Virus record (IMG/VR): IMGVR_UViG_3300030202_000014
Coordinates: 1 to 57,421 of that record
DNA: 57,421 nucleotides
Direction: 5' to 3' (one strand)
Source: a virus
Shown: one piece after another, positions 1-57,421 of the stretch
Numbering within the stretch: the first letter of the stretch is position 1
How the letters are laid out: the number at the start of each line of letters is the position of its first letter
Notes under the pieces: model-generated
Database searches by the model: none
The model's input: only the letters and a program-made list of their open reading frames with translations
Told to the model about the DNA's origin: nothing
Made by a program: the position numbers and the translations under genes

Positions 1-34
1 GAATTAAATGGTCTGAACGTAAGATGCAGTGGAC
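1..34. repeat. Left copy of the terminal overlap (circular closure)
   Basis: These 34 bases match 57388-57421 at 31 positions. The mismatches are at positions 2, 8 and 20. All three fall at third codon positions of the terminase frame (GGA/GGT, AAA/AAG, CGT/CGA) and change no residue. The overlap therefore joins the two halves of one gene, and the two copies appear to come from slightly different variants. Confidence 0.85.
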
Positions 35-1160
35 TGCGCCATCTGGCGCAAGATTGTGGATGTCATACCTAGATAAAGAAGATGACGTCTTGCGTTATCA
101 GGGTCTAGCATTTAGTTGGATAGGCTTTGACGAGTTGACACAATGGCCCACACCGTTTGCATGGAACTACATGCGCTCTCGTCTACGGTCCACTGCACCC
201 GATCTTCCAGTGTATATGAGGGCAACTACTAACCCCGGAGGTAGAGGCCATCACTGGGTAAAGAAAATGTTTATTGATCCTTCTGCTGCAGGTAAATCTT
301 TTAACGCAACAGATATTGACACAGGCGAAACTTTAAGGTATCCTTCTGGACATGAGAAAGCAGGTAAGCCTTTATTCAGACGTAGGTTTATTCCTGCTAG
401 ACTCAAAGACAACCCATACTTGGCAACGCAAGGTGACTATGAAGCCATGCTACTGTCATTACCAGAACAGCAACGTAGACAGTTATTGGATGGTGATTGG
501 GATATAAAAGAGGGCGCAGCCTTCACAGAGTTTGATAGGAATGTACATGTTGTTGAACCTTACCGTATTCCCAGTAACTGGGTCAAGTTTAGAGCTTGCG
601 ACTATGGCTATGGGTCTTATAGTGCCGTACTTTGGTTTGCTGTCTCACCTAGTGAACAGATAGTTGTATACAGAGAACTATACGTTAGTAAAGTATTAGC
701 TACTGATTTAGCTGACATGGTTCTTGAACTAGAAGCAGAAGATGGAAATATAAAGTATGGAGTGCTTGATAGTTCTTTGTGGCATAAGCGTGGTGATACT
801 GGTCCATCGTTGGCTGAACAGATGATACAGAAGGGATGCCGTTGGCGACCATCTGACAGATCAAAAGGATCACGTGTAGCAGGTAAAAATGAAATACACA
901 GACGTTTGCAAATAGACGAGTTTACAGAAGAACCTAGAATGGTATTTTTTAACAACTGTGTAAACACTGTAGCACAATTACCTGCTTTACCAATAGATAA
1001 AAAGAATCCAGAAGACGTTGATACAAAGTCAGAAGATCACTTGTATGATGCTTTAAGATACGGTATAATGTCAAGACCAAGATTTAGTGTATTTGATTAC
1101 GATCCGCATGGCGCACCTTCTATGGGTATGAGAGTTGCAGATAATGTATTTGGCTATTAA
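1..1160 (+). CDS. terL: Terminase large subunit, C-terminal part (continues from right end)
   Basis: This is the ATPase C-terminal half and nuclease of the packaging motor, which loads DNA into proheads through the portal. The open frame runs to the left edge with no start. Joined to 56967-57421 across the 34-bp overlap it gives about 526 residues, a normal TerL length. Visible motifs are Walker B in FSWIGFDELTQWP, a coupling TTNPGG, the nuclease Asp in ACDYGYGS, a second acidic site in VLDSSLWHKRGD and a terminal DHLYDALRYG. The internal ATG at 24 is only the first Met within the fragment and should not be taken as the start. The portal gene follows after 10 bases. Confidence 0.93.
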   Translation, partial: IKWSERKMQWTAPSGARLWMSYLDKEDDVLRYQGLAFSWIGFDELTQWPTPFAWNYMRSRLRSTAPDLPVYMRATTNPGGRGHHWVKKMFIDPSAAGKSFNATDIDTGETLRYPSGHEKAGKPLFRRRFIPARLKDNPYLATQGDYEAMLLSLPEQQRRQLLDGDWDIKEGAAFTEFDRNVHVVEPYRIPSNWVKFRACDYGYGSYSAVLWFAVSPSEQIVVYRELYVSKVLATDLADMVLELEAEDGNIKYGVLDSSLWHKRGDTGPSLAEQMIQKGCRWRPSDRSKGSRVAGKNEIHRRLQIDEFTEEPRMVFFNNCVNTVAQLPALPIDKKNPEDVDTKSEDHLYDALRYGIMSRPRFSVFDYDPHGAPSMGMRVADNVFGY

Positions 1161-1170
1161 GGAAAAGTAA

Positions 1171-3306
1171 ATGGCAGAAGAAAACGAAACATTTATAGAA
1201 GATGATTCAATTGTCTTAGACGATATTGAAGAGGATGTTACAGAGGATTCTCAAACAGAAAATATCATTCCATTTATTATGGAACGTTACAATCGTGCAG
1301 AAGACTATCGAAGACAAGACGAAGAACGTTGGTTACGATCTTACCGCAACTATCGTGGTATATATGGACCAGAGGTTCAGTTTACAGAAGCCGAAAAATC
1401 TCGTGTGTTTATTAAGGTAACTAAAACAAAAACACTTGCAGCATATGGTCAGATTGTAGATGTATTATTTGCAAACAATAAATTTCCACTAACTATTGAC
1501 CCTACTGAATTACCAGAGGGTGTAGTTGCAGATGTTAACTTTGATCCACAAGAACCAGAACAGCTACGTTCAAACGGTATGGATGAAACAGTTAGCCCAT
1601 ATGGATTTTCAGGAGATGGACGTGAGATACCTGCAGGTGCTACAGCTAAAACACTTGCAGATAGTCTAGGTCCAATGGCAGATAAGTTTGAGGGAATTGA
1701 TAATTTAAAACAGGGTGTAGGTAAAACACCGACTGCTGTTACGTTTAGTCCTGCAATGGTTGCAGCTAAAAACATGCAAAAGAAAATACATGACCAACTA
1801 GAAGAGTCAAATGCATCTAAACATTTACGTAGTACTGCGTTTGAAATGGCTTTGTTTGGTACAGGGATTATGAAAGGTCCGTTTGCTGTAGACAAAGAGT
1901 ATCCTAGTTGGAATGATGATGGAGAATATGAGCCTACATTTAAAACAGTTCCTCAAGTAAATCATGTATCTGTTTGGAACTTTTATCCAGATCCAGATGC
2001 AAACAACATGGACGAAGCTCAGTATGTAATTGAACGGCATAAACTATCACGTTCTCAGATGCGTAATCTAAAGAAGCGTCCTTACTTTCGCTCTCAGGTT
2101 ATTGACGAAGCTATTAAGTTAGGTGAAAACTACGACAAAGAATATTGGGAAGATGATTTATCTGACTATGCGCCAGAGCATGGTGTAGAACGATATGAGG
2201 TTCTTGAGTACTGGGGTATGGTAGAAACTGAAACCCTTGAAGAACAGGGAGTAGATATTCCAGAAGAGCTAATGGCAATGGATGAGTTACAGGCAAACGT
2301 TTGGATTTGTAACGGTAAACTTATTCGTATGGTTCTGAATCCATTCAAACCTGCTACTATTCCTTATGTAGCATCTCCCTATGAACTTAACCCATACTCA
2401 TTCTTTGGTGTTGGTATTGCTGAAAACATGGACGATACCCAAACGTTGATGAATGGTTTTATGCGTATGGCTGTAGACAATGCAGTTATGTCAGGAAACT
2501 TGTTAATTGAAGTCGATGAAACTAACTTGGTTCCGGGTCAAGACTTGTCAGTATACCCCGGTAAAGTATTTCGAAGACAGGGTGGTGCTCCGGGGCAAGC
2601 TATCTTTGGCACTAAGTTTCCAAACGTTTCTGGTGAGAACATGCAACTATTTGACAAGGCTCGTGTACTTGCAGATGAGTCAACAGGCTTTCCATCCTTT
2701 GCGCATGGACAGACAGGTGTGCAGGGTGTAGGACGTACAGCTAGTGGTATCAGTATGCTTATGGGTGCTGCCAGTGGTGCAATTAAAAATGTTATTAAAA
2801 ATGTAGATGATTACCTACTACGTCCACTTGGTGAACGTCTGTATCGTTTTAATATGCAATTTGATTTTGATCCAAATATTCGTGGTGATCTTGAAGTAAA
2901 AGCACGAGGAACAGAATCACTTATGGCTAATGAAGTGCGTAGCCAAAGACTAATGCAGTTTATGCAAATAGCAAGTAGCCCAACACTTGCGCCTTTCGCA
3001 AAATTCCAATATATTATTAGGGAAATTGCTAAGTCGTTAGAGCTTGACCCAGATAAAGTTACTAACAATATGAATGAAGCAGCAATACAAGCAGAGCTAA
3101 TGAAACAGTTTCAACAACCTGCTGAACCTGAAGGAGCACCTGCAGGAGCAGATGCAGCAGACCCAACAGGAGCAGGTGGTGGTAACATAGGAACTGGCAT
3201 GGCTCCACAACCTAATGAACAAGGATTTAGTGGAAATGGACAAGGAGCACCTCAACAAGCTGAAGTGGCTAGTGGCGAACAACCGCCAGTGGAACAACTT
3301 CAGTAA
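1171..3306 (+). CDS. Portal (head-tail connector) protein
   Basis: This is the dodecameric ring at the capsid vertex through which DNA is packaged and ejected. The call rests on position directly after TerL, the 711-residue length typical of podoviral portals, and a core with regularly spaced aromatic and charged segments (ERWLRSYRNYRGIYGPEV near residues 50-70). A central region includes NHVSVWNFYPDPDA. The C-terminal ~60 residues are rich in Gln, Pro, Gly and Ala, as in many podovirus portals. A purine-rich AAGGAAAAG precedes the ATG. Its last 92 bases overlap the next gene. Confidence 0.85.
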   Translation: MAEENETFIEDDSIVLDDIEEDVTEDSQTENIIPFIMERYNRAEDYRRQDEERWLRSYRNYRGIYGPEVQFTEAEKSRVFIKVTKTKTLAAYGQIVDVLFANNKFPLTIDPTELPEGVVADVNFDPQEPEQLRSNGMDETVSPYGFSGDGREIPAGATAKTLADSLGPMADKFEGIDNLKQGVGKTPTAVTFSPAMVAAKNMQKKIHDQLEESNASKHLRSTAFEMALFGTGIMKGPFAVDKEYPSWNDDGEYEPTFKTVPQVNHVSVWNFYPDPDANNMDEAQYVIERHKLSRSQMRNLKKRPYFRSQVIDEAIKLGENYDKEYWEDDLSDYAPEHGVERYEVLEYWGMVETETLEEQGVDIPEELMAMDELQANVWICNGKLIRMVLNPFKPATIPYVASPYELNPYSFFGVGIAENMDDTQTLMNGFMRMAVDNAVMSGNLLIEVDETNLVPGQDLSVYPGKVFRRQGGAPGQAIFGTKFPNVSGENMQLFDKARVLADESTGFPSFAHGQTGVQGVGRTASGISMLMGAASGAIKNVIKNVDDYLLRPLGERLYRFNMQFDFDPNIRGDLEVKARGTESLMANEVRSQRLMQFMQIASSPTLAPFAKFQYIIREIAKSLELDPDKVTNNMNEAAIQAELMKQFQQPAEPEGAPAGADAADPTGAGGGNIGTGMAPQPNEQGFSGNGQGAPQQAEVASGEQPPVEQLQ

Positions 3307-3448
3307 TTATATTGAATCTCTAATAGAGGCTCAACAAAGAAAAATAGAACAATCTGACAACCCAACCGAAATGTATAGATCACAAGGAGCTATACAAGAG
3401 CTACGTAAAATAAAAAATTTACGTGATGTAATTTCAAACTTAGGATAA
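3215..3448 (+). CDS. Small conserved protein overlapping the portal gene
   Basis: This 77-residue helical, charged protein has a middle part, YIESLIEAQQRKIEQSD, followed by MYRSQGAIQELRKIKNLRD. That pattern resembles small proteins found right after portal genes in many podoviruses. Function is unknown; a helper of portal or head assembly is an inference from position only. The start lies inside the portal frame (92-base overlap); a later start is possible but no better ATG was seen. Confidence 0.6.
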   Translation: MNKDLVEMDKEHLNKLKWLVANNRQWNNFSNYIESLIEAQQRKIEQSDNPTEMYRSQGAIQELRKIKNLRDVISNLG

Positions 3449-3452
3449 TACT

Positions 3453-6400
3453 ATGATGAATAGACCCAACTTAATGTACAAACAAGGTGGCCTCAATGAT
3501 GAAGGTGGCGAAATAGATGAAGTCTCAGGCAACGAAGTTCCTGTAGGTGGCACTAAAGAGGGTGTACGAGATGACATTGAAGTTAACATGAGTGCAGGTG
3601 AATTTGTTTCAGACGAAGCAACTACACGTTATCATGGATTAAAAACATTTTTAGGTATGCGTGATGAAGCTATTATGGGTATGCAGAAAATGGAAGCAAT
3701 GGGATTGATGGGTAATTCAGATGAAGCAACATTACCCTCTGACATGCCATTTGGTATGGGCGATCTTATGGTTGTGCAAATTGATAAAGATGGAAAAGAA
3801 AAAGAATTAAACATGCAAGAAGGTGGCGTAGTTCCTAGTGGCATGGTAGATTTAAGTGATCAACAACAAGACATACCTATGCAAGAACAAATTGGTCCTG
3901 TAACATTTGACGAAGTAATGTCAGATGCAAAAATGGAATTTAAAAACTATGTAAATGCCGATGGTCAAAACCTCATGGTTCCGTTTATTGGTGGAGTACC
4001 TCTTTATCCTATACCCCCCGGATATGAATTAGATGAAGGAGAAGAAGGAGATATAACAGAAGTACCTGAACTTCCCGATCCTGCTGCACCAGTTACACCA
4101 TCAAGAGATGACGATGACGATAATGATGCTGCACTTACAGCTTATCGTGGAAGTAAAAAAGATACCAGTATTCAGTGGGATACATTATCAAATGATGAAT
4201 TTTTAATTGAAGCAAATAAACGTAATGGTTTTGGTCGGAACTTAGCTATGGGTGTAGCTTCACTTATTAGTCCTCTTGCTGCAGTCGGCATGGCAGGACT
4301 TATGAAAGTAGAAGACAATAAAGTACTTGCTATGGCAAGATCACGACTAGCTGCATTGCCACAGGGTTCTGCACAACGAGCAGAATATGAAAAGATGATT
4401 GAGTCTTACGAAGCTCGTGGTAAAGGTTTATTTGGTAGTATAATTGGTAAAATTGTAGATACTTTAGGTGGTATGTTTGGTTCCACAGATGAGCAAAAAG
4501 TAAAAGCTCAAAATGCAAACTTAGTTGCCAACAGTGGTACAGTTGTAGGAAAATACAGTGCAAATGGACAAATAACTGAAGCAGGTATTGAAGCAGTAAA
4601 CGGTGGTATCGTGGAAGGTGTTACTACTGAACAATATCAAAAAGCTCAACAAGATTTAAACTCACAAGACCCAGAAGTTAAAGCAGAAGCACAACGAATT
4701 ATGTCTAATTATATTGGGCAGGAACTCGGTAGTTATGTAAATCAAGATATACTAAATGCAGCAAAAGCAGGTATCAGTGGAAGAACACCAGAACAAACAC
4801 GTGTTGATCTTGTAAACATTGCATATCAACCTTCTACTGCACTAAAAGAACAACTAGACGGTTTAACACAGGGACAGAAAAATTTCTTAGGCTACACAGG
4901 TGAAAACTATTTAGATGTTATTGATTTTGGTAGAGAACAGGTATCTCAAATAGCACCTACAGGATTTACAACAAAAGCTCCTGATAGATCGTTTATGGGT
5001 CCAGATACTATGTCTACTCGTGCTGCATTTTCGGGTGATACAAGTGGCAATGTAATTACACAACAAGATATAACTAACCAAGAATCTAAAGTACGACAAG
5101 ATCAAGTTAATGCATTAATTAATATTGGTGTAGATAGAGCACTTGCAGAAGCATCAGTACCTTCAGTTGGTATGGGATCAGTTCAAAGTTTTACATCCAG
5201 AGATGTAGATGCGTTAGAAGGACCAGAAGCAGCAGCAAGTTTTCAAACTACACGAAAAGGACAAACACCTACAGAGTTAGGTTTTGGTGATGCACAACTT
5301 GGTGAGTTTGGTGGGTTAGGAGAACAAGTTGACGTTGGTCCTGCTTTTGATCGACAAGCCTATGGTCAAGTAGACCTATCATCTGTAGATAGAAAGAATG
5401 ACCCTGCGTATCCAGATTACTATGCAGAAAGAATGATACCTAGCCCATTTGAAGATGTTGATCCAAATACAGGAAAAGGTTTATTCGAAGGTCAAACTAC
5501 AGAAGCATTTAAAATAGGTTCTGGTCTTAGTCCAACTGAGTTAGGTTTTGGTGATGCACAGCTAGGTGAGTTTGCAGGTGTACAAAGAGCAGATACCCCT
5601 GCACCTGACTATGCTACAATGGGCATGGGAGAAAAAGGTAGAGTAACAACACCAACTACAGTAACACCTAAAGTTGATACTAAAACAGTTCAAGAAGAAA
5701 TGGCTAAACAAGAAGCTAATTACATGGAAGCTGCTTTTGGTGATCAAACAACAGATGCACTACAACTAAAAGATGTTGTACCAGATACTGCAGCCAAGAT
5801 GTCTTTTGAAGATGCCTTTGCTGCTGCACGTGCAGAAGAAAAAAGATTGGGTCTTGCTGCAGGTACTTCTCAGTTTGAGTATGATGGTAAAATGTTTTCT
5901 ACTGCCACTAAAGAACAAGCTGCAGCAAAAACAGACGAACCTGCAGAACAAAAAGGTAAGTATAGCCCAACTGCAAATAAACAATTGTCTGGTGGATATG
6001 AAACCAACACACTTAGCGATGCAGAACAAGATGCATTTGATGCTGCAGTAGATCGTGGTGATGCTAATGTAGCAAACCACTTTGCAATGGTAAATAGATC
6101 ACGTAATAAACAAGATGAATACGCTGCAAGTGGTTTTGATAAAACTGTAGGTAGGTCATTAGGTCTTTCAGATTTTGATATGCAGCAAGCAGAAGAATAC
6201 GGTGGTAGTGTACAGACAGCTATTAACGAAGGTCGTGCAGAAAAAGCTGATGGATTTTTAGGTTTTGGTAAAGTGACTGTTACTGATACAAGTAAAAGTA
6301 AGGGTGGTAGTAACGCAGGTAAAAGAGATGATGATGATAAACCTGCTACAACAACTACAACTACAAGCAGTAAAGATACTAACATTGCCTCATCAGGACG

Positions 6401-6908
6401 TAGTGAAACACAAATTCAAAATGATATTAATGCTGCGTTAAAAGCATCTGGTGGTGAATGGACATCTGAGTTGAATACGCTTGTATCTGAACGTGACAGT
6501 GCTCGTTCAAATCAAGGTAGTTCATCTTCCTCTGATGATGGTGGAGGAGGCGGTGGCGGTGGTGGCTCATCGTCAGGTGGTGGTAAGATAGTATGTACCG
6601 CTATGAACGATGCCTATGGATTTGGTTCATATCGTAATGCTATATGGCTTGCGTACTCAGCACGTCACATGACAAAAGAACATGAGGTAGGATACCATAC
6701 TATTTTCTTACCACTTATTGACTTAGCATACAAAAAGAATTACAATAGTGTAAGAGTTATTCTTGAAAATATTGCAAGACACCGTACTGCTGATCTAAGA
6801 GCAGAAATGAAAAACGGAAAACGAGATAACATAGGACGTGTTTATCGTGCAATATTAGAACCTATCTGTTATGCAGTAGGTAAAGTAAAACTTTCATTGG
6901 AGAAATAA
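3453..6908 (+). CDS. Large virion-associated protein with conserved C-terminal domain
   Basis: 1,151 residues. The N-terminus (NLMYKQGGLNDEGGEIDEVS, then an SAGEFVSDEATTRYHG segment) matches a type common next to portal genes in marine phages. The middle is low-complexity and polar, with an acidic DDDDDN stretch and a Ser/Gly-rich linker near residues 1030-1050. The C-terminal ~100 residues form a separate domain (KIVCTAMNDAYGFGSYRNAIW to the end) seen at the ends of various phage structural proteins. A segment PTELGFGDAQLGEF occurs twice (near residues 607 and 692). Function is unknown; a structural or ejected protein is likely. Confidence 0.6.
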   Translation: MMNRPNLMYKQGGLNDEGGEIDEVSGNEVPVGGTKEGVRDDIEVNMSAGEFVSDEATTRYHGLKTFLGMRDEAIMGMQKMEAMGLMGNSDEATLPSDMPFGMGDLMVVQIDKDGKEKELNMQEGGVVPSGMVDLSDQQQDIPMQEQIGPVTFDEVMSDAKMEFKNYVNADGQNLMVPFIGGVPLYPIPPGYELDEGEEGDITEVPELPDPAAPVTPSRDDDDDNDAALTAYRGSKKDTSIQWDTLSNDEFLIEANKRNGFGRNLAMGVASLISPLAAVGMAGLMKVEDNKVLAMARSRLAALPQGSAQRAEYEKMIESYEARGKGLFGSIIGKIVDTLGGMFGSTDEQKVKAQNANLVANSGTVVGKYSANGQITEAGIEAVNGGIVEGVTTEQYQKAQQDLNSQDPEVKAEAQRIMSNYIGQELGSYVNQDILNAAKAGISGRTPEQTRVDLVNIAYQPSTALKEQLDGLTQGQKNFLGYTGENYLDVIDFGREQVSQIAPTGFTTKAPDRSFMGPDTMSTRAAFSGDTSGNVITQQDITNQESKVRQDQVNALINIGVDRALAEASVPSVGMGSVQSFTSRDVDALEGPEAAASFQTTRKGQTPTELGFGDAQLGEFGGLGEQVDVGPAFDRQAYGQVDLSSVDRKNDPAYPDYYAERMIPSPFEDVDPNTGKGLFEGQTTEAFKIGSGLSPTELGFGDAQLGEFAGVQRADTPAPDYATMGMGEKGRVTTPTTVTPKVDTKTVQEEMAKQEANYMEAAFGDQTTDALQLKDVVPDTAAKMSFEDAFAAARAEEKRLGLAAGTSQFEYDGKMFSTATKEQAAAKTDEPAEQKGKYSPTANKQLSGGYETNTLSDAEQDAFDAAVDRGDANVANHFAMVNRSRNKQDEYAASGFDKTVGRSLGLSDFDMQQAEEYGGSVQTAINEGRAEKADGFLGFGKVTVTDTSKSKGGSNAGKRDDDDKPATTTTTTSSKDTNIASSGRSETQIQNDINAALKASGGEWTSELNTLVSERDSARSNQGSSSSSDDGGGGGGGGGSSSGGGKIVCTAMNDAYGFGSYRNAIWLAYSARHMTKEHEVGYHTIFLPLIDLAYKKNYNSVRVILENIARHRTADLRAEMKNGKRDNIGRVYRAILEPICYAVGKVKLSLEK
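5269..5574 (+). repeat. Internal direct repeat in the 1,151-aa protein gene
   Basis: Two near-identical stretches of about 40 bp (around 5272-5311 and 5536-5575) encode PTELGFGDAQLGEF twice, with only synonymous or flanking changes. They are about 264 bp apart in the same frame and look like a segmental duplication inside the gene. Confidence 0.7.
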
Positions 6909-7124
6909 ATGGCAGACAAAACCTATCAACAATATTTAGGAGAAGTATCTACACGTTATCGTGATCTTTCTGATGATGAAAAAGATGTAGTACGTGCAAT
7001 GCGTGGTACGCAACAAGGTTTGGTTCTTAGTAAAATACTAGGAAACGAATTGGCTCTTGCTGACTTAGGAGTAAAACGTACTCCAACAGCAATGCCAAAA
7101 AAACGTGGACTAGCTACACGATAA
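6909..7124 (+). CDS. Small hypothetical protein
   Basis: 71 residues, starting right after the stop of the large upstream protein. It is mostly helical and ends in a basic tail (KRTPTAMPKKRGLATR). It sits between a virion-type protein and the scaffold, so a head-related role is possible. No recognisable domain. Confidence 0.6.
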   Translation: MADKTYQQYLGEVSTRYRDLSDDEKDVVRAMRGTQQGLVLSKILGNELALADLGVKRTPTAMPKKRGLATR

Positions 7125-7195
7125 ATTAGTTAGATATTCTGGCTACTCATCCCCCATCCAACATGGCTACGGTGGCCCCAGTAAAGGAAAAACAA

Positions 7196-8047
7196 ATGCA
7201 AGACGCAATGGTAGAACAAGTAGAAACTAAATCTGCTTTTATAAATAAAAAATATAGTAATGAAGATAGACTTAAAAAAGAAGAAGAAGAACTAGAACAA
7301 TTAGTAGCTGAACAAAAGGGTGAAGCTAAACAAGAAGAACCTGAACCAGAAGGTGCAGAAGAAAAATCTTTTAAGAAACGCTACGGTGATCTACGCAGAC
7401 ACATGCAGCAAAAAGAAAAAGAGTGGTCTGAAAAGTTTAATAGTATTCAAAGTCAACTATCAGAAGCCACTAAAAAAGAAATGAAACTTCCTACATCTGA
7501 AGAAGACTTAGATGCTTGGATTAAAAAATATCCAGATGTAGCAGGAATTGTAGAAACAATTGCAATTAAAAAAGCTAAAGAGCAATCTGCAGAATTAGAA
7601 GAACGTGTAAAGGCAGTAGATGAAATGCGTGAAACTGCTGCACGAGAAAAAGCTGAAGCAGAGCTAATGAAGCTACATCCTGACTTTGACGAGATTAGAG
7701 AGAGTGATGACTTTCACGATTGGGTAAACGAACAGCCTAAGTCAATTCAGGATGCATTGTATGAAAATAATACTGATGCTCGTACTGCTGCAAGGGCAAT
7801 TGATTTATATAAATCAGATAAAAATATTGGTACTAAAAAGAAAAAGAATACAGACAAAGACGCAGCTAAATCTGTAGACTCACGTAACTCACGTAGTAGA
7901 CCAGATACAAGTGATGGTTCAGGTGCAATCCTAGAATCTGAAGTCAATAAAATGTCTGCACAAGAATACGAAAAGCGGTCTGACGAAATTATGGAAGCTA
8001 TCCGTACAGGCAACTTCGTATATGATTTATCTGGTAATGCCAGATAA
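7196..8047 (+). CDS. Putative capsid scaffolding protein
   Basis: 283 residues. It is very rich in Glu and Lys with long predicted coiled coil (residues ~15-200) and sits immediately before the major capsid gene, the usual composition and place of a podoviral scaffold. I chose the ATG at 7196 because AGTAAAGGA lies 8 bases upstream. An ATG at 7163 is in frame but has no ribosome site. The C-terminal part (SAQEYEKRSDEIMEAIRTG) would be the capsid-binding end by analogy with other scaffolds. This is inferred from context; there is no sequence signature proper. Confidence 0.72.
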   Translation: MQDAMVEQVETKSAFINKKYSNEDRLKKEEEELEQLVAEQKGEAKQEEPEPEGAEEKSFKKRYGDLRRHMQQKEKEWSEKFNSIQSQLSEATKKEMKLPTSEEDLDAWIKKYPDVAGIVETIAIKKAKEQSAELEERVKAVDEMRETAAREKAEAELMKLHPDFDEIRESDDFHDWVNEQPKSIQDALYENNTDARTAARAIDLYKSDKNIGTKKKKNTDKDAAKSVDSRNSRSRPDTSDGSGAILESEVNKMSAQEYEKRSDEIMEAIRTGNFVYDLSGNAR

Positions 8048-8050
8048 CTA

Positions 8051-8078
8051 TTGACATATAGTTTTTTATCAGTATAAC
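8051..8078 (+). promoter_or_regulatory. Sigma70-like promoter upstream of the capsid gene
   Basis: TTGACA at 8051-8056 and TATAAC at 8073-8078, separated by 16 bases, lie just after the scaffold stop. Transcription would start near 8085, giving a ~215-base leader before the capsid ATG. The -35 box is perfect. A dedicated promoter would explain high capsid output relative to upstream genes. Confidence 0.6.
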
Positions 8079-8097
8079 TATATGTAGAATCGTAAGT

Positions 8098-8214
8098 GGT
8101 ACAGCCCCTGTAGAGATGGATACCTGTACCTATTACTTTATTAGCAAACAACATATCCTTTCGGACAACCTAATGTCTCATGGCCCATTGTGTGTAATAT
8201 AGGCCAATATTACA
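8098..8214 (+). promoter_or_regulatory. Structured 5' leader of the capsid gene
   Basis: The leader holds two inverted repeats: GGTACAG at 8098-8104 with CTGTACC at 8124-8130, and TGTAATAT at 8193-8200 with ATATTACA at 8207-8214 (8-bp perfect stem, 6-base loop). Neither is followed by a T run, so they look like mRNA-stabilising or translation-affecting hairpins rather than terminators. Confidence 0.45.
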
Positions 8215-8299
8215 TGAAATGCACCCTAGTAGAGTTAGCCTCTGTATAAGTATAGTTAGTTTTGCATCTGTCGTGCTCAATGCTATAAGGAGAATTACA

Positions 8300-9364
8300 A
8301 TGGCATTTTCAACAGCATCAGGTTACGGTAACTTACCTAATGGTAACTTTTCACCAGTAATCTATTCCAAACAGGTGCAACTTGCATTCCGCAAGGCATC
8401 TGTTGTTGAAGCGATCACAAACTCAGATTACTTTGGTGAGATTGCCCAAATGGGTGACTCAGTAAAAATCATCAAAGAACCTGAGATCACTGTGAAATCG
8501 TATGCACGTGGTACAACAATCACTCCACAAGATTTGGATGACGAAGACTTTTCATTAACAATTGACAAAGCTAACTACTTTGCTTTCAAAGTTGATGATA
8601 TTGAGGAAGCTCATAGTCACGTTAACTTTTCAAGTCTTGCAAGTGATCGTGCTGCGTATAGACTATCTGACCAGTTTGACCAAGACGTTCTTGGTTACAT
8701 GTCTGGTTTTAAACAATCTGCAATTCATGGTAACGCAAACACTGCTAACACAACTGTTAACGGTTCTAAAGCGGTATCAACTGCAGGTTCAGACGAATTG
8801 CTTGCCTCAATGAAGTTAGATGGTTCTGACTTTAATGCAGGTACAGGCGGTCAGTCTATTGCACTATTGCCACGTACTGGCGGTGCAACAGCTACACCTT
8901 CTAATGCAGGTGAAGCAAACCCACTACAACTTATTGCTCGTATGGCTCGTAAGCTAGATCAGCAAAATGTTGACACAACTGGTCGTTGGCTTGTTGTCGA
9001 TCCAGTGTTCATGGAAATCCTTCGTGACGAAGACTCACGTCTTCAGAATGCAGACTTCGGTGAATCTGGTGGTATCCGTAATGGTCTTGTTGTAAACAAC
9101 CTACACGGTTTCCAAGTACACGTGTCTAACAACCTACCAACTTTTGGTACTGGTCCTGCAACAAACGCAGCGTCAAACGCAACTAACTACGGTGTTATCG
9201 TAGGTGGTCATAGTTCAGCCGTTGCAACTGCAGAGCAGATCAATAAGACAGAATCATATCGTGACCCTGACTCATTTGCAGACATTGTTCGTGGTATGCA
9301 TCTATATGGTCGCAAAATCCTACGCCCAGAGGCGTTGGTTAATGCGCTTTACAACTTACGTTAA
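8300..9364 (+). CDS. Major capsid protein
   Basis: 354 residues from the ATG at 8300, which has AAGGAG 8 bases upstream; an in-frame upstream extension to 8219 has no ribosome site. The N-terminal half (MAFSTASGYGNLPNGNFSPV, KQVQLAFRKASVVEAITNSD, GDSVKIIKEPEITVKSYARG) and the C-terminal part (RWLVVDPVFMEILRDEDSRL, GFQVHVSNNLPTFG) fit an HK97-fold capsid protein of marine podovirus type. It follows the scaffold and has its own promoter candidate. Codon use looks more regular than in neighbours, consistent with high expression. Confidence 0.88.
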   Translation: MAFSTASGYGNLPNGNFSPVIYSKQVQLAFRKASVVEAITNSDYFGEIAQMGDSVKIIKEPEITVKSYARGTTITPQDLDDEDFSLTIDKANYFAFKVDDIEEAHSHVNFSSLASDRAAYRLSDQFDQDVLGYMSGFKQSAIHGNANTANTTVNGSKAVSTAGSDELLASMKLDGSDFNAGTGGQSIALLPRTGGATATPSNAGEANPLQLIARMARKLDQQNVDTTGRWLVVDPVFMEILRDEDSRLQNADFGESGGIRNGLVVNNLHGFQVHVSNNLPTFGTGPATNAASNATNYGVIVGGHSSAVATAEQINKTESYRDPDSFADIVRGMHLYGRKILRPEALVNALYNLR

Positions 9365-9379
9365 TAGGGAGGACTGAAA

Positions 9380-9868
9380 ATGGCACTTGGTGACAATACA
9401 CTTCGAGCAGTTGGTGGTAACTCCCAACGTGGTCGTAACCCATACATGGTACAAACTGTAGTTGACTTTGCAACTGCATTGTCTGACAAAGGTTCTGCAC
9501 TTGCAGCATCCGATGTTATTCCATGTATTGCTGTTTCAAAAGGAACAATGATCCTTAATGCAGGTATTGAAGTAGATACACTTCAAACTGCAGCGAGTGC
9601 ATTAACACTTGACTTAGGTACAGGTGACGATGCAGATTGTTTCGTAGATGGCTTTACAGCTACTACTGCAGCAGCAGGTACAGTTGCTCAAAACGCAGCA
9701 GCCTTTCAACCATTGATGGCTACTGCTGATGACAACATTGACCTAAAGATTGCTACTCTATCGGGTACACTTTCTACAGGTAAATATCGTGTTTGGGCTG
9801 TCCTAATGGATTGCACAGACCTAGGCAGTGACATGTCTGCTAATGAAGTAGCACGTGACAACGCTTAA
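9380..9868 (+). CDS. Putative head decoration or minor virion protein
   Basis: 162 residues, Ala/Thr/Asp-rich and probably beta-sheet, with no membrane segment. GGGAGGA lies just upstream of the ATG. Position directly after the major capsid gene, size and composition suggest a capsid-decorating or cement protein. This is inference from context; no motif confirms it. Confidence 0.55.
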   Translation: MALGDNTLRAVGGNSQRGRNPYMVQTVVDFATALSDKGSALAASDVIPCIAVSKGTMILNAGIEVDTLQTAASALTLDLGTGDDADCFVDGFTATTAAAGTVAQNAAAFQPLMATADDNIDLKIATLSGTLSTGKYRVWAVLMDCTDLGSDMSANEVARDNA

Positions 9869-9929
9869 CTAAAAAATTGAGGGGCTGCTTTAGAGTGGCC
9901 TCTCTAACTGTATATAAAGGGATTCAAAC

Positions 9930-10367
9930 ATGGCTATCACAACAGCAATGTGTACAAGTTTTAAATCAGAAGTTCTGGGGGGTACTCATGATTTGGATAC
10001 CCATACATTAAAACTAGCATTAATTAAAAGCGGTATGTCTGGTACATATGGCGCAGCAACAACGAATTATTCAGATGTTACAGGAAACTCTGACGAAGCA
10101 ACAGGCACTAACTATACAGCAGGTGGACAAAACCTAGACGGTGCTACTATCTCTACAGATGGTACTACAGCTATCGTAGACTTTACAGATGAAGTATTTT
10201 CCAACGTAACAACTTCAGCAGCAGGTTGTATTATCTATAACTCTTCTGCTTCTAATAAAGCAATATGCGTAATTGATTTTGGTGGTACGGTAAGTGCTAC
10301 AGCAGGTGACTTAACTATAGAATTTCCTGCAGCAGCAGCGAGTACTGCAGTCATACGTATTGCCTAA
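9930..10367 (+). CDS. Conserved virion protein of unknown function
   Basis: 145 residues. The beginning (MAITTAMCTSFKSEVLGG, then THTLKLALIKSG) is typical of a family widespread in tailed phages next to head and tail genes. The rest is a Thr/Ala/Gly-rich beta fold. The 61-base gap before it contains an imperfect hairpin (GAGGGGC ... GCCTCTC). Function is unknown. Confidence 0.6.
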   Translation: MAITTAMCTSFKSEVLGGTHDLDTHTLKLALIKSGMSGTYGAATTNYSDVTGNSDEATGTNYTAGGQNLDGATISTDGTTAIVDFTDEVFSNVTTSAAGCIIYNSSASNKAICVIDFGGTVSATAGDLTIEFPAAAASTAVIRIA

Positions 10368-10370
10368 CAA

Positions 10371-11210
10371 ATGTCTTTTTATGACTCCTCTGATGCCCTC
10401 TATGGCACAGGTAGGTATGGCTCTGCAAGTTACGGAAGCGTAGCTCCTAATGTAGCCTTATCGGGGGTTAGTGCAACTGGCGCAATAGAAACTGTAAGCG
10501 TTGGTGGTTTTGAAATTGACATATCTGAGAACTTACTCAGTGTATCTGCAACAGGTTCAATTGGTACTCTAGGTGTTGGTGTAAGTAAAACACTAACTGG
10601 CGTAAGTGCTACTGGTAGTATTAACACAGTCAAAGAAAATGTTGCAGAAGAAATAGGTAGCGTATCAGCTACAGGTGCAGTAGGCACAATAGAACCACAA
10701 GTAGACGAAGACTTAAACAGTGTATCAGCTACAGGTTCAATAGGAACACTTACAGTAAACGTAAGTGAAACTATAGCAAGTGTATCTGCAACTGGTGCAA
10801 TAGCCACAGTAGAAGCTAAAACTGCTGAAAACTTATTAAATGTAACAGCTACATTTACTATAGGTACAATTAAACCAAATGTATCTGAGAGCCTAGCATC
10901 TGTATCTGGAACATTTGGTTCTCCTTCAGTAACAGCTAGATCATCTTCTAAAGCTGAGATTGTAGGGTTAGAGCTAACTGGTGGTATTACAGAACCAGAA
11001 GCAACAGTAGATGAAGCATTAGAAAGTGCATCTGCAACATTAGAACTAGGTAATATTAGTGTAGGTGTTACCGAAAAACTAGCAAGTGTATCTGCTTCTG
11101 CTATAGTAAATTTACCAGTAGGAAACGTAACATCAATTCAATTTGATTACGAGGCAGTTAAACACAGATACAATAAACGTAGAACTGTTATATTACCGAG
11201 GGCAGCATAA
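10371..11210 (+). CDS. Repeat-rich virion protein (VSATG repeats)
   Basis: 279 residues. After the opening segment SSDALYGTGRYGSASYGSV, it is built from about ten degenerate units of ~22 residues carrying SVSATGSIGTL or close variants, followed by a short basic C-terminus (KHRYNKRRTVILP). The regular beta-type repeat suggests an elongated or solenoid virion part. It overlaps the next gene by one base. The exact role is unknown. Confidence 0.6.
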   Translation: MSFYDSSDALYGTGRYGSASYGSVAPNVALSGVSATGAIETVSVGGFEIDISENLLSVSATGSIGTLGVGVSKTLTGVSATGSINTVKENVAEEIGSVSATGAVGTIEPQVDEDLNSVSATGSIGTLTVNVSETIASVSATGAIATVEAKTAENLLNVTATFTIGTIKPNVSESLASVSGTFGSPSVTARSSSKAEIVGLELTGGITEPEATVDEALESASATLELGNISVGVTEKLASVSASAIVNLPVGNVTSIQFDYEAVKHRYNKRRTVILPRAA

Positions 11211-11395
11211 TGCCATCAACGCAGTTTGAAAGAACAGTTTTAGTTAGAAGTCAATCAAGGATTGTATACATTGATCCTGCAACATTGACTACAACAAAAG
11301 AACGAACAGTAATAGTAGAACAACAAGATAGAAAAGTTTTTATGGAAAGAAAACCTACATCAGCAGATCGTGTTGTTTATGCAAATGAGGATTAA
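11210..11395 (+). CDS. Small hypothetical virion-module protein
   Basis: 61 residues, rich in Arg, Val and Thr with two similar halves (FERTVLVRSQSRIVYID and ERTVIVEQQDRKVFMER), suggesting an internal beta-hairpin duplication. Start and previous stop share one base, so translation is probably coupled. Function unknown. Confidence 0.55.
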   Translation: MPSTQFERTVLVRSQSRIVYIDPATLTTTKERTVIVEQQDRKVFMERKPTSADRVVYANED

Positions 11396-11398
11396 TAT

Positions 11399-11746
11399 AT
11401 GAGTTTTCGTTGGCCTAGTAAAGACCCAGATGAAACATTAGACTACAGTGTAGATTGGTCACGATTTCTTGACACAGCAACTATCAACTCTGTTATATGG
11501 TTTGTAAAGTCATCTTTATATAATACAAAAACAAGATTAAATGCAGGAGAAACATTATCGTTTGCTTCTAGTAACGCTGTAACAGATAGCATTCAAAATG
11601 TATCTCAGACAAATACTAATACTGTAGCAACAATAAATATATCTGGTGGACAGAATAATGTAGAGTATACTTTCTTTTGTCAGATGACAGACGATACAGG
11701 AAGCACAGCAGAGCGTAGTATTAAGTTAAGACTGAAGGAACGTTAA
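11399..11746 (+). CDS. Putative fibre-tail adaptor-like protein
   Basis: 115 residues. The N-terminal pattern FRWPSKDPDETLDYSVDWSR is characteristic of a small podoviral family annotated as fibre-tail adaptor; the rest is a beta sandwich. It sits just before the head-tail adaptor and nozzle genes, which fits a role in tail assembly. The family assignment is from memory of the N-terminal signature. Confidence 0.55.
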   Translation: MSFRWPSKDPDETLDYSVDWSRFLDTATINSVIWFVKSSLYNTKTRLNAGETLSFASSNAVTDSIQNVSQTNTNTVATINISGGQNNVEYTFFCQMTDDTGSTAERSIKLRLKER

Positions 11747-11747
11747 T

Positions 11748-12467
11748 ATGGCATATGATTATCTTGGACTTGTCAATGACGTAAACCGTAGACTTAATGA
11801 AGTTGAGCTAACATCAACTAACTTTGGTACAGCTACTGGTGAATACTCAATGATTAAAGATGCAGTAAATTCATCTATACGTTATATAAATCAACATGAA
11901 TATGAATGGCCCTTTAATCATGTAACAGCAGATGAAACTATGACTGCAGGTGTTGTACGTTATGCATTTCCTACAGATGCAAAAACAATAGACTTTGATA
12001 GTTTTAGAATCAAACGAAATGATACACTAGGAAATGATACTAGACGTATTAAAGTAATGTCATACGAAGAATATTTAGACAAACATGTAGATATAGAGTA
12101 TAATACATCTGCAAACAGATCAATGCCCGATTTTGTTTTTAGAGCACCTAACCAAGAATTTGGCTTTGTAAAAAATCCTGACAAAGCATACGAATATGTT
12201 TATGAGTATTATCGTTTACCTGTCGATCTATTAAATACTACAGATGTTCCTACTGTACCAGAACAGTTTCGCTACATTATTGTAAATGGGGCTATGCACT
12301 TTGCCTATATGTTTAGAGGTGAAACACAGGAAGCACAGGTAACACAAGCAAGGTTTATGGAAGAAATAAAAAGTATGCGTAGTCTGTATGTGAATAGATA
12401 TGACTATGTTAGGTCTACTGCTATAACACAAAGTAATACATCAGTTAGTTCTTTTAGGGTGTTTTAA
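11748..12467 (+). CDS. Head-tail adaptor (T7 gp11-like tail tubular protein A)
   Basis: 239 residues. Size, position before an 800-residue tail protein, and motifs (YLGLVNDVNRRLNEVELT, INQHEYEWPFNH, FDSFRIKR, YEYYRLPVDL, VPEQFRYIIVNGAMHFAYMF) fit the adaptor that docks the tail onto the portal in short-tailed phages. The next gene starts within 4 bases. Confidence 0.78.
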   Translation: MAYDYLGLVNDVNRRLNEVELTSTNFGTATGEYSMIKDAVNSSIRYINQHEYEWPFNHVTADETMTAGVVRYAFPTDAKTIDFDSFRIKRNDTLGNDTRRIKVMSYEEYLDKHVDIEYNTSANRSMPDFVFRAPNQEFGFVKNPDKAYEYVYEYYRLPVDLLNTTDVPTVPEQFRYIIVNGAMHFAYMFRGETQEAQVTQARFMEEIKSMRSLYVNRYDYVRSTAITQSNTSVSSFRVF

Positions 12468-12470
12468 TGT

Positions 12471-14894
12471 ATGCCTACCAATCGTCAAACATTTCCCATT
12501 CAGTTTAGCGGTGGGCTAATAACAAACATGAGTCCGTTGCAACAGGGTATGCAAATGCCCGGTTCTGCACGAATACTCAGAAACTTTGAGCCATCTATTG
12601 AGGGTGGATATAAACGAATACTAGGTTATGATAAGTACGACTTAGATATTATACCACCCTATGGTATACCTGTAGTAAATGGTGCATCACAAACTGGTAC
12701 AACTTTAAACATTGCAAATATTAGAAAAACACCAGAACAAAATGACAAGTTTAAATTAGTACATGTTACTGCAAACATAAACGGTACATCTACTATTGCT
12801 ACTGCAAATGGTCCAACTGCTCTTGTTAATGGTGCGGTAACTGCAGATAACACAATAATAGTGGATACAGTTGCTGCAGGTACTATAGCAAAAGGACAAG
12901 CTGTAACAGGAGTAGGTATTCCAAGTAACGTTACAGTATCTAGTGTTACAGCAGGGGCAGCAGGTAATTTTACTGTAGTACTTTCTAGTAATATAACTGT
13001 AGCAGATAACCTAGCGTTACAGTTTACTTTTAAAACTACTACATTTGCAGTAGATGGTGTGGTAGGTACAATTGTAACAGGCATGGAAATTGTTGGTACT
13101 GGTATACCAAGAGGCACAACAGTACAAGCTTTTTCATCACCAAATGTTACAATAGGTAGTGCAGCAGATACATTATCATTAGTTCTTACAGATGACACTG
13201 CACTAGAGTTTAAAACTGAATATACTATTGGTGCAAGCGTTACCTTTGATGATGATGAGAATAGAGCAACAATAGGTATATCACCTGCTCTTACTGCATC
13301 ACCTGCTAATGGAGATGAGGTAGAGTTTACAAGTACAAATACTAATCACCTTACAATAGGTTGTGGTGTATTTCTTGACTCAGTTATTGTAGCTAGAAAC
13401 GAAAGTTTAATTAAAACATCTGGCACTGGGTTCTCACTTGTAAATGTACCAGTATACGGAACTGTATTAGTAGATGGTGCATCTCAAACAGGTAGTAGTT
13501 TAGTAGTAGACGGATTAGACTCTACACCACAACTAGGCGATATATTTAAAATTGCAGGTGTAGATAAAATATATACAGTAACTGCAACACCAACAGTTAC
13601 ATCAGGTGGAGCTACAATAGCAATTGATCCTGCGCTTGCTAGTTCACCTGCAGATAATGCGGCATTAACTTTTTTAAGTACATCAAGAGAAAATGGTGGT
13701 AAAACTAGATTTTCTAGGTATAACTATACAGGATCAGAAAAAATTGCAATAGTTGATAGTATCAACGTTCCTGCATTATACAATGGTTCTCAGTTTACCG
13801 CACTTAATGATGCACCCACAGATGTAAATGCAGCAGAGTTTGTAGTAAGTTTTAAGAACCACCTATTCTTTGGCAAAAATAACTTACTAACTTTTACTGC
13901 TCCCTTTACAGATACTGACTTTACAGCAGCTAACGGTTCTGGTACAATATCTGTAGGCGCAAATATCACTGGTCTAATTGTATTTAGACAACAACTTATT
14001 ATCTTTACCGAGTCATCTATATTTCAACTATTAGGAAATACGATAGGAGACTTTAACTTACAACCAGTAACCACAGACATTGGTTGTGTAGATAAAGATA
14101 CCATACAAGAAGTTGGTGGTGACGTAATGTTTCTTGGTCCAGATGGTCTAAGACTTCTAAGTGGTACAGAGAGAATTGGTGACTTTGGATTAGGTGTTGT
14201 ATCCAAAACAATACAGAAAGAAGTAACAGACTTTATTACAGCTAACACATCTTTTACAAGTGTAGTCATACGTAATAAATCACAGTACAGAATACTAGGT
14301 TACAATAATAATATAGGACAAGCAAACGCTCAAGGCATACTTGGTACACAGATGGCAGGTCAAGGTGGCGAGGGAATGTCATGGGCAGATTTAAGAGGAA
14401 TAAGAGCATACGTAGCAGACAGTAGGTTTTTCCAAAATGCAGAAACAATTGTATTTGCAAACGATGATGGATACCTATACCAAATGGAAGAAGGTAACAG
14501 CTTTGATGGAAGTAACATTCAAACAACTTTTGCTACACCGTATATGCCAATCAATGATCCAAGAATACGTAAGACATTTTACAAGATGTTTTTGTATACT
14601 GATCCACAAGGTAGTGTTTCGTTTGACGTAAGTTTGAAACTAGACTTTGACCAAAAGAATAGTGTACAGCCTACAAAGATTGACTTTAACAATGCTACAG
14701 GAACAGTTGCATTTATGGGCGCAGCTACATTTGGATCATCTGCAGTGTATAGCTCCAAACTAAAGACACTGTTTGAAACACAAATAATTGGATCAGCTTT
14801 TGTTGTATCTCTACAGTACACATCAGATAGCGTAGACCCCCCATTTTCATTAGACGCTATTACACTAGAGTACACAACCAACACACGAAGGTAA
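12471..14894 (+). CDS. Tail nozzle protein (T7 gp12-like tail tubular protein B)
   Basis: 807 residues. The start (FPIQFSGGLITNMSPLQQ, then PGSARILRNFEPSIEGGYKR) is the hallmark of podoviral nozzle proteins. A Thr/Val-rich insertion of about 350 residues (roughly 65-410) carries repeated beta units. The later part (FGKNNLLTFTAPFTDTDFTA, VFRQQLIIFTESSIFQLLG, VGGDVMFLGPDGLRLLSG) resembles a propeller-like platform. It would close the tail tube and carry the fibres. Confidence 0.8.
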   Translation: MPTNRQTFPIQFSGGLITNMSPLQQGMQMPGSARILRNFEPSIEGGYKRILGYDKYDLDIIPPYGIPVVNGASQTGTTLNIANIRKTPEQNDKFKLVHVTANINGTSTIATANGPTALVNGAVTADNTIIVDTVAAGTIAKGQAVTGVGIPSNVTVSSVTAGAAGNFTVVLSSNITVADNLALQFTFKTTTFAVDGVVGTIVTGMEIVGTGIPRGTTVQAFSSPNVTIGSAADTLSLVLTDDTALEFKTEYTIGASVTFDDDENRATIGISPALTASPANGDEVEFTSTNTNHLTIGCGVFLDSVIVARNESLIKTSGTGFSLVNVPVYGTVLVDGASQTGSSLVVDGLDSTPQLGDIFKIAGVDKIYTVTATPTVTSGGATIAIDPALASSPADNAALTFLSTSRENGGKTRFSRYNYTGSEKIAIVDSINVPALYNGSQFTALNDAPTDVNAAEFVVSFKNHLFFGKNNLLTFTAPFTDTDFTAANGSGTISVGANITGLIVFRQQLIIFTESSIFQLLGNTIGDFNLQPVTTDIGCVDKDTIQEVGGDVMFLGPDGLRLLSGTERIGDFGLGVVSKTIQKEVTDFITANTSFTSVVIRNKSQYRILGYNNNIGQANAQGILGTQMAGQGGEGMSWADLRGIRAYVADSRFFQNAETIVFANDDGYLYQMEEGNSFDGSNIQTTFATPYMPINDPRIRKTFYKMFLYTDPQGSVSFDVSLKLDFDQKNSVQPTKIDFNNATGTVAFMGAATFGSSAVYSSKLKTLFETQIIGSAFVVSLQYTSDSVDPPFSLDAITLEYTTNTRR

Positions 14895-14900
14895 AATAAT

Positions 14901-16457
14901 ATGGGTACAGGTTACACACGGAACGATACAGCAAACAACATTGCTGACGGTAACGTTATTAACGCTGCAGACTTTGACGGTGAATATGACGCAATTGAAG
15001 CTGCATTTAATTCTTCTACAGGCCACACACACGATGGTACTGCTGCAGAAGGTGGTGCTATTACAGTTATTGGTCCTGCCCAACAACTAGTAGCAACATC
15101 TACAGCTATTAATCCAAGCACCAATGCAGGGTTAGACTTGGGTACATCATCACTACAGTTTAAAGATTTGTACGTTGACGGTGTTGCTTATATAGATAGT
15201 TTTAGTGGAGACATGTCTGTTGGCACAAACAATAAGCTACAATTCCGTGATGCAGACTTGTCTATTAACTCTAGTGCAGATGGTCAACTAGATGTTGTAG
15301 CGGATACTACAGTAAAACTTACTTCACCAGAAGTTATTATGACAGATGATGTAAGGCTAAAAAGTGATGCCTCTATTCTTACATTTGGTGCAGATGACGA
15401 TGTTAAACTTACACACGTAGCTGACACAGGTCTTGGTGCTACAGCAGCCAGTGGGTTTCAACTATCATTACAAACATCAGATATATCTGTAGACAGTGGT
15501 AATACAATTGGTAAGATTAGCTTTAATGCTCCACTAGAAGACAGTGGTACAGATGCTATTCTTGTAGGTGCAGAGATTGAAGCACAAGCAGAAGCAAACT
15601 TTGGTGCTGCAGATAACTCTACTGCTCTTATCTTTAAAACAAATACAAGTGCTGCAGCTACAGAACGTATGCGTATCAAGTCAGATGGTGATATACTATT
15701 TACTGGTGCATCAGCCAACATGACATGGGATACTAGTGCTAATGCATTAGACTTTGCTGATAACGCTAGTGCTGTTTTTGGTACAGGTGATGACCTTACA
15801 ATTAAACATGATGGTACAAACACAAGTATTGTAAACACTACAGGTGAGCTTACAGTACAGGGTGATGGTATTACCGTACAAAGTAATACTGGTACTGAAA
15901 AGTATATGGATATGGATGTTAACGGTGCAGTTAATCTATACCATAACAATGTAAAGAAAATTGAAACAACAGCAGATGGTGTAGATGTTAGTGGAGACAT
16001 TAGTGTTGGTAATCTTAACGTAGATGCAAATACAATATCTTCTACAGATACAAATGGTAACATAAATCTATCACCAAATGGTACAGGTACTGTTGTAATC
16101 AATACTGATCTTGATGTAGATAACGTTAATATAAATGGTAATGCTATCACATCAACAGATACCAATGGAAACATTGACATAAATCCGAATGGCACTGGTA
16201 TCGTTAAACTAAAATATAACAATTCGGATGTATTAGTAACAAGTGCCACTGGTGCAACTTTGACAGGTGCGATTGCTGCAACTACTTTTAGTGGTCAGTT
16301 AGATGGTACTATATCGTCAGCTACAACAGCAACAACACAGAGTGCAGGTGATGATAGTGCAAAGGTAGCAACAACTGCATATGTTGATAATGCTACAGGA
16401 ACTGGAACAACAGCATCTGACGCAAACGCACTTGCATTCGCAATAGCTTTAGGGTAA
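14901..16457 (+). CDS. Tail fibre or spike protein (first of the fibre cassette)
   Basis: 518 residues. The N-terminus (GTGYTRNDTANNIADGNVIN, AADFDGEYDAIEAAF, GHTHDG) is a common virion-attachment start for marine phage fibres. The body is a repetitive beta structure with phrases such as NNKLQFRDADLSINSSADGQ, DVDNVNINGNAITSTDTNGN and SPNGTGTVVI. It ends with DDSAKVATTAYVDNATG, a common fibre terminus. It lacks an S74 domain, unlike the next three fibres. Likely host recognition or fibre anchoring. Confidence 0.72.
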   Translation: MGTGYTRNDTANNIADGNVINAADFDGEYDAIEAAFNSSTGHTHDGTAAEGGAITVIGPAQQLVATSTAINPSTNAGLDLGTSSLQFKDLYVDGVAYIDSFSGDMSVGTNNKLQFRDADLSINSSADGQLDVVADTTVKLTSPEVIMTDDVRLKSDASILTFGADDDVKLTHVADTGLGATAASGFQLSLQTSDISVDSGNTIGKISFNAPLEDSGTDAILVGAEIEAQAEANFGAADNSTALIFKTNTSAAATERMRIKSDGDILFTGASANMTWDTSANALDFADNASAVFGTGDDLTIKHDGTNTSIVNTTGELTVQGDGITVQSNTGTEKYMDMDVNGAVNLYHNNVKKIETTADGVDVSGDISVGNLNVDANTISSTDTNGNINLSPNGTGTVVINTDLDVDNVNINGNAITSTDTNGNIDINPNGTGIVKLKYNNSDVLVTSATGATLTGAIAATTFSGQLDGTISSATTATTQSAGDDSAKVATTAYVDNATGTGTTASDANALAFAIALG

Positions 16458-16463
16458 AATAAA

Positions 16464-16775
16464 ATGGCAAACACTTTTAAAAATTATGTAAGTAGTTCGG
16501 CTGTAGGCACTTCAGAAGTAACAATCTACACCGTACCATCAAGTACTACTGCAGTTATCATTGGTTGTAACATAGCTAATGTAACAAGTAGTCAAATAAG
16601 AGTCACTGTAAAGGTTGCAGACACACATGTTGTGAAAGACGTACCTATACCTGCAAACTCTGCAATATCTGTTTTAGATGGTAAAATAATTGCAGAAACA
16701 ACAGACACTGTAAAGGTAACATCTAACACAGCATCAAGTGCTGATGTAATAGTGAGTGCATTGGAGCAAACATAA
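16464..16775 (+). CDS. Small beta-rich fibre-associated protein
   Basis: 103 residues with a beta-sandwich-like pattern (EVTIYTVPSSTTAVIIGCNI, SQIRVTVKVAD, IPANSAISVLDGKIIAETTD, VKVTSNTASSADVIVSA). Similar proteins lie beside fibre genes in many marine phages. Overall design resembles the 121-residue protein at 54130. It overlaps the next fibre gene by one base. Possible collar or receptor-tip protein; unproven. Confidence 0.55.
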   Translation: MANTFKNYVSSSAVGTSEVTIYTVPSSTTAVIIGCNIANVTSSQIRVTVKVADTHVVKDVPIPANSAISVLDGKIIAETTDTVKVTSNTASSADVIVSALEQT

Positions 16776-18163
16776 TGAGTAAATATATTGGAGCTACTGT
16801 AGTAAATCTCAGTGTAGACACTGTAGATGTTACAGGCGATATTACAGCTACTGATAGTACACCAGAACTTATATTACTAAACGACACACACGAAGATACT
16901 GATGGTGGTCGTGAAGGTAAGATAACGTTTAAGGGTGAGCAGTCAGGTGGTGAAGTTACAGTATTAGCACAGATACAGTCTGGACATGATGGTACATCAG
17001 ACGATGAAAAAGGCGATTTGATATTTAAGACTAATGACGGTTCTGATGGTGCTAGTCCAACTGAGAGGCTACGGATAGATAGTGATGGAGTAACTACATT
17101 TACTGGAAATATAGCTAATACCTCTGGTGATTTAACACTTGATATAGTGGGTGACCTTATCATTGATGTTGACGGTGGTGATGTAAAGTTTAAAGATGAC
17201 GGAACAGAGTTTTCTCAGTATTACAAAGATGGAAATGACCTTGCTATTTACTCTTCAATTAGTGATGGTGATATAAAATTTCAGGGTAAAGATGGTAGTT
17301 CTGTTGTTACTGCTATGACTATTGATATGTCGGAAGGTGGCAAGATTGGAATGGGTACAACTTCCCCTGTAACAAATTTAGATGTAGTTACCGAAAGTGC
17401 AGGAACTTTAGCAAGAATAAGAAGTAACACTAATAGTAGTCCTTCAGCAGGATTACAGTTGATGCGTGGTACAACAAGTACTTTTGGAGGAGATGCGTAT
17501 ACTGATTATTCTATCGAAAATATAAACGGTGGGCATCTTGTGTTTAATCTTGCTGAAAATAGTAGCACAACAGAAATTATGCGTATAGAATCGGGTGCAG
17601 GAAAATTTTTAATAGGTACAACTACTGTTCAAGGTGCAGGCCATACTTTTTCCGCTAGTCAATATAATTTAGTTGCAGGAGCAACTAGCACATTACAAGT
17701 CGTTCAATTTAGAAACCCTAATGGTAAAATAGGAACGATTGTTTTAAGTGGTTCTAGCACAGCCTACAATACATCTTCAGATTATCGTCTAAAAGAAAAC
17801 GTAGAAACACTTTCTGGCGCAATAACACGAGTCAAAGCATTAAAACCAAAGCGTTTTAGTTGGATTGCTGATGAAGAAAATAGTGCAAATGTAGATGGTT
17901 TTCTAGCACACGAAGCTGCAACGGTAGTACCAGAAGCAGTAACAGGAACAAAAGATGAGGTAGAAGTTTGGCAAGATGATGATGTTTTACCAGACGGTGT
18001 TTCTGTAGGTGACAATAAGTTAGATGCGGATGGTAACACTATCCCAGAATATCAAGGAATTGACCAAGCCAAGTTAGTACCATTATTAACTGCTGCACTG
18101 CAAGAGGCAATAGCTAAGATTGAAACGCTAGAAACAAAAGTAGCGGCACTGGAGGGAGAATAA
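16775..18163 (+). CDS. Tail fibre with C-terminal S74 chaperone domain (fibre 1)
   Basis: 462 residues. Beta-repetitive body, then an intramolecular chaperone beginning at SSDYRLKENVETL. This matches the S-D-x-x-x-K signature of peptidase family S74, whose members trimerise the fibre and then cut themselves off before the Ser. It ends in a coiled coil (IAKIETLETKVAALEGE). A module around residues 30-110 (DTDGGREGKITFKGEQSGGE, DGTSDDEKGDLIFKTNDG) is duplicated in fibre 2. Confidence 0.78.
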   Translation: MSKYIGATVVNLSVDTVDVTGDITATDSTPELILLNDTHEDTDGGREGKITFKGEQSGGEVTVLAQIQSGHDGTSDDEKGDLIFKTNDGSDGASPTERLRIDSDGVTTFTGNIANTSGDLTLDIVGDLIIDVDGGDVKFKDDGTEFSQYYKDGNDLAIYSSISDGDIKFQGKDGSSVVTAMTIDMSEGGKIGMGTTSPVTNLDVVTESAGTLARIRSNTNSSPSAGLQLMRGTTSTFGGDAYTDYSIENINGGHLVFNLAENSSTTEIMRIESGAGKFLIGTTTVQGAGHTFSASQYNLVAGATSTLQVVQFRNPNGKIGTIVLSGSSTAYNTSSDYRLKENVETLSGAITRVKALKPKRFSWIADEENSANVDGFLAHEAATVVPEAVTGTKDEVEVWQDDDVLPDGVSVGDNKLDADGNTIPEYQGIDQAKLVPLLTAALQEAIAKIETLETKVAALEGE

Positions 18164-18164
18164 C

Positions 18165-20447
18165 ATGTCAGGATATATAGGCCCAATACCAGTACCACAG
18201 GGTATACAAGAAAAAGAAACGTTTACAGCAACTGCAGGGCAGACAACCTTTGGTACAAAAGGTTATACAGACGGTGCTTTTATTAATGTGTTCCTCAACG
18301 GTGTACGCCTTGTAAATGGTACAGACTATACAGCTACAAATGGTAGTGATGTAGTATTGGCATCTGGTGCTAATGCAGGTGATGTACTTGACTTTGAAAC
18401 AGTTAATCAAGTACAGCTAGTAAGCAACACTTCAACTACACCAATCTTTAAAACTAGTGCTACGCTAAAGAATGACACCGAAGAAGATACTGACGGTGGC
18501 AGAGAAAGCACTCTTATATTTCAAGGTGAACAGTCTGGTGGTGAGATTAGTACACTGGCTCAGATACAGGCATCACACGATGGCACATCTGATGACCAGA
18601 AGGGTGACTTAATCTTCAAGACTAATGATGGTAGTGATAACAATGCACCTACTGAGAGGCTACGTATAGATAGTAATGGCTCTATTATTACAGCAACACT
18701 AGGCACAAATAACACACATCTTGGAGAAGGTGCAGGTGCAGCTATAGTTTCTGGTGGCAATAATAATGTTCTTGTTGGTAAAGATGCAGGGAATGCAATA
18801 ACTACTGGAGATAAAAATACTGCAATAGGTGTTGGGGCTTTAGATGTAAATACAACTGCAAGCTTCAATACAGGCCTTGGGTACAATAGTTTAGGAGCTA
18901 ACATTACTGGTGTTCACAACACAGCAATAGGCAGTGAAGGTCAAGACGGTAGATCTGTACTACATAGTAACACAACAGGTGGCTATAATGTTGCTGTTGG
19001 TAATCAGGCTTTATCAAGCAATACTACTGCAAGCTACAACACAGCCGTTGGATACCAATCTCTTAACTTAAATACTACAGGTAGTTTAAACGTATCTGTT
19101 GGACTTAACGCTTTATATAACAATACTACCGCAAGCAACAACACAGCAGTAGGGTATGCGGCAGGGTCTGCTGTTACAACAGGTCAATATAGTACTTTTA
19201 TAGGTTCTGTTGCAGGAACCGCTACGACTACGGCAGATTGGAACACCTTTGTTGGTTATGAGGCAGGAAATGACAACACTACAGGAACTCAAAATACATT
19301 TTTAGGAGCAAGATCAGGTGATTTAAACACAACAGGTGGTTATGGCGTTGCTGTTGGTGTAAATTCATTAGGAGCAAACACAACAGGTAATTATAATACA
19401 GCGATTGGTAATGCTGCTTTACAATCCAACACCACCGCATCTCAAAACACAGCCGTTGGTTATCAAGCTATGTATACTAATACGACTGGTGTTGAAAGTG
19501 TTGCGGTAGGTTATGAGGCTTTAAGAGCTAACACAACTGCTCATACCAATCATGCCTTTGGATATAGAGCTTTGAAGGCTAATACTACTGGTGGGTCTAA
19601 TTGTGCTGTTGGTCATAATGCCCTTACAGCTAATGCCACTGGATCTGCTCAGACTGCTGTTGGATATGGTGCGCTTTCTAGTGAAACGACATCTGGTAAT
19701 AATACAGCAGTTGGCACTGATTCTTTAAAGACTCAAAATGGTGCTGCTAACAATACTGCTATTGGGTATCATGCAGGAGAAAATATAACAAGCGGCACTC
19801 AAAATACACTTGTAGGCTCACAAGCAGGAGATGAACTAACCACAGGTAATTACAATGTTATGGTAGGGTATGTAACAGGTACATACTCAACTAATAATAC
19901 AACTGGGTCTAGAAACACACTTGTAGGTTCATATACTAGAGCTATAGTTGGTGCTACTGACGATGCAAATGGTTTTGGACATGATATAAATGCTGACGGT
20001 GGTTACACAACAATCGGAGTAAGCACTAATGATATTAGGGCTTCTCATGGTAGCACAACATGGTCAACAGTATCAGATGAAAGATATAAAAAAGACATTA
20101 CGGACAGCACCGTTGGTTTGTCTTTTGTAAATGCATTACAACCAAGAACATTCAACTATAAAAACAAAGGTGAGCTTCCAGATACTTTTCGTGCCTATGA
20201 AGAAGGTTCTACTGAAGTATTCAAATCTTCTCAAACTCAACATGGATTTATAGCGCAAGAAGTAAAAACAGCTATTGAAGCAGATAGTGGAATAAAAGAT
20301 GGTTTTAAGTTATGGGATGAAAGAGAAGACGGTTCTCAAGAAGTTGCAGAAGCAGCACTAATACCTGTTTTAGTTAAGGCTATCCAAGAACTGTCAGCAA
20401 AGAACGGTGCATTGGAAGCTAGACTAGACGCATTGGAGGCAGAATAA
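18165..20447 (+). CDS. Tail fibre with YadA-like head repeats and S74 domain (fibre 2)
   Basis: 760 residues. The N-terminal ~90 residues (GYIGPIPVPQGIQEKETFTA, FINVFLNGVRL) look like a virion-binding domain used by many marine phages. Next comes the module shared with fibre 1, then about 25 repeats of ~16 residues (NTAVGYQSLNLNTTG type), as in trimeric autotransporter head domains. The S74 chaperone starts at VSDERYKKDITD and ends in a coiled coil. Likely receptor-binding. Confidence 0.8.
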   Translation: MSGYIGPIPVPQGIQEKETFTATAGQTTFGTKGYTDGAFINVFLNGVRLVNGTDYTATNGSDVVLASGANAGDVLDFETVNQVQLVSNTSTTPIFKTSATLKNDTEEDTDGGRESTLIFQGEQSGGEISTLAQIQASHDGTSDDQKGDLIFKTNDGSDNNAPTERLRIDSNGSIITATLGTNNTHLGEGAGAAIVSGGNNNVLVGKDAGNAITTGDKNTAIGVGALDVNTTASFNTGLGYNSLGANITGVHNTAIGSEGQDGRSVLHSNTTGGYNVAVGNQALSSNTTASYNTAVGYQSLNLNTTGSLNVSVGLNALYNNTTASNNTAVGYAAGSAVTTGQYSTFIGSVAGTATTTADWNTFVGYEAGNDNTTGTQNTFLGARSGDLNTTGGYGVAVGVNSLGANTTGNYNTAIGNAALQSNTTASQNTAVGYQAMYTNTTGVESVAVGYEALRANTTAHTNHAFGYRALKANTTGGSNCAVGHNALTANATGSAQTAVGYGALSSETTSGNNTAVGTDSLKTQNGAANNTAIGYHAGENITSGTQNTLVGSQAGDELTTGNYNVMVGYVTGTYSTNNTTGSRNTLVGSYTRAIVGATDDANGFGHDINADGGYTTIGVSTNDIRASHGSTTWSTVSDERYKKDITDSTVGLSFVNALQPRTFNYKNKGELPDTFRAYEEGSTEVFKSSQTQHGFIAQEVKTAIEADSGIKDGFKLWDEREDGSQEVAEAALIPVLVKAIQELSAKNGALEARLDALEAE

Positions 20448-22642
20448 TGACTAACGCAAGAGAATTAGCAAACCTTGTTGGTGGTACACTAACCAACTTA
20501 ACATCTGGTACTAGCAACGTAGCGTTAGGTGATGAGGCACTTGAGGCTGTAACCTCTGGTGCTAACAATACTGGTATTGGTGTAAATGCAGGTACTGCAA
20601 TTACTACTGGTTCAGGAAACACAGCACTTGGTCATCGTGCAGGAGAGGCAATTACTACAGCCGATAACAATGTGTTTATTGGTAAAGAGGCAGGACTTGT
20701 TAATACGACAGGTGCTTCTAATGTGGCAGTAGGTAGAGATGCATTAGTCTCAAATACCACTGCAGGTAACAACACAGCAGTTGGTTATCAGTCATTATAT
20801 AGTAACACTACCGCAGATAGAAACTCTGCTATTGGGTATCAATCTCTTAATGCTAACACTACAGGTTTCAGAAATACTGCCGTTGGATATATTGCACTCC
20901 AAGACAACACAACGGGCAACAGAAATGTAGCTGTTGGTGAACAAGCTCTAGCAAATAACACTACGGCATCTGATAATACGGCTGTTGGAGAGGCAGCTAT
21001 GGCATCTAACACGACAGGTGCATATAATGTTGCTGTAGGTAAAGAGGCATTACTTGCAAACACTACAGCATCTAACAACACTGCCGTTGGTCATCAGGCT
21101 CTTGCTGCTAATACCACTGGTACAGAAGTAGTTGCCCTTGGAGCAAGTGCTGCTGCTGCTAATACTACTGCAAACTTTACAACAGCCCTTGGAGCAAATG
21201 CTCTTGCTGCAAATACTACAGGTGCTGCCAACGTAGCTATAGGTGCTGCTGCTCTTAATGCAAATACAACTGGTGCAAATAACGTAGCTATAGGGCGGCA
21301 AACTATGTTAGCTAATACAACAGGTGGTAGCAGCGTTGCTTTAGGTTATCAAGCTCTTGCCACAAATACCACCGCATCTAACAACGTGGCTGTGGGGTAT
21401 CAAGCTCTTCTTGATAACACTACTGGTGACGATATGGTTGCGGTTGGTTTTCAAGCATTAGCTAACAACACGACAGGCCAAGACAATAACGCTGTTGGTA
21501 TTCAGTCACTCCTCAATAACACAACAGGAAATTACAATGATGCCCTTGGAGTTACCGCACTTCGTCAAAATACTACTGGAAGTAATAACATAGCGGTTGG
21601 TAGGCAATCACTTTATAACAACACCACTGCAACTCACAATGTTGCGTTAGGATATCAAAGTTTATACAGCACAACATCAGGTGGTGACAATGTAGCAATA
21701 GGTAGTGGCGCACTGTATAACAATACTAACATTAGAAATACGGCTGTAGGTTATAATGCAATGTATTACAACACTACTGGAACAAGTGATGTAGCGGTAG
21801 GTTATAATGCTCTTTTAAATAATACGACAGGTAGTGAAAATACTGCTATTGGTTGGGAGACACTTAGGGCGCATACTACTGGAGCGCAAAATACTGCTCT
21901 TGGTCGTCAGTCTGGTTATAATCTCACAACAGGAACAGTAAATACATTTCTTGGAGAGGCTTCGGGTTATTACATAACCACTGGTTCTAAGAATGTTGTT
22001 ATTGGACGCTACACAGGCAACCAAGGCGGCCTAGACATCCGCACCTCAAGCAACAATGTCGTGTTGTCTGATGGGGATGGTAATATTAGGTTTTTTGCTA
22101 ATAGTTCTGATCAAGTGTTTTTTGCAGGGAAAAGGACTAGTTCAACAACAGATGATGGTGTGATGATTTCACCTGATGGAGCAGGGGGAAGAATTACTGT
22201 TGTAAGTGACAATGGATCAGGTAATGCCATGTTTCATGGTTTAAGAGAAGATACTGGTGCTGCTACTATTTTAATAAGACCAAATGGTAATGTACAAAAT
22301 GCAAATAATTCTTATGCAAGTATTTCTGATATTAATAAAAAAGAAAACATTGCAGATGCTTCTTCTCAATGGGATGATATTAAAGCATTGCGAGTAAGAA
22401 AGTACAGCTTAAAAGATGACGCTTCTCCAGTAGCAAATCAGATTGGGGTTATTGCTCAAGAAGTTCAAGCGGCAGGTATGGGTGGTTTAGTATCGACTGT
22501 GCCTGATACAGAAGACCCATCGAAAGATGACATCTCTGTAAAATATTCTGTTCTCTACATGAAAGCAGTCAAGGCACTGCAAGAGGCAATGACTAGGATT
22601 GAAACACTTGAAACCAAAGTAACGGCTCTTGAAGCCGAATAA
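20447..22642 (+). CDS. Tail fibre with YadA-like head repeats and S74 domain (fibre 3)
   Basis: 731 residues. It starts with a very short N-terminus (MTNARELANLVGGTLTNL) and then about 30 repeats of the NTTGxxNVAVGYQAL type up to residue ~530. The S74 part starts at ISDINKKENIAD and ends with IETLETKVTALEAE, almost identical to fibre 1. Lacking its own N-terminal domain, it may attach through fibre 2 or a short anchor. It shares one base with the fibre 2 stop. Confidence 0.78.
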   Translation: MTNARELANLVGGTLTNLTSGTSNVALGDEALEAVTSGANNTGIGVNAGTAITTGSGNTALGHRAGEAITTADNNVFIGKEAGLVNTTGASNVAVGRDALVSNTTAGNNTAVGYQSLYSNTTADRNSAIGYQSLNANTTGFRNTAVGYIALQDNTTGNRNVAVGEQALANNTTASDNTAVGEAAMASNTTGAYNVAVGKEALLANTTASNNTAVGHQALAANTTGTEVVALGASAAAANTTANFTTALGANALAANTTGAANVAIGAAALNANTTGANNVAIGRQTMLANTTGGSSVALGYQALATNTTASNNVAVGYQALLDNTTGDDMVAVGFQALANNTTGQDNNAVGIQSLLNNTTGNYNDALGVTALRQNTTGSNNIAVGRQSLYNNTTATHNVALGYQSLYSTTSGGDNVAIGSGALYNNTNIRNTAVGYNAMYYNTTGTSDVAVGYNALLNNTTGSENTAIGWETLRAHTTGAQNTALGRQSGYNLTTGTVNTFLGEASGYYITTGSKNVVIGRYTGNQGGLDIRTSSNNVVLSDGDGNIRFFANSSDQVFFAGKRTSSTTDDGVMISPDGAGGRITVVSDNGSGNAMFHGLREDTGAATILIRPNGNVQNANNSYASISDINKKENIADASSQWDDIKALRVRKYSLKDDASPVANQIGVIAQEVQAAGMGGLVSTVPDTEDPSKDDISVKYSVLYMKAVKALQEAMTRIETLETKVTALEAE

Positions 22643-22666
22643 TATCAGTCAGAAAAGGAGAAAGAA

Positions 22667-22888
22667 ATGTCTGATGAAATAACAAGCGAAGAAATCGCAG
22701 CAAACTACACAGCAATGGGTCACTCTGTTGATCTGCTAAATGCAGGGAAACCAGAGGACATGGAAGACGATGAGTGGACTGACACAGTGTCACGCAATGT
22801 CGAACACTTGCAGCTTATGGTAGCAAAAGACTACTGGACTGATGAAAACATGACAGCAGTAAACGCAGCTATTGCAGCAAATACGTAA
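22667..22888 (+). CDS. Small acidic protein after the fibre genes
   Basis: 73 residues, acidic, with a good AAAGGAG ribosome site. The sequence (SEEIAANYTAMGHSVDLLNA, TVSRNVEHLQLMVAKDYW) is helical. Small proteins at this position sometimes assist fibre folding, but nothing in the sequence proves it. Function unknown. Confidence 0.55.
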   Translation: MSDEITSEEIAANYTAMGHSVDLLNAGKPEDMEDDEWTDTVSRNVEHLQLMVAKDYWTDENMTAVNAAIAANT

Positions 22889-22910
22889 ACTTTAACAAAG
22901 GAGAATGACA

Positions 22911-23129
22911 ATGGGAAAAAATGAAAAAACCCCTATCGTTATAAACGACAAAGAATATTTAGTAGAAGACTTAACACAAGAGCAACAGGCTATGGTTAAT
23001 CATATCTCAGACTTAGATCGTAAACTATCAAGTGCTAGATTTAACCTAGACCAATTAAATGTTGGACGTGAGGCATTTGTTAATATGCTCACACAGTCTT
23101 TGGATACACCAGAAGAGAAAGCTGCATAA
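22911..23129 (+). CDS. DUF6447-like small coiled-coil protein
   Basis: 72 residues from the ATG at 22911. The in-frame ATG at 22905 is only one base from the AAAGGAG ribosome site, so the later start fits better. Sequence VINDKEYLVEDLTQEQQAMV followed by a heptad-like helix resembles small phage proteins of the DUF6447 type. Function unknown. Confidence 0.6.
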   Translation: MGKNEKTPIVINDKEYLVEDLTQEQQAMVNHISDLDRKLSSARFNLDQLNVGREAFVNMLTQSLDTPEEKAA

Positions 23130-23311
23130 TGAAACTTGAGCAAGTCATTGGTGTAGTTGCACTGGGTCTATTAAGTTGGGGGTCACTCCAGATATACCAG
23201 ATCAATGCCAAAGTCTTGCTCATGTCCTACAAAGTAGATGAGAATCATAAGATGATCAAACCCATGTGGGAAGACTTCTTGATTCGTAACTCACAGGTAG
23301 CAAAGAAATAA
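23129..23311 (+). CDS. Small membrane-anchored protein
   Basis: 60 residues with one N-terminal hydrophobic segment (VIGVVALGLLSWGSLQIYQI) followed by a polar tail. Start and stop overlap neighbours by one base on both sides, so it is translationally coupled in the 22.9-24.2 kb cluster. Candidate lysis or injection accessory; unproven. Confidence 0.55.
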   Translation: MKLEQVIGVVALGLLSWGSLQIYQINAKVLLMSYKVDENHKMIKPMWEDFLIRNSQVAKK

Positions 23312-23673
23312 TGGAAAACATGAAACTTCCTATAGCCCTTGTTATGGCAATGGCTGTACAACTTGCAGGTGGTGTCTGGTGGGTATCCCAACAGGCAGCT
23401 ACAATACAATCTTTAGAAGAAAATGTAGAACAGTTTGCTAGTCGCATGGCTGTAGAAGATACAGTAAATCTTAAACGTGATGTGCAAGAAAGTAAGTCTG
23501 ACATCATGGAACTGTGGGAAGATAGTGAAGAAATATGGGAAGAGATGGCAGCTATGCTTGCTTCTTTCAATTCCATTAACGAATTAAAACAAAGAATAGC
23601 TTTACTGGAAACGGAATTAAAATACATGAATCGTGAACATAATAGAATGATAATGAATGACGATGGAATGTAG
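23311..23673 (+). CDS. Membrane-anchored coiled-coil protein
   Basis: 120 residues. The N-terminal membrane segment (LPIALVMAMAVQLAGGVWWV) is followed by a long coiled coil (residues ~28-110) with periplasm-like topology. This N-in anchor plus coiled coil looks like an inner-membrane spanin, but no partner lipoprotein with a lipobox was found next to it. An alternative is an ejection-channel helper. Confidence 0.55.
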   Translation: MENMKLPIALVMAMAVQLAGGVWWVSQQAATIQSLEENVEQFASRMAVEDTVNLKRDVQESKSDIMELWEDSEEIWEEMAAMLASFNSINELKQRIALLETELKYMNREHNRMIMNDDGM

Positions 23674-23675
23674 AT

Positions 23676-24152
23676 ATGATAGACCCTGCCAGTGCGATTG
23701 CTCTTGCAACTACGGCCTTTTCTGGAATTAAGAGAGCTGTAGCTGCAGGGAAAGAAATTAGTGAATTAGGTAAAGACATATCCTCTTTTGGTAGGGCGGT
23801 ATCTGACCTAGACTATATGGGCAACAAAGCCAAAGACCCACCTCTGTGGAAAAGGCTTGACCCTAAGTTTGATACCTCTGCAATTGAGGTATGGGCAGCG
23901 CAACAAAAAGCCAAAGAAATGCGTGAAGAATTGAGACAACACATTAGTCTCTACTACGGACCTTCAGCTTGGGATAGCATCGTTGCTATTGAAGCAGAGC
24001 AAAGAAAAATGCAAAAAGAAGCTGTATACCGTAGACAGGAAAAGATAGACAATCTAATAAACTGGGGTATTGGAATTGTCATGGTGCTTACTGGCTTTAT
24101 TATATTCGGTGCAATAATATATTTTATTGGTAAACATCGTGGTACATGGTAA
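23676..24152 (+). CDS. Conserved phage protein with C-terminal membrane segment
   Basis: 158 residues. A helical N-terminal part (AIALATTAFSGIKRAVAAGK, EISELGKDISSFGRAVSDLD), a charged middle, then one strong membrane helix (GIGIVMVLTGFIIFGAIIYF) near the end. It belongs to a type found upstream of internal virion genes in marine phages. Exact role unknown; possibly virion-associated and inserted during DNA ejection. Confidence 0.6.
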   Translation: MIDPASAIALATTAFSGIKRAVAAGKEISELGKDISSFGRAVSDLDYMGNKAKDPPLWKRLDPKFDTSAIEVWAAQQKAKEMREELRQHISLYYGPSAWDSIVAIEAEQRKMQKEAVYRRQEKIDNLINWGIGIVMVLTGFIIFGAIIYFIGKHRGTW

Positions 24153-24164
24153 TAGGAATAAATA

Positions 24165-26051
24165 ATGATACAGTTTAAAGGATTTAAACCTGAAGCAGAA
24201 GAAAGATTAGCTCGTACTATGGGTTACTCAGGAGAGATGGAAGGGTTTGCTAATTACTTAGCTCAGAATCCTGCCAAACAAGATCAGATGAACCAGTATA
24301 AAGACATGGCTATTGGCATGTTAAAAGGTGGTATGGTTCCTCAAAAGAAACCTTCACTTGCTGCAGGTGGTACACCTAAAAAAGTACAAGACCAAGTTGC
24401 TTCACTTGCATACACCCCTGCTTTACCTGCAGGTGGTAAGGTAAGTGCTACAGGTATAGCTGTTGAACAAGATCAGTTAGCAGGTGATCAAGACTTAACT
24501 GGTGATATTAAAGCAGCTACTACTACAACTCAAGCGGCACAGGCCACAGCACCTCAAGCTACACAGGCAGCTACTGTTGCTCCTACTCAAGTAACACAAG
24601 CTATGAGAGGGCAAATGGCAGGTGTTCAAGGTGCTCAAGGACAGATGAGTGCAGGAGCAACTGCAGGTGCTCAGACTGCACAGGGTACATCTGTATCAAC
24701 ACTAAGTAGTGCACAGGGTACAGGCATTCTTATGAATAACCCTACCCAACGTTCAATACAAGCAGGTGAGCTTGTATCTGGTGCAGCAAATGCAGCTACA
24801 GCAGCTAAATTTACAGAACAAATACAGGCTGCACAGGCAACACCTACCAAACAAGCTACAGTTCAAGGTCAACTTGATGGTCTAATGCAAGACTTTGAGG
24901 GTGGTAAGACACCATCATGGGCTGCAGGAGCCATGAGAGCAGCTACCAGTGCAATGGCTGCACGTGGACTAGGTGCATCTAGTCTTGCAGGACAAGCTGT
25001 TGTACAAGCAGCTATGGAATCTGCACTACCAATTGCACAATCAGATGCCGCAACACAAGCAGCCTTTGAAGCACAGAACTTATCTAATCGTCAAGAACGA
25101 GCTATGTTGGCTGCACAGCAACGTGCAGCTTTTATGGGTCAAGAGTTTGACCAAGCATTTCAATCTCGTGTTATGAATGCATCTAAGATTGCTGATGTAG
25201 CTAATATGAACTTTACAGCAGAACAACAGGTTGCTTTGGAAAACTCTCGTATTGCTAATACAATGGAGTTGCAAAATTTAAATAATACACAAGCCTTAGT
25301 TATGGCAGAAGCTGCTGCACTATCTCAAATGGATATGGCTAACTTGTCCAACCGTCAACAGGCAGCAGTAATGAATGCTCAAAACTTTATGGCAATGGAC
25401 ATGAAAAACTTAGACAATGCTCAACAGGCTACAATGTTTAAGGCACAAGCAATGCAACAAGCTTTGTTTACAGATCAAGCAGCAGAGAACGCAGCTAAAC
25501 AATTTAATGCTACAAGCCAAATGCAGGTTGATCAGTTCTTTGCAAATTTACAGACACAGACACAACAATTTAATGCATCACAAACAAATGCTCAAGCACA
25601 ATTTAGTGCAGGTGAAACAAACGCACAAAATAGATTTAACTCAGAAATGAAAAATCAAAGAGAGCAATTTAATGCAAAAAATCGTTTAGTTATTGATCAA
25701 AATAATGTACAATGGCGTAGAGAAGTTGCAACAGCAAACACTGCTGCAGTAAACAGAGCCAATGAACTTAATGCCAAGTCTATCATGGACATGAGTGATA
25801 CTCATATGAATAACCTGTGGCAGTACTATTCTGACAGTATGGAATTTGCTTGGCAGTCTGCTGAAAATGAACGTGACCGTACTAATAAACTTGCCCAAGT
25901 AAAACTGCAAGGCGATATTAATGCAAACATTGCGGATTTAAAAAATGATTATAACTCATCATTAGCATTCGGTAATTTAATTGGTACATTCTTAACTGCA
26001 GGTTTATCAAACGTTTCAGGTTTTGATGATTTCTTTAAATTCCCAACATAA
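24165..26051 (+). CDS. Gln/Ala-rich putative internal (ejection) protein
   Basis: 628 residues. N-terminal third is Ala/Gln/Thr-rich low complexity. From ~residue 270 on there is a long helical region with recurrent MANLSNRQQAAVMNAQNF-like units of ~22-25 residues (NLxNxQxA), probably a coiled-coil rod. The C-terminus is hydrophobic (LAFGNLIGTFLTAGLSNV). Composition and place match internal core proteins that are ejected with DNA. Confidence 0.6.
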   Translation: MIQFKGFKPEAEERLARTMGYSGEMEGFANYLAQNPAKQDQMNQYKDMAIGMLKGGMVPQKKPSLAAGGTPKKVQDQVASLAYTPALPAGGKVSATGIAVEQDQLAGDQDLTGDIKAATTTTQAAQATAPQATQAATVAPTQVTQAMRGQMAGVQGAQGQMSAGATAGAQTAQGTSVSTLSSAQGTGILMNNPTQRSIQAGELVSGAANAATAAKFTEQIQAAQATPTKQATVQGQLDGLMQDFEGGKTPSWAAGAMRAATSAMAARGLGASSLAGQAVVQAAMESALPIAQSDAATQAAFEAQNLSNRQERAMLAAQQRAAFMGQEFDQAFQSRVMNASKIADVANMNFTAEQQVALENSRIANTMELQNLNNTQALVMAEAAALSQMDMANLSNRQQAAVMNAQNFMAMDMKNLDNAQQATMFKAQAMQQALFTDQAAENAAKQFNATSQMQVDQFFANLQTQTQQFNASQTNAQAQFSAGETNAQNRFNSEMKNQREQFNAKNRLVIDQNNVQWRREVATANTAAVNRANELNAKSIMDMSDTHMNNLWQYYSDSMEFAWQSAENERDRTNKLAQVKLQGDINANIADLKNDYNSSLAFGNLIGTFLTAGLSNVSGFDDFFKFPT

Positions 26052-26065
26052 TAAGGTGATATAAT

Positions 26066-26275
26066 ATGTACAATCAATCAGTAAAAGCATTCGCAAAAAT
26101 AAATGCACTTGTAGAAAATAATAAACCAGAAGAGGTTTCTCCGTTTAAGGGTTTGTTAGCTAGGGTATCTCCTAAAAAAGAAGAACCAAAAGAAAAAACA
26201 CCACAAGATACAGTTGTAGAGATGGTATCAGAATTACGTAAAGCAAGAATGAGTTTTAAGAATGGCAACTCCTAG
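26066..26275 (+). CDS. Small basic hypothetical protein
   Basis: 69 residues, with a Lys/Glu-rich middle (VSPKKEEPKEKTPQD) and a helical C-terminus. It overlaps the next gene by 14 bases. Located within the putative ejection-protein cluster. Function unknown. Confidence 0.5.
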   Translation: MYNQSVKAFAKINALVENNKPEEVSPFKGLLARVSPKKEEPKEKTPQDTVVEMVSELRKARMSFKNGNS

Positions 26276-26810
26276 AAAACAATTGGTAGATGGACCTATA
26301 CCGGGAATGGGTCTTACACATGAAGTGGGTGGTAGACCTTGGCAAAAACCTCCTCAGTATAACACAGTAGAAGAAGCGTTAGAATATTATATCCCACGTT
26401 TTAGTGATCCAAAAGTAGTTGATCAATTACTTGATGTCATGGAGTTAGGTATACCACTAACAACAATTGCAGATGCAATGCAAAGTTCTGCTGTTATGGA
26501 AGGTATGCATAGTATTGATGTAGGGTTACTTGCTATGCCAGTGCTTATAGAAATGATGGCTTACATTGGTGATGAGTCAGGAGTTGAGTATAAGCTTGGT
26601 TTAGAAGAACGTATAGATGATGATGAAGTATCCGATACTAAAATAGCTCTTGCAATGAAAAAGGTAAGAGAGGAAATGCCTGAACGATTAGAAGAGGCAC
26701 GACTTAATGCAGTACCAAAGGAAGAACCTGCAGAAGAAATGGTAACAGAAGAAGAACCGATGGAAAAAGAAGCACCTGAACTTGGTGGATTAATGGCAAG
26801 GAGAGCATAA
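26262..26810 (+). CDS. Conserved hypothetical virion-module protein
   Basis: 182 residues. It opens with a polar GPIPGMGLTHEVGGRPWQKP segment, then a helical domain (DPKVVDQLLDVMELGIPLTT, AMPVLIEMMAYIGDESGVEY) and a Glu-rich tail ending in LGGLMARRA. Similar proteins precede internal virion proteins in other marine phages. The stop overlaps the next start by one base. Function unknown. Confidence 0.55.
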   Translation: MATPRKQLVDGPIPGMGLTHEVGGRPWQKPPQYNTVEEALEYYIPRFSDPKVVDQLLDVMELGIPLTTIADAMQSSAVMEGMHSIDVGLLAMPVLIEMMAYIGDESGVEYKLGLEERIDDDEVSDTKIALAMKKVREEMPERLEEARLNAVPKEEPAEEMVTEEEPMEKEAPELGGLMARRA

Positions 26811-27931
26811 TGGGCTTTAATTTAGGTGGATTTATGGCAGGTGTATCTGATGCGGCTGTTAACCGTATGCAGAAAGTTGAAGATGAAAGAATACGAATAG
26901 CTAGAGAAGAACGTTCTATTGGTACACAACAACGTATGGCTAGGGAAAGTGAGCGTAGAAAGAAACAAGCACTGCTTGATGAAAGTGCAGGTATGCTTGC
27001 TATGCTTGGATACGATGAAGATACAATAGGTAACATTTTAGCTAACGGAACTACTGCTGCTCAGTTTGCTGTTACTGCAGGTCAAACTGCAATGGCAAAA
27101 GGTGTAGACCCAAATACCATCTGGAACTTTAACACTGATAGCACAGGCGTTACTAATACAGACAAAGTAACTAAGACTATCGAAGCTGCAGAGCCAACTA
27201 AAGTAGGTGACATAGAAGCTACATCTACAGCAGTAAGTGATCTGCCCACACCAAGTAGTGATAGTGTAATTAACTTGGAAGTGTATAAAGATTTATTTGC
27301 TGAACCAAAAGCAATTGAAAAATCATTTGATGCTGCATTGGCTAGTATATCACAACAAATGTCTCGTACAACAGACCCTAAAAAGTTAGCTGATTTGGCA
27401 AAAGAACAGGATCAGTTACTAAAAGACTTGGCTAAAAAGAAAGAAGCAGAGCGTGAAGAAGATGGTGAAACGACACCCTCACTTACAGCAACAACAATCA
27501 ACAGTTTTGAAAGTACAATCAGACGTGGTGAATTAAAACGTTATGGATTTGAAGTAGACATAGACGGTAAGATTAAAAATATGACAGACGGTAACAGGTA
27601 TTTGTTTGATGTTGCCAACCTGTCTGTTGCAAAACAAATGAATACACGTAACACAGAAATACAAGACCCTTTGATGAATTTAGCAGTACAAGGTATACGT
27701 GACTCTGCTATGGATGGCCTAACAGATTATGGGTATAGCATTATAAATTCAGAAACACCAAAAAAGAATTATATTGTACAAACAATGGCAGAGGCTGCAG
27801 AAAGGTTAAAAGCTAAAAATTACAAAATAGGAGATGTTCTTAATGTAGATGGAGAGTTGTTTGTGTATACAGGAGTAGTAGATTATATAACAGGCGATCC
27901 CATAATTAAGATTGGTGAAATTGGAAGCTAG
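26810..27931 (+). CDS. Putative internal virion protein
   Basis: 373 residues. The N-terminal ~70 residues form a strongly charged helix (RMQKVEDERIRIAREERSIG), preceded by GFNLGGFMAGVSDAA. A second coiled-coil region lies near residues 175-225, and a compact C-terminal domain follows. Place between other large internal proteins suggests an ejected core component. Confidence 0.55.
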   Translation: MGFNLGGFMAGVSDAAVNRMQKVEDERIRIAREERSIGTQQRMARESERRKKQALLDESAGMLAMLGYDEDTIGNILANGTTAAQFAVTAGQTAMAKGVDPNTIWNFNTDSTGVTNTDKVTKTIEAAEPTKVGDIEATSTAVSDLPTPSSDSVINLEVYKDLFAEPKAIEKSFDAALASISQQMSRTTDPKKLADLAKEQDQLLKDLAKKKEAEREEDGETTPSLTATTINSFESTIRRGELKRYGFEVDIDGKIKNMTDGNRYLFDVANLSVAKQMNTRNTEIQDPLMNLAVQGIRDSAMDGLTDYGYSIINSETPKKNYIVQTMAEAAERLKAKNYKIGDVLNVDGELFVYTGVVDYITGDPIIKIGEIGS

Positions 27932-27932
27932 T

Positions 27933-30900
27933 ATGGCTAGTGATTTTCAAAACTACTTGAAGCAACAAAGAGAAGGAGAACTAGATAATCAGGAAACTCA
28001 ATCCTTTGTGTCTCCACCAATTACTGAGCCTGTAATAAACGATGTACCTACATCTTCTAGCAGATTTCAAGATTATCTAAAGGGCAATCCAGAAACAAAA
28101 CTACCAGAAACTAAACCTCTTCCTGAGTTAGAGCCAGAGGTTGCACCACCAGAGCAAGAAGAAACAAGTGTTAGCCCAGAGTTGATGGACTTAGTTGATC
28201 AGGCTTACACACGTACTGTAGATTACTTCGGTGACTTGGTAGATGAACAAGACACAGACGAAATACTAAAACATATCAAAGAAGAAAAAGCTGACAAAGA
28301 AAGAATAATGCAGCAAATGATTGATGGTGGTAGGTTTGAGTCTCGTGAACAGGCACTTAACTATTTAAGAGAAACAAATCCAGAAAGTATTTTATTAAAG
28401 TCTGACGGTGAAGCACTGATGGGTATCATTGGTAACTTAGATGCCACACCAGAAAGTCAAAGAGATAAGATGCTAAGTTATCTGCAGAGTGAGAATGCAG
28501 TAACACGTAGAGTTGCAGAAGCTACACTGCGTAACATGAATGAGTCCACACTGGGTGCAATGAATGGCACTATCTTTGCAGATGAAATGCTTAACCCTGT
28601 AACTGCACTGGCAGATGTGCCTGTATTTGCAAAGGGTGCAAAGACTGCATTTCAAGAGGGCAGATACTTAGATGCAGCAGGTAACGTGGTAGGTGCAGCA
28701 GTATCTGTATTACCTGCAGGTGTTATCGCTACAAAGAGTGCCAAGGGTATAAAGAAACTAGGCAAAACTCCAGAAGAACAGTTAGAGTTAGCACGTAGAT
28801 ATAACTACGGTGGCGCACAACTAGCTACACTAGAGGCAGCAGAGGATGCTCGTAAACGTGCATCAGCAGCAGCAGAAGCAAATGCAGATGTCTCTGAAGA
28901 ATTAATCAGAGCATTTGAGAGAAAGACAAACAAAACTATTTCTACCACAACTGACGATGGTAGACTTGTCATAGACTTTGACAAAGCAAAAGACGCAGGA
29001 AGAGAGACTGCTTTTGAAGCAGAAGGTAAGCTGTTAGATATAGCTACCACAAGTCCTGACGAACTTATAACTTCCCCCATCCTTAACCCAGACAAGTTTG
29101 ACGGTATTGTTGCAGCAGCAGCAGAGCTAAAGAAAGCTAACCCAAAAGCATTTGACAATGACAAAACAATCATTGAGAACTTACTTGAATTGACAGTAAG
29201 CGAGGATATGATTGGTGGTCAAGAACTTATAGACATGCTACATAAGTATGGTCTTACATTTGAAGATTATGTCTTGACTGTAATTGGCAGTGGTTCTGAT
29301 GCAGGTAAAGTACTAAACTCATTATCTCAAGTAAGACGGTTAAAACCTAAGAATGTAAGAGATGCAGATGATGTAGCTAAGAAAGCACGTGAGGACTATT
29401 CTTTTCTTGGTTTAGTAGACCGTAAAGGTGTTATGCGTGTTGAAAATATTAGACGTGGTGGATTGGTATCACAAATTGCTACGGCTGCACGTAACCTTAC
29501 ATCAGGTGGCATACGTGCTCCCCTTGAGGGCTTGGGTAATGTAATGGACAATGCTCTATATGAGTATGCTAAACCTATTCGTGGTGGAATACGTGATGCT
29601 GAAGGTGGTTTTGTAGGGGCAGGTAGAGTTTTATTTTCTGGAGAAAATTGGCGTGGTAGTTTTAACCACATGAAATACATGTTTTCTCGTCCAGATGTAG
29701 CAAAAGGATACACTGATCTAATACTTAATCAACCAGAATTAGCTAAACAATTTGATGCAATGTTTAACAACATAAACGAAATACAAAAGCTAACAGGGCG
29801 TGGTTCAGGAACAAAGATGGATAAACTTTTATCTGCTCTTGAAGATGGTGTAGACGTATTAAATACACCCAACCGTTGGCAAGAATACTTGATTAGACGT
29901 GGGCAATTCTTTGGTGAATTAGAGCGTCTTACAAAACGTGAGTATGGTATTGATCTTATAGATACTCTTAATCAAGGTAAACTAAAAGATTTGATAGCTG
30001 ACTCATCTAAGGTTGTACCAGAAGGTAAGGACAGTTTTCTATCGTTAGTAGATAGGTCAGTAACAAAAGCTCTGGATGTAACGTATGCTAAACAACCAGA
30101 CATAGAATTTTTTAGAAGTACATCTAGCTTTATTACACGTAACGGTCTTACTGTAATTGCTCCGTTCCCACGTTTTATGTTTAACAGTATGGAACTTATG
30201 GGTCAGTATGCAGGTGGTTCTCTTATACCTCTTACACGTAAGGTGTCTAGCATAGTTATAAAAGGACAACGTGGGCCGTTAACAGAAAAAGATAGACAAC
30301 GTATATCAAGAAACCTGTTAGGTATAGCAACCGTAGGTGCAGCTTACATGTACCGTTCATCTGAAGGTGTACCTGCTGAATATAATCAGATACCTGTAGG
30401 CACAGAGGGTCAGATGGATACTACACCTACATATCCAATGGCTCATTTTTTATACGCAGGTGAGGCTGTTAAAAGATTAAAAGATGGAACTTTTGATAAC
30501 TGGTTTAATGCAAAAGAGTTTGCAGAGTTATTTGTAGGTATGAACTTACGTACTGGTGTAGGAAATTCTATACTAGAGGAAATGGCATCTATAGCAAGTG
30601 GAACAGACTTAACATCTGGTGAAGCTGCAGGACGTGCAGTAGGGAGAACTCTTGGCAACTATCTAGGTACATGGGCTGTGCCATTTGCACAAGTAATTGA
30701 TGCAGAACGTGCAGCAGGTATACGACAGACAGACTTTATAAATGTTGCACAAGACCCTGAGTTAAACTTTTGGGGTACAACAGGTAAAGAAATTAAACGG
30801 TCATTCCAACAACGTGGTATGTTTCTATCTCCTGAAGCTGAGTCAGAACTACCACGTAAAGAGTATCCGTTTTATCCTGACGGTAAGCAAAGACTGTATC

Positions 30901-31412
30901 CAGAGGCAAAGTTTTTAGGTGCAACCATAACTAACCGTCCATCAGATGAAGGTGAGTACTTACAAAAACTAGGATTTGATTACAGAAACTTTGGTAGTAA
31001 GAGTAAGGTTCCAAGCATACAAGCGTTTGAGCAGCAGAAGATAAATGAGTACATGACTGTTCTTGTAGACATTGCAAAGAACAGAGAAATGGAAGAGTTA
31101 AAAGAATACTACAGAGAAGATAATGCTGAACTACGTGAAGAGTTTACTGAGACTGAGTATCTTGCAAATAAGATAAGGCCACTGGTAACAGAAAAACTTA
31201 CAGAGTTTAAGGCTGAGATAGCAGATGGAAAAATAATGCAGGGAGATAAGTATGCTCGTGCCTTAACTAAGTATAGAAGAATACAACCTGACTTTAGAAA
31301 GTTAGCTACAACAGATTTTACTCAAAGGTACAATCGTTCACCCGATCCATTAGACCCAGACGATTTAAATAAGTTAATTGTTATAGCAAAAGCATACAAA
31401 GAAGGATACTAA
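27933..31412 (+). CDS. Large putative internal virion (ejection) protein
   Basis: 1,159 residues from the ATG at 27933, just after the upstream stop; an upstream in-frame TTG at 27912 is less likely. Proline/Glu-rich N-terminus, helical middle with Ala-rich stretches (residues ~205-260), and a long C-terminal part with hydrophobic patches (LLGIATVGAAYMYR). It is the last gene of the rightward virion operon, like the largest ejection protein of other podoviruses. No catalytic motif such as a transglycosylase was recognised. Confidence 0.6.
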   Translation: MASDFQNYLKQQREGELDNQETQSFVSPPITEPVINDVPTSSSRFQDYLKGNPETKLPETKPLPELEPEVAPPEQEETSVSPELMDLVDQAYTRTVDYFGDLVDEQDTDEILKHIKEEKADKERIMQQMIDGGRFESREQALNYLRETNPESILLKSDGEALMGIIGNLDATPESQRDKMLSYLQSENAVTRRVAEATLRNMNESTLGAMNGTIFADEMLNPVTALADVPVFAKGAKTAFQEGRYLDAAGNVVGAAVSVLPAGVIATKSAKGIKKLGKTPEEQLELARRYNYGGAQLATLEAAEDARKRASAAAEANADVSEELIRAFERKTNKTISTTTDDGRLVIDFDKAKDAGRETAFEAEGKLLDIATTSPDELITSPILNPDKFDGIVAAAAELKKANPKAFDNDKTIIENLLELTVSEDMIGGQELIDMLHKYGLTFEDYVLTVIGSGSDAGKVLNSLSQVRRLKPKNVRDADDVAKKAREDYSFLGLVDRKGVMRVENIRRGGLVSQIATAARNLTSGGIRAPLEGLGNVMDNALYEYAKPIRGGIRDAEGGFVGAGRVLFSGENWRGSFNHMKYMFSRPDVAKGYTDLILNQPELAKQFDAMFNNINEIQKLTGRGSGTKMDKLLSALEDGVDVLNTPNRWQEYLIRRGQFFGELERLTKREYGIDLIDTLNQGKLKDLIADSSKVVPEGKDSFLSLVDRSVTKALDVTYAKQPDIEFFRSTSSFITRNGLTVIAPFPRFMFNSMELMGQYAGGSLIPLTRKVSSIVIKGQRGPLTEKDRQRISRNLLGIATVGAAYMYRSSEGVPAEYNQIPVGTEGQMDTTPTYPMAHFLYAGEAVKRLKDGTFDNWFNAKEFAELFVGMNLRTGVGNSILEEMASIASGTDLTSGEAAGRAVGRTLGNYLGTWAVPFAQVIDAERAAGIRQTDFINVAQDPELNFWGTTGKEIKRSFQQRGMFLSPEAESELPRKEYPFYPDGKQRLYPEAKFLGATITNRPSDEGEYLQKLGFDYRNFGSKSKVPSIQAFEQQKINEYMTVLVDIAKNREMEELKEYYREDNAELREEFTETEYLANKIRPLVTEKLTEFKAEIADGKIMQGDKYARALTKYRRIQPDFRKLATTDFTQRYNRSPDPLDPDDLNKLIVIAKAYKEGY

Positions 31413-31415
31413 GAA

Positions 31416-31442
31416 GGGGGCAATTAAGCCCCCCTTTTTTTT
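31416..31442 (+). terminator. Rho-independent terminator at the end of the virion operon
   Basis: GGGGGC at 31416-31421 pairs with GCCCCC at 31428-31433 across a 6-base loop and is followed by eight T residues. It lies 4 bases after the stop of the last virion gene, and the converging leftward operon ends at 31441 within its T run. On the minus strand the stem is not followed by a good T run, so termination there would be weak. Confidence 0.92.
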
Positions 31443-31587
31443 ATTCTGGTATTGTCCAAGGATAACATGGAACGATACTCTGTTTACAGTACTTTGCGTT
31501 GTCCACCAGTAGAACTGGCAATACACAGATAACAAAGAAACAAAATAAGAAAGGCCATATCAAACCTTTTGTGCTACAAAAATTCAT
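31441..31587 (-). CDS. Small membrane protein, last gene of the early operon
   Basis: 48 residues, too short for usual gene calling. A polar start (MNFCSTKGLIW) leads into a hydrophobic helix (PFLFCFFVICVLPVLLV) and a short tail with two more Cys (KYCKQSIVPCYPW). It overlaps the previous stop as ATGA. The stop codon falls in the T run of the terminator. A lysis or inner-membrane role is possible; no family recognised. Confidence 0.55.
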   Translation of the reverse strand: MNFCSTKGLIWPFLFCFFVICVLPVLLVDNAKYCKQSIVPCYPWTIPE

Positions 31588-31667
31588 TTATAGTTTCTCG
31601 TGAATACCCATATTGCTCCTGCAATAATACAAAACAATATGAACATTGCCATATAAATATCACTCAT
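31584..31667 (-). CDS. 27-residue membrane peptide
   Basis: MSDIYMAMFILFCIIAG followed by AIWVFTRNYK: a single membrane helix with a basic C-terminal end. It overlaps both the mazG stop and the next start by ATGA, so three genes are translationally coupled. Such tight coupling supports that it is real despite its size. Confidence 0.5.
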   Translation of the reverse strand: MSDIYMAMFILFCIIAGAIWVFTRNYK

Positions 31668-32026
31668 CGTTTATCACCACTTCCTTGTATAACTCCTCTA
31701 AGCTTTCTGTCATGTAACTTTCGTAGGTTATTCTTTGCGAGGTCTTTCATGTCCACATTCAAGTCACGACACAGTGCAGCAATGTACCACAAGCAATCCC
31801 CCACCTCATCTGCTATAGCTTCACGGTTGAAGTTACCATCACGTAGTATCTTCTTTACTTTGTTTGCCACCTCACCTGCCTCTGCTGCCAAGCCCAGTGC
31901 AGGATAGATTACTGCATGTTCTGCCTTGTACACAGCAGTGTCTGATGCCATGTCTTGATATGACTTAAAGTCTACATTCTCATATTTATGCTCCATATAT
32001 TTTCTAGCCTCTTGCTCTAGCTTCAT
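31664..32026 (-). CDS. mazG: MazG-like nucleotide pyrophosphohydrolase
   Basis: 120 residues. All-alpha NTP pyrophosphohydrolases cut NTP or dNTP to NMP and PPi using Mg. The metal motif is complete: E49-A-G-E52 and E74-V-G-D77 in LAAEAGEVANKVKKI and IADEVGDCLWYIA. A single MazG domain is usual for phages. It lies at the end of the nucleotide-metabolism block with NrdJ. Possible roles are removing altered dNTPs or lowering alarmone levels; both are inference. Confidence 0.85.
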   Translation of the reverse strand: MKLEQEARKYMEHKYENVDFKSYQDMASDTAVYKAEHAVIYPALGLAAEAGEVANKVKKILRDGNFNREAIADEVGDCLWYIAALCRDLNVDMKDLAKNNLRKLHDRKLRGVIQGSGDKR

Positions 32027-32231
32027 GTTGTTTTACCTTTTTTAACTGCTCAAAATAGGCTTTGTTAAATCCCCTATTCCATTCACGATGTTGCATCGTG
32101 TCTTTGTGAAAAGGATTACCCACCCTTCCACGTCTAAAGTCTCCGTATCCTTGTTCGAACTGAAACTTTAATGGTGCATCATATTTTCCAAGGCCACGTT
32201 CCTTACGAGTTTTCTTTTGTGTATATGGCAT
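32004..32231 (-). CDS. Small basic RMF/CrpP-like protein
   Basis: 75 residues, basic. The core FEQGYGDFRRGRVGNPF, then REWNRGFNKAYFEQ, resembles the ribosome modulation factor / CrpP pattern (G-x3-R-x-G ... NP[YF] ... W-x2-G[FW]-x3-Y). RMF-type proteins bind ribosomes. Here this is a pattern match by eye, not proof. Overlaps mazG by 23 bases. Confidence 0.5.
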   Translation of the reverse strand: MPYTQKKTRKERGLGKYDAPLKFQFEQGYGDFRRGRVGNPFHKDTMQHREWNRGFNKAYFEQLKKVKQHEARARG

Positions 32232-32243
32232 ATGATATTCTCC

Positions 32244-32717
32244 TTACGCTAAGTTAATTAATTCTGCTTCTGTGTATGGAATGTGAAAAAAATATTCTTT
32301 ACGTCTAGCATTGGCTAACCATATCTCCTTTGCACACTCTTCTGTAAGTTGATAGTCCTTGATTCTCCATGCTTGCTTACAGTCATGACGTATCACGTAG
32401 AAGTTGCAGTACGTCTTGTCACCTTGTACTTCCTTGTACTTATTAATCAGTCTGTACTTGCGGTATGGTATGCGTATCTCTGTCCACTTAGGATTCCAAT
32501 CGCCTGTCCATTGGTTCTTCATTTCTACTTCAATGTAATACATACCGTCATTCTTCTCACTCTTTATGTCAAACGAGAAGTCTTCTTCTGTATCAAGAAT
32601 GTTGTGTCCATTGCTAACTAAATAATCTGTTATTACTGTCTTAGCTTTACTGTCATTCTCTGCGTATGACTGAGGTTGAAATCTTCTGTAATATGATCCT
32701 TTGATTGGTTGTAACAT
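32244..32717 (-). CDS. Putative PD-(D/E)xK nuclease-like protein
   Basis: 157 residues. An Asp (DFSFDIKSE, around residues 46-54) is followed by IEVEMKNQW, giving D...E-x-K, the usual core of the PD-(D/E)xK nuclease fold. Helices with FYVIRHDCKQAW follow. Could be a small endonuclease acting on branched or host DNA. No specific family recognised, so the nuclease call is tentative. Confidence 0.45.
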   Translation of the reverse strand: MLQPIKGSYYRRFQPQSYAENDSKAKTVITDYLVSNGHNILDTEEDFSFDIKSEKNDGMYYIEVEMKNQWTGDWNPKWTEIRIPYRKYRLINKYKEVQGDKTYCNFYVIRHDCKQAWRIKDYQLTEECAKEIWLANARRKEYFFHIPYTEAELINLA

Positions 32718-32727
32718 GATACTCTCC

Positions 32728-34626
32728 TTATGTTAAATCTACAATTTCACAGACATCGCCAGAGCAAGCCATTGTCTGCATAGCTACGGTGTTATCTTCC
32801 TGTTCGTACTCTGATAGAGCATCCCAGTTGATTTGTTTTGGCATTGATTTAAGTAATGCCTTATATTCATCTCGTGTGCAATCCTGATATGGTGCTTGCT
32901 GATAAGTATGATCAGAGTGTGGTAAGAATGACACACCTGACATCTCATCAAAATGTTCGTACACAAATGCACCAACAGTCAACCACTCATCATCTCGCAC
33001 AGAGATAGTCACTGATGGTTTGTGTTCACACCAGTAACGTTGATACGTAAGCCACATCTCTAGTTGTTCTATGGCTGTCATATCATTACGTGTTACAGCC
33101 CTGTTAGGTGACATTACAGGAAAGCTGAACACGGTAGTCGTGTCACCCTTGAACACACATGGTTCATTTGGTATTCCCTGATCTATCATAAACTGTGTGA
33201 GTGGGTCTTTATTATCACCACGTACAGTACGTATGTAGTAGGGGGAATGTCTTGCATGAATACCACTGGCTGAGTCTACAAGCTGCGACACAGTGCCTGA
33301 TGGTTTAACACAGGTGATAGATACAGAAGCATTGATCTTCAGTCTCTCTGCCCATTCTGCGTTTGTCTGTACTGCAACCTCACGTAACTGAGACAGTGTG
33401 CTTTCAAGACCTTTGTTCTTCATAGTCATCAGTGGGTTGTCCATTATTCCTGTGAGCGACACACCCAACAGTCGTTCTTCTTCGGTATTTCGTTGCCACA
33501 CTTTTCGCAGATATGGGAACTTAGTGAAGGAAGACTGAATAGTGCCAAGAATCGTTGCCAACTTGACCTTACGTGCAAGGCTATCATAAGTATCTGTAGC
33601 CCTAACCACGACTTCAGTAAGATTACAGAACTGATACGGTCTAAGAATAATCTCGCTGCAAGGATTAGTTCCAAACTCATGTTCTGGATCACGCCTACCA
33701 TACTTTGCAGCTTGTTTTTTAGATGCTTCACGGTTGAATACTCCTCTTTCACCTGACTTACTTTCCACAAGAGATAGCCACTCACGCATGAATGTTTCAA
33801 TATCAGGCTTCTCTGTGTAAGAAACTGAGTTGTTCGCCAATGCTCTGTGTGCAGCAGTCTCCCACCACTGTCCTGACTTAGCATGACGCATACGATCATC
33901 ACTTAGGTTAGACAAAGAAATCATTGCTGACCTACGTACACCACCTACAACTACTATCTGTCCAATAAAACACATCAAGTCATGGCATTCCATAGATGTT
34001 AGCCTACGGCCTTGTGCATTTTTAAATGTCTGAACTGAGAAATTAAATAGTTCAACTAATGGAGCAGGTCCACTAGCACGTCCACCGAATGTCTTGAGTC
34101 TTGCACCTGCAGGACGTACCTGAGAGACATCCCACTTGGGAATCTCACCTGCCCATAGGAGTGCTAACAATTGCCTGAACGCTTTCGCCCACCCCTCTTT
34201 ACTGTCTTTGACAACGATAGTAGTGTCGCTGACGAACAATTCAGGAACTTCAGGAAGTTTTTGGACGAACTGTCGTTCCACACTGAAGCCGACACCAGTA
34301 CCACAGAGCAAGATGAACATGGCCTCATCAAAAGATTTAGGATCGTCAACTGGTAAATAGCTACAGTTGTATCCTGCCGTATTGTCTCGCTCCAATGCAG
34401 GTCCACTGGTCATCATGGCTCTCATGCTTGGCATAATCTCCAAGTCTAGGATTGCATCACGTATCTCATTGATGTACGTGTCACTACCTGCAACCTTACG
34501 AACTACATTATCCATGTATCGTTCTACTGTTTCTCCCCAGTTTTCACGCCCTTTGCCATCAAAGTATTTTGCATAACGTGATTTATGTATAAATGACTGA
34601 TAGTCAGTCGGTAAATAATTACTCAT
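32728..34626 (-). CDS. nrdJ: Class II (B12-dependent) ribonucleotide reductase
   Basis: 632 residues. Converts ribonucleotides to deoxyribonucleotides with adenosylcobalamin as radical source, working without oxygen. Key residues are in place: C88 and C334 as the redox pair, radical-site C323 and E325 in NPCSEI (C323-C334 spacing of 11, as in the Lactobacillus enzyme), and the C-terminal shuttle pair C621/C626 in ACSGDVCEIVDL. Somewhat shorter than the ~740-residue bacterial monomeric form. No partner subunit gene is present, as expected for class II. It ties phage DNA supply to B12 available in the host. Confidence 0.93.
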   Translation of the reverse strand: MSNYLPTDYQSFIHKSRYAKYFDGKGRENWGETVERYMDNVVRKVAGSDTYINEIRDAILDLEIMPSMRAMMTSGPALERDNTAGYNCSYLPVDDPKSFDEAMFILLCGTGVGFSVERQFVQKLPEVPELFVSDTTIVVKDSKEGWAKAFRQLLALLWAGEIPKWDVSQVRPAGARLKTFGGRASGPAPLVELFNFSVQTFKNAQGRRLTSMECHDLMCFIGQIVVVGGVRRSAMISLSNLSDDRMRHAKSGQWWETAAHRALANNSVSYTEKPDIETFMREWLSLVESKSGERGVFNREASKKQAAKYGRRDPEHEFGTNPCSEIILRPYQFCNLTEVVVRATDTYDSLARKVKLATILGTIQSSFTKFPYLRKVWQRNTEEERLLGVSLTGIMDNPLMTMKNKGLESTLSQLREVAVQTNAEWAERLKINASVSITCVKPSGTVSQLVDSASGIHARHSPYYIRTVRGDNKDPLTQFMIDQGIPNEPCVFKGDTTTVFSFPVMSPNRAVTRNDMTAIEQLEMWLTYQRYWCEHKPSVTISVRDDEWLTVGAFVYEHFDEMSGVSFLPHSDHTYQQAPYQDCTRDEYKALLKSMPKQINWDALSEYEQEDNTVAMQTMACSGDVCEIVDLT

Positions 34627-34629
34627 TGT

Positions 34630-34788
34630 TTACTCCGTTAATATGTTTATTGCTTTAATCATCATTCCATCTATGTCGTAGATAAATTCTTGTAGAGTTT
34701 CATTTACCTCTTCTTTTATTTGACCATCGACAGGAACAGGATATTCATCTTCGTCTACTTGTAAAGTCAAGAACACTTTGATCTGCAT
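34630..34788 (-). CDS. Small acidic hypothetical protein upstream of nrdJ
   Basis: 52 residues (MQIKVFLTLQVDEDEYPVPV, then EEVNETLQEFIYDIDG). The stop lies 3 bases before the nrdJ start, and it overlaps the 3' end of the DUF3310 gene by 44 bases in another frame. It fills what would otherwise be an uncoded gap. Function unknown. Confidence 0.5.
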   Translation of the reverse strand: MQIKVFLTLQVDEDEYPVPVDGQIKEEVNETLQEFIYDIDGMMIKAINILTE

Positions 34789-34993
34789 CGTTTACCTCTA
34801 TTAGTTTATTCAGATACCATTGAGCTTTCTTTAAATCCTCAATGCCGTTTTTATAACGGTAACGCCACAAGTATTTTATTATGTTACCCTGTAAATAATA
34901 CTCGAACCCATCACCTGTTGCTGCTTGTATGGCATCAATGCATTCAATGCCAGATTGATTATAGTGTGGTGGTTTGTTTACATTGTCTGCCAT
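34745..34993 (-). CDS. DUF3310 protein (SaV-like)
   Basis: 82 residues. The family signature is nearly complete: PPHYNQSGIECIDAIQA, YLQGNIIKYLWRYRYKNG and IEDLKKAQWYLNKLI. DUF3310 proteins are common in phages beside nucleotide-metabolism genes and have been proposed to relate to nucleotide kinases, but the activity is not settled. Location next to nrdJ fits. Confidence 0.88.
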   Translation of the reverse strand: MADNVNKPPHYNQSGIECIDAIQAATGDGFEYYLQGNIIKYLWRYRYKNGIEDLKKAQWYLNKLIEVNDADQSVLDFTSRRR

Positions 34994-35001
34994 GCTCTCT
35001 C

Positions 35002-35343
35002 CTATTTAGTTGCACTAAAGTCTAGTTGAATTATGTTACTACCATCTTTAATTATTTCTGGTTTCTTTCTTTCTTTCTGTTGTTTTAACACACTTGCAGT
35101 ATAGTTGTAAAGCTGATCCCTAAACTTTAAATCATCTTCCATTAACGGAATAGATGATACAGCCATATTAGTTACAATGTCTACGTGTGTGTAGTCATCT
35201 TCTTTAAGAAAATTTTCATCCATTGTTATGTAGCCTACGTTAAGTTCTCCTGTCCAGTTATCTTCTCCATCAAGTATGGGTGATATACGTATAACAAAAT
35301 CGTTAGGCTCAAAGTCTACAAATATTCTATCAGTTCCATCCAT
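35002..35343 (-). CDS. Hypothetical protein
   Basis: 113 residues. Beta-rich N-terminal half (DRIFVDFEPNDFVIRISPIL, GELNVGYITMD) and helical C-terminal half ending in a short polar tail. Lies between DUF3310 and endonuclease I in the replication operon, separated by a single base from the latter. No family recognised. Confidence 0.55.
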   Translation of the reverse strand: MDGTDRIFVDFEPNDFVIRISPILDGEDNWTGELNVGYITMDENFLKEDDYTHVDIVTNMAVSSIPLMEDDLKFRDQLYNYTASVLKQQKERKKPEIIKDGSNIIQLDFSATK

Positions 35344-35344
35344 G

Positions 35345-35797
35345 CTATTTCCTTTCTATTTTCTTCAGTGGGAAAACTATTAGGTCTGGATGTTTATCTT
35401 TTCCTTTTTCCTTTAACCACTCTAACGGTACAACTCTGTCTGCGTACATAAATTTATTGCGTTCACACCAGATGCTGTAGGTTGTCTTTGCCCCTTTGCT
35501 TAACTTACGTTTGGAGCTTTCAAATACAAATCGTATATCAAGCTTGGGGTGTTGCTTCTTAATGAGCTTATGTTTCCTACGGTCATCTGATGTGAAACGA
35601 CCCTTGGTTTCAATTATAATGCCGTTTGGCAGCACAAAGTCTGGAGTGTATGTGCGATACATCAAGTCTTCCCACTCTATCTTGAGAGCCTCATACTTGA
35701 TAGGCACATTGTGTTCTACAAGATAATCTTTTACCTTTATCTCTAGCCCACTTCTGTAGCCATACTTTAATGCTGCCTGAAACTGCTTTCGATTCAC
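35345..35797 (-). CDS. Endonuclease I (Holliday-junction resolvase, T7 gp3-like)
   Basis: 150 residues. Cuts four-way junctions to debranch replicating phage DNA before packaging and, in T7, helps degrade host DNA. All catalytic residues of the T7 enzyme are present with matching spacing: E19 (YRSGLE), D53 (TPDF), E63 and K65 (IETKGRF). It starts with GTG, sharing bases with the previous stop (TAGTG). Length is equal to the T7 enzyme's. Confidence 0.93.
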   Translation of the reverse strand: MNRKQFQAALKYGYRSGLEIKVKDYLVEHNVPIKYEALKIEWEDLMYRTYTPDFVLPNGIIIETKGRFTSDDRRKHKLIKKQHPKLDIRFVFESSKRKLSKGAKTTYSIWCERNKFMYADRVVPLEWLKEKGKDKHPDLIVFPLKKIERK

Positions 35798-36027
35798 TAG
35801 AACTTCCAGTGATACGATGAAGTTAAGGGTATTCCAAATGACGTAGACGGATAGCCTAAGTCTTTTAGTTCTTGTTTAATAGCATCGTCTGCTTCCTTAC
35901 GTGCTTGTACTGCTGTACGTAGTCCTGCATACTTTGCTTCTCGCAGTGCTTTCTTTTTCTCTGCAAGGTCAGCTTCCATTGCACGAATTTCATCATGCAT
36001 TTCTTTCATTTCGTCTGTACTAATCAT
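35797..36027 (-). CDS. Small coiled-coil hypothetical protein
   Basis: 76 residues. The first ~55 residues are a charged coiled coil (MKEMHDEIRAMEADLAEKKK); the end (GYPSTSFGIPLTSSYHWKF) is aromatic. Coupled to endonuclease I by an overlapping stop and start. Function unknown. Confidence 0.55.
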   Translation of the reverse strand: MISTDEMKEMHDEIRAMEADLAEKKKALREAKYAGLRTAVQARKEADDAIKQELKDLGYPSTSFGIPLTSSYHWKF

Positions 36028-36029
36028 TA

Positions 36030-36884
36030 TTACTCCTTTAGTTCGACATACGCCACGATCTTAGGATCACGTGCTTGTGATACCTTAGATGGTAGCTCTT
36101 GCATATTAGGCCAACATGAAAAACGATAGTCACAGAACCTGCAATTATCATTCAGTACCATGTTGCCACTGGGCTTACCTCTGTAAGTCTCAGGAACAGC
36201 TTCAAAGCAACGTTCAAACTTATTCTCGTTAACTTTTTCAACTGTCTCTTTTAATTTAGTAAGTTCTTTTCGCATGTCAATAGCAGCAGGTACATATTTA
36301 AAGTCACCATTGGCTTTATTTACTACCCACCATCCACCTGCACGTTTGTCAGATGCTTTTGCATAACCTGCAAGCTGACCTACGTATCCAAATGGATCAC
36401 TCTTTTTTAGTGCGGCATATGACTCGAACTTATTGCGGTAAGACCAATCAGAAGCAGACTTTATATCATCCACTGCACCACCCATTATAAGATCATAACT
36501 ACCAGAAACCCTAGTACCATTAGAATCTCCCACATCAAGAGTAACTTGATCAGTGTCATCAAAGTCCACTTTAGCTTCTTTAAGCAAGCCTTTAAAAATT
36601 GCTTCAACTATGTCTCCTATCATCATGTTCATTACAAACGTGGATGGTTTTGGTAATGCACTCTCAGGTTTATTCTTTTCAAACCAGAGTTGACAGGTAG
36701 GACGTCCAATGTTGGACATCCGTAACCTGAACTCCTTTCGAGATTTACCACTACCAAACTGACGTATGACTGCTTCTGCCACCTCTTCACCAATTCTCTT
36801 AGCAGTTTCTTCTGAGAAGGTAGTCTTCCCATCAATTGCATCAGACATAAACTGGTGAAGTTTCAGTTCAGCAGGATGGTTCAT
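36030..36884 (-). CDS. Cas4/RecB-like exonuclease with putative Fe-S cluster
   Basis: 284 residues. PD-(D/E)xK nuclease: D131 (GSYDLI), D140-I-K142 in AVDDIKSAS, and a RecB-type QxxxY (Q170-Y174 in YVGQLAGYAKA). Four Cys frame the domain (C64, then C248, C251, C257 in NDNCRFCDYRFSCW), the arrangement that holds a 4Fe-4S cluster in Cas4 and AddB. It likely serves as the replication or recombination exonuclease, in the place T7 gp6 takes. One GTCCAA-NN-TTGGAC element lies in the gene at 36704. Confidence 0.82.
   Translation of the reverse strand: MNHPAELKLHQFMSDAIDGKTTFSEETAKRIGEEVAEAVIRQFGSGKSRKEFRLRMSNIGRPTCQLWFEKNKPESALPKPSTFVMNMMIGDIVEAIFKGLLKEAKVDFDDTDQVTLDVGDSNGTRVSGSYDLIMGGAVDDIKSASDWSYRNKFESYAALKKSDPFGYVGQLAGYAKASDKRAGGWWVVNKANGDFKYVPAAIDMRKELTKLKETVEKVNENKFERCFEAVPETYRGKPSGNMVLNDNCRFCDYRFSCWPNMQELPSKVSQARDPKIVAYVELKE
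36704..36717. repeat. GTCCAA-TG-TTGGAC element, copy 1
   Basis: 14-bp hyphenated palindrome within the exonuclease gene, encoding part of SNIG. The shared flanks form CGTCCAATGTTGGACA. Confidence 0.8.
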
Positions 36885-37768
36885 TATGCAAAGTCCTCTT
36901 CAGTAATGTCGATGAACTCTTCCACACCTTCCTTGTCTACGTCCTCATGCTTGTGGGCATTCTCATCCCAAGCATTCGAGATATACTCGTTGTAGTTTGT
37001 CACCCATGCTAGGAAGTTACCTAGTGTTTCCTGAGTGGCATCATCCAACTCCAACGTAGTCTGCAAGTCAAGTGCAGTCTCTGGCAAATAGAAGCTGCTA
37101 CCGTTTGGTAACGACTGCTCTGCTGTAGTAGCAGTAAACGTATGCTGTGGTGGTAGCCTACGCATCTTGCCAAGTTTGGTAAACAATGCACCAATAGACT
37201 TGAACGCATCACGGTTCTCCACTTCCCAGATGAATGGTGTAGAGGATAGATCAACAGCCTTACCTGCTGCATCTACAGGGTCAATCAATTCGACAGTGCC
37301 GAACACTACACGTACACGCTTGATCTGTTTGATCAAATCTTGCATGGACTCAGGCAGTGCCTTGAAGTCCTGTATGTACCCTGCAGGTTTACCACAGTTG
37401 AACCCACCGTCATTGTCCTTGAGGTCAATGTTCAAGTTGTCAGCCATGACAGTCTTGATGTAACGGTTTGGTGTACTGTCGTTCCCTTTCACGAAACGCT
37501 TGTACATAAACCTTTGTACGAATGGGCGAATGACCACCTTAGATGCATAGTATGTAGGTCCATCAGGTATCTCCAACCTGTATGTACCACCCTCAACGAC
37601 TTCAACCTTCTTGGTCTTGCCGTTTACTTCAGCCTCACCCATGATAGGCGCATGTGATATACGCAGTCGAGCAAGCGTGGATGCTTTCTCTGTCTGCTGA
37701 TTGTCTACCGACATACCCATGAGCTTTGCCATGTCTGAGAAGTTTGTATTTATTGCGACTTGATTCAT
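36884..37768 (-). CDS. Putative single-stranded DNA-binding protein
   Basis: 294 residues, with a strongly acidic C-terminal tail (VEEFIDITEEDFA) of the kind that lets SSB proteins recruit replication partners, and a beta-rich middle. It lies between the DNA polymerase and the exonuclease, where T7-like phages carry such a protein, and overlaps the exonuclease by one base. The fold itself was not recognised, so the role is inferred from tail and position. Confidence 0.55.
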   Translation of the reverse strand: MNQVAINTNFSDMAKLMGMSVDNQQTEKASTLARLRISHAPIMGEAEVNGKTKKVEVVEGGTYRLEIPDGPTYYASKVVIRPFVQRFMYKRFVKGNDSTPNRYIKTVMADNLNIDLKDNDGGFNCGKPAGYIQDFKALPESMQDLIKQIKRVRVVFGTVELIDPVDAAGKAVDLSSTPFIWEVENRDAFKSIGALFTKLGKMRRLPPQHTFTATTAEQSLPNGSSFYLPETALDLQTTLELDDATQETLGNFLAWVTNYNEYISNAWDENAHKHEDVDKEGVEEFIDITEEDFA

Positions 37769-37807
37769 ATATAGTCTCCTTTTCTAATTTACGAATTTAT
37801 AGTTATA

Positions 37808-39859
37808 TCAGGCTACGTCTTTTGTGTCAAGCCAATTGTCTCCAATTTTTGCTTCTAATAATAATGGTACATTGAAATCAATATTCCACTTCTTATTCAC
37901 CAAAGATGTTAGCATTTCATTAGTTCTGTTTATTACCTTGAGCACCTTTTCTGTTTCATCTGGATGAACATCAATCACGATACTGTCATGCACTGTGTTT
38001 ACAATACAAGACCACATCTGATTTACACCCATTAGCTTGTCTATGTATATCAGAGATATAGGTACAATGTCAGCAGTGGCAAACGATTGGACAGGATAAT
38101 TTTTTATCTGTGTGAAATATGTCACACCACCAAAGCGTCTACGTTGTACATCAGGGAATGAGAACTCACGTCCAGACGGTGTACGTATCTTGCCAGTGTT
38201 CAATGCTTCCTTGGCGAGAGCTTCGTGCCACTTTCCTATGCCACTGTATTTCTTTGTGAACTGCTTGTAGTATGCAGCCTCTGCTTCTGTACGTCCAAAC
38301 CCACTAGCACCGTACAGAGGTGCAAAGGTATGTGACTTAGCATCCTGACGTGAGATAGGTTGCCCTGCATCAGAGATAACTTTAGCTGTATAACTATGTA
38401 CATCAAAGCCAGTAGTCACCTCATCAATGGCAGTCTTGTCTTGTGACAGGAATGCAGCTACACGAAACTCCAACTGTGCAAAATCAGCTTCCATGATCTG
38501 TCCACCTTCCCATCGTGACTTGAACACACGCTTCACTGGGAACGTACCACCACGTGGCATGTTCTGCATGTTCGGGTCTGCCCCTGACAGTCTGCCTGTA
38601 CCTGTGCGGTGTTGTAGTAATCGTACATGTAGCCTACCATCTAGTTTGGTGTGTGTGGATATACCTTCAACAAAGCTACTCAGGTAAGTCTCTACGGCAC
38701 TTAGTCTACGCACACGCTTGAGGAATGTCTCAGCTTCAGTCATGCCCTTACTACGTGCAATGCCTTCGAGGAACACGAGGTTGTCTTTGCTAGTAGAGAA
38801 CCCACTATGGCTTACCCACTTGGCTGTAGGTGCAGAGAACTTTAACCCTGCTACCTGATTAGTATCAGTAAAAGTGTACCCCACAGTATCACACGTAGGA
38901 CATCTGTTAGGTCTAGCATACTTTGTTCCATCTTTCTTCACCTTCCATACTTTTCCACTGCCATTACACGTATCACATTGCTTGGCCTTTTGTTTGTACA
39001 ACACATCACTGCTGTTACGTACTTGATACCGATAGTCTTGGTCATCCATACGTTCATTGAACAACTCTGACCAGAACTTTTTGTCTTTGGGCTTACGGCT
39101 GTACACAACCCATGACAACTGCTCTGTGCTTGCCAGATTGATTGGGCGATCACCCATCAGTTCACGCACCTGTTCTTCTAGCTCACGTATAAGTTCTCCA
39201 CGCTCTTGCTCAAACTCTTTATGCACATTCTCTAGTTCGTCAAGGTCAACTGCAAATCCACGTTGATATATCTTGGCTAGATGTACAGCCAGTTGGTTAG
39301 TCAGCTTGACAGTATTCTGCAATGGCATGTGCTCTTCATACATGCGTAGCTTTGTATCAATGTGGTTGTACAACTCTTGTGTGGCATGTAGGTCATCGGA
39401 TAGGTAGCTACATAAGTCAAACCAATTCATGTCACGTACAGACTTACCTGACTTGAGCCACTCTTTCATTGTGTCCTGCTTCTTTGTGTCTAGCTCATAC
39501 CGTTCTGCACATGCTTCAAGTGACAGTGGTTCTTTCTGCCCACGTTGTAAGATGTATTCACCTAGCATGGTATCAAAGATTTCACCCTCATAGGTAAAGC
39601 CCGACTCCCATAGCCACACTAGATCGTGTGCAGCATTGTGCATAATAAGAAGGGAGGCTTCATCCAGTTTCAGTTGGACGATAGTCCTCCCCTCTGTCGT
39701 GGGCGTTTGCTCTGCGTGATCGAATGTTACAAGGTCTTCGTTACCAAGATCATCTAGCATCCCCACCATGACTAATGTATTCATTGGTTCGAAAGGGTCA
39801 AGGTGTAGCTTGCCGTTTCGTTTTGTCACTGTGTTCTCTACGTCAAGGGTCAGTTTCAT
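37808..39859 (-). CDS. polA: Family A DNA polymerase with DnaJ-like zinc insertion
   Basis: 683 residues. 3'-5' exonuclease: D6-V-E8, N75/D79 (MHNAAHDL), Y152/D156. Polymerase: motif A D459-E464 (EADFAQLEFR), motif B R504, K508, F512, Y516-G517, motif C H624-D625 (NTVHDSI). Between exonuclease and polymerase is a zinc-finger segment with C295, C298 (CDTCNGSG) and C320, C323 (CPTC), like half of the DnaJ central domain; this insertion is known from the SAR116 phage HMO-2011 polymerase. The residue matching E. coli Phe762 is Phe512. It is the main replicative polymerase. Confidence 0.95.
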   Translation of the reverse strand: MKLTLDVENTVTKRNGKLHLDPFEPMNTLVMVGMLDDLGNEDLVTFDHAEQTPTTEGRTIVQLKLDEASLLIMHNAAHDLVWLWESGFTYEGEIFDTMLGEYILQRGQKEPLSLEACAERYELDTKKQDTMKEWLKSGKSVRDMNWFDLCSYLSDDLHATQELYNHIDTKLRMYEEHMPLQNTVKLTNQLAVHLAKIYQRGFAVDLDELENVHKEFEQERGELIRELEEQVRELMGDRPINLASTEQLSWVVYSRKPKDKKFWSELFNERMDDQDYRYQVRNSSDVLYKQKAKQCDTCNGSGKVWKVKKDGTKYARPNRCPTCDTVGYTFTDTNQVAGLKFSAPTAKWVSHSGFSTSKDNLVFLEGIARSKGMTEAETFLKRVRRLSAVETYLSSFVEGISTHTKLDGRLHVRLLQHRTGTGRLSGADPNMQNMPRGGTFPVKRVFKSRWEGGQIMEADFAQLEFRVAAFLSQDKTAIDEVTTGFDVHSYTAKVISDAGQPISRQDAKSHTFAPLYGASGFGRTEAEAAYYKQFTKKYSGIGKWHEALAKEALNTGKIRTPSGREFSFPDVQRRRFGGVTYFTQIKNYPVQSFATADIVPISLIYIDKLMGVNQMWSCIVNTVHDSIVIDVHPDETEKVLKVINRTNEMLTSLVNKKWNIDFNVPLLLEAKIGDNWLDTKDVA

Positions 39860-39867
39860 TGTGTCTC

Positions 39868-40062
39868 CTAATAGTCGGCTGTTACGGTTGCGTGTGTTGC
39901 ATCTATTACTAACTCATTTGAGTAGTAATCGTCAAGATGTTTCTCAAATTCTTTTTGGTTAGCAAACTCAGCCATAGCTCGTTTGGCTTCTTCCAGAGTT
40001 AACTTGTGGCGGTTCATTGCTGCAAGCAACTCTACTTCTTCTATGAGTGTCATGCTAACCAT
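39868..40062 (-). CDS. Small acidic helical protein
   Basis: 64 residues (IEEVELLAAMNRHKLTLEEA and a charged second half). It lies directly before polA, overlapping the preceding gene by 8 bases. Function unknown. Confidence 0.5.
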   Translation of the reverse strand: MVSMTLIEEVELLAAMNRHKLTLEEAKRAMAEFANQKEFEKHLDDYYSNELVIDATHATVTADY

Positions 40063-40321
40063 TGTTCATTTCCTTTCGTTCCTTTGCTCGTTGTCTTTCA
40101 TCAAAACTAAATGGCCTGATGTCATTATAAGTACTCACCTTATCGACAGACCTGTTTGTATCGAAGTCAACTATTACTCCTGTATTCCATTTACAACGTT
40201 CTTCCTCTGCATCTTTTAAATTATCAAATAGCTTTGGTTTTGGGTAATTCACAAACCCATGTGTATTCTCTGGCACATACATGATGTCACCATCCACATC
40301 AATTACTACTGCTAGTCTCAT
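40055..40321 (-). CDS. Small hypothetical protein
   Basis: 88 residues from the ATG at 40321, which has AAGGAGAGAGGG upstream; a longer in-frame start at 40342 lacks this. N-terminus (MRLAVVIDVDGDIMYVPENT) is beta-rich, the C-terminus basic. Function unknown. Confidence 0.55.
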   Translation of the reverse strand: MRLAVVIDVDGDIMYVPENTHGFVNYPKPKLFDNLKDAEEERCKWNTGVIVDFDTNRSVDKVSTYNDIRPFSFDERQRAKERKEMNNG

Positions 40322-40518
40322 CCCTCTCTCCTTATTACACAACTAATATCAATTACTGGATCATTAAATCCTGCTACTGAAATAACTTCTACTGCAAGCG
40401 TACTTGCATTACTGGCGTCAGTAACATACTCAGTACAATCTTTTTTATATTCAAACGTTTTGTATGGTATAACAAATGGATCACCTGCATATAAAGTTAT
40501 AAGTATAACCCAGTTCAT
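40318..40518 (-). CDS. Small probably exported two-Cys protein (type A)
   Basis: 66 residues. Hydrophobic N-terminus (MNWVILITLYAG), then FEYKKDCTEYV and a second Cys 7 residues from the end (SCVIRREG). The same layout recurs in the genes at 45603, 49736 and 53443, suggesting exported proteins with one disulfide. Overlaps thyX by ATGA-type coupling. Function unknown. Confidence 0.5.
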   Translation of the reverse strand: MNWVILITLYAGDPFVIPYKTFEYKKDCTEYVTDASNASTLAVEVISVAGFNDPVIDISCVIRREG

Positions 40519-41177
40519 AGGTTAGCCATCAGTGCTTGCCACGATACAGGAAAAGCATTTAACATTACGTTCTCTATTTCTACTGCAACTAACTGTGTCT
40601 CTAACTGTGTGTCATCTGCACACCGTAGGCTACACATCTTAGCAAAAGCATACAAGCTACCTGACCAGTACCACTCTGTCATCATAGACTGTGGCAATAC
40701 CATACGTGCTTGCTCTGGTGCTACTCCATGATGGAGTAAAAGTTTATAGTTTTCTAACGCTCTTTTATGTACACTTCCACTTAATATATTAGGTGGAGCA
40801 GGTGGTACTACACCTTCGCTGCCTTGCTTCTTATCTGCACTACGCCCACGCCAATGTTCTGGATCATAGAACTCAGGCTCACTGTCTACATACCTACGGC
40901 TAATCTCATTCCAAGGCATGTACTCATGCTTTACAAGTTGACGTGCAACAAACACTGGTGCTTTAACATGGAAGGTAGCAAAAGCATGGTTAAATGGTGA
41001 CTTGTGATTGTGTTCAGCAAGATACTTAATTAGCTTTACATCAGCAGGTTTTAGTTCCCACTTACCTTTGATCAAGTCAGTACACTCGTACTTAGACTTC
41101 TTACCGAATGATACACGTGCAGCGTTTACTACACTAATGTCATCTCCCATATGTGATATGTATGTTACCTCAATCAT
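40515..41177 (-). CDS. thyX: Flavin-dependent thymidylate synthase
   Basis: 220 residues. Makes dTMP from dUMP with FAD, NADPH and methylene-THF. The ThyX motif RHRx7SxR is present in a variant form: K83-H84-E85, seven residues, then S93-R94-R95 in EISRRYVD. Upstream HNHKSPFNHAFATFHVKAPV and downstream EPEFYDPEHWR, EQARMVLPQSMMTEWYWSG are typical. It complements NrdJ in nucleotide supply. Confidence 0.93.
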   Translation of the reverse strand: MIEVTYISHMGDDISVVNAARVSFGKKSKYECTDLIKGKWELKPADVKLIKYLAEHNHKSPFNHAFATFHVKAPVFVARQLVKHEYMPWNEISRRYVDSEPEFYDPEHWRGRSADKKQGSEGVVPPAPPNILSGSVHKRALENYKLLLHHGVAPEQARMVLPQSMMTEWYWSGSLYAFAKMCSLRCADDTQLETQLVAVEIENVMLNAFPVSWQALMANL

Positions 41178-42397
41178 GCTACGTACCTCGCAATCTTGTA
41201 CTCAAGATCAGTGTGTACGATACCATGCCAACCAGACAACTTGTTCTTTACAACGTTGATGTGGCGTTGGTTATCTTCTTCCTCTTGCCCTTCAACTGTA
41301 GGGTTCTTGGAAATCATAATCATCAGGTCAGCTTCTGCTGCCTTACCTGTACGTGACCCTTCCATCATGGCTTGGTTGAGTACCACCTTACCCTCTGCCT
41401 CTGCTGATAGCTGAGACATGTAGAAGATAGCACACTCATGCTGCTTGGCAATCTGTCTTGCATGCACAGCGTTAGCCTTGAGTGCTTCGTCAGGACGTGC
41501 AAAGCCACCCATCTTGGCGAACTTGTCACCCATGTCCAGTATCACAATGTCAGGCTTATATGACTTACACACGGACTCAACCCAGTTCATGTCACGACCT
41601 GTAGCATCCTTGAACATGACGTTCTTACGTATCTGATCGAACACTTCCATAGCTCTGTGCTTGTTCTTACTAATCTCGTACTTGTCCATGCCTGTAGCTG
41701 CTGTAATGTACCTGTGAGCCACCCTGTGATAGCCCTCTTCGTTACATAAAATGATACACTTAGCACCTTGCCATGCAAACCCTTGCGGAGAGGCAACAAG
41801 CGAAGCATGGAATGAGGTCTTACCAGTGTTCGGCCTCGCCCCTACCTCAATCAAATGTCCTGCATTGATGCCCTCTACCTTACGTGTCAGGGTAGGAATG
41901 TTGAACGTCCATTGTGACTCCAAATCTGTCATTGACAGGATGGTATCGAGGCTTATGTCTTCCCACTCTACCTGTAGGTTAGGCGTGAAGTCATCACCGT
42001 ATTGCTCCATCAAATTACGTAGTGGTTCAAGGCTAGACTTGCTGCCATTGACATAATCAAAGCCAAGGTTGGCAATGTCCTCACCCACCACTTGTTGAAA
42101 CAACTTGGATAATACTTCCTGTGCCACGTCACTACCCATTGGGCTTTCTTTCTTGATCTTGTGAAACAGGTGACTGTATGCTTGCTTCTGTGCTGTAGTC
42201 AGTGTCGGATTGTTTGCCATGAACAGTGCTTCTATCTCGTCAGGTGTAACTGTACGTGAGTACCTATCCATTGCAGTATCCACTGCTTGCTTGATCTTGC
42301 GTACATCTGAACTGAACAATCTGTCTGGGCATTTAGCACCACGATGATCGTCATAGAACTCTTTGTCCATCAAGCTTCGTACTAATGATAATTCCAT
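41174..42397 (-). CDS. Replicative DNA helicase (DnaB/gp4C-like)
   Basis: 407 residues. RecA-like motor with Walker A G186-ARPNTGKT-S195, Walker B DIVILDMGDKF, and a later block FYMSQLSAEAEGKVVLNQAM and SRTGKAAEADLMIMISKNP matching DnaB-type helicase motifs. The N-terminal ~170 residues are helical and lack a primase. It overlaps the primase gene by one base, so together they replace the fused T7 gp4. Confidence 0.88.
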   Translation of the reverse strand: MELSLVRSLMDKEFYDDHRGAKCPDRLFSSDVRKIKQAVDTAMDRYSRTVTPDEIEALFMANNPTLTTAQKQAYSHLFHKIKKESPMGSDVAQEVLSKLFQQVVGEDIANLGFDYVNGSKSSLEPLRNLMEQYGDDFTPNLQVEWEDISLDTILSMTDLESQWTFNIPTLTRKVEGINAGHLIEVGARPNTGKTSFHASLVASPQGFAWQGAKCIILCNEEGYHRVAHRYITAATGMDKYEISKNKHRAMEVFDQIRKNVMFKDATGRDMNWVESVCKSYKPDIVILDMGDKFAKMGGFARPDEALKANAVHARQIAKQHECAIFYMSQLSAEAEGKVVLNQAMMEGSRTGKAAEADLMIMISKNPTVEGQEEEDNQRHINVVKNKLSGWHGIVHTDLEYKIARYVA

Positions 42398-43161
42398 TAT
42401 GTGTCTCCTAGTGTTGTTAGTTTATCTAAGTCGGTTTGGTTTCTGTATTTCAGGTCATCTTCAAGGCGTAGCACATTTACGTTTGGTACTAGCCCTCGTA
42501 ATTCTTTTGCAAACTGTAGTGTCTTGGGTAGTGCGTCAGGGTCAAGAGCTACAATTGCTGTTGAGAACTGTGACAAGTACTTCTTATGCCCATCGGATAA
42601 TGATGTACCCAACACTGCGACCCCGACAAATCCATCAGTACCTACGATGGCTGCACTCACACAGTCCTCAACAACTACAGCAGTTGTACCACGTCCACAG
42701 ACGTATGGCAAGCTGCTTTTTCCATATCTTTTCCACTTGGGTATTCGTTTACCTAGCGATCTACCAGTGGCATCTGTCATGGCAGTACCCTGCATTATAG
42801 GGAACACCACACGATGTTCTTTTACATCATACAATAGCCCCAATACCTTGGGGTCTAGCTTCCACGTATCACAGAACTCTGAGATTGCATTGTCATCTTT
42901 TACAATCCATTCAGGTTTGTCGAAAGTTATAGAGTGTGTCTCTTCTGCAACACTACCCAGTGACTTGCGTATGTCCTCTGCTGTGAGATGAACACGCTTG
43001 CCACCAGATACGTGACACCCTGCCTTGTAGCAATTCCAAATCATAGAACCCATGTTGTTCGTGATCGTGAAGGTCTTGCGCCCACCACACTCAGGACAGT
43101 CCATACGTTTAGTATCTCCATTTGTAAGTGTTATATCATTTATAATATTATATACACTCAT
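42397..43161 (-). CDS. DNA primase (zinc finger plus TOPRIM)
   Basis: 254 residues. N-terminal zinc site C22, C25, C44, C49 (MDCPECGG, WNCYKAGCHVSGG); TOPRIM-like core with AVVVEDCVSAAIVG and AIVALDPDALPKT supplying acidic metal residues. This arrangement matches the T7 gp4 primase half. The short linker and following helicase gene show a split primase-helicase. Confidence 0.87.
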   Translation of the reverse strand: MSVYNIINDITLTNGDTKRMDCPECGGRKTFTITNNMGSMIWNCYKAGCHVSGGKRVHLTAEDIRKSLGSVAEETHSITFDKPEWIVKDDNAISEFCDTWKLDPKVLGLLYDVKEHRVVFPIMQGTAMTDATGRSLGKRIPKWKRYGKSSLPYVCGRGTTAVVVEDCVSAAIVGTDGFVGVAVLGTSLSDGHKKYLSQFSTAIVALDPDALPKTLQFAKELRGLVPNVNVLRLEDDLKYRNQTDLDKLTTLGDT

Positions 43162-44282
43162 AATGTATCACTTTCAATGTTACTCCTTACAGTCGATTGT
43201 ACACTAATGTCTCTACGTGTCAAGGCACTATTTGCACTTTCGTAAGTATGCTTGTGATATGGCTTCACAGAAGACACATGTGTATGTCCAGATACAGCCA
43301 TGATTTGTGGTAAAGGTACACCTTTGTCTATCATTTGTGTTATACCAGTTCTCCGTATGTCCATGAGCCGTAGCTCTTCAGGTAGCTTTGCTAGTCGCAT
43401 GATCTTCCGTCCAACCTTGGACAGTCTCTCCATTGCGTATGGTTTGTACACGCCCTTCACAGGCATAGGATGTGGCACTACCCAAGGCTGAAAACCAAAG
43501 TCTGCTTTCTGCTCTTTGAGCATGGCAGTCAAGTTATCTGTGATAGGAAGAAACACATCAGCCCTACGCTTACTCTGTTCTAATGTAAGCTGTTGCTTAT
43601 CCAAGTCAAGGTTCTCCCATCTTAGGTTACGCATGTCACCCAGACGCTGACACCACTCGTATGCCATGTGTATAATCAACCCGACATTCCTGTAGTCAAA
43701 GTCACTGTACGCCACGTCAAGAAACTTATTCACCTCACCATGTGACCACACCATTTTACGTTGCTTGGCAGTCTTACGCTTGATCTTACCAAACGGATTC
43801 TGCTCTGCATGTTCCATCTGTATGGCATAGTTGTACACTCTGCTTGCACAGGTAGCTGCATGGTTAGCAAAGCTAATGCCACGCTTGACCCACTCTTCAT
43901 ATGCAGCCTTGGCTATCTTGGACGTCACGTCTTTGTACTTGCGACACCCGATAGTCTGGTGTACGACTGTCAGAAAGTATCTGTAATCTACTTTAGTTGT
44001 GTCACGTAACATATTGAAATCATTGGATTGATAGTAAAAGTTGATAAGGTCAGTGACCCTGCTGCTTGGCTTCAAGCCCACAAGTTTTGCACGTTCCTCA
44101 CGCCAATCATCTATCTGTTTGTTTAACTCCTTTGCTAGTCTGCGTACCTCTTTGGTATCAGTACCCAGTTCTTCACGTTCCACCACGCCCTCATCTACAA
44201 GCATCTGTGGTGGATTAAAGCGATAAGAAGTGTCACCCGAAGATGACACTCTTAGTTGTACATAACGTGGTAGCATCTGCAT
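43158..44282 (-). CDS. int: Tyrosine recombinase / integrase
   Basis: 374 residues. Catalytic residues: R213 (CQRLGDMRNL), K238, R310 (MDIRRTG), H333 (SGH) and nucleophile Y342 (VKPYHKH), with the normal 9-residue H-Y spacing. The usual His of box II (HxxR) is replaced by M307. The N-terminal ~170 residues are SAM-like DNA-binding regions. No excisionase, repressor or clear att site is visible, so lysogeny is not established. Carries one GTCCAA element at 43409. Confidence 0.88.
   Translation of the reverse strand: MQMLPRYVQLRVSSSGDTSYRFNPPQMLVDEGVVEREELGTDTKEVRRLAKELNKQIDDWREERAKLVGLKPSSRVTDLINFYYQSNDFNMLRDTTKVDYRYFLTVVHQTIGCRKYKDVTSKIAKAAYEEWVKRGISFANHAATCASRVYNYAIQMEHAEQNPFGKIKRKTAKQRKMVWSHGEVNKFLDVAYSDFDYRNVGLIIHMAYEWCQRLGDMRNLRWENLDLDKQQLTLEQSKRRADVFLPITDNLTAMLKEQKADFGFQPWVVPHPMPVKGVYKPYAMERLSKVGRKIMRLAKLPEELRLMDIRRTGITQMIDKGVPLPQIMAVSGHTHVSSVKPYHKHTYESANSALTRRDISVQSTVRSNIESDTL
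43409..43422. repeat. GTCCAA-CC-TTGGAC element, copy 2
   Basis: 14-bp hyphenated palindrome inside the integrase gene, with flank CGTCCAACCTTGGACAG identical to copy 7 in the non-coding control region. Confidence 0.8.
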
Positions 44283-45130
44283 TAAGCAGCTTCCAATTCT
44301 AGGAACTTCTTATCAGATACCCACTTGCTGACTTCCTGTTCACGACTGAACATGCTGATAGCTTGTGTGTCGTTACCAGTGTTACGTAGGCTGAACCCAT
44401 TACGCTCATCAGCATACGATGCATAGTTGGTAAAGGCAGAGTACAACGCCCACTTGTTGTGGCCTCGTTGAGATGCCTCATGGCAATACAATTCGTACAT
44501 CTTTTCAGACTTACGCTTAGATGCAATCATGTCTTCTAGCAATGACTGTACGTTTACGTATTTGAGGTCAGTCTCAGCCCACACCTGCATCTTTGCAGTC
44601 TCTTCGTAGAAGTCACGTCTTGCACGATTTAACTCGTAGATGAAACCATCCAGTGTAAAGTTAGATGTGTTCTTCTTACGAACCTTGTCGTATTCACCAC
44701 GTATCATGCCGTTAGTGCAGAAGAAATCAATCTGTCCAAAGTACACTTGGTTGCTGCATGAACCATCAACACCATGTAATGATATGATACGATTGCCAAG
44801 CGTAGTTGTGTGCTTGTCTGTAGCAATCTCTACCTGCATGTCAGGTAATGTGATGTCTAGCATAGACCATGCACCACTTCGTGCAGTGCGCCAGTTGTAT
44901 TTGGCATTGGTCATCTCAGCAGGTGAAAGGTTTTCTGTCAGTGTGTCCATGACACCACGATAGAAGTCACCATGAGATGCACAGGTAAAACCTCTACCCA
45001 CGATACCAATGTACTCACCAGTGTTACCATTAATGACGTATTTCTTGTCATCTACTTTAGTTGGTTCAAATTCCACATCAAAGTCAAGCTTTGTTGGAAT
45101 GTCGAATGTGTTGTTAATGTCGAATGGCAT
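44282..45130 (-). CDS. DUF932 phage/plasmid protein
   Basis: 282 residues. Features of the DUF932 group (plasmid-like protein): YVINGNTGEYIGIVGRGFTC, GAWSMLDITLPD, HGVDGSCSNQVYFGQIDFFC, TNGMIRGE. Common in phages and plasmids; biochemical function unknown. Good ribosome site (AAGGAG) upstream; one-base overlap with the integrase start. Confidence 0.85.
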   Translation of the reverse strand: MPFDINNTFDIPTKLDFDVEFEPTKVDDKKYVINGNTGEYIGIVGRGFTCASHGDFYRGVMDTLTENLSPAEMTNAKYNWRTARSGAWSMLDITLPDMQVEIATDKHTTTLGNRIISLHGVDGSCSNQVYFGQIDFFCTNGMIRGEYDKVRKKNTSNFTLDGFIYELNRARRDFYEETAKMQVWAETDLKYVNVQSLLEDMIASKRKSEKMYELYCHEASQRGHNKWALYSAFTNYASYADERNGFSLRNTGNDTQAISMFSREQEVSKWVSDKKFLELEAA

Positions 45131-45213
45131 ATATAATACTCCTTTTCAGTTGGTTATGTGGCAACTTTGCCATAGTTATGTAGTCTTGTCTACCCCTATA
45201 CTAGTAACGGTAA

Positions 45214-45606
45214 CTATTTATAGAAGATGTGTGACCCATGAGCCACAGTTTTATTGAAGTGCTTGCGCCACCAAGGACTCACATACGTAGCATGGTAGTG
45301 CGTAGCACCATCTGTATTGTCTTTGTGATAGCCATACAGTGTGTTGTAGGCTACCACTTGTGCAACTATCCAAGACATATTGTCTTTGGGTTTGTCTGAC
45401 TTACCATCACAGTACCACGAGAACTGGCATCTATGCTTGCCCTTGTGGTATCCCTGCTTGACCACCTTACATGCATCGTTAGGGAATGAGTCATCAGCTA
45501 CACGATTGAGCACTACGTGGGCAACTGCATATTGCCCATTCATAGGCTCACTACGTGCTTCGTAGTACACATTGAGTGCAAGGCACGTGAGAAACATTTC
45601 AATCAT
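45214..45606 (-). CDS. SleB-type cell-wall hydrolase
   Basis: 130 residues. Hallmarks: NVYYEARSE with presumptive catalytic E16, AVAHVVLNRV, CQFSWYCDGKSD and GATHYHATYVSPWW. SleB-family enzymes act on peptidoglycan as lytic transglycosylases. There is no signal peptide (MIEMFLTCLALN is only weakly hydrophobic). Placement in the early operon, away from the late M15 endolysin, suggests a role other than final lysis, or a second lysis enzyme. Confidence 0.85.
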   Translation of the reverse strand: MIEMFLTCLALNVYYEARSEPMNGQYAVAHVVLNRVADDSFPNDACKVVKQGYHKGKHRCQFSWYCDGKSDKPKDNMSWIVAQVVAYNTLYGYHKDNTDGATHYHATYVSPWWRKHFNKTVAHGSHIFYK

Positions 45607-45773
45607 CTGGTATCAACCTCTAGGCAAGCCAGTGTCTCTGAGCTATGGTTCACTAGAACCACTGCTTCTTTCAAAGCCAACTGGCATTCTTCGGCTTTAC
45701 CGAATGTTCCCAATTGATAGTAATCAACTCCCTGATTTGTCACGAGTTGCATCCACACTAGTATCCACATCAT
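45603..45773 (-). CDS. Small probably exported two-Cys protein (type B)
   Basis: 56 residues, hydrophobic start (MMWILVWMQLVT), then FGKAEECQLALKEAVV and a second Cys in TLACLEVDTR near the end. Ribosome site AAGGAG upstream. Overlaps the SleB start as ATGA. Same layout as the genes at 40318, 49736 and 53443. Function unknown; a periplasmic partner of SleB is possible. Confidence 0.55.
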   Translation of the reverse strand: MMWILVWMQLVTNQGVDYYQLGTFGKAEECQLALKEAVVLVNHSSETLACLEVDTR

Positions 45774-45879
45774 CTGTACTCTCCTTAAACTTATCTCTGG
45801 CTACGCCAGTTTCCTTAGACAGTGCATCAGCCATAGCCTTTGCAAGTTCTTTGTTTGGTGCATCAATTATAATTTCCAT
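45724..45879 (-). CDS. Small hypothetical protein
   Basis: 51 residues (MEIIIDAPNKELAKAMADAL, polar C-terminus). It overlaps the next gene by 50 bases and shares a base with the upstream stop; GGAG lies 9 bases upstream. Function unknown. Confidence 0.5.
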   Translation of the reverse strand: MEIIIDAPNKELAKAMADALSKETGVARDKFKESTDDVDTSVDATRDKSGS

Positions 45880-46013
45880 TAGTCAGTCTCCTTTTCTTCT
45901 GTTTGTATAATACAGGCTTCACATAAGTAGCCACACTCGTTATCCCATTCATGGTATTCGAGTTCCTCTATGTCACCACAGTTTTCACATGCGCTGACCA
46001 TTGTTATTTGCAT
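45879..46013 (-). CDS. Small zinc-ribbon-like protein
   Basis: 44 residues with CENCGD, then CGYLCEAC: five Cys with two CxxC knuckles, consistent with a single zinc-binding fold. Acidic overall. It overlaps the genes on both sides by one base. Could be a regulator or RNA-binding peptide; inference only. Confidence 0.55.
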   Translation of the reverse strand: MQITMVSACENCGDIEELEYHEWDNECGYLCEACIIQTEEKETD

Positions 46014-46357
46014 CACTGTATCTCCTTTTGAGCTTCGTGATGATAGTCTAAAGCCATACGTATCATGGTTTTACCTTCGTCATACTCCCCACTGCACAGC
46101 TTGTCATAGCCCCATCTAAAATAGGACAATGCTTTCTTGTTTATATCATCAGTATCTTTTGTCGTTGCAAACCATTCACTGATTGCCTCTTCGCCATACG
46201 GATCAGCACCTGCACCCACCTTATTGGCATTGAGAAAGCGTAACAAGCTAGGCTTGTCTACTGGCACATCGACAGTCGTGTAGCCTTTGCCACACATCTT
46301 ACGTGCATCGGCCTGTGTTCCTGCCCATACACCACTGCTGTTCCTGTATAGTTTCAT
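46013..46357 (-). CDS. Hypothetical protein (phage-conserved type)
   Basis: 114 residues from the ATG at 46357, which overlaps the previous stop as ATGA; a longer start at 46381 is less likely. It begins MKLYRNSSGVWAGTQADARK and has GKGYTTVDVPVDKPSLLRFL, a pattern seen in many tailed phages. The remainder is helical. Function unknown. Confidence 0.6.
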   Translation of the reverse strand: MKLYRNSSGVWAGTQADARKMCGKGYTTVDVPVDKPSLLRFLNANKVGAGADPYGEEAISEWFATTKDTDDINKKALSYFRWGYDKLCSGEYDEGKTMIRMALDYHHEAQKEIQ

Positions 46358-46860
46358 GCTACTTCCTCTTGTACAAACCATTCTGGCACTGGACGATTAG
46401 TCCACACCATCTTGAACCTGCGTTGCTTGGTCATGTAGAACTTGCGATAGCTTTCCATAGGCCACGCTTTACCTGACTTCAAGTCAGTGTGTTCACTGAA
46501 GCACTCAGGGTGTGGTGTAAGCAAACCATCAGGCACATACACTGCACCCTGCACAAGTGCATCCCACAATCGCCATGAGGCATGGGTCTTGCCATATCGG
46601 TGGGTGTACTCTTTGCACATCCAACGAAACATTTCAAGTGAGTACTCAAAGTTGGCACGAGTTTGCCCTGCCCATATGGTGCATGGGTGCTTCTGGTGTA
46701 CAGCACGATACAACCCTGCTTCCTCTGCATACTCTGGTGCATGTAGTCGGACAGAAGTGCATAGCATCTGTGCCTCTTCAAGTGGCATCTTGACCACGTG
46801 CTTGTCACACAAGTCACGAGCAATCAAGTCAGGACTGTAGTTGATAATAAATCTGTTCAT
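46354..46860 (-). CDS. Conserved phage protein (possible DNA-glycosylase-like)
   Basis: 168 residues. Strongly conserved phage pattern: INYSPDLIARDLCDKHVVKM, LEEAQMLCTSVRLH, HPCTIWAGQTRANFEYSLEM, CKEYTHRYGKTHASW. Members are sometimes labelled pyrimidine-dimer DNA glycosylase, but I see no catalytic site that proves this, so function is left open. Confidence 0.6.
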   Translation of the reverse strand: MNRFIINYSPDLIARDLCDKHVVKMPLEEAQMLCTSVRLHAPEYAEEAGLYRAVHQKHPCTIWAGQTRANFEYSLEMFRWMCKEYTHRYGKTHASWRLWDALVQGAVYVPDGLLTPHPECFSEHTDLKSGKAWPMESYRKFYMTKQRRFKMVWTNRPVPEWFVQEEVA

Positions 46861-46861
46861 G

Positions 46862-46957
46862 TTATTTCCTTTTCAAATTACCTGCCCAATGTGAGCAATC
46901 GTCACATGGATCATCAGGCGGCATTGGTTTCTCTGGTGTTGGTGGTTTCCTCGGCAT
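46862..46957 (-). CDS. 31-residue Pro-rich CxxC peptide
   Basis: MPRKPPTPEKPMPPDDPCDD, then CSHWAGNLKRK. It overlaps the 3' end of the gene at 46914 and ends 1 base before the next start. No good ribosome site seen. Similar tiny proteins with a terminal CxxC-type motif occur in phages, but this remains uncertain. Confidence 0.35.
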   Translation of the reverse strand: MPRKPPTPEKPMPPDDPCDDCSHWAGNLKRK

Positions 46958-47279
46958 CTATTTTATACACAAGCACACGTATCTCAAAGGTCATGTCATC
47001 TGTGACAACAACCTCTGGACGTAAGCCAAGTGTGTCTCCCTCGCTTGCGAACTTACGTAGGTTCTTAACGGACAGTAACCTGTCACCTCGTGGCCTACGG
47101 TATAGACGTACCTCTGTCGGGGTATCATCCTCATACAACGCATCTATCGTCACCTTATCGCCATTGGCAATCTGGTTGTATGAATAATCTATTTCATCAG
47201 CCAGTGCTTGCACTGACTTGTTGGCGTCCATGATGGACTTGGTAAGCATACGCTTAGTCAATTTAATTCTAGCTTCCAT
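46914..47279 (-). CDS. Hypothetical protein
   Basis: 121 residues from the ATG at 47279 (AAGGAG 5-10 bases upstream); the longer frame to 47357 has no ribosome site. Basic N-terminal helix (MEARIKLTKRMLTKSIMDAN), then beta-strand-rich second half. Function unknown. Confidence 0.55.
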   Translation of the reverse strand: MEARIKLTKRMLTKSIMDANKSVQALADEIDYSYNQIANGDKVTIDALYEDDTPTEVRLYRRPRGDRLLSVKNLRKFASEGDTLGLRPEVVVTDDMTFEIRVLVYKIDAEETTNTRETNAA

Positions 47280-47289
47280 GTCTTTCTCC

Positions 47290-47529
47290 TTACTGTACTG
47301 CATACGGTGCTTCATATATGTATGGGTATTGTTTGTATTCATCCATTTCATACTCACCGCATTCTATAAATTCAATGTTCACTGCTTCGGGGTGTGACTC
47401 ACGAGCAAGCATCATGGCAAAGTGAGTTGCACTATGCCAATCAAAGATTGATGGGTAGGTATCGTCTAGTTGTATTAGACTTTCCATACCATCAACATCT
47501 ACCTTTACGTCATAGCCCATGACTAGCAT
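47290..47529 (-). CDS. Small acidic hypothetical protein
   Basis: 79 residues (GYDVKVDVDGMESLIQLDDT, DWHSATHFAMMLARESHP), alpha/beta, acidic. Start overlaps the preceding gene by 7 bases; an internal ATG at 47520 is an alternative. Function unknown. Confidence 0.55.
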   Translation of the reverse strand: MLVMGYDVKVDVDGMESLIQLDDTYPSIFDWHSATHFAMMLARESHPEAVNIEFIECGEYEMDEYKQYPYIYEAPYAVQ

Positions 47530-47918
47530 GGCTCTACCCCCTCTGCACGTATGTATGGCCTATACACTGTCTCATCTGGACAGTTGAACGTAGGCTCAAG
47601 AGACAGGTATGCACGTTTGGCTTTACGCACTGGTGACTTGTCAATCCACTTCACGAAACTGTTATACTTGTATGGGTTGTACCCAACATTGTCCAACATT
47701 GGACAGTCCTTCTCACTGAAGTATGTAGCTTCGCCACGTACAAAAGCATGGACATTTTTCTTGCCCTCACGCAAGACACGTTGCCGCCCACCTTCACGCA
47801 CCACGAACTCTGGATTGCGAATGTGTACCTTGTCAGTGTGCAGTATCACCCTGCCCGACCTAGCTGATCGGACAGAGAATAGGTGCTTATGTAAATTGAA
47901 ATAGACTTCAACTCTCAT
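47523..47918 (-). CDS. Conserved phage protein of unknown function
   Basis: 131 residues from the ATG at 47918 (GGAG just upstream); the extended frame to 48101 has no ribosome site. Signature MRVEVYFNLHKHLFSVRSAR, GRVILHTDKVHIRNPEFVVR, KNVHAFVRGEA and VGYNPYKYNSFV is widespread in phages of marine and other hosts. Beta-rich. Carries a GTCCAA element at 47691. Confidence 0.65.
   Translation of the reverse strand: MRVEVYFNLHKHLFSVRSARSGRVILHTDKVHIRNPEFVVREGGRQRVLREGKKNVHAFVRGEATYFSEKDCPMLDNVGYNPYKYNSFVKWIDKSPVRKAKRAYLSLEPTFNCPDETVYRPYIRAEGVEPC
47691..47704. repeat. GTCCAA-CA-TTGGAC element, copy 3
   Basis: 14-bp hyphenated palindrome in the coding region of the 131-residue protein. It is read in a different frame (CPMLDN) from the other coding copies, showing that DNA rather than protein sequence is conserved. 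Confidence 0.8.
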
Positions 47919-48042
47919 CTGTTTTCTCCGTTTGAATTTGCTTTGCATAGTCTTTGCATATGCGTTTGTTGTGGCACATGATGACAACCTTACCGTCATC
48001 ATCATACACCACGTACTTACGTTTCCACAACAAGATACGCAT
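47908..48042 (-). CDS. Small basic hypothetical protein
   Basis: 44 residues (MRILLWKRKYVVYDDDGKVV, then CHNKRICKDYAKQIQ). Overlaps the next start by 11 bases. It fills the gap between two better-supported genes. Function unknown. Confidence 0.45.
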   Translation of the reverse strand: MRILLWKRKYVVYDDDGKVVIMCHNKRICKDYAKQIQTEKTDES

Positions 48043-48273
48043 CTACCCTGCGAAGTGCCAGAACTTACGCTCTGTAACTTTGTTACGGTTGTGCTCAACA
48101 TACAAGCTGAACTTGCCCATGTGATGTGCAGTCATGCAATCACTACGGTTGAACAAAGACAAGCCACGAGACTTGACACTACGCTTACGTAGCAATCCCT
48201 TTTGTCCAAGAAAGTTGAAACGGAACCCTGATGTTCCATCATTAAGTGGTTTAGTTGCGAATAATACAAACAT
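48043..48273 (-). CDS. Small basic hypothetical protein
   Basis: 76 residues, strong AAGGAG ribosome site. Arg/Lys-rich (RFNFLGQKGLLRKRSVKSRG, HHMGKFSLYVEHNRNKVTER), probably nucleic-acid-binding. Conserved type in phages, function unknown. Confidence 0.55.
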   Translation of the reverse strand: MFVLFATKPLNDGTSGFRFNFLGQKGLLRKRSVKSRGLSLFNRSDCMTAHHMGKFSLYVEHNRNKVTERKFWHFAG

Positions 48274-48311
48274 GTTTTTCTCCTTATGCTTGTGGTTGGT
48301 TTAAGGTTAAA

Positions 48312-48455
48312 CTATCTGGCAACTTTACGTTGCAATTGCTTTTGCTTACGTGCAATCTTACGTTCACGTTTCCAGTTGTCATTACGTTTAGACTGTCCAA
48401 CATTGGACGTTTTAGTTTTAGAAAACTTAATAAAGTTTTGCATCTCGTATCGCAT
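48312..48455 (-). CDS. 47-residue very basic peptide
   Basis: MRYEMQNFIKFSKTKTSNVG, then QSKRNDNWKRERKIARKQKQ and a basic end. Ribosome-site-like AAGGA precedes the start. It contains GTCCAA copy 4, encoding SNVG. Probably nucleic-acid-binding by charge. Confidence 0.45.
   Translation of the reverse strand: MRYEMQNFIKFSKTKTSNVGQSKRNDNWKRERKIARKQKQLQRKVAR
48395..48408. repeat. GTCCAA-CA-TTGGAC element, copy 4
   Basis: 14-bp hyphenated palindrome within the 47-residue basic peptide gene; read on the minus strand it gives CGTCCAATGTTGGACAG. Confidence 0.8.
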
Positions 48456-48537
48456 TTTGCTTTTCCTTCTTTGTAAGCTTACGCTTGTTACCTTTTTTGG
48501 GTGGCACTACTTGTGGAGACTTACGCTCCTGTAGCAT
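48427..48537 (-). CDS. 36-residue basic peptide
   Basis: MLQERKSPQVVPPKKGNKRK followed by LTKKEKQNAIRDAKLY. It overlaps genes on both sides (17 and 29 bases). Lys-rich. It fills an otherwise unassigned gap, but the evidence is weak. Confidence 0.4.
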   Translation of the reverse strand: MLQERKSPQVVPPKKGNKRKLTKKEKQNAIRDAKLY

Positions 48538-48799
48538 TGCCCTCGCTACTGGGTTGATGTATGTCGGCTTTGTCAATTTCATCTCGCACCTCTATCAATT
48601 TGTCAATCAGACTATTTAGTGAACTGCCATAGTGTTTTATGTACATAGTTTCCCACGTTTCACCCCTGTCTTTGTCAGGTATGATGGCAACCTCACGCTC
48701 ATCAGGCATCGGGTCTCTGTCTCTGTGATGTGAGATAGACACCTCTCTGCCTTTGTGAAATACGTATACGTTGTTCATGCTTACGTTGTATCTGTTCAT
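48521..48799 (-). CDS. Hypothetical protein
   Basis: 92 residues from the ATG at 48799 (GCGAGG upstream); a TTG extension to 48814 is unlikely. Basic first half (NNVYVFHKGREVSISHHRDR) and acidic helical second half. Function unknown. Confidence 0.5.
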   Translation of the reverse strand: MNRYNVSMNNVYVFHKGREVSISHHRDRDPMPDEREVAIIPDKDRGETWETMYIKHYGSSLNSLIDKLIEVRDEIDKADIHQPSSEGNATGA

Positions 48800-48803
48800 A
48801 GCG

Positions 48804-49388
48804 TTACCTCGCAATGTTGTGTTGTCTGCGCCAAGCTACCCATGTGATAGCTTGCATTTGAAAACCTTTGATGCCAACAGCTTTAGCTGCTTCAATATAA
48901 GCATTGGCAATGATACCATACTCTTTGACACCTACGTTGTTGTTCTTGAGAACCCTACGTAGTCCATCATGTATGTTCTTGGCGTGACCGTCTACAGTCA
49001 CTACGTCTAGTCCAACTATGTTGGCAAAGAAAGCTGTAGTCTTACGTCCATTGAGTTTAGCCATCAATGCTTTCCTACGTACCATACGTTGCTCAAGCAT
49101 ATCCCATGCCTTACGTTTGTTGGCAGGATAGGCAGAGACAGTTACCTCATCTATAGTGCAACCTTTGACAAAGGCTTCTACCAGTATGTGTGCAGCCTTG
49201 ACATTGACAGACCAACCAAGGTTGGGTGACAGTGCAGCAATGACACCAACAACAGTGTTTACACTGATACCAAATTCTTTGGCAATCTTGTTAGCATCAC
49301 GCTTGGCAAGCTTGTACCACTTGATGCCATGCGTCACTTCGTCAGGTGTGGCATTGTGGTATGTATTGAGAATGTTTTGTACAGTCAT
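48804..49388 (-). CDS. Phage protein resembling an HhH DNA glycosylase
   Basis: 194 residues. Helical. FGISVNTVVGVIAALSPNLG, then LNGRKTTAFFANIVGL and DVVTVDGHAKNIHDGLRR. The last parts recall the GxGRKTA...VDxH layout of helix-hairpin-helix DNA glycosylases such as endonuclease III. Known in many phages as unknown function. A base-excision role is only an inference; an Fe-S Cys cluster is absent. Confidence 0.5.
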   Translation of the reverse strand: MTVQNILNTYHNATPDEVTHGIKWYKLAKRDANKIAKEFGISVNTVVGVIAALSPNLGWSVNVKAAHILVEAFVKGCTIDEVTVSAYPANKRKAWDMLEQRMVRRKALMAKLNGRKTTAFFANIVGLDVVTVDGHAKNIHDGLRRVLKNNNVGVKEYGIIANAYIEAAKAVGIKGFQMQAITWVAWRRQHNIAR

Positions 49389-49624
49389 TATTCATCTCCC
49401 TTCGGGAATGCAGCATTCCATTCTTCTGGTGTAATACCAGAGATCAGGAACTCTCTTGCGCTATCACTCAGTTGTGGGAACGCATCTTGCACCAACGTGC
49501 CACTGGTAAGCCAGTAGTCAAGCTGCCCTGAACGCAATGGTAGCACCATGCAACTTTCCTTGCCAGTAAGCATGGATACCTTGTGTACCATTGTGAATCC
49601 TTCGGATACATGTTCATATCTCAT
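49388..49624 (-). CDS. Hypothetical protein (phage-conserved type)
   Basis: 78 residues from the ATG at 49624 with GGAGTAACC upstream; a TTG-initiated extension to 49666 is unlikely. Contains LPLRSGQLDYWLTSGTLVQD and FLISGITPEEWNAAFP, a pattern seen in other phages. Stop overlaps the next start. A promoter candidate and a GTCCAA element lie upstream. Confidence 0.6.
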   Translation of the reverse strand: MRYEHVSEGFTMVHKVSMLTGKESCMVLPLRSGQLDYWLTSGTLVQDAFPQLSDSAREFLISGITPEEWNAAFPKGDE

Positions 49625-49644
49625 TTCGGTTACTCCGTAAAAGT

Positions 49645-49658
49645 GTCCAACATTGGAC
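49645..49658. repeat. GTCCAA-CA-TTGGAC element, copy 5 (non-coding)
   Basis: Lies 21-34 bases upstream of the ATG at 49624 and downstream of the promoter candidate at 49686-49713, so it would sit in the 5' leader. Confidence 0.8.
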
Positions 49659-49685
49659 GGTTTCAATTTTGTAATGTGTATACAT

Positions 49686-49725
49686 GTTATATAACACTTT
49701 CACAATAAATCAAGTGTTATATAAC
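49686..49725 (-). promoter_or_regulatory. Leftward promoter candidate within a 14-bp inverted repeat
   Basis: GTTATATAACACTT (49686-49699) and AAGTGTTATATAAC (49712-49725) are exact reverse complements, and each contains the palindrome GTTATATAAC. On the minus strand TTGATT (49713-49708) and TATAAC (49691-49686) with a 16-base spacer form a sigma70-like promoter spanned by the repeat. This looks like an operator-controlled internal promoter for the genes from 49624 leftward. Confidence 0.55.
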
Positions 49726-49735
49726 TGTAACACTA

Positions 49736-49897
49736 TTAATGTTCCACCTCACATACGACAGTGGAATGTTGATCCAATGTCTCATTCCATTGAATGAGCA
49801 ATGAATTGCAATCCTCACGTGTGAGGTTGTGATCAATCACAAATGTACTATCTAAACCAGTTATGTTAATAACTGACAGTATCAAAGCAAATGTCAT
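49736..49897 (-). CDS. Small probably exported two-Cys protein (type C)
   Basis: 53 residues. Short hydrophobic start (MTFALILSVINITG), then NLTREDCNSLLIQW and a second Cys in TVVCEVEH. Start overlaps the preceding stop (TAATG). Nucleotide sequence is packed with inverted repeats (49781-49798, 49813-49826, 49827-49842, 49859-49874). Same layout as the genes at 40318, 45603 and 53443. Confidence 0.5.
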   Translation of the reverse strand: MTFALILSVINITGLDSTFVIDHNLTREDCNSLLIQWNETLDQHSTVVCEVEH

Positions 49898-50067
49898 TAT
49901 ATGTCCTTTACCCAGAATGTTAAGATTGCCAGTGTACCAAATGGTACAAGTGTAAACGGCAAGATGATAGGATCAAAGTTGTGAACAACTACAGCGTACA
50001 CAAAGAATGCTATAAGCATTGTCATGAATGTCCACAACAATGCGAATAAGATACGAAACAAAAACAT
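49897..50067 (-). CDS. Small two-helix membrane protein
   Basis: 56 residues with GGAGG ribosome site. Two hydrophobic stretches (ILFALLWTFMTMLIAFFVYA and ILPFTLVPFGTLAILTFWV) separated by a short polar turn make a hairpin membrane protein. One of the first genes expressed from the leftward promoter; possible early membrane takeover or exclusion role, unproven. Confidence 0.55.
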   Translation of the reverse strand: MFLFRILFALLWTFMTMLIAFFVYAVVVHNFDPIILPFTLVPFGTLAILTFWVKDI

Positions 50068-50093
50068 GGTATTACCTCCAATGTGAAGTCAGC

Positions 50094-50699
50094 TTACACT
50101 GACTTCTTTTGTGTTGCAAGATGTGACTGTAAGTCAGCAATAATGTCTTCGACATTTAAGTTGTGTTGCTGACAATGGTGCAGAATGGTATCTACCATTT
50201 TGGTACGTGACACCATGACGTTGACGTTACGTTGGACAGTAGCACCAGATTTCTTAGCCTTCGGTTCTTTCCAACCGCTATCTGATACTACTGTATCATT
50301 CTGTCCAACATTGGACGGTTCATCTGCTTTAGCAGCATCACGCATAGCCTTCTGCAAAGCAGTGAGGGATGTAAAACCCTTTTTGCTTTTAGCAATGAAG
50401 TCACGACACTCTACTTCGTTTTCAACGAACCACAACGCTTCTGATCGTCTTCTACGATCAATCACATGAACACCATGTGTTGTGAGAGTTTGTCGGGATA
50501 TTTGACCACTATCAAGTGATGATGAAGCTTTCAATTGCTGTAGCAATTTGCCAAGCCGTGTATCAAAGCCAGAGGCTTTTGTAGAAGCTGTCAGACTGTT
50601 AGTCTGTTTCCAGATACGACCAAGGGCTTTGCCCTCTTTGATCATTGCATCAATAGTTGTTCCAACTACTTTGGTTTTTGCTTTAGCTGATTTAGCCAT
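50094..50699 (-). CDS. First gene of the leftward early operon, unknown function
   Basis: 201 residues, basic, with polar low-complexity N-terminus (MAKSAKAKTKVVGTTIDAMI) and a middle HGVHVIDRRRRSEALWFVEN that may bind nucleic acid. Being promoter-proximal, it is a candidate early regulator. The 606-bp gene holds eleven perfect short hairpins and a GTCCAA element. A larger hairpin (GAAGTCA / TGACTTC, 50085-50106) overlaps its stop codon. No family recognised. Confidence 0.6.
   Translation of the reverse strand: MAKSAKAKTKVVGTTIDAMIKEGKALGRIWKQTNSLTASTKASGFDTRLGKLLQQLKASSSLDSGQISRQTLTTHGVHVIDRRRRSEALWFVENEVECRDFIAKSKKGFTSLTALQKAMRDAAKADEPSNVGQNDTVVSDSGWKEPKAKKSGATVQRNVNVMVSRTKMVDTILHHCQQHNLNVEDIIADLQSHLATQKKSV
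50303..50316. repeat. GTCCAA-CA-TTGGAC element, copy 6
   Basis: 14-bp hyphenated palindrome within the first early gene, encoding SNVG on the minus strand; flanks match copies 4 and 5 (CCGTCCAATGTTGGACA). Confidence 0.8.
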
Positions 50700-50710
50700 G
50701 TTACTATCCT

Positions 50711-50806
50711 TTACTATCTTCTGTTACATTAAAGAGAGTTTACTTATATCTCTCACCCTAAAGTGAGATATAATAAACTATCTATGTAACTATAGAAGAT
50801 AAGTAA
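50711..50806. repeat. Long two-part quasi-palindrome
   Basis: Outer arms 50711-50729 and 50784-50806: all 19 bases of the left arm pair, with 1- and 3-base bulges on the right. Inner arms 50737-50756 and 50763-50779: all 17 bases of the right arm pair, with bulges on the left. Both share the centre near 50759. It lies just upstream of the first early gene and overlaps the promoter at 50787-50815. Confidence 0.75.
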
Positions 50807-50815
50807 GTATGTCAA
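50787..50815 (-). promoter_or_regulatory. Leftward sigma70-like promoter before the early operon
   Basis: TTGACA on the minus strand at 50815-50810, 17-base spacer, TAGTTA at 50792-50787. The -10 lies in the right arm of the quasi-palindrome, and the start point would be near 50780, about 80 bases upstream of the first gene. A second perfect -35 (50895-50890) with TAGATT-like -10 lies further upstream. Confidence 0.5.
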
Positions 50816-50924
50816 GCCCTTCTTCATGTGATCCTCTGCGCCTGTCGTTTCATGCGCCACTGCAGCAATCTAAGATTGCGAAGTCCGTGTGTCAAACTCA
50901 CGTGTGTACACGAGGATTGCTAAC

Positions 50925-50938
50925 GTCCAACCTTGGAC
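50925..50938. repeat. GTCCAA-CC-TTGGAC element, copy 7 (non-coding)
   Basis: In the control region, about 30 bases upstream of the TTGACA at 50895-50890. Flank CGTCCAACCTTGGACAG is identical to copy 2 in the integrase gene. Confidence 0.8.
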
Positions 50939-51158
50939 AGTTGACAATGGACACCCTACCCTATGGGGTAGTATTAGTTTTATGCATCGGCTCTGCAACA
51001 CGTCTTTGTTTCAGTATTTTTGCTATTCATACAGTGTAAACACTGGCAACTGATTGCATAACAGTTGTTTATAGCTTGTAAGTCACTGTAAATGCTTGCA
51101 TTCTGTTTGTGTTGGTGGATTGTCACGCATATGTTGCCTTCACCTACGTGTGTATGTG

Positions 51159-51186
51159 TGTATATCTGCATGTATGTGCGTGTCAA
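51159..51186 (-). promoter_or_regulatory. Second leftward promoter candidate
   Basis: Minus-strand TTGACA (51186-51181), 16-base spacer, TATACA (51164-51159). Lies beside the TG-rich and G-run stretch. A transcript from here would carry a ~450-base leader to the first early gene. Confidence 0.45.
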
Positions 51187-51190
51187 GCGT

Positions 51191-51219
51191 GGGTGTGCGT
51201 GGGCCACACGGGGGTGGGG
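51191..51219 (+). other. G-run element with possible quadruplex potential
   Basis: GGG, 7 bases, GGG, 6 bases, GGGGG, 1 base, GGGG: this meets the common G3+N1-7 rule. It is unusual in this AT-rich genome and directly follows alternating TG/CA DNA (51140-51180), which can form left-handed helix. Confidence 0.45.
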
Positions 51220-51300
51220 CGTTAGTATGTACACAGAAATACACAGATCAGGAAAAATGAAGTGTTAACCACATTACATATATAGTGGTTTACAGTTTCT

Positions 51301-51340
51301 TGTGATCACAAAACTAGGATAACACTTACCTGTGATCACA
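51301..51340. promoter_or_regulatory. Paired palindromes TGTGATCACA, 30 bp apart
   Basis: Identical 10-bp palindromes at 51301-51310 and 51331-51340, spaced exactly 30 bp (about three helical turns), so both would face the same side of DNA. A related TTGTGAT-CA-ATCACAA lies at 49827-49842. Operator-like; the binding protein is unknown. Confidence 0.5.
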
Positions 51341-51391
51341 TAATATATATTACACTTTGTTACAATATGTGTGCTACATTACGATTAGGGG

Positions 51392-51419
51392 TTGACATGG
51401 GTCATAGAATGTGTAAAAC
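51392..51419 (+). promoter_or_regulatory. Rightward promoter candidate
   Basis: TTGACA (51392-51397), 16-base spacer, TAAAAC (51414-51419) on the plus strand, pointing to the late genes from 51601. A TATAAAAT box at 51582-51589 just before the first gene may be a second, near-leaderless start. Confidence 0.4.
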
Positions 51420-51600
51420 TACGTTAGTAGTTAGTTAGCTGCTACACTAACAGTGATACATGTACAATGTAACACTTAATATGTTCTTACATATATACTC
51501 TTATATATACATTAACTATAAATACACTTAACTATAACATGTACAGTGTATATGCCGTTAGGCAAGAACTTTCGTACAATATATAAAATAATTGTTGACA

Positions 51601-51813
51601 ATGGCTAAGAAATCAGTAAAACTATACACAGACAATGTTCTTGAAGAGTTCTATAATCACGTACTCAATGGAACAATAAAAGATTTACATATCCCCCATA
51701 GTGATGTATTCTATGTGCGTGAAGCTGTACAGAACCATTATGGGAGGCCATTTACGTTGGCACACGTAGAATGGGCAATGCGTAAAGAAGGTTGGACAGA
51801 TGGCAACGACTAA
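51601..51813 (+). CDS. Small hypothetical protein, first rightward gene
   Basis: 70 residues from the ATG at 51601; no clear ribosome site, which fits a short or leaderless transcript from the TATAAAAT box. Sequence SVKLYTDNVLEEFYNHVLNG, HIPHSDVFYVREAVQ, TLAHVEWAMRKEGW looks like a small helix-rich, possibly DNA-binding fold. Overlaps the next gene by 14 bases. Confidence 0.6.
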   Translation: MAKKSVKLYTDNVLEEFYNHVLNGTIKDLHIPHSDVFYVREAVQNHYGRPFTLAHVEWAMRKEGWTDGND

Positions 51814-52084
51814 AGATGTAGAACGATTACCCAGTGGTAAATTGAAGTATCGTGGTGAAACATTTCCCGGCTACAACAAACCAAAGCGCACTAGTGGTGG
51901 TTCTAAGAAATCTGCTGTATTAGCAAAGAAGGGTGATCAGGTAAAACTAGTTCGTTTTGGTGATCCTAACATGAGTATCAAAAAAGATGATCCTGCTAGA
52001 CGTAGAAGCTTTCGTGCTAGACATAACTGTGATACAGCCAAAGATAAGTTTACAGCAAGATACTGGAGTTGTAGAGCATGGTAA
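51800..52084 (+). CDS. Conserved phage protein of unknown function
   Basis: 94 residues. The pattern FPGYNKPKRT, SAVLAKKGDQVKLVRFGDPN, RRRSFRARHNCDTAKDKFTA and YWSCRAW is highly conserved in marine and cyanobacterial phages. It is basic. Overlaps the next start by 7 bases. Function not known. Confidence 0.72.
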   Translation: MATTKDVERLPSGKLKYRGETFPGYNKPKRTSGGSKKSAVLAKKGDQVKLVRFGDPNMSIKKDDPARRRSFRARHNCDTAKDKFTARYWSCRAW

Positions 52085-52788
52085 GCCCGATACAGAAACT
52101 ATTTAAAAAGAAGTTTGTGTCTACGCTAGATGAAGGTCAATCACCTTCTCGTGGTACACTTGATGTAGAGTCAGGCAAAGCAGGTAAAGTAACACAGGCT
52201 ACTGGAACTACAATGAAGGACGCAGCCTCTCTTGGGTCACGTGCTCGTGCTAGGCTTGTTGTTACTTTAGAAAGAATGGCATCAGAGGGTACAATTTCAA
52301 AGAAAGACCAAAAGTTACTTGATAGGTTAAACGAATTATCTGAGCAACAAGATAAGGCACGTACAACTGCAGCAAGTAAAACAAAAACAGATGCACAATC
52401 AAAAGCTAAAGGTGTAAGCCTCGCAGGTGAAGAAGGTGTCATTAAAGCAAAACCAAAAACAAAGTTAAAAGATAGTGACATGATGGTTGGTAATACAACA
52501 AACGGTATTACAAAAGATGGTGAGATTATTGGTAATCCTACTGACAACCAAATGAAAATAGTAATACGTAATATGGAAGCTCGTGAAGCTTTAAGTGCAG
52601 CAGCCAAGGCAAACTTAGCAAAACTAAAACGTATGTCAAAGAAAGACAAACAGGACGCTGCACTCCGTAACATGGAACGTAAACTAAAAGATACAGGGGC
52701 TGACAAATCAGGACGTCCTTTTAATCGTGGTGGCACGTTACGTAATGGACACTCTGACTTTCGTTCTAAGGGATTGTTTTACAAGTGA
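52078..52788 (+). CDS. Lys-rich hypothetical protein
   Basis: 236 residues, strongly charged and mostly helical (RARLVVTLERMASEGTISKK, LLDRLNELSEQQDKARTTAA). The tail NRGGTLRNGHSDFRSKGLFY resembles the GG-rich tails of nearby small proteins. Possibly nucleic-acid-binding or virion-associated. Confidence 0.5.
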   Translation: MVSPIQKLFKKKFVSTLDEGQSPSRGTLDVESGKAGKVTQATGTTMKDAASLGSRARARLVVTLERMASEGTISKKDQKLLDRLNELSEQQDKARTTAASKTKTDAQSKAKGVSLAGEEGVIKAKPKTKLKDSDMMVGNTTNGITKDGEIIGNPTDNQMKIVIRNMEAREALSAAAKANLAKLKRMSKKDKQDAALRNMERKLKDTGADKSGRPFNRGGTLRNGHSDFRSKGLFYK

Positions 52789-53312
52789 GCATAGAGGCTG
52801 ATCTTAGGGATTGGTCACAGACTGTGCTAGAAGTTCCCAATGACTCACTGAACGGATTACCTGCCTGTCCATATGCAAAAGAGGCATGGAAACAAAACAA
52901 AGTAAATGTAATCGAAACCCAGAACTTAGGTATTGAAACCATTTGCCAAGCTAGAAAGTTTGACAATACATATGATCTGGTAGTTGTAGCGTCCTATACA
53001 TTTCCATCTCCCTACGCATTTACTGAGTTTATAAATTTTTTAAACGACACTTTTACAAAACAAGATTTGCACATCATGGGGTTTCACCCTGAATACGGTG
53101 CAGAAGATGCAGACTTAGACTTCTTGTATGAAAATGAGTGGGAGTCTGCAATAGAGGATGAATACGCAATGATGTTTATTCAATCTCTATCAAAGGTGGA
53201 TGACGCAAGTCTGAAACTGGAGAAACTAGGATACTACAATGTGTATCCATCTGAAGAGTATCAGACTCTTGTGTTAGATCGAAGAAAACGGAGAACAAGA
53301 CAATGGCAATGA
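52785..53312 (+). CDS. DUF1415-like conserved protein
   Basis: 175 residues, GTG start overlapping the previous stop. Pattern LPACPYAKEAWKQNKVNVIE, DLVVVASYTFPSPYAFTEFI, LHIMGFHPEYGAEDADLDFL, MMFIQSLSKVDDASLKLEKL resembles DUF1415 and marine-phage homologues. Alpha/beta fold. Enzymatic role unknown. Confidence 0.6.
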   Translation: MSIEADLRDWSQTVLEVPNDSLNGLPACPYAKEAWKQNKVNVIETQNLGIETICQARKFDNTYDLVVVASYTFPSPYAFTEFINFLNDTFTKQDLHIMGFHPEYGAEDADLDFLYENEWESAIEDEYAMMFIQSLSKVDDASLKLEKLGYYNVYPSEEYQTLVLDRRKRRTRQWQ

Positions 53313-53443
53313 AACCTCGTGCAATGAAAAAGAAAACACCAATGCGTGGTGGCGGTATGTTAAAGAAAAAGCCAATGATGCGTGGTGGAGGAATGGGCAA
53401 AAAGAAAATGATGCGTGGCGGCATGACTAAAAAGAAAAAGTAA
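53303..53443 (+). CDS. 46-residue Met/Gly/Lys/Arg low-complexity peptide
   Basis: Reading starts MAMKPRAMKKKTPMRGGGML and continues with three further (M)RGGG-KKK blocks, ending MTKKKK. Net charge is very high. It overlaps the previous gene by 10 bases and the next by one (TAATG). Its use of MRGG(G) plus a Lys run resembles the peptide at 54001. Function unknown; DNA compaction is conceivable. Confidence 0.55.
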   Translation: MAMKPRAMKKKTPMRGGGMLKKKPMMRGGGMGKKKMMRGGMTKKKK

Positions 53444-53631
53444 TGTGGCTTGCTATAGTATTAGCTTGTAGTACACCTTACGCTCAATCATGCATTGTGT
53501 TTGCAAAACAAGAAGAGTTATTTGTTACAGAAGAACTATGCAAAGAAGAAACAGATAAGGTTACACTTATGATGCAGTCACAGGGCATGTTTGCTAGACC
53601 TGCCTGTTTTAAAATTGGAAAAACTTTATAG
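53443..53631 (+). CDS. Small probably exported two-Cys protein (type D)
   Basis: 62 residues. Signal-like start (MWLAIVLACSTPYAQSC), then FVTEELCKEETDK and a further Cys in RPACFKIGKTL. Same general build as the genes at 40318, 45603 and 49736, here in the late arm. Could be periplasmic. Function unknown. Confidence 0.55.
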   Translation: MWLAIVLACSTPYAQSCIVFAKQEELFVTEELCKEETDKVTLMMQSQGMFARPACFKIGKTL

Positions 53632-53640
53632 GAAAATAAA

Positions 53641-53991
53641 ATGAAGAAACTATTATTGGCATCTGCAATTGTGGTTGCAGGAACATCAGTGGCAGCAATG
53701 GACTTAGGTTACGGTCTATCTGTTGGCGCAGAAACAGAACTAACATACACAACAGGCAAGGAAACTTGGACAATGGACGTAACACCTTCTATGGGTTTAG
53801 GTGCATACGGAGTTTCTTTTACTGCTGAAACAACTATAGATGTACTAGACCTAAATAATGGTGACATCTTTACAGGTGTAGATTGGAAAGCTGAGTATGT
53901 ATGGAAAGGTATAACAACATATACTGAAGTATCATCTGACGCAGACTTTGAGTTCGGTGATATTACAATGGGTGCAAAGTTAAAATTCTAA
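53641..53991 (+). CDS. Phage-encoded outer-membrane beta-barrel candidate
   Basis: 116 residues. Clear Sec signal peptide (MKKLLLASAIVVAGTSVAAM, cleavage near residue 19). The mature part alternates hydrophobic and polar residues over about six short strands (GLSVGAETELTYTTG, GVSFTAETTIDVLD, TMGAKLKF) and ends with a C-terminal Phe, the usual outer-membrane assembly signal. Ribosome site is weak (AGGAAAATAA). Likely inserted in the host outer membrane; superinfection blocking or envelope change are hypotheses. Confidence 0.7.
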   Translation: MKKLLLASAIVVAGTSVAAMDLGYGLSVGAETELTYTTGKETWTMDVTPSMGLGAYGVSFTAETTIDVLDLNNGDIFTGVDWKAEYVWKGITTYTEVSSDADFEFGDITMGAKLKF

Positions 53992-54000
53992 AGGTGATTT

Positions 54001-54129
54001 ATGAAATCAGTACCAAAAGGAAATAAAGGTTTAGCTAAACTACCAAAAACTGTTCGCAATAAAATGGGATACATGAAACGTGGTGGTGTGTTAAAAACAA
54101 AAGCAGCTACACGTAAAAAGAAAAAATAA
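54001..54129 (+). CDS. 42-residue basic peptide
   Basis: MKSVPKGNKGLAKLPKTVRN then KMGYMKRGGVLKTKAATRKK and KK. Ribosome site AAAGGTG upstream; stop abuts the next start. Very basic, related in style to the 53303 peptide. Function unknown. Confidence 0.55.
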   Translation: MKSVPKGNKGLAKLPKTVRNKMGYMKRGGVLKTKAATRKKKK

Positions 54130-54495
54130 ATGGCAAACCCTGCTACAGCTAAATACTTCACAAAAGCAAAAGACTTATCTGCAACAGCAGGTGGTGCAAG
54201 TGGTGATGTAGTGTACACATGTCCAAACAATCATGTGGCACTCATCACTTTTTTACATGTATCAAATGGTTCTTCAAATAATAAGAAGTACAGTCTTCAA
54301 TGGTATGAAGCAGCCACAACTACCTATCACTTTATTGTAGATGAACACAGCTTATCTTCAAACAGCCTAGAAGAAGTAATACAAGGTGGTGGATACCTAG
54401 CCTTGGCTGCAGGTGATAAGATTGTAGGATTTGAAGACAGTAGTTCTGACTTTCACATTATACTATCTGGTGCGGAGTATTACCAACCGACATAA
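54130..54495 (+). CDS. Beta-rich conserved phage protein
   Basis: 121 residues. Regular beta-strand pattern (GDVVYTCPNNHVALITFLHV, KKYSLQWYEAATTTYHFIV, GGYLALAAGDKIVGFEDSSS). Layout similar to the fibre-associated 103-residue protein at 16464. A minor virion or fibre-tip protein is plausible; no motif proves it. Confidence 0.5.
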   Translation: MANPATAKYFTKAKDLSATAGGASGDVVYTCPNNHVALITFLHVSNGSSNNKKYSLQWYEAATTTYHFIVDEHSLSSNSLEEVIQGGGYLALAAGDKIVGFEDSSSDFHIILSGAEYYQPT

Positions 54496-54555
54496 CGGAT
54501 ATGCAATTTTTGTGAGTACTCATAGGTCAGCAACTATGATATAACTATCTCCATA

Positions 54556-54570
54556 CGCTGCAATGCAGCG
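54556..54570 (+). promoter_or_regulatory. Hairpin in the leader of the DUF1127 gene
   Basis: CGCTGC (54556-54561) and GCAGCG (54565-54570) form a perfect 6-bp stem with a 3-base loop, 11 bases before the AAGGAG ribosome site. No T run follows, so it is not a terminator. It may affect mRNA stability or processing. Confidence 0.45.
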
Positions 54571-54592
54571 ACTAACACTAAAGGAGATAGAT

Positions 54593-54766
54593 ATGAGTGT
54601 AAGACAATTTTTTAAAGATGCTTGGAAGCGTCACGAAATCGCCCAACAAAAACGTGCAGACTTTAGAATACTGCAGATGATGAGTGATAAAGACCTGAAT
54701 GATATTGGCATTGGGCGAGGCGATATAAGGAGAGTTATATATGCCAAAGAAGAAAAGCACAGTTAA
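54593..54766 (+). CDS. DUF1127 (YjiS-like) small protein
   Basis: 57 residues from the ATG at 54593 with AAGGAG 6 bases upstream; a longer frame is not supported. The domain is complete: RADFRILQMMSDKDLNDIGI and GRGDIRRVIY. DUF1127 proteins are common in alphaproteobacteria; some bind RNA or influence phosphate and carbon metabolism. In a phage, this is probably host-derived and may modulate host RNA turnover (inference). Its AAGGAG-containing 3' end overlaps the next gene. Confidence 0.82.
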   Translation: MSVRQFFKDAWKRHEIAQQKRADFRILQMMSDKDLNDIGIGRGDIRRVIYAKEEKHS

Positions 54767-54920
54767 CGCAGCAGGAAACTATACAAAACCTGCCATGCGT
54801 AAACGCCAGTTTGCTAGAATCAAAGCAGGAACAAAGGGTGGTAGAGCAGGACAATGGAGTGCTCGTAAAGCTCAAATGCTTGCATCTGCTTACAAAAAAG
54901 CAGGTGGTGGTTACAAGTAA
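54741..54920 (+). CDS. Small basic conserved phage protein
   Basis: 59 residues: MPKKKSTVNAAGNYTKPAMR, then FARIKAGTKGGRAGQWSARK, AQMLASAYKKAGGGYK. This is a well-conserved type in marine phages. Good AAGGAG site inside the previous gene; the stop shares a base with the next start. Function unknown. Confidence 0.72.
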   Translation: MPKKKSTVNAAGNYTKPAMRKRQFARIKAGTKGGRAGQWSARKAQMLASAYKKAGGGYK

Positions 54921-55165
54921 TGGCTCTTGCTAAGTCACAAAAAAGTCTCAAGTCTTGGACGAAACAAAAGTGGAGAACCAAGAGTGGTAAGCCTAGTGCT
55001 AAAACTGGTGAACGTTATTTACCTACTGCGGCTATTAAGTCTCTTAGCAGCAGTGAGTATGCCGCTACAACCAGAGCTAAACGACAAGGCACGAAGGCAG
55101 GTAAGCAGCATGTGGCTCAACCTAAGAAAATCGCAGAAAAAACTAGACGATACAGGAGAACCTAA
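54920..55165 (+). CDS. DUF5872-like small basic protein
   Basis: 81 residues: MALAKSQKSLKSWTKQKWRT, SGKPSAKTGERYLPTAAIKS, EYAATTRAKRQGTKAGKQHV. Strongly conserved in marine phages and related to DUF5872; basic, probably nucleic-acid-binding. Always found near the two preceding small basic genes in such genomes as far as I recall. Function unknown. Confidence 0.68.
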   Translation: MALAKSQKSLKSWTKQKWRTKSGKPSAKTGERYLPTAAIKSLSSSEYAATTRAKRQGTKAGKQHVAQPKKIAEKTRRYRRT

Positions 55166-55467
55166 TGGTAGATGAGTATGACCTAGATAAGAATGGTAAA
55201 CTGGATGCTGAAGAGCGAGAGATTTACCTAGAGGACAGACGTAGGCGTATGGAAGATGAAGATGCCAAACGTGATGCCCAACGTAACATGACATGGTTTG
55301 CTTTATCTGGAATGGTTCTATATCCTGCAGCAATACTACTATGTTCAGTAATCGGAATGGAAACAGCAGCAATGTTAATATCTGATATAGCTAATATCTA
55401 TGTTGTATCTGTTTCTGCTCTGGTTGGTGCATACTTTGGTTTTAATGCAATAGGAGCTAAGAAATGA
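55165..55467 (+). CDS. EF-hand membrane protein (holin-like)
   Basis: 100 residues. A canonical calcium-binding loop at residues 6-17 (DLDKNGKLDAEE), then a charged helix and two membrane segments (WFALSGMVLYPAAILLCSV and IANIYVVSVSALVGAYFGFN). It stands directly before a second membrane protein and the M15 endolysin. A holin or regulator of lysis sensing calcium is plausible, but not shown. Confidence 0.6.
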   Translation: MVDEYDLDKNGKLDAEEREIYLEDRRRRMEDEDAKRDAQRNMTWFALSGMVLYPAAILLCSVIGMETAAMLISDIANIYVVSVSALVGAYFGFNAIGAKK

Positions 55468-55850
55468 TAGGACAATTACTTGGACCAGTATCACAATTAG
55501 CAGGTACGTGGTTAAATGGTAAGGTAGAAGAAAAGGCTGCACAGAATAAAGTGAAGGTAGCCAAGGCAGAAGCGGAAGCTCAGATAATGCTCTCAGCCGC
55601 TACGTCAGAAGCGGAGTGGGAAAAGATAATGGCACAAGGAACCCAGAACTCGTGGAAAGACGAGTATCTGGTTTTGCTTTTTTCAATTCCACTTATCCTT
55701 GCATTTTTACCGTTTGAATGGGCTAACGCAGCAGTAGCAAATGGCTTTGCTGCATTGGAGTCTATGCCCCAATGGTATAGCTATACCTTGGGTGTAATCG
55801 TGGCAAGCAGCTTCGCTGTAAGGTCAGCCACTAAGTTTTTTGGGAAATAA
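55464..55850 (+). CDS. Putative holin (GTA/3-TM type)
   Basis: 128 residues. Amphipathic N-terminal helix, then NSWKDEYLVLLFSIPLILAF and a C-terminal membrane segment (WYSYTLGVIVASSFAVRSAT). This pattern matches holins of the gene-transfer-agent three-TM family. It precedes the endolysin by two bases, a classic holin-endolysin order. Coupled to the previous gene by ATGA overlap. Confidence 0.7.
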   Translation: MIGQLLGPVSQLAGTWLNGKVEEKAAQNKVKVAKAEAEAQIMLSAATSEAEWEKIMAQGTQNSWKDEYLVLLFSIPLILAFLPFEWANAAVANGFAALESMPQWYSYTLGVIVASSFAVRSATKFFGK

Positions 55851-55852
55851 TT

Positions 55853-56323
55853 ATGACATTTAAATTATCAAGCAGATCACTAGGTAAACTAGAAGGTGTT
55901 CACCCTGATATGGTGGAGACAGTAAAAAAAGCTATTGAAGTGACTAAAGTAGACTTCGGAGTTACATATGGTGTACGAGATTTGGCAGAGCAAGAGCGTC
56001 TGTTTAAATCTGGACGATCACAGACTATGAAGAGTAAACACCTGATACAAGATACAGGATACTCACATGCTGTAGACCTTGTAGCTTATGATGGCTCAGA
56101 TGTAGTTTGGGAAATAAATGTTTATGATGATATTGCTGATGCAATGAAAGCTGCAGCAAAAGAAGTTGGCTGTGCCATTAAGTGGGGTGCGGCTTGGTCA
56201 GTAGGTAATATAGTAGATTATGGTGGTACAATGGAAGAAGCCATGAATGAATATGTAGACCTACGTAGATCACAAGGAAGACGTCCATTTATTGATGGAC
56301 CGCATTTTGAATTGATGGTATAA
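55853..56323 (+). CDS. Endolysin, M15 family L-Ala-D-Glu / D-Ala-D-Ala peptidase
   Basis: 156 residues. Zinc site: H63 in SKHLIQDTGYSHAVDLVAY, D75 in AVDL and H151 in DGPHFEL, with the catalytic acid expected just before the last His. Cuts peptide bonds in peptidoglycan for lysis. No signal peptide, so it needs the adjacent holin. It overlaps the small terminase start by one base. Confidence 0.88.
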   Translation: MTFKLSSRSLGKLEGVHPDMVETVKKAIEVTKVDFGVTYGVRDLAEQERLFKSGRSQTMKSKHLIQDTGYSHAVDLVAYDGSDVVWEINVYDDIADAMKAAAKEVGCAIKWGAAWSVGNIVDYGGTMEEAMNEYVDLRRSQGRRPFIDGPHFELMV

Positions 56324-56694
56324 TGGCTAGACAACTAACAGAACAGCAACAACAGTTTTTAAACGTATTATTTGAAGAAGCAGGTGGAGATGTTCTCACA
56401 GCAAAAAAGCTTGCAGGATATTCAGATACAACGTCAACGACTAGTGTTGTAAATAGTTTGAAGGAAGAGATTATAGATGCTACTCAAACGTTTTTATCAC
56501 GCAATGCTCCGAAAGCTGCAATGGCAATGGTTGGGGCGTTGTACGATCCTACTGAGCTAGGTATTCGTGATAAGATGCAAGCAGCTAAAGAACTACTTGA
56601 TCGTACTGGTCTTGTAAAGACTGAGAAGATGCAAGTTGAGGCAAAGGGTGGTGTAATGCTTATGCCACCAAAACAAATGGAAGAAGATGACTAA
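56323..56694 (+). CDS. Terminase small subunit-like protein
   Basis: 123 residues. N-terminal helix-turn-helix-like segment (EQQQQFLNVLFEEAGGDVLT, AKKLAGYSDTTSTTSVVNSL), then helices (IRDKMQAAKELLDRTGLVK), as in TerS recognition subunits. It directly precedes a second DNA-binding-like gene and TerL, as in other marine podoviruses. Ends in an acidic tail and overlaps the next start by 8 bases. Confidence 0.72.
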   Translation: MARQLTEQQQQFLNVLFEEAGGDVLTAKKLAGYSDTTSTTSVVNSLKEEIIDATQTFLSRNAPKAAMAMVGALYDPTELGIRDKMQAAKELLDRTGLVKTEKMQVEAKGGVMLMPPKQMEEDD

Positions 56695-57112
56695 ACCATT
56701 AAAGCAATGGAAGTTACCCCAACCAACTGACATAAAAGAAGACAACGAGTGGATACCTATTCCACGTATATCACGCACCATTCCTTTTGGATATGATGTA
56801 GACCCCGATGATCCAGACGTACTATTACCGAATGAACATCAGCTAGATATGCTAGAGAAAGCACAGAAGTATTTGAAACAATACTCCTATCGTGAAGTAG
56901 CTAACTGGCTCACAAGAAATACTGGCAGAAGCATTTCGCATGTAGGTTTGAGGAAACGGTTAGACAATGAGCGAAGAAGAAAAAACAAAGTTGGAAGCCT
57001 ACGCAGATGGGCAGACTATGCGAAAAAGGCAATCGCCAAAGCGGAGGAACTCGAAGCCAAAAGGCTCGGAGCAAAAAACCAAAGCAGTCAAGAAGACTCA
57101 AGCGCAGCCTAA
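56687..57112 (+). CDS. Second small DNA-binding protein before TerL
   Basis: 141 residues. Contains a conserved block (GYDVDPDDPDVLLPNEHQLD, KYLKQYSYREVANWLTRNTG, RSISHVGLRKRLDNERRRKN) that reads like a resolvase or TerS-type helix-turn-helix. In related phages this gene sits just before TerL. Either it or the preceding gene could be the true TerS; they may work together. Its last 146 bases overlap the start of TerL in another frame. Confidence 0.65.
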   Translation: MTKPLKQWKLPQPTDIKEDNEWIPIPRISRTIPFGYDVDPDDPDVLLPNEHQLDMLEKAQKYLKQYSYREVANWLTRNTGRSISHVGLRKRLDNERRRKNKVGSLRRWADYAKKAIAKAEELEAKRLGAKNQSSQEDSSAA

Positions 57113-57421
57113 AGCAAATCCTGTAGTAGATGAAATATCTATTGAGGAACAACACAACGTTATATTCAAACCAAACGAAGGTCCACAGACGGACTTTCTA
57201 GCTGCAGGTGAAAGAGAAGTATTATATGGTGGCAGTGCAGGTGGAGGTAAATCCTACGCCATGTTAGCTGACCCCTTACGTTACATGGGCCATCCTGCCT
57301 TTTCTGGATTGTTACTACGGCATACAACAGAAGAACTTAGGGAACTTATATTTAAATCACAAGAAATGTACCCTAAGATTTGGAAAGGTATTAAGTGGTC
57401 TGAACGAAAGATGCAGTGGAC
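56967..57421 (+). CDS. terL: Terminase large subunit, N-terminal part (continues at left end)
   Basis: The frame opens at the ATG at 56967 and runs off the right edge. It carries a Lys/Arg-rich N-terminus, then the ATPase Walker A G88-GSAGGGK-S96 and a GLLLRHTTEELRELIFKSQ adenine-site region. At 57388-57421 it re-enters positions 1-34 in frame, and joined to 33-1160 it gives about 526 residues. A later start is possible because the first ~50 residues overlap another gene. Confidence 0.9.
   Translation, partial: MSEEEKTKLEAYADGQTMRKRQSPKRRNSKPKGSEQKTKAVKKTQAQPKANPVVDEISIEEQHNVIFKPNEGPQTDFLAAGEREVLYGGSAGGGKSYAMLADPLRYMGHPAFSGLLLRHTTEELRELIFKSQEMYPKIWKGIKWSERKMQW
57388..57421. repeat. Right copy of the terminal overlap
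   Basis: Homologous to positions 1-34 with three synonymous mismatches, as described for the left copy. It marks where the circular or permuted genome was opened for the record. Confidence 0.85.

Follow-up and report, generated by a model that had tools for sequence, protein, structure and literature searches.

The window (the whole stretch of DNA analysed, IMG/VR record IMGVR_UViG_3300030202_000014, 57,421 nt) derives from an HMO-2011-type marine phage. Its family A DNA polymerase is 84% identical to that of CRP-345, 77% to that of CRP-1 and 64.5% to that of HMO-2011, and the translation contains two CXXCXGXG-like zinc motifs, which are among the features of the HMO-2011-type group (PMC9038755). 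Terminase, portal, coat, helicase, primase and ribonucleotide reductase are common to the window, HMO-2011, CRP-1 and CRP-345, so that gene order and structural module also place it in this group. A leftward early module begins with a gene for a 201-aa protein, and a dense field of short perfect inverted repeats runs across this gene, its noncoding leader and the DNA downstream (Table 1). The G-quadruplex-type motif that borders the field on its outer side is also present in relatives that lack the field, and is therefore a separate element.

Table 1. Coordinates of the hairpin field and associated features in the window (hairpins as arm-loop-arm)
Feature	Position	Strand	Basis
Dense hairpin field: 27 short, perfect inverted repeats, arm length 6-7, loop length 2-5	49212..51045	.	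scan, shuffles
201-aa first gene of leftward early module, 11 hairpins	50094..50699	-	family co-occurs with field; all-helical model
Noncoding leader / upstream part of field	50700..51045	-	scan
G-quadruplex-type motif, C-rich on leftward sense strand, outer field edge	51191..51219	+	
CCAACC-AA-GGTTGG	49212..49225	.	scan
CAGTGT-TT-ACACTG	49253..49266	.	scan
GGAATG-CAG-CATTCC	49405..49419	.	scan
TCTGGT-GTAAT-ACCAGA	49425..49441	.	scan
GTCCAA-CA-TTGGAC, dispersed element	49645..49658	.	scan
CTCATTC-CATT-GAATGAG	49781..49798	.	scan
CCTCAC-GT-GTGAGG	49813..49826	.	scan
TTGTGAT-CA-ATCACAA	49827..49842	.	scan
CAGTTAT-GTTA-ATAACTG	49858..49875	.	scan
TGTACCA-AA-TGGTACA	49933..49948	.	scan
AGTTGT-GA-ACAACT	49977..49990	.	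scan
AATGCT-ATA-AGCATT	50006..50020	.	scan
AATGTC-TTC-GACATT; site in 14/47 loci, 8 different arms	50142..50156	.	scan, locus comparison
AATGGTA-TC-TACCATT; site common to 16 loci	50184..50199	.	scan, locus comparison
TGATAC-TACT-GTATCA	50283..50298	.	scan
GTCCAA-CA-TTGGAC; site common to 29 loci	50303..50316	.	scan, locus comparison
TTCGTT-TTC-AACGAA; identical in 35/47 loci	50415..50429	.	scan, locus comparison
TGATCGT-CTTCT-ACGATCA; site common to 10 loci	50442..50460	.	scan, locus comparison
CACATG-AACAC-CATGTG	50463..50479	.	scan
AATTGCT-GT-AGCAATT; site common to 18 loci	50533..50548	.	scan, locus comparison
AAAGCC-AGA-GGCTTT; site common to 23 loci	50565..50579	.	scan, locus comparison
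CAGACT-GTT-AGTCTG; covarying helix 3	50592..50606	.	scan, locus comparison, covariation
TAGTTG-TTC-CAACTA; covarying helix 1	50654..50668	.	scan, locus comparison, covariation
GCAATC-TAA-GATTGC	50865..50879	.	scan
GTCCAA-CC-TTGGAC	50925..50938	.	scan
CTACCC-TATG-GGGTAG	50956..50971	.	scan
CAGTGT-AA-ACACTG, outermost in field	51032..51045	.	scan

An exhaustive scan (arms of at least 6, loops of 2-5) returned exactly the 27 repeats at 49212-51045, 11 of them in the 606-bp gene, that a first-pass annotation had listed. Their density is 14.6 per kb, against about 1.5 per kb in the remaining window (2.7 repeats per 1.86 kb in the identical scan), close to the roughly one per kb that the annotation had estimated as background. 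It had proposed codon-preserving shuffles as a check; in these the gene carries 1.04 +/- 1.0 hairpins, with a maximum of 6 in 2000 shuffles. The same null predicts 52 hairpins in 46 homologous genes, where 380 are seen, and dinucleotide shuffles of the noncoding leader predict 17.7, where 168 are seen. Both kinds of shuffle exclude chance or composition as the cause of the field. The annotated extent proved too narrow: the field already covers about 500 bp upstream of the gene, runs at 13-15 per kb within it, and fades across about 3 kb downstream, with background level reached by about +3 kb and in the rightward genes.

The arms are indifferent to genes and coding frames, as the annotation had said, and their sequences are mostly arbitrary (424 distinct arm sequences among 866 hairpins), which rules out protein-binding palindromes. 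Its statement that the arms differ from one another needs one exception, GTCCAA..TTGGAC, which has three copies in the field and seven in the whole window and is the only one that looks like a conserved site. What recurs is geometry. Arms measure 6-7 bp and seldom reach 8 or more, loop length ranges over 2-5 nt with 3 the most frequent, and the size peak lies at arm 6 with loop 3 (319 seen versus 14 expected). There is a preference for GNA in the loop and for C-G or T-A as the closing pair, C-G closing 65% of hairpins and G-C 6%. In the leader, GNA loops exceed shuffles 59-fold and the complementary TNC loops 49-fold. Direct counts in the gene show a sense-strand bias (GAA 24, TTC 0), so that GNA is slightly more frequent on the sense strand, and plainly so in the gene, a bias to which codon constraints may give rise. 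Because GNA and TNC are enriched equally over the codon null, we no longer take a strand bias of GNA loops to prove that RNA or single-stranded DNA is involved. In a loop-stability run, the ViennaRNA DNA parameters returned no loop-specific terms.

The field was found at the homologous position in 61 viral contigs, in 30 more independent loci, which replicate it with a median density of 12.7 versus 0.8 per kb, and in the isolates HMO-2011, CRP-1 and CRP-345. Since cultured isolates as well as a large number of independent contigs carry it, we rejected an assembly artefact. CRP-2, CRP-207 and CRP-603, like the more distant isolates scanned, lack it; the field belongs to one clade within the HMO-2011-type phages. 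Unrelated genes inserted at this position likewise bear hairpins; the field is tied to genome position, not to any single gene.

The 201-aa family accompanies the field: apart from the window, three isolates with the field were tested and all have the family, and every field-less isolate tested lacks it. When 48 loci were chosen by way of a neighbouring 73-aa gene, 47 combined the 201-aa gene with the field; the remaining locus lacked the gene and was at background density. The protein is modelled as all helical and matches no solved structure; among viral models its one significant hit is to an unnamed entry of 205 aa that is probably HMO-2011 gp74, and relatives were not found in cellular genomes. 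Many contigs end in the region upstream of the field, and since no common terminus was found among their sequences these ends do not fix the genome end. The field lies at a divergent boundary where GC skew flips sign, a change that divergent transcription would explain as well.

Comparison of homologous loci revealed compensatory changes that keep pairing as the arm letters vary, bearing out the annotation's proposal that structure is kept rather than sequence. The covariation score is 0.274, against 0.115 +/- 0.010 in shuffles (0 of 500 as high), and the covarying positions include double changes from A-T to T-A, which wobble cannot bridge. By our own calculation, compensated changes have no clear transition excess. 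Earlier strong contrasts in arm conservation were withdrawn as a clean measure and replaced by an outgroup test, because hairpins had been picked as perfect in one member of a pair, which by itself halves divergence. In the unbiased outgroup test the reduction is modest, arm divergence relative to elsewhere being 0.71-0.76 at 88-95% identity and about 0.9 at 95% identity or above. In the latter range 48 outgroup-defined pairs differ as paired versus unpaired; by our own calculation, about 96 would be expected from neutral loss alone.

Four explanations had been put forward at the outset: a structured early transcript, hairpin promoters of the N4 type, template switching during replication, and cruciform-prone DNA around an origin. 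The leftward early transcript might carry the hairpins for protection from RNases or for binding of a phage protein. Consistent with this, the field tracks the direction of early transcription and begins near the transcript 5' end, GNA and purine-rich loops have a sense-strand excess in coding sequence, and some pairs vary through G.U (covarying helices 2 and 3). RNA virus genomes likewise keep pervasive structure across coding sequence, but there it is the RNA that is read, and G.U is tolerated. Here single mismatches, relative to the null, show no overall preference for G.T over A.C (1.88 and 1.72 in the gene, 1.79 and 1.70 in the leader, 1.91 and 1.69 downstream), the loop preferences in the leader are about equal on both strands, with GNA enriched about 50-fold on each, and Rfam gave no match for the field. 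These results favour a signal in DNA over one in mRNA, and we consider the transcript reading unlikely. Reading of the hairpins as promoters by a virion RNA polymerase is far less probable still. Many of the hairpins, though not all, share the geometry of N4 promoters (a 5-7 bp stem and a 3-nt GNA loop with a sheared G:A pair), which extrude in vivo under gyrase supercoiling (PMC4496689), and in both phages short DNA hairpins lie at the early end of a podovirus genome. However, N4 has three early promoters of conserved sequence, whereas here dozens of hairpins without conserved flanks spread over coding and noncoding DNA; our scan of the N4 genome found only 7 in the first kb and then 1-4 per kb. 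In the early genes here GNA is found chiefly on the coding strand, but in N4 on the template strand. As the annotation had noted, no virion RNA polymerase is seen: the virion proteins scanned gave no match to an RNA polymerase family, and a 1166-aa virion protein considered as a clade-specific candidate was rejected because it has a homologue in field-less CRP-2.

The field might instead be a mutational scar without function, constantly renewed as the phage polymerase near the replication start switches template between the arms of quasi-palindromes, copying arms and inverting loops. In the literature this process is recognised by arm homogenisation and spacer inversion (PMC8604942), and the field shows both. 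Where arms are identical, exact reverse complements account for 7 of 20 three-base changes to 3-nt loops (10.8% expected) and for 9 of 12 changes to 2-nt loops (32% expected); one loop inversion, with unchanged flanks, separates a pair 99.8% identical, and some single-arm conversions also leave their flanks unchanged. The arbitrary arms, heedless of genes and frames, fit as well. Template switching thus occurs, but alone it misfits the rates of broken and compensated pairs. About half of broken pairs should become compensated doubles, and fast template-switch repair predicts, by our own calculation, about 48 such doubles at 95% identity or above and about 1390 at 88-95%, where 5 and 220 are seen, respectively. 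Hairpins show no excess of clustered substitutions (5-9% of them, versus about 10% of bases), nor are substitutions in broken hairpins concentrated in a single arm. The process should also lengthen arms, yet arms of 8 or more are scarce in the field; published spacer inversions involve arms over 9 bp (PMC8604942). Known cases are scattered single events, unlike this localised field of bounded arm length, whose pairs are broken less often than expected. As a full account we think it a minority prospect, perhaps one chance among several.

Reverse-complemented loops imply that hairpins or template switching act on DNA and, since template switching alone misfits the rates, we favour the view that DNA hairpins are under selection at this early or origin end. 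We regard such selection as somewhat more probable than its absence. Of the four explanations, hairpin- or cruciform-prone DNA around an origin fits best: the signal is at the DNA level, nearly strand-symmetric and at the divergent GC-skew boundary, and the origin itself is inferred. That the hairpins serve the initiation of replication or early expression is a more speculative step, about as doubtful as a purely mutational origin. In such a scheme they would form when the early genome end is negatively supercoiled or opened, as N4 promoter hairpins do, at replication start, early transcription or DNA entry. Jointly they could provide an easily opened, sequence-independent landing zone from which replication or early expression starts, with the co-occurring 201-aa protein as a possible partner; template switching at the hairpins would contribute occasional loop inversions and arm conversions. 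Single-stranded DNA hairpin origins and primosome sites are also DNA hairpins recognised by shape, but comprise one or few hairpins. To our knowledge hairpins are used nowhere at such density. A literature search found no published description of such a field and so, within the literature searchable, upheld the annotation's remark that no described phage system matches it.

Overall, these data raise the tentative possibility that one clade of double-stranded DNA phages keeps by selection a multi-kb, sequence-free field of DNA minihairpins superimposed on its early genes. This would be a structural code, read in the DNA for initiation or to counter a host process, and the first gene would encode a dedicated protein for recognising the shape of the hairpins. 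If true, this would be the first case known to us of long double-stranded phage DNA whose coding sequence is shaped by dense hairpin pairing. The idea can be tested in the cultured isolates HMO-2011, CRP-1 and CRP-345 against their field-less close relatives CRP-2, CRP-603 and CRP-207; CRP-1 and CRP-2 share a host, strain FZCC0023. The field is widespread in one dominant group of marine phages, where it limits both synonymous and amino-acid choices.

The dense field of short perfect inverted repeats is genuine and conserved, and none of the systems testable here explains it, in agreement with the first-pass annotation's statement that no described phage system matches. An exhaustive scan returned the identical set of 27 perfect hairpins reported there, 11 of them within the 201-codon gene; the background for an equal span of the remainder of the window is 2.7. 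The codon-preserving shuffles that the annotation had proposed gave a null of 1.04 for this gene (maximum 6 in 2000 shuffles). Across 46 homologous genes, synonymous-codon shuffling predicted 52 hairpins where 380 were observed, and dinucleotide shuffles predicted 17.7 against 168 in the noncoding leader and 79 against 409 in the region downstream.

Pooling 47 relatives, we found that the excess peaks at arms of 6 with loops of 3 (319 versus 14) and spans loops of 2-5 and arms of 5-7, arms of at least 8 being scarce. Arm sequences are arbitrary (424 distinct among 866 hairpins), with closing pairs biased toward C-G or T-A over the reverse orientation. Three-base loops of the GNA type are enriched on both strands of the leader, by 59-fold and 49-fold; GNA loops with C-G closure form unusually stable DNA minihairpins. 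The most frequent hairpin in relatives, GTCCAANNTTGGAC, occurs seven times in the window (0.15 expected), both within and between genes, and may be a true protein-binding site separate from the field. Another hairpin, TTCGTTGAAAACGAA, keeps the same letters in 35 of 47 relatives despite free codons.

Features of the window discussed in the text
Feature	Window position	Remark
GTCCAANNTTGGAC	36704, 43409, 47691, 48395, 49645, 50303, 50925	14-bp hairpin
DUF932 protein gene	44282-45130	282 aa
Hairpin field	49212-51045	
201-aa gene	50094-50699 (-)	first leftward early gene
TTCGTTGAAAACGAA hairpin	50415-50429	protein FVENE
Leader	50700-51045	noncoding
C-rich element	51191-51219	G-quadruplex motif; borders field
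Two tandem 30-bp repeats	51287-51346	TGTGATCACA in each; adjoin field

By gene content and DNA polymerase, the window is assigned to the HMO-2011-type marine podoviruses; its polymerase shares 84% identity with that of Roseobacter phage CRP-345, and the figure is 77% for CRP-1 and 64.5% for Puniceispirillum phage HMO-2011. The field is a family trait. A hairpin peak lies at the homologous place in 61 relatives of the 201-aa gene from viral contigs, being weak in a few (for example, loci L035 and L060), and a second search added 30 independent loci with a median of 12.7/kb in the gene versus 0.8/kb far upstream, one of which (L112) reached only 1.8/kb. Among isolates, the field is present in HMO-2011, CRP-1 and CRP-345, with mostly different hairpin sequences, and absent from CRP-2, CRP-603, CRP-207, CRP-3, CRP-738, CRP-212 and HTVC033P; CRP-235 was counted in neither class. 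A 201-aa protein profile from which the isolates had been left out matched HMO-2011 (E 6e-17), CRP-1 and CRP-345 and none of the field-less isolates scanned. When 48 contigs were picked through the neighbouring 73-aa gene and then checked, 47 carried the 201-aa gene together with ≥5 hairpins/kb; the single contig without the gene had 1.1/kb. The DUF932 protein, which the field-bearing isolates have and CRP-2, CRP-603 and CRP-207 lack, is a further candidate partner.

Density rises steeply 500 bp upstream of the gene, is maximal inside it and returns to near background ~3 kb downstream; rightward genes are at background. Because non-homologous inserts at the same place in some relatives bear hairpins as well, genome position counts rather than one particular gene. 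That position is the border between the leftward early/replication genes and the rightward module leading to lysis and packaging. At this border the GC skew switches sign, which an origin or plain divergent transcription would lead one to expect.

How the pairing is maintained could be asked from its divergence. Apparent strong arm conservation in pairwise comparisons was discarded because the choice of hairpins that are perfect in one pair member itself lowers divergence; two or more outgroups were used instead to define hairpin sites. Relative to other sites, arms then diverged 0.71-0.76 times as fast in the 88-95% identity range and ~0.9 times at ≥95%. By our own calculation from these outgroup-defined data, the 48 paired/unpaired differences at ≥95% identity compare with ~96 under neutral loss alone and ~190 under loss with balancing gain, and the ~1,700 at 88-95% with ~2,750 and ~5,500. 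Selection on pairing is moderately supported. Template switching, one of the explanations initially offered, does occur, adding events at hairpins that exist in the DNA. Its published marks are loop inversion and arm conversion (PMC8604942). Where relatives had identical arms, exact reverse complementation of the loop accounted for 7 of the 20 three-base changes among 3-nt loops (10.8% expected; binomial ~0.004) and for 9 of the 12 changes among 2-nt loops (32% expected; ~0.003); one such loop separates a pair 99.8% identical, and some hairpins differ in that one arm has been converted while the flanks stayed the same. Yet compensated doubles (5 at ≥95% identity, 220 at 88-95%) fall far short of the ~48 and ~1,390 predicted by fast template-switch repair, and clustered substitutions overall are not enriched in hairpins.

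That structure is kept rather than sequence, as the annotation had claimed, is upheld by the arbitrary arms and by covariation in three hairpins of the gene (0.274 versus 0.115 ± 0.010 shuffled), helix 1 of which shows A-T/T-A swaps with one-sided intermediates absent; the compensatory changes to be looked for in relatives are well above chance at 88-95% identity. Selection for a structured early transcript should show as tolerance of G.U pairs on the sense strand, but G.T does no better than A.C: the ratios of single-mismatch hairpins to the null were, for G.T and A.C respectively, 1.88 and 1.72 (gene), 1.79 and 1.70 (leader) and 1.91 and 1.69 (downstream), and outgroup-defined sites showed 392 Watson-Crick/G.T and 422 Watson-Crick/A.C changes. 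We calculated no clear transition excess among compensated changes over the independent-mutation expectation, and Rfam gave no match. That the pairing acts at the DNA level is well supported; an RNA contribution is possible, because GAA loops are still mildly over-represented on the sense strand. Hairpin promoters of the N4 type share the hairpin geometry of the field, including the same sheared G:A loop, and are extruded in vivo in a gyrase-dependent manner (PMC4496689), but sequence conservation, hairpin number and polymerase all differ. A 1166-aa virion protein that had seemed unique to the field-bearing phages was considered as a virion polymerase and rejected, having a homologue in field-less CRP-2; with this candidate gone, none is left among the virion proteins scanned, as the annotation had indicated. 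The N4 genome (L242) has 7 short perfect hairpins at positions 1-1000, only one of them a GNA-type promoter hairpin, against a genome average of 2.1 per kb, and 1-4 per kb thereafter; T7 has practically none. In a search largely outside subscription journals, the main papers on the HMO-2011-type group (PMC9038755 among them) do not mention the hairpins.

The conserved C-rich element, whose consensus, read on the leftward sense strand, is close to CCCCCCgtatGGCCCCTGCCCaCCCC, occurs in 31 of 61 loci under a strict rule; the 605 kb scanned hold a single further motif of this kind. It lies in the divergent control region of field-bearing HMO-2011-type phages and also of field-less ones (CRP-2, CRP-603 and CRP-207), and is thus a separate control-region element. 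The tandem repeats are a possible operator pair. Contigs that stop less than 6 kb upstream of the 201-aa gene (L002, L017, L018, L021, L022, L029, L040, L047, L059 and others) number 23; of these, 15 have their end in the last 600 bp, whereas no end falls at 600-3500 bp. This would reflect either a terminus of the genome or a break in assembly caused by the repetitive C-rich tract.

Overall, these data establish a pairing pattern at the DNA level that is conserved and localised and goes with both the early end and a single gene family. Our hypothesis for its function is that supercoiling or unwinding of this genome end would open the small hairpins, and that the opened hairpins would form a shape-recognised landing zone for initiation, at which the 201-aa protein, predicted to be all-helical, may perhaps be the partner.
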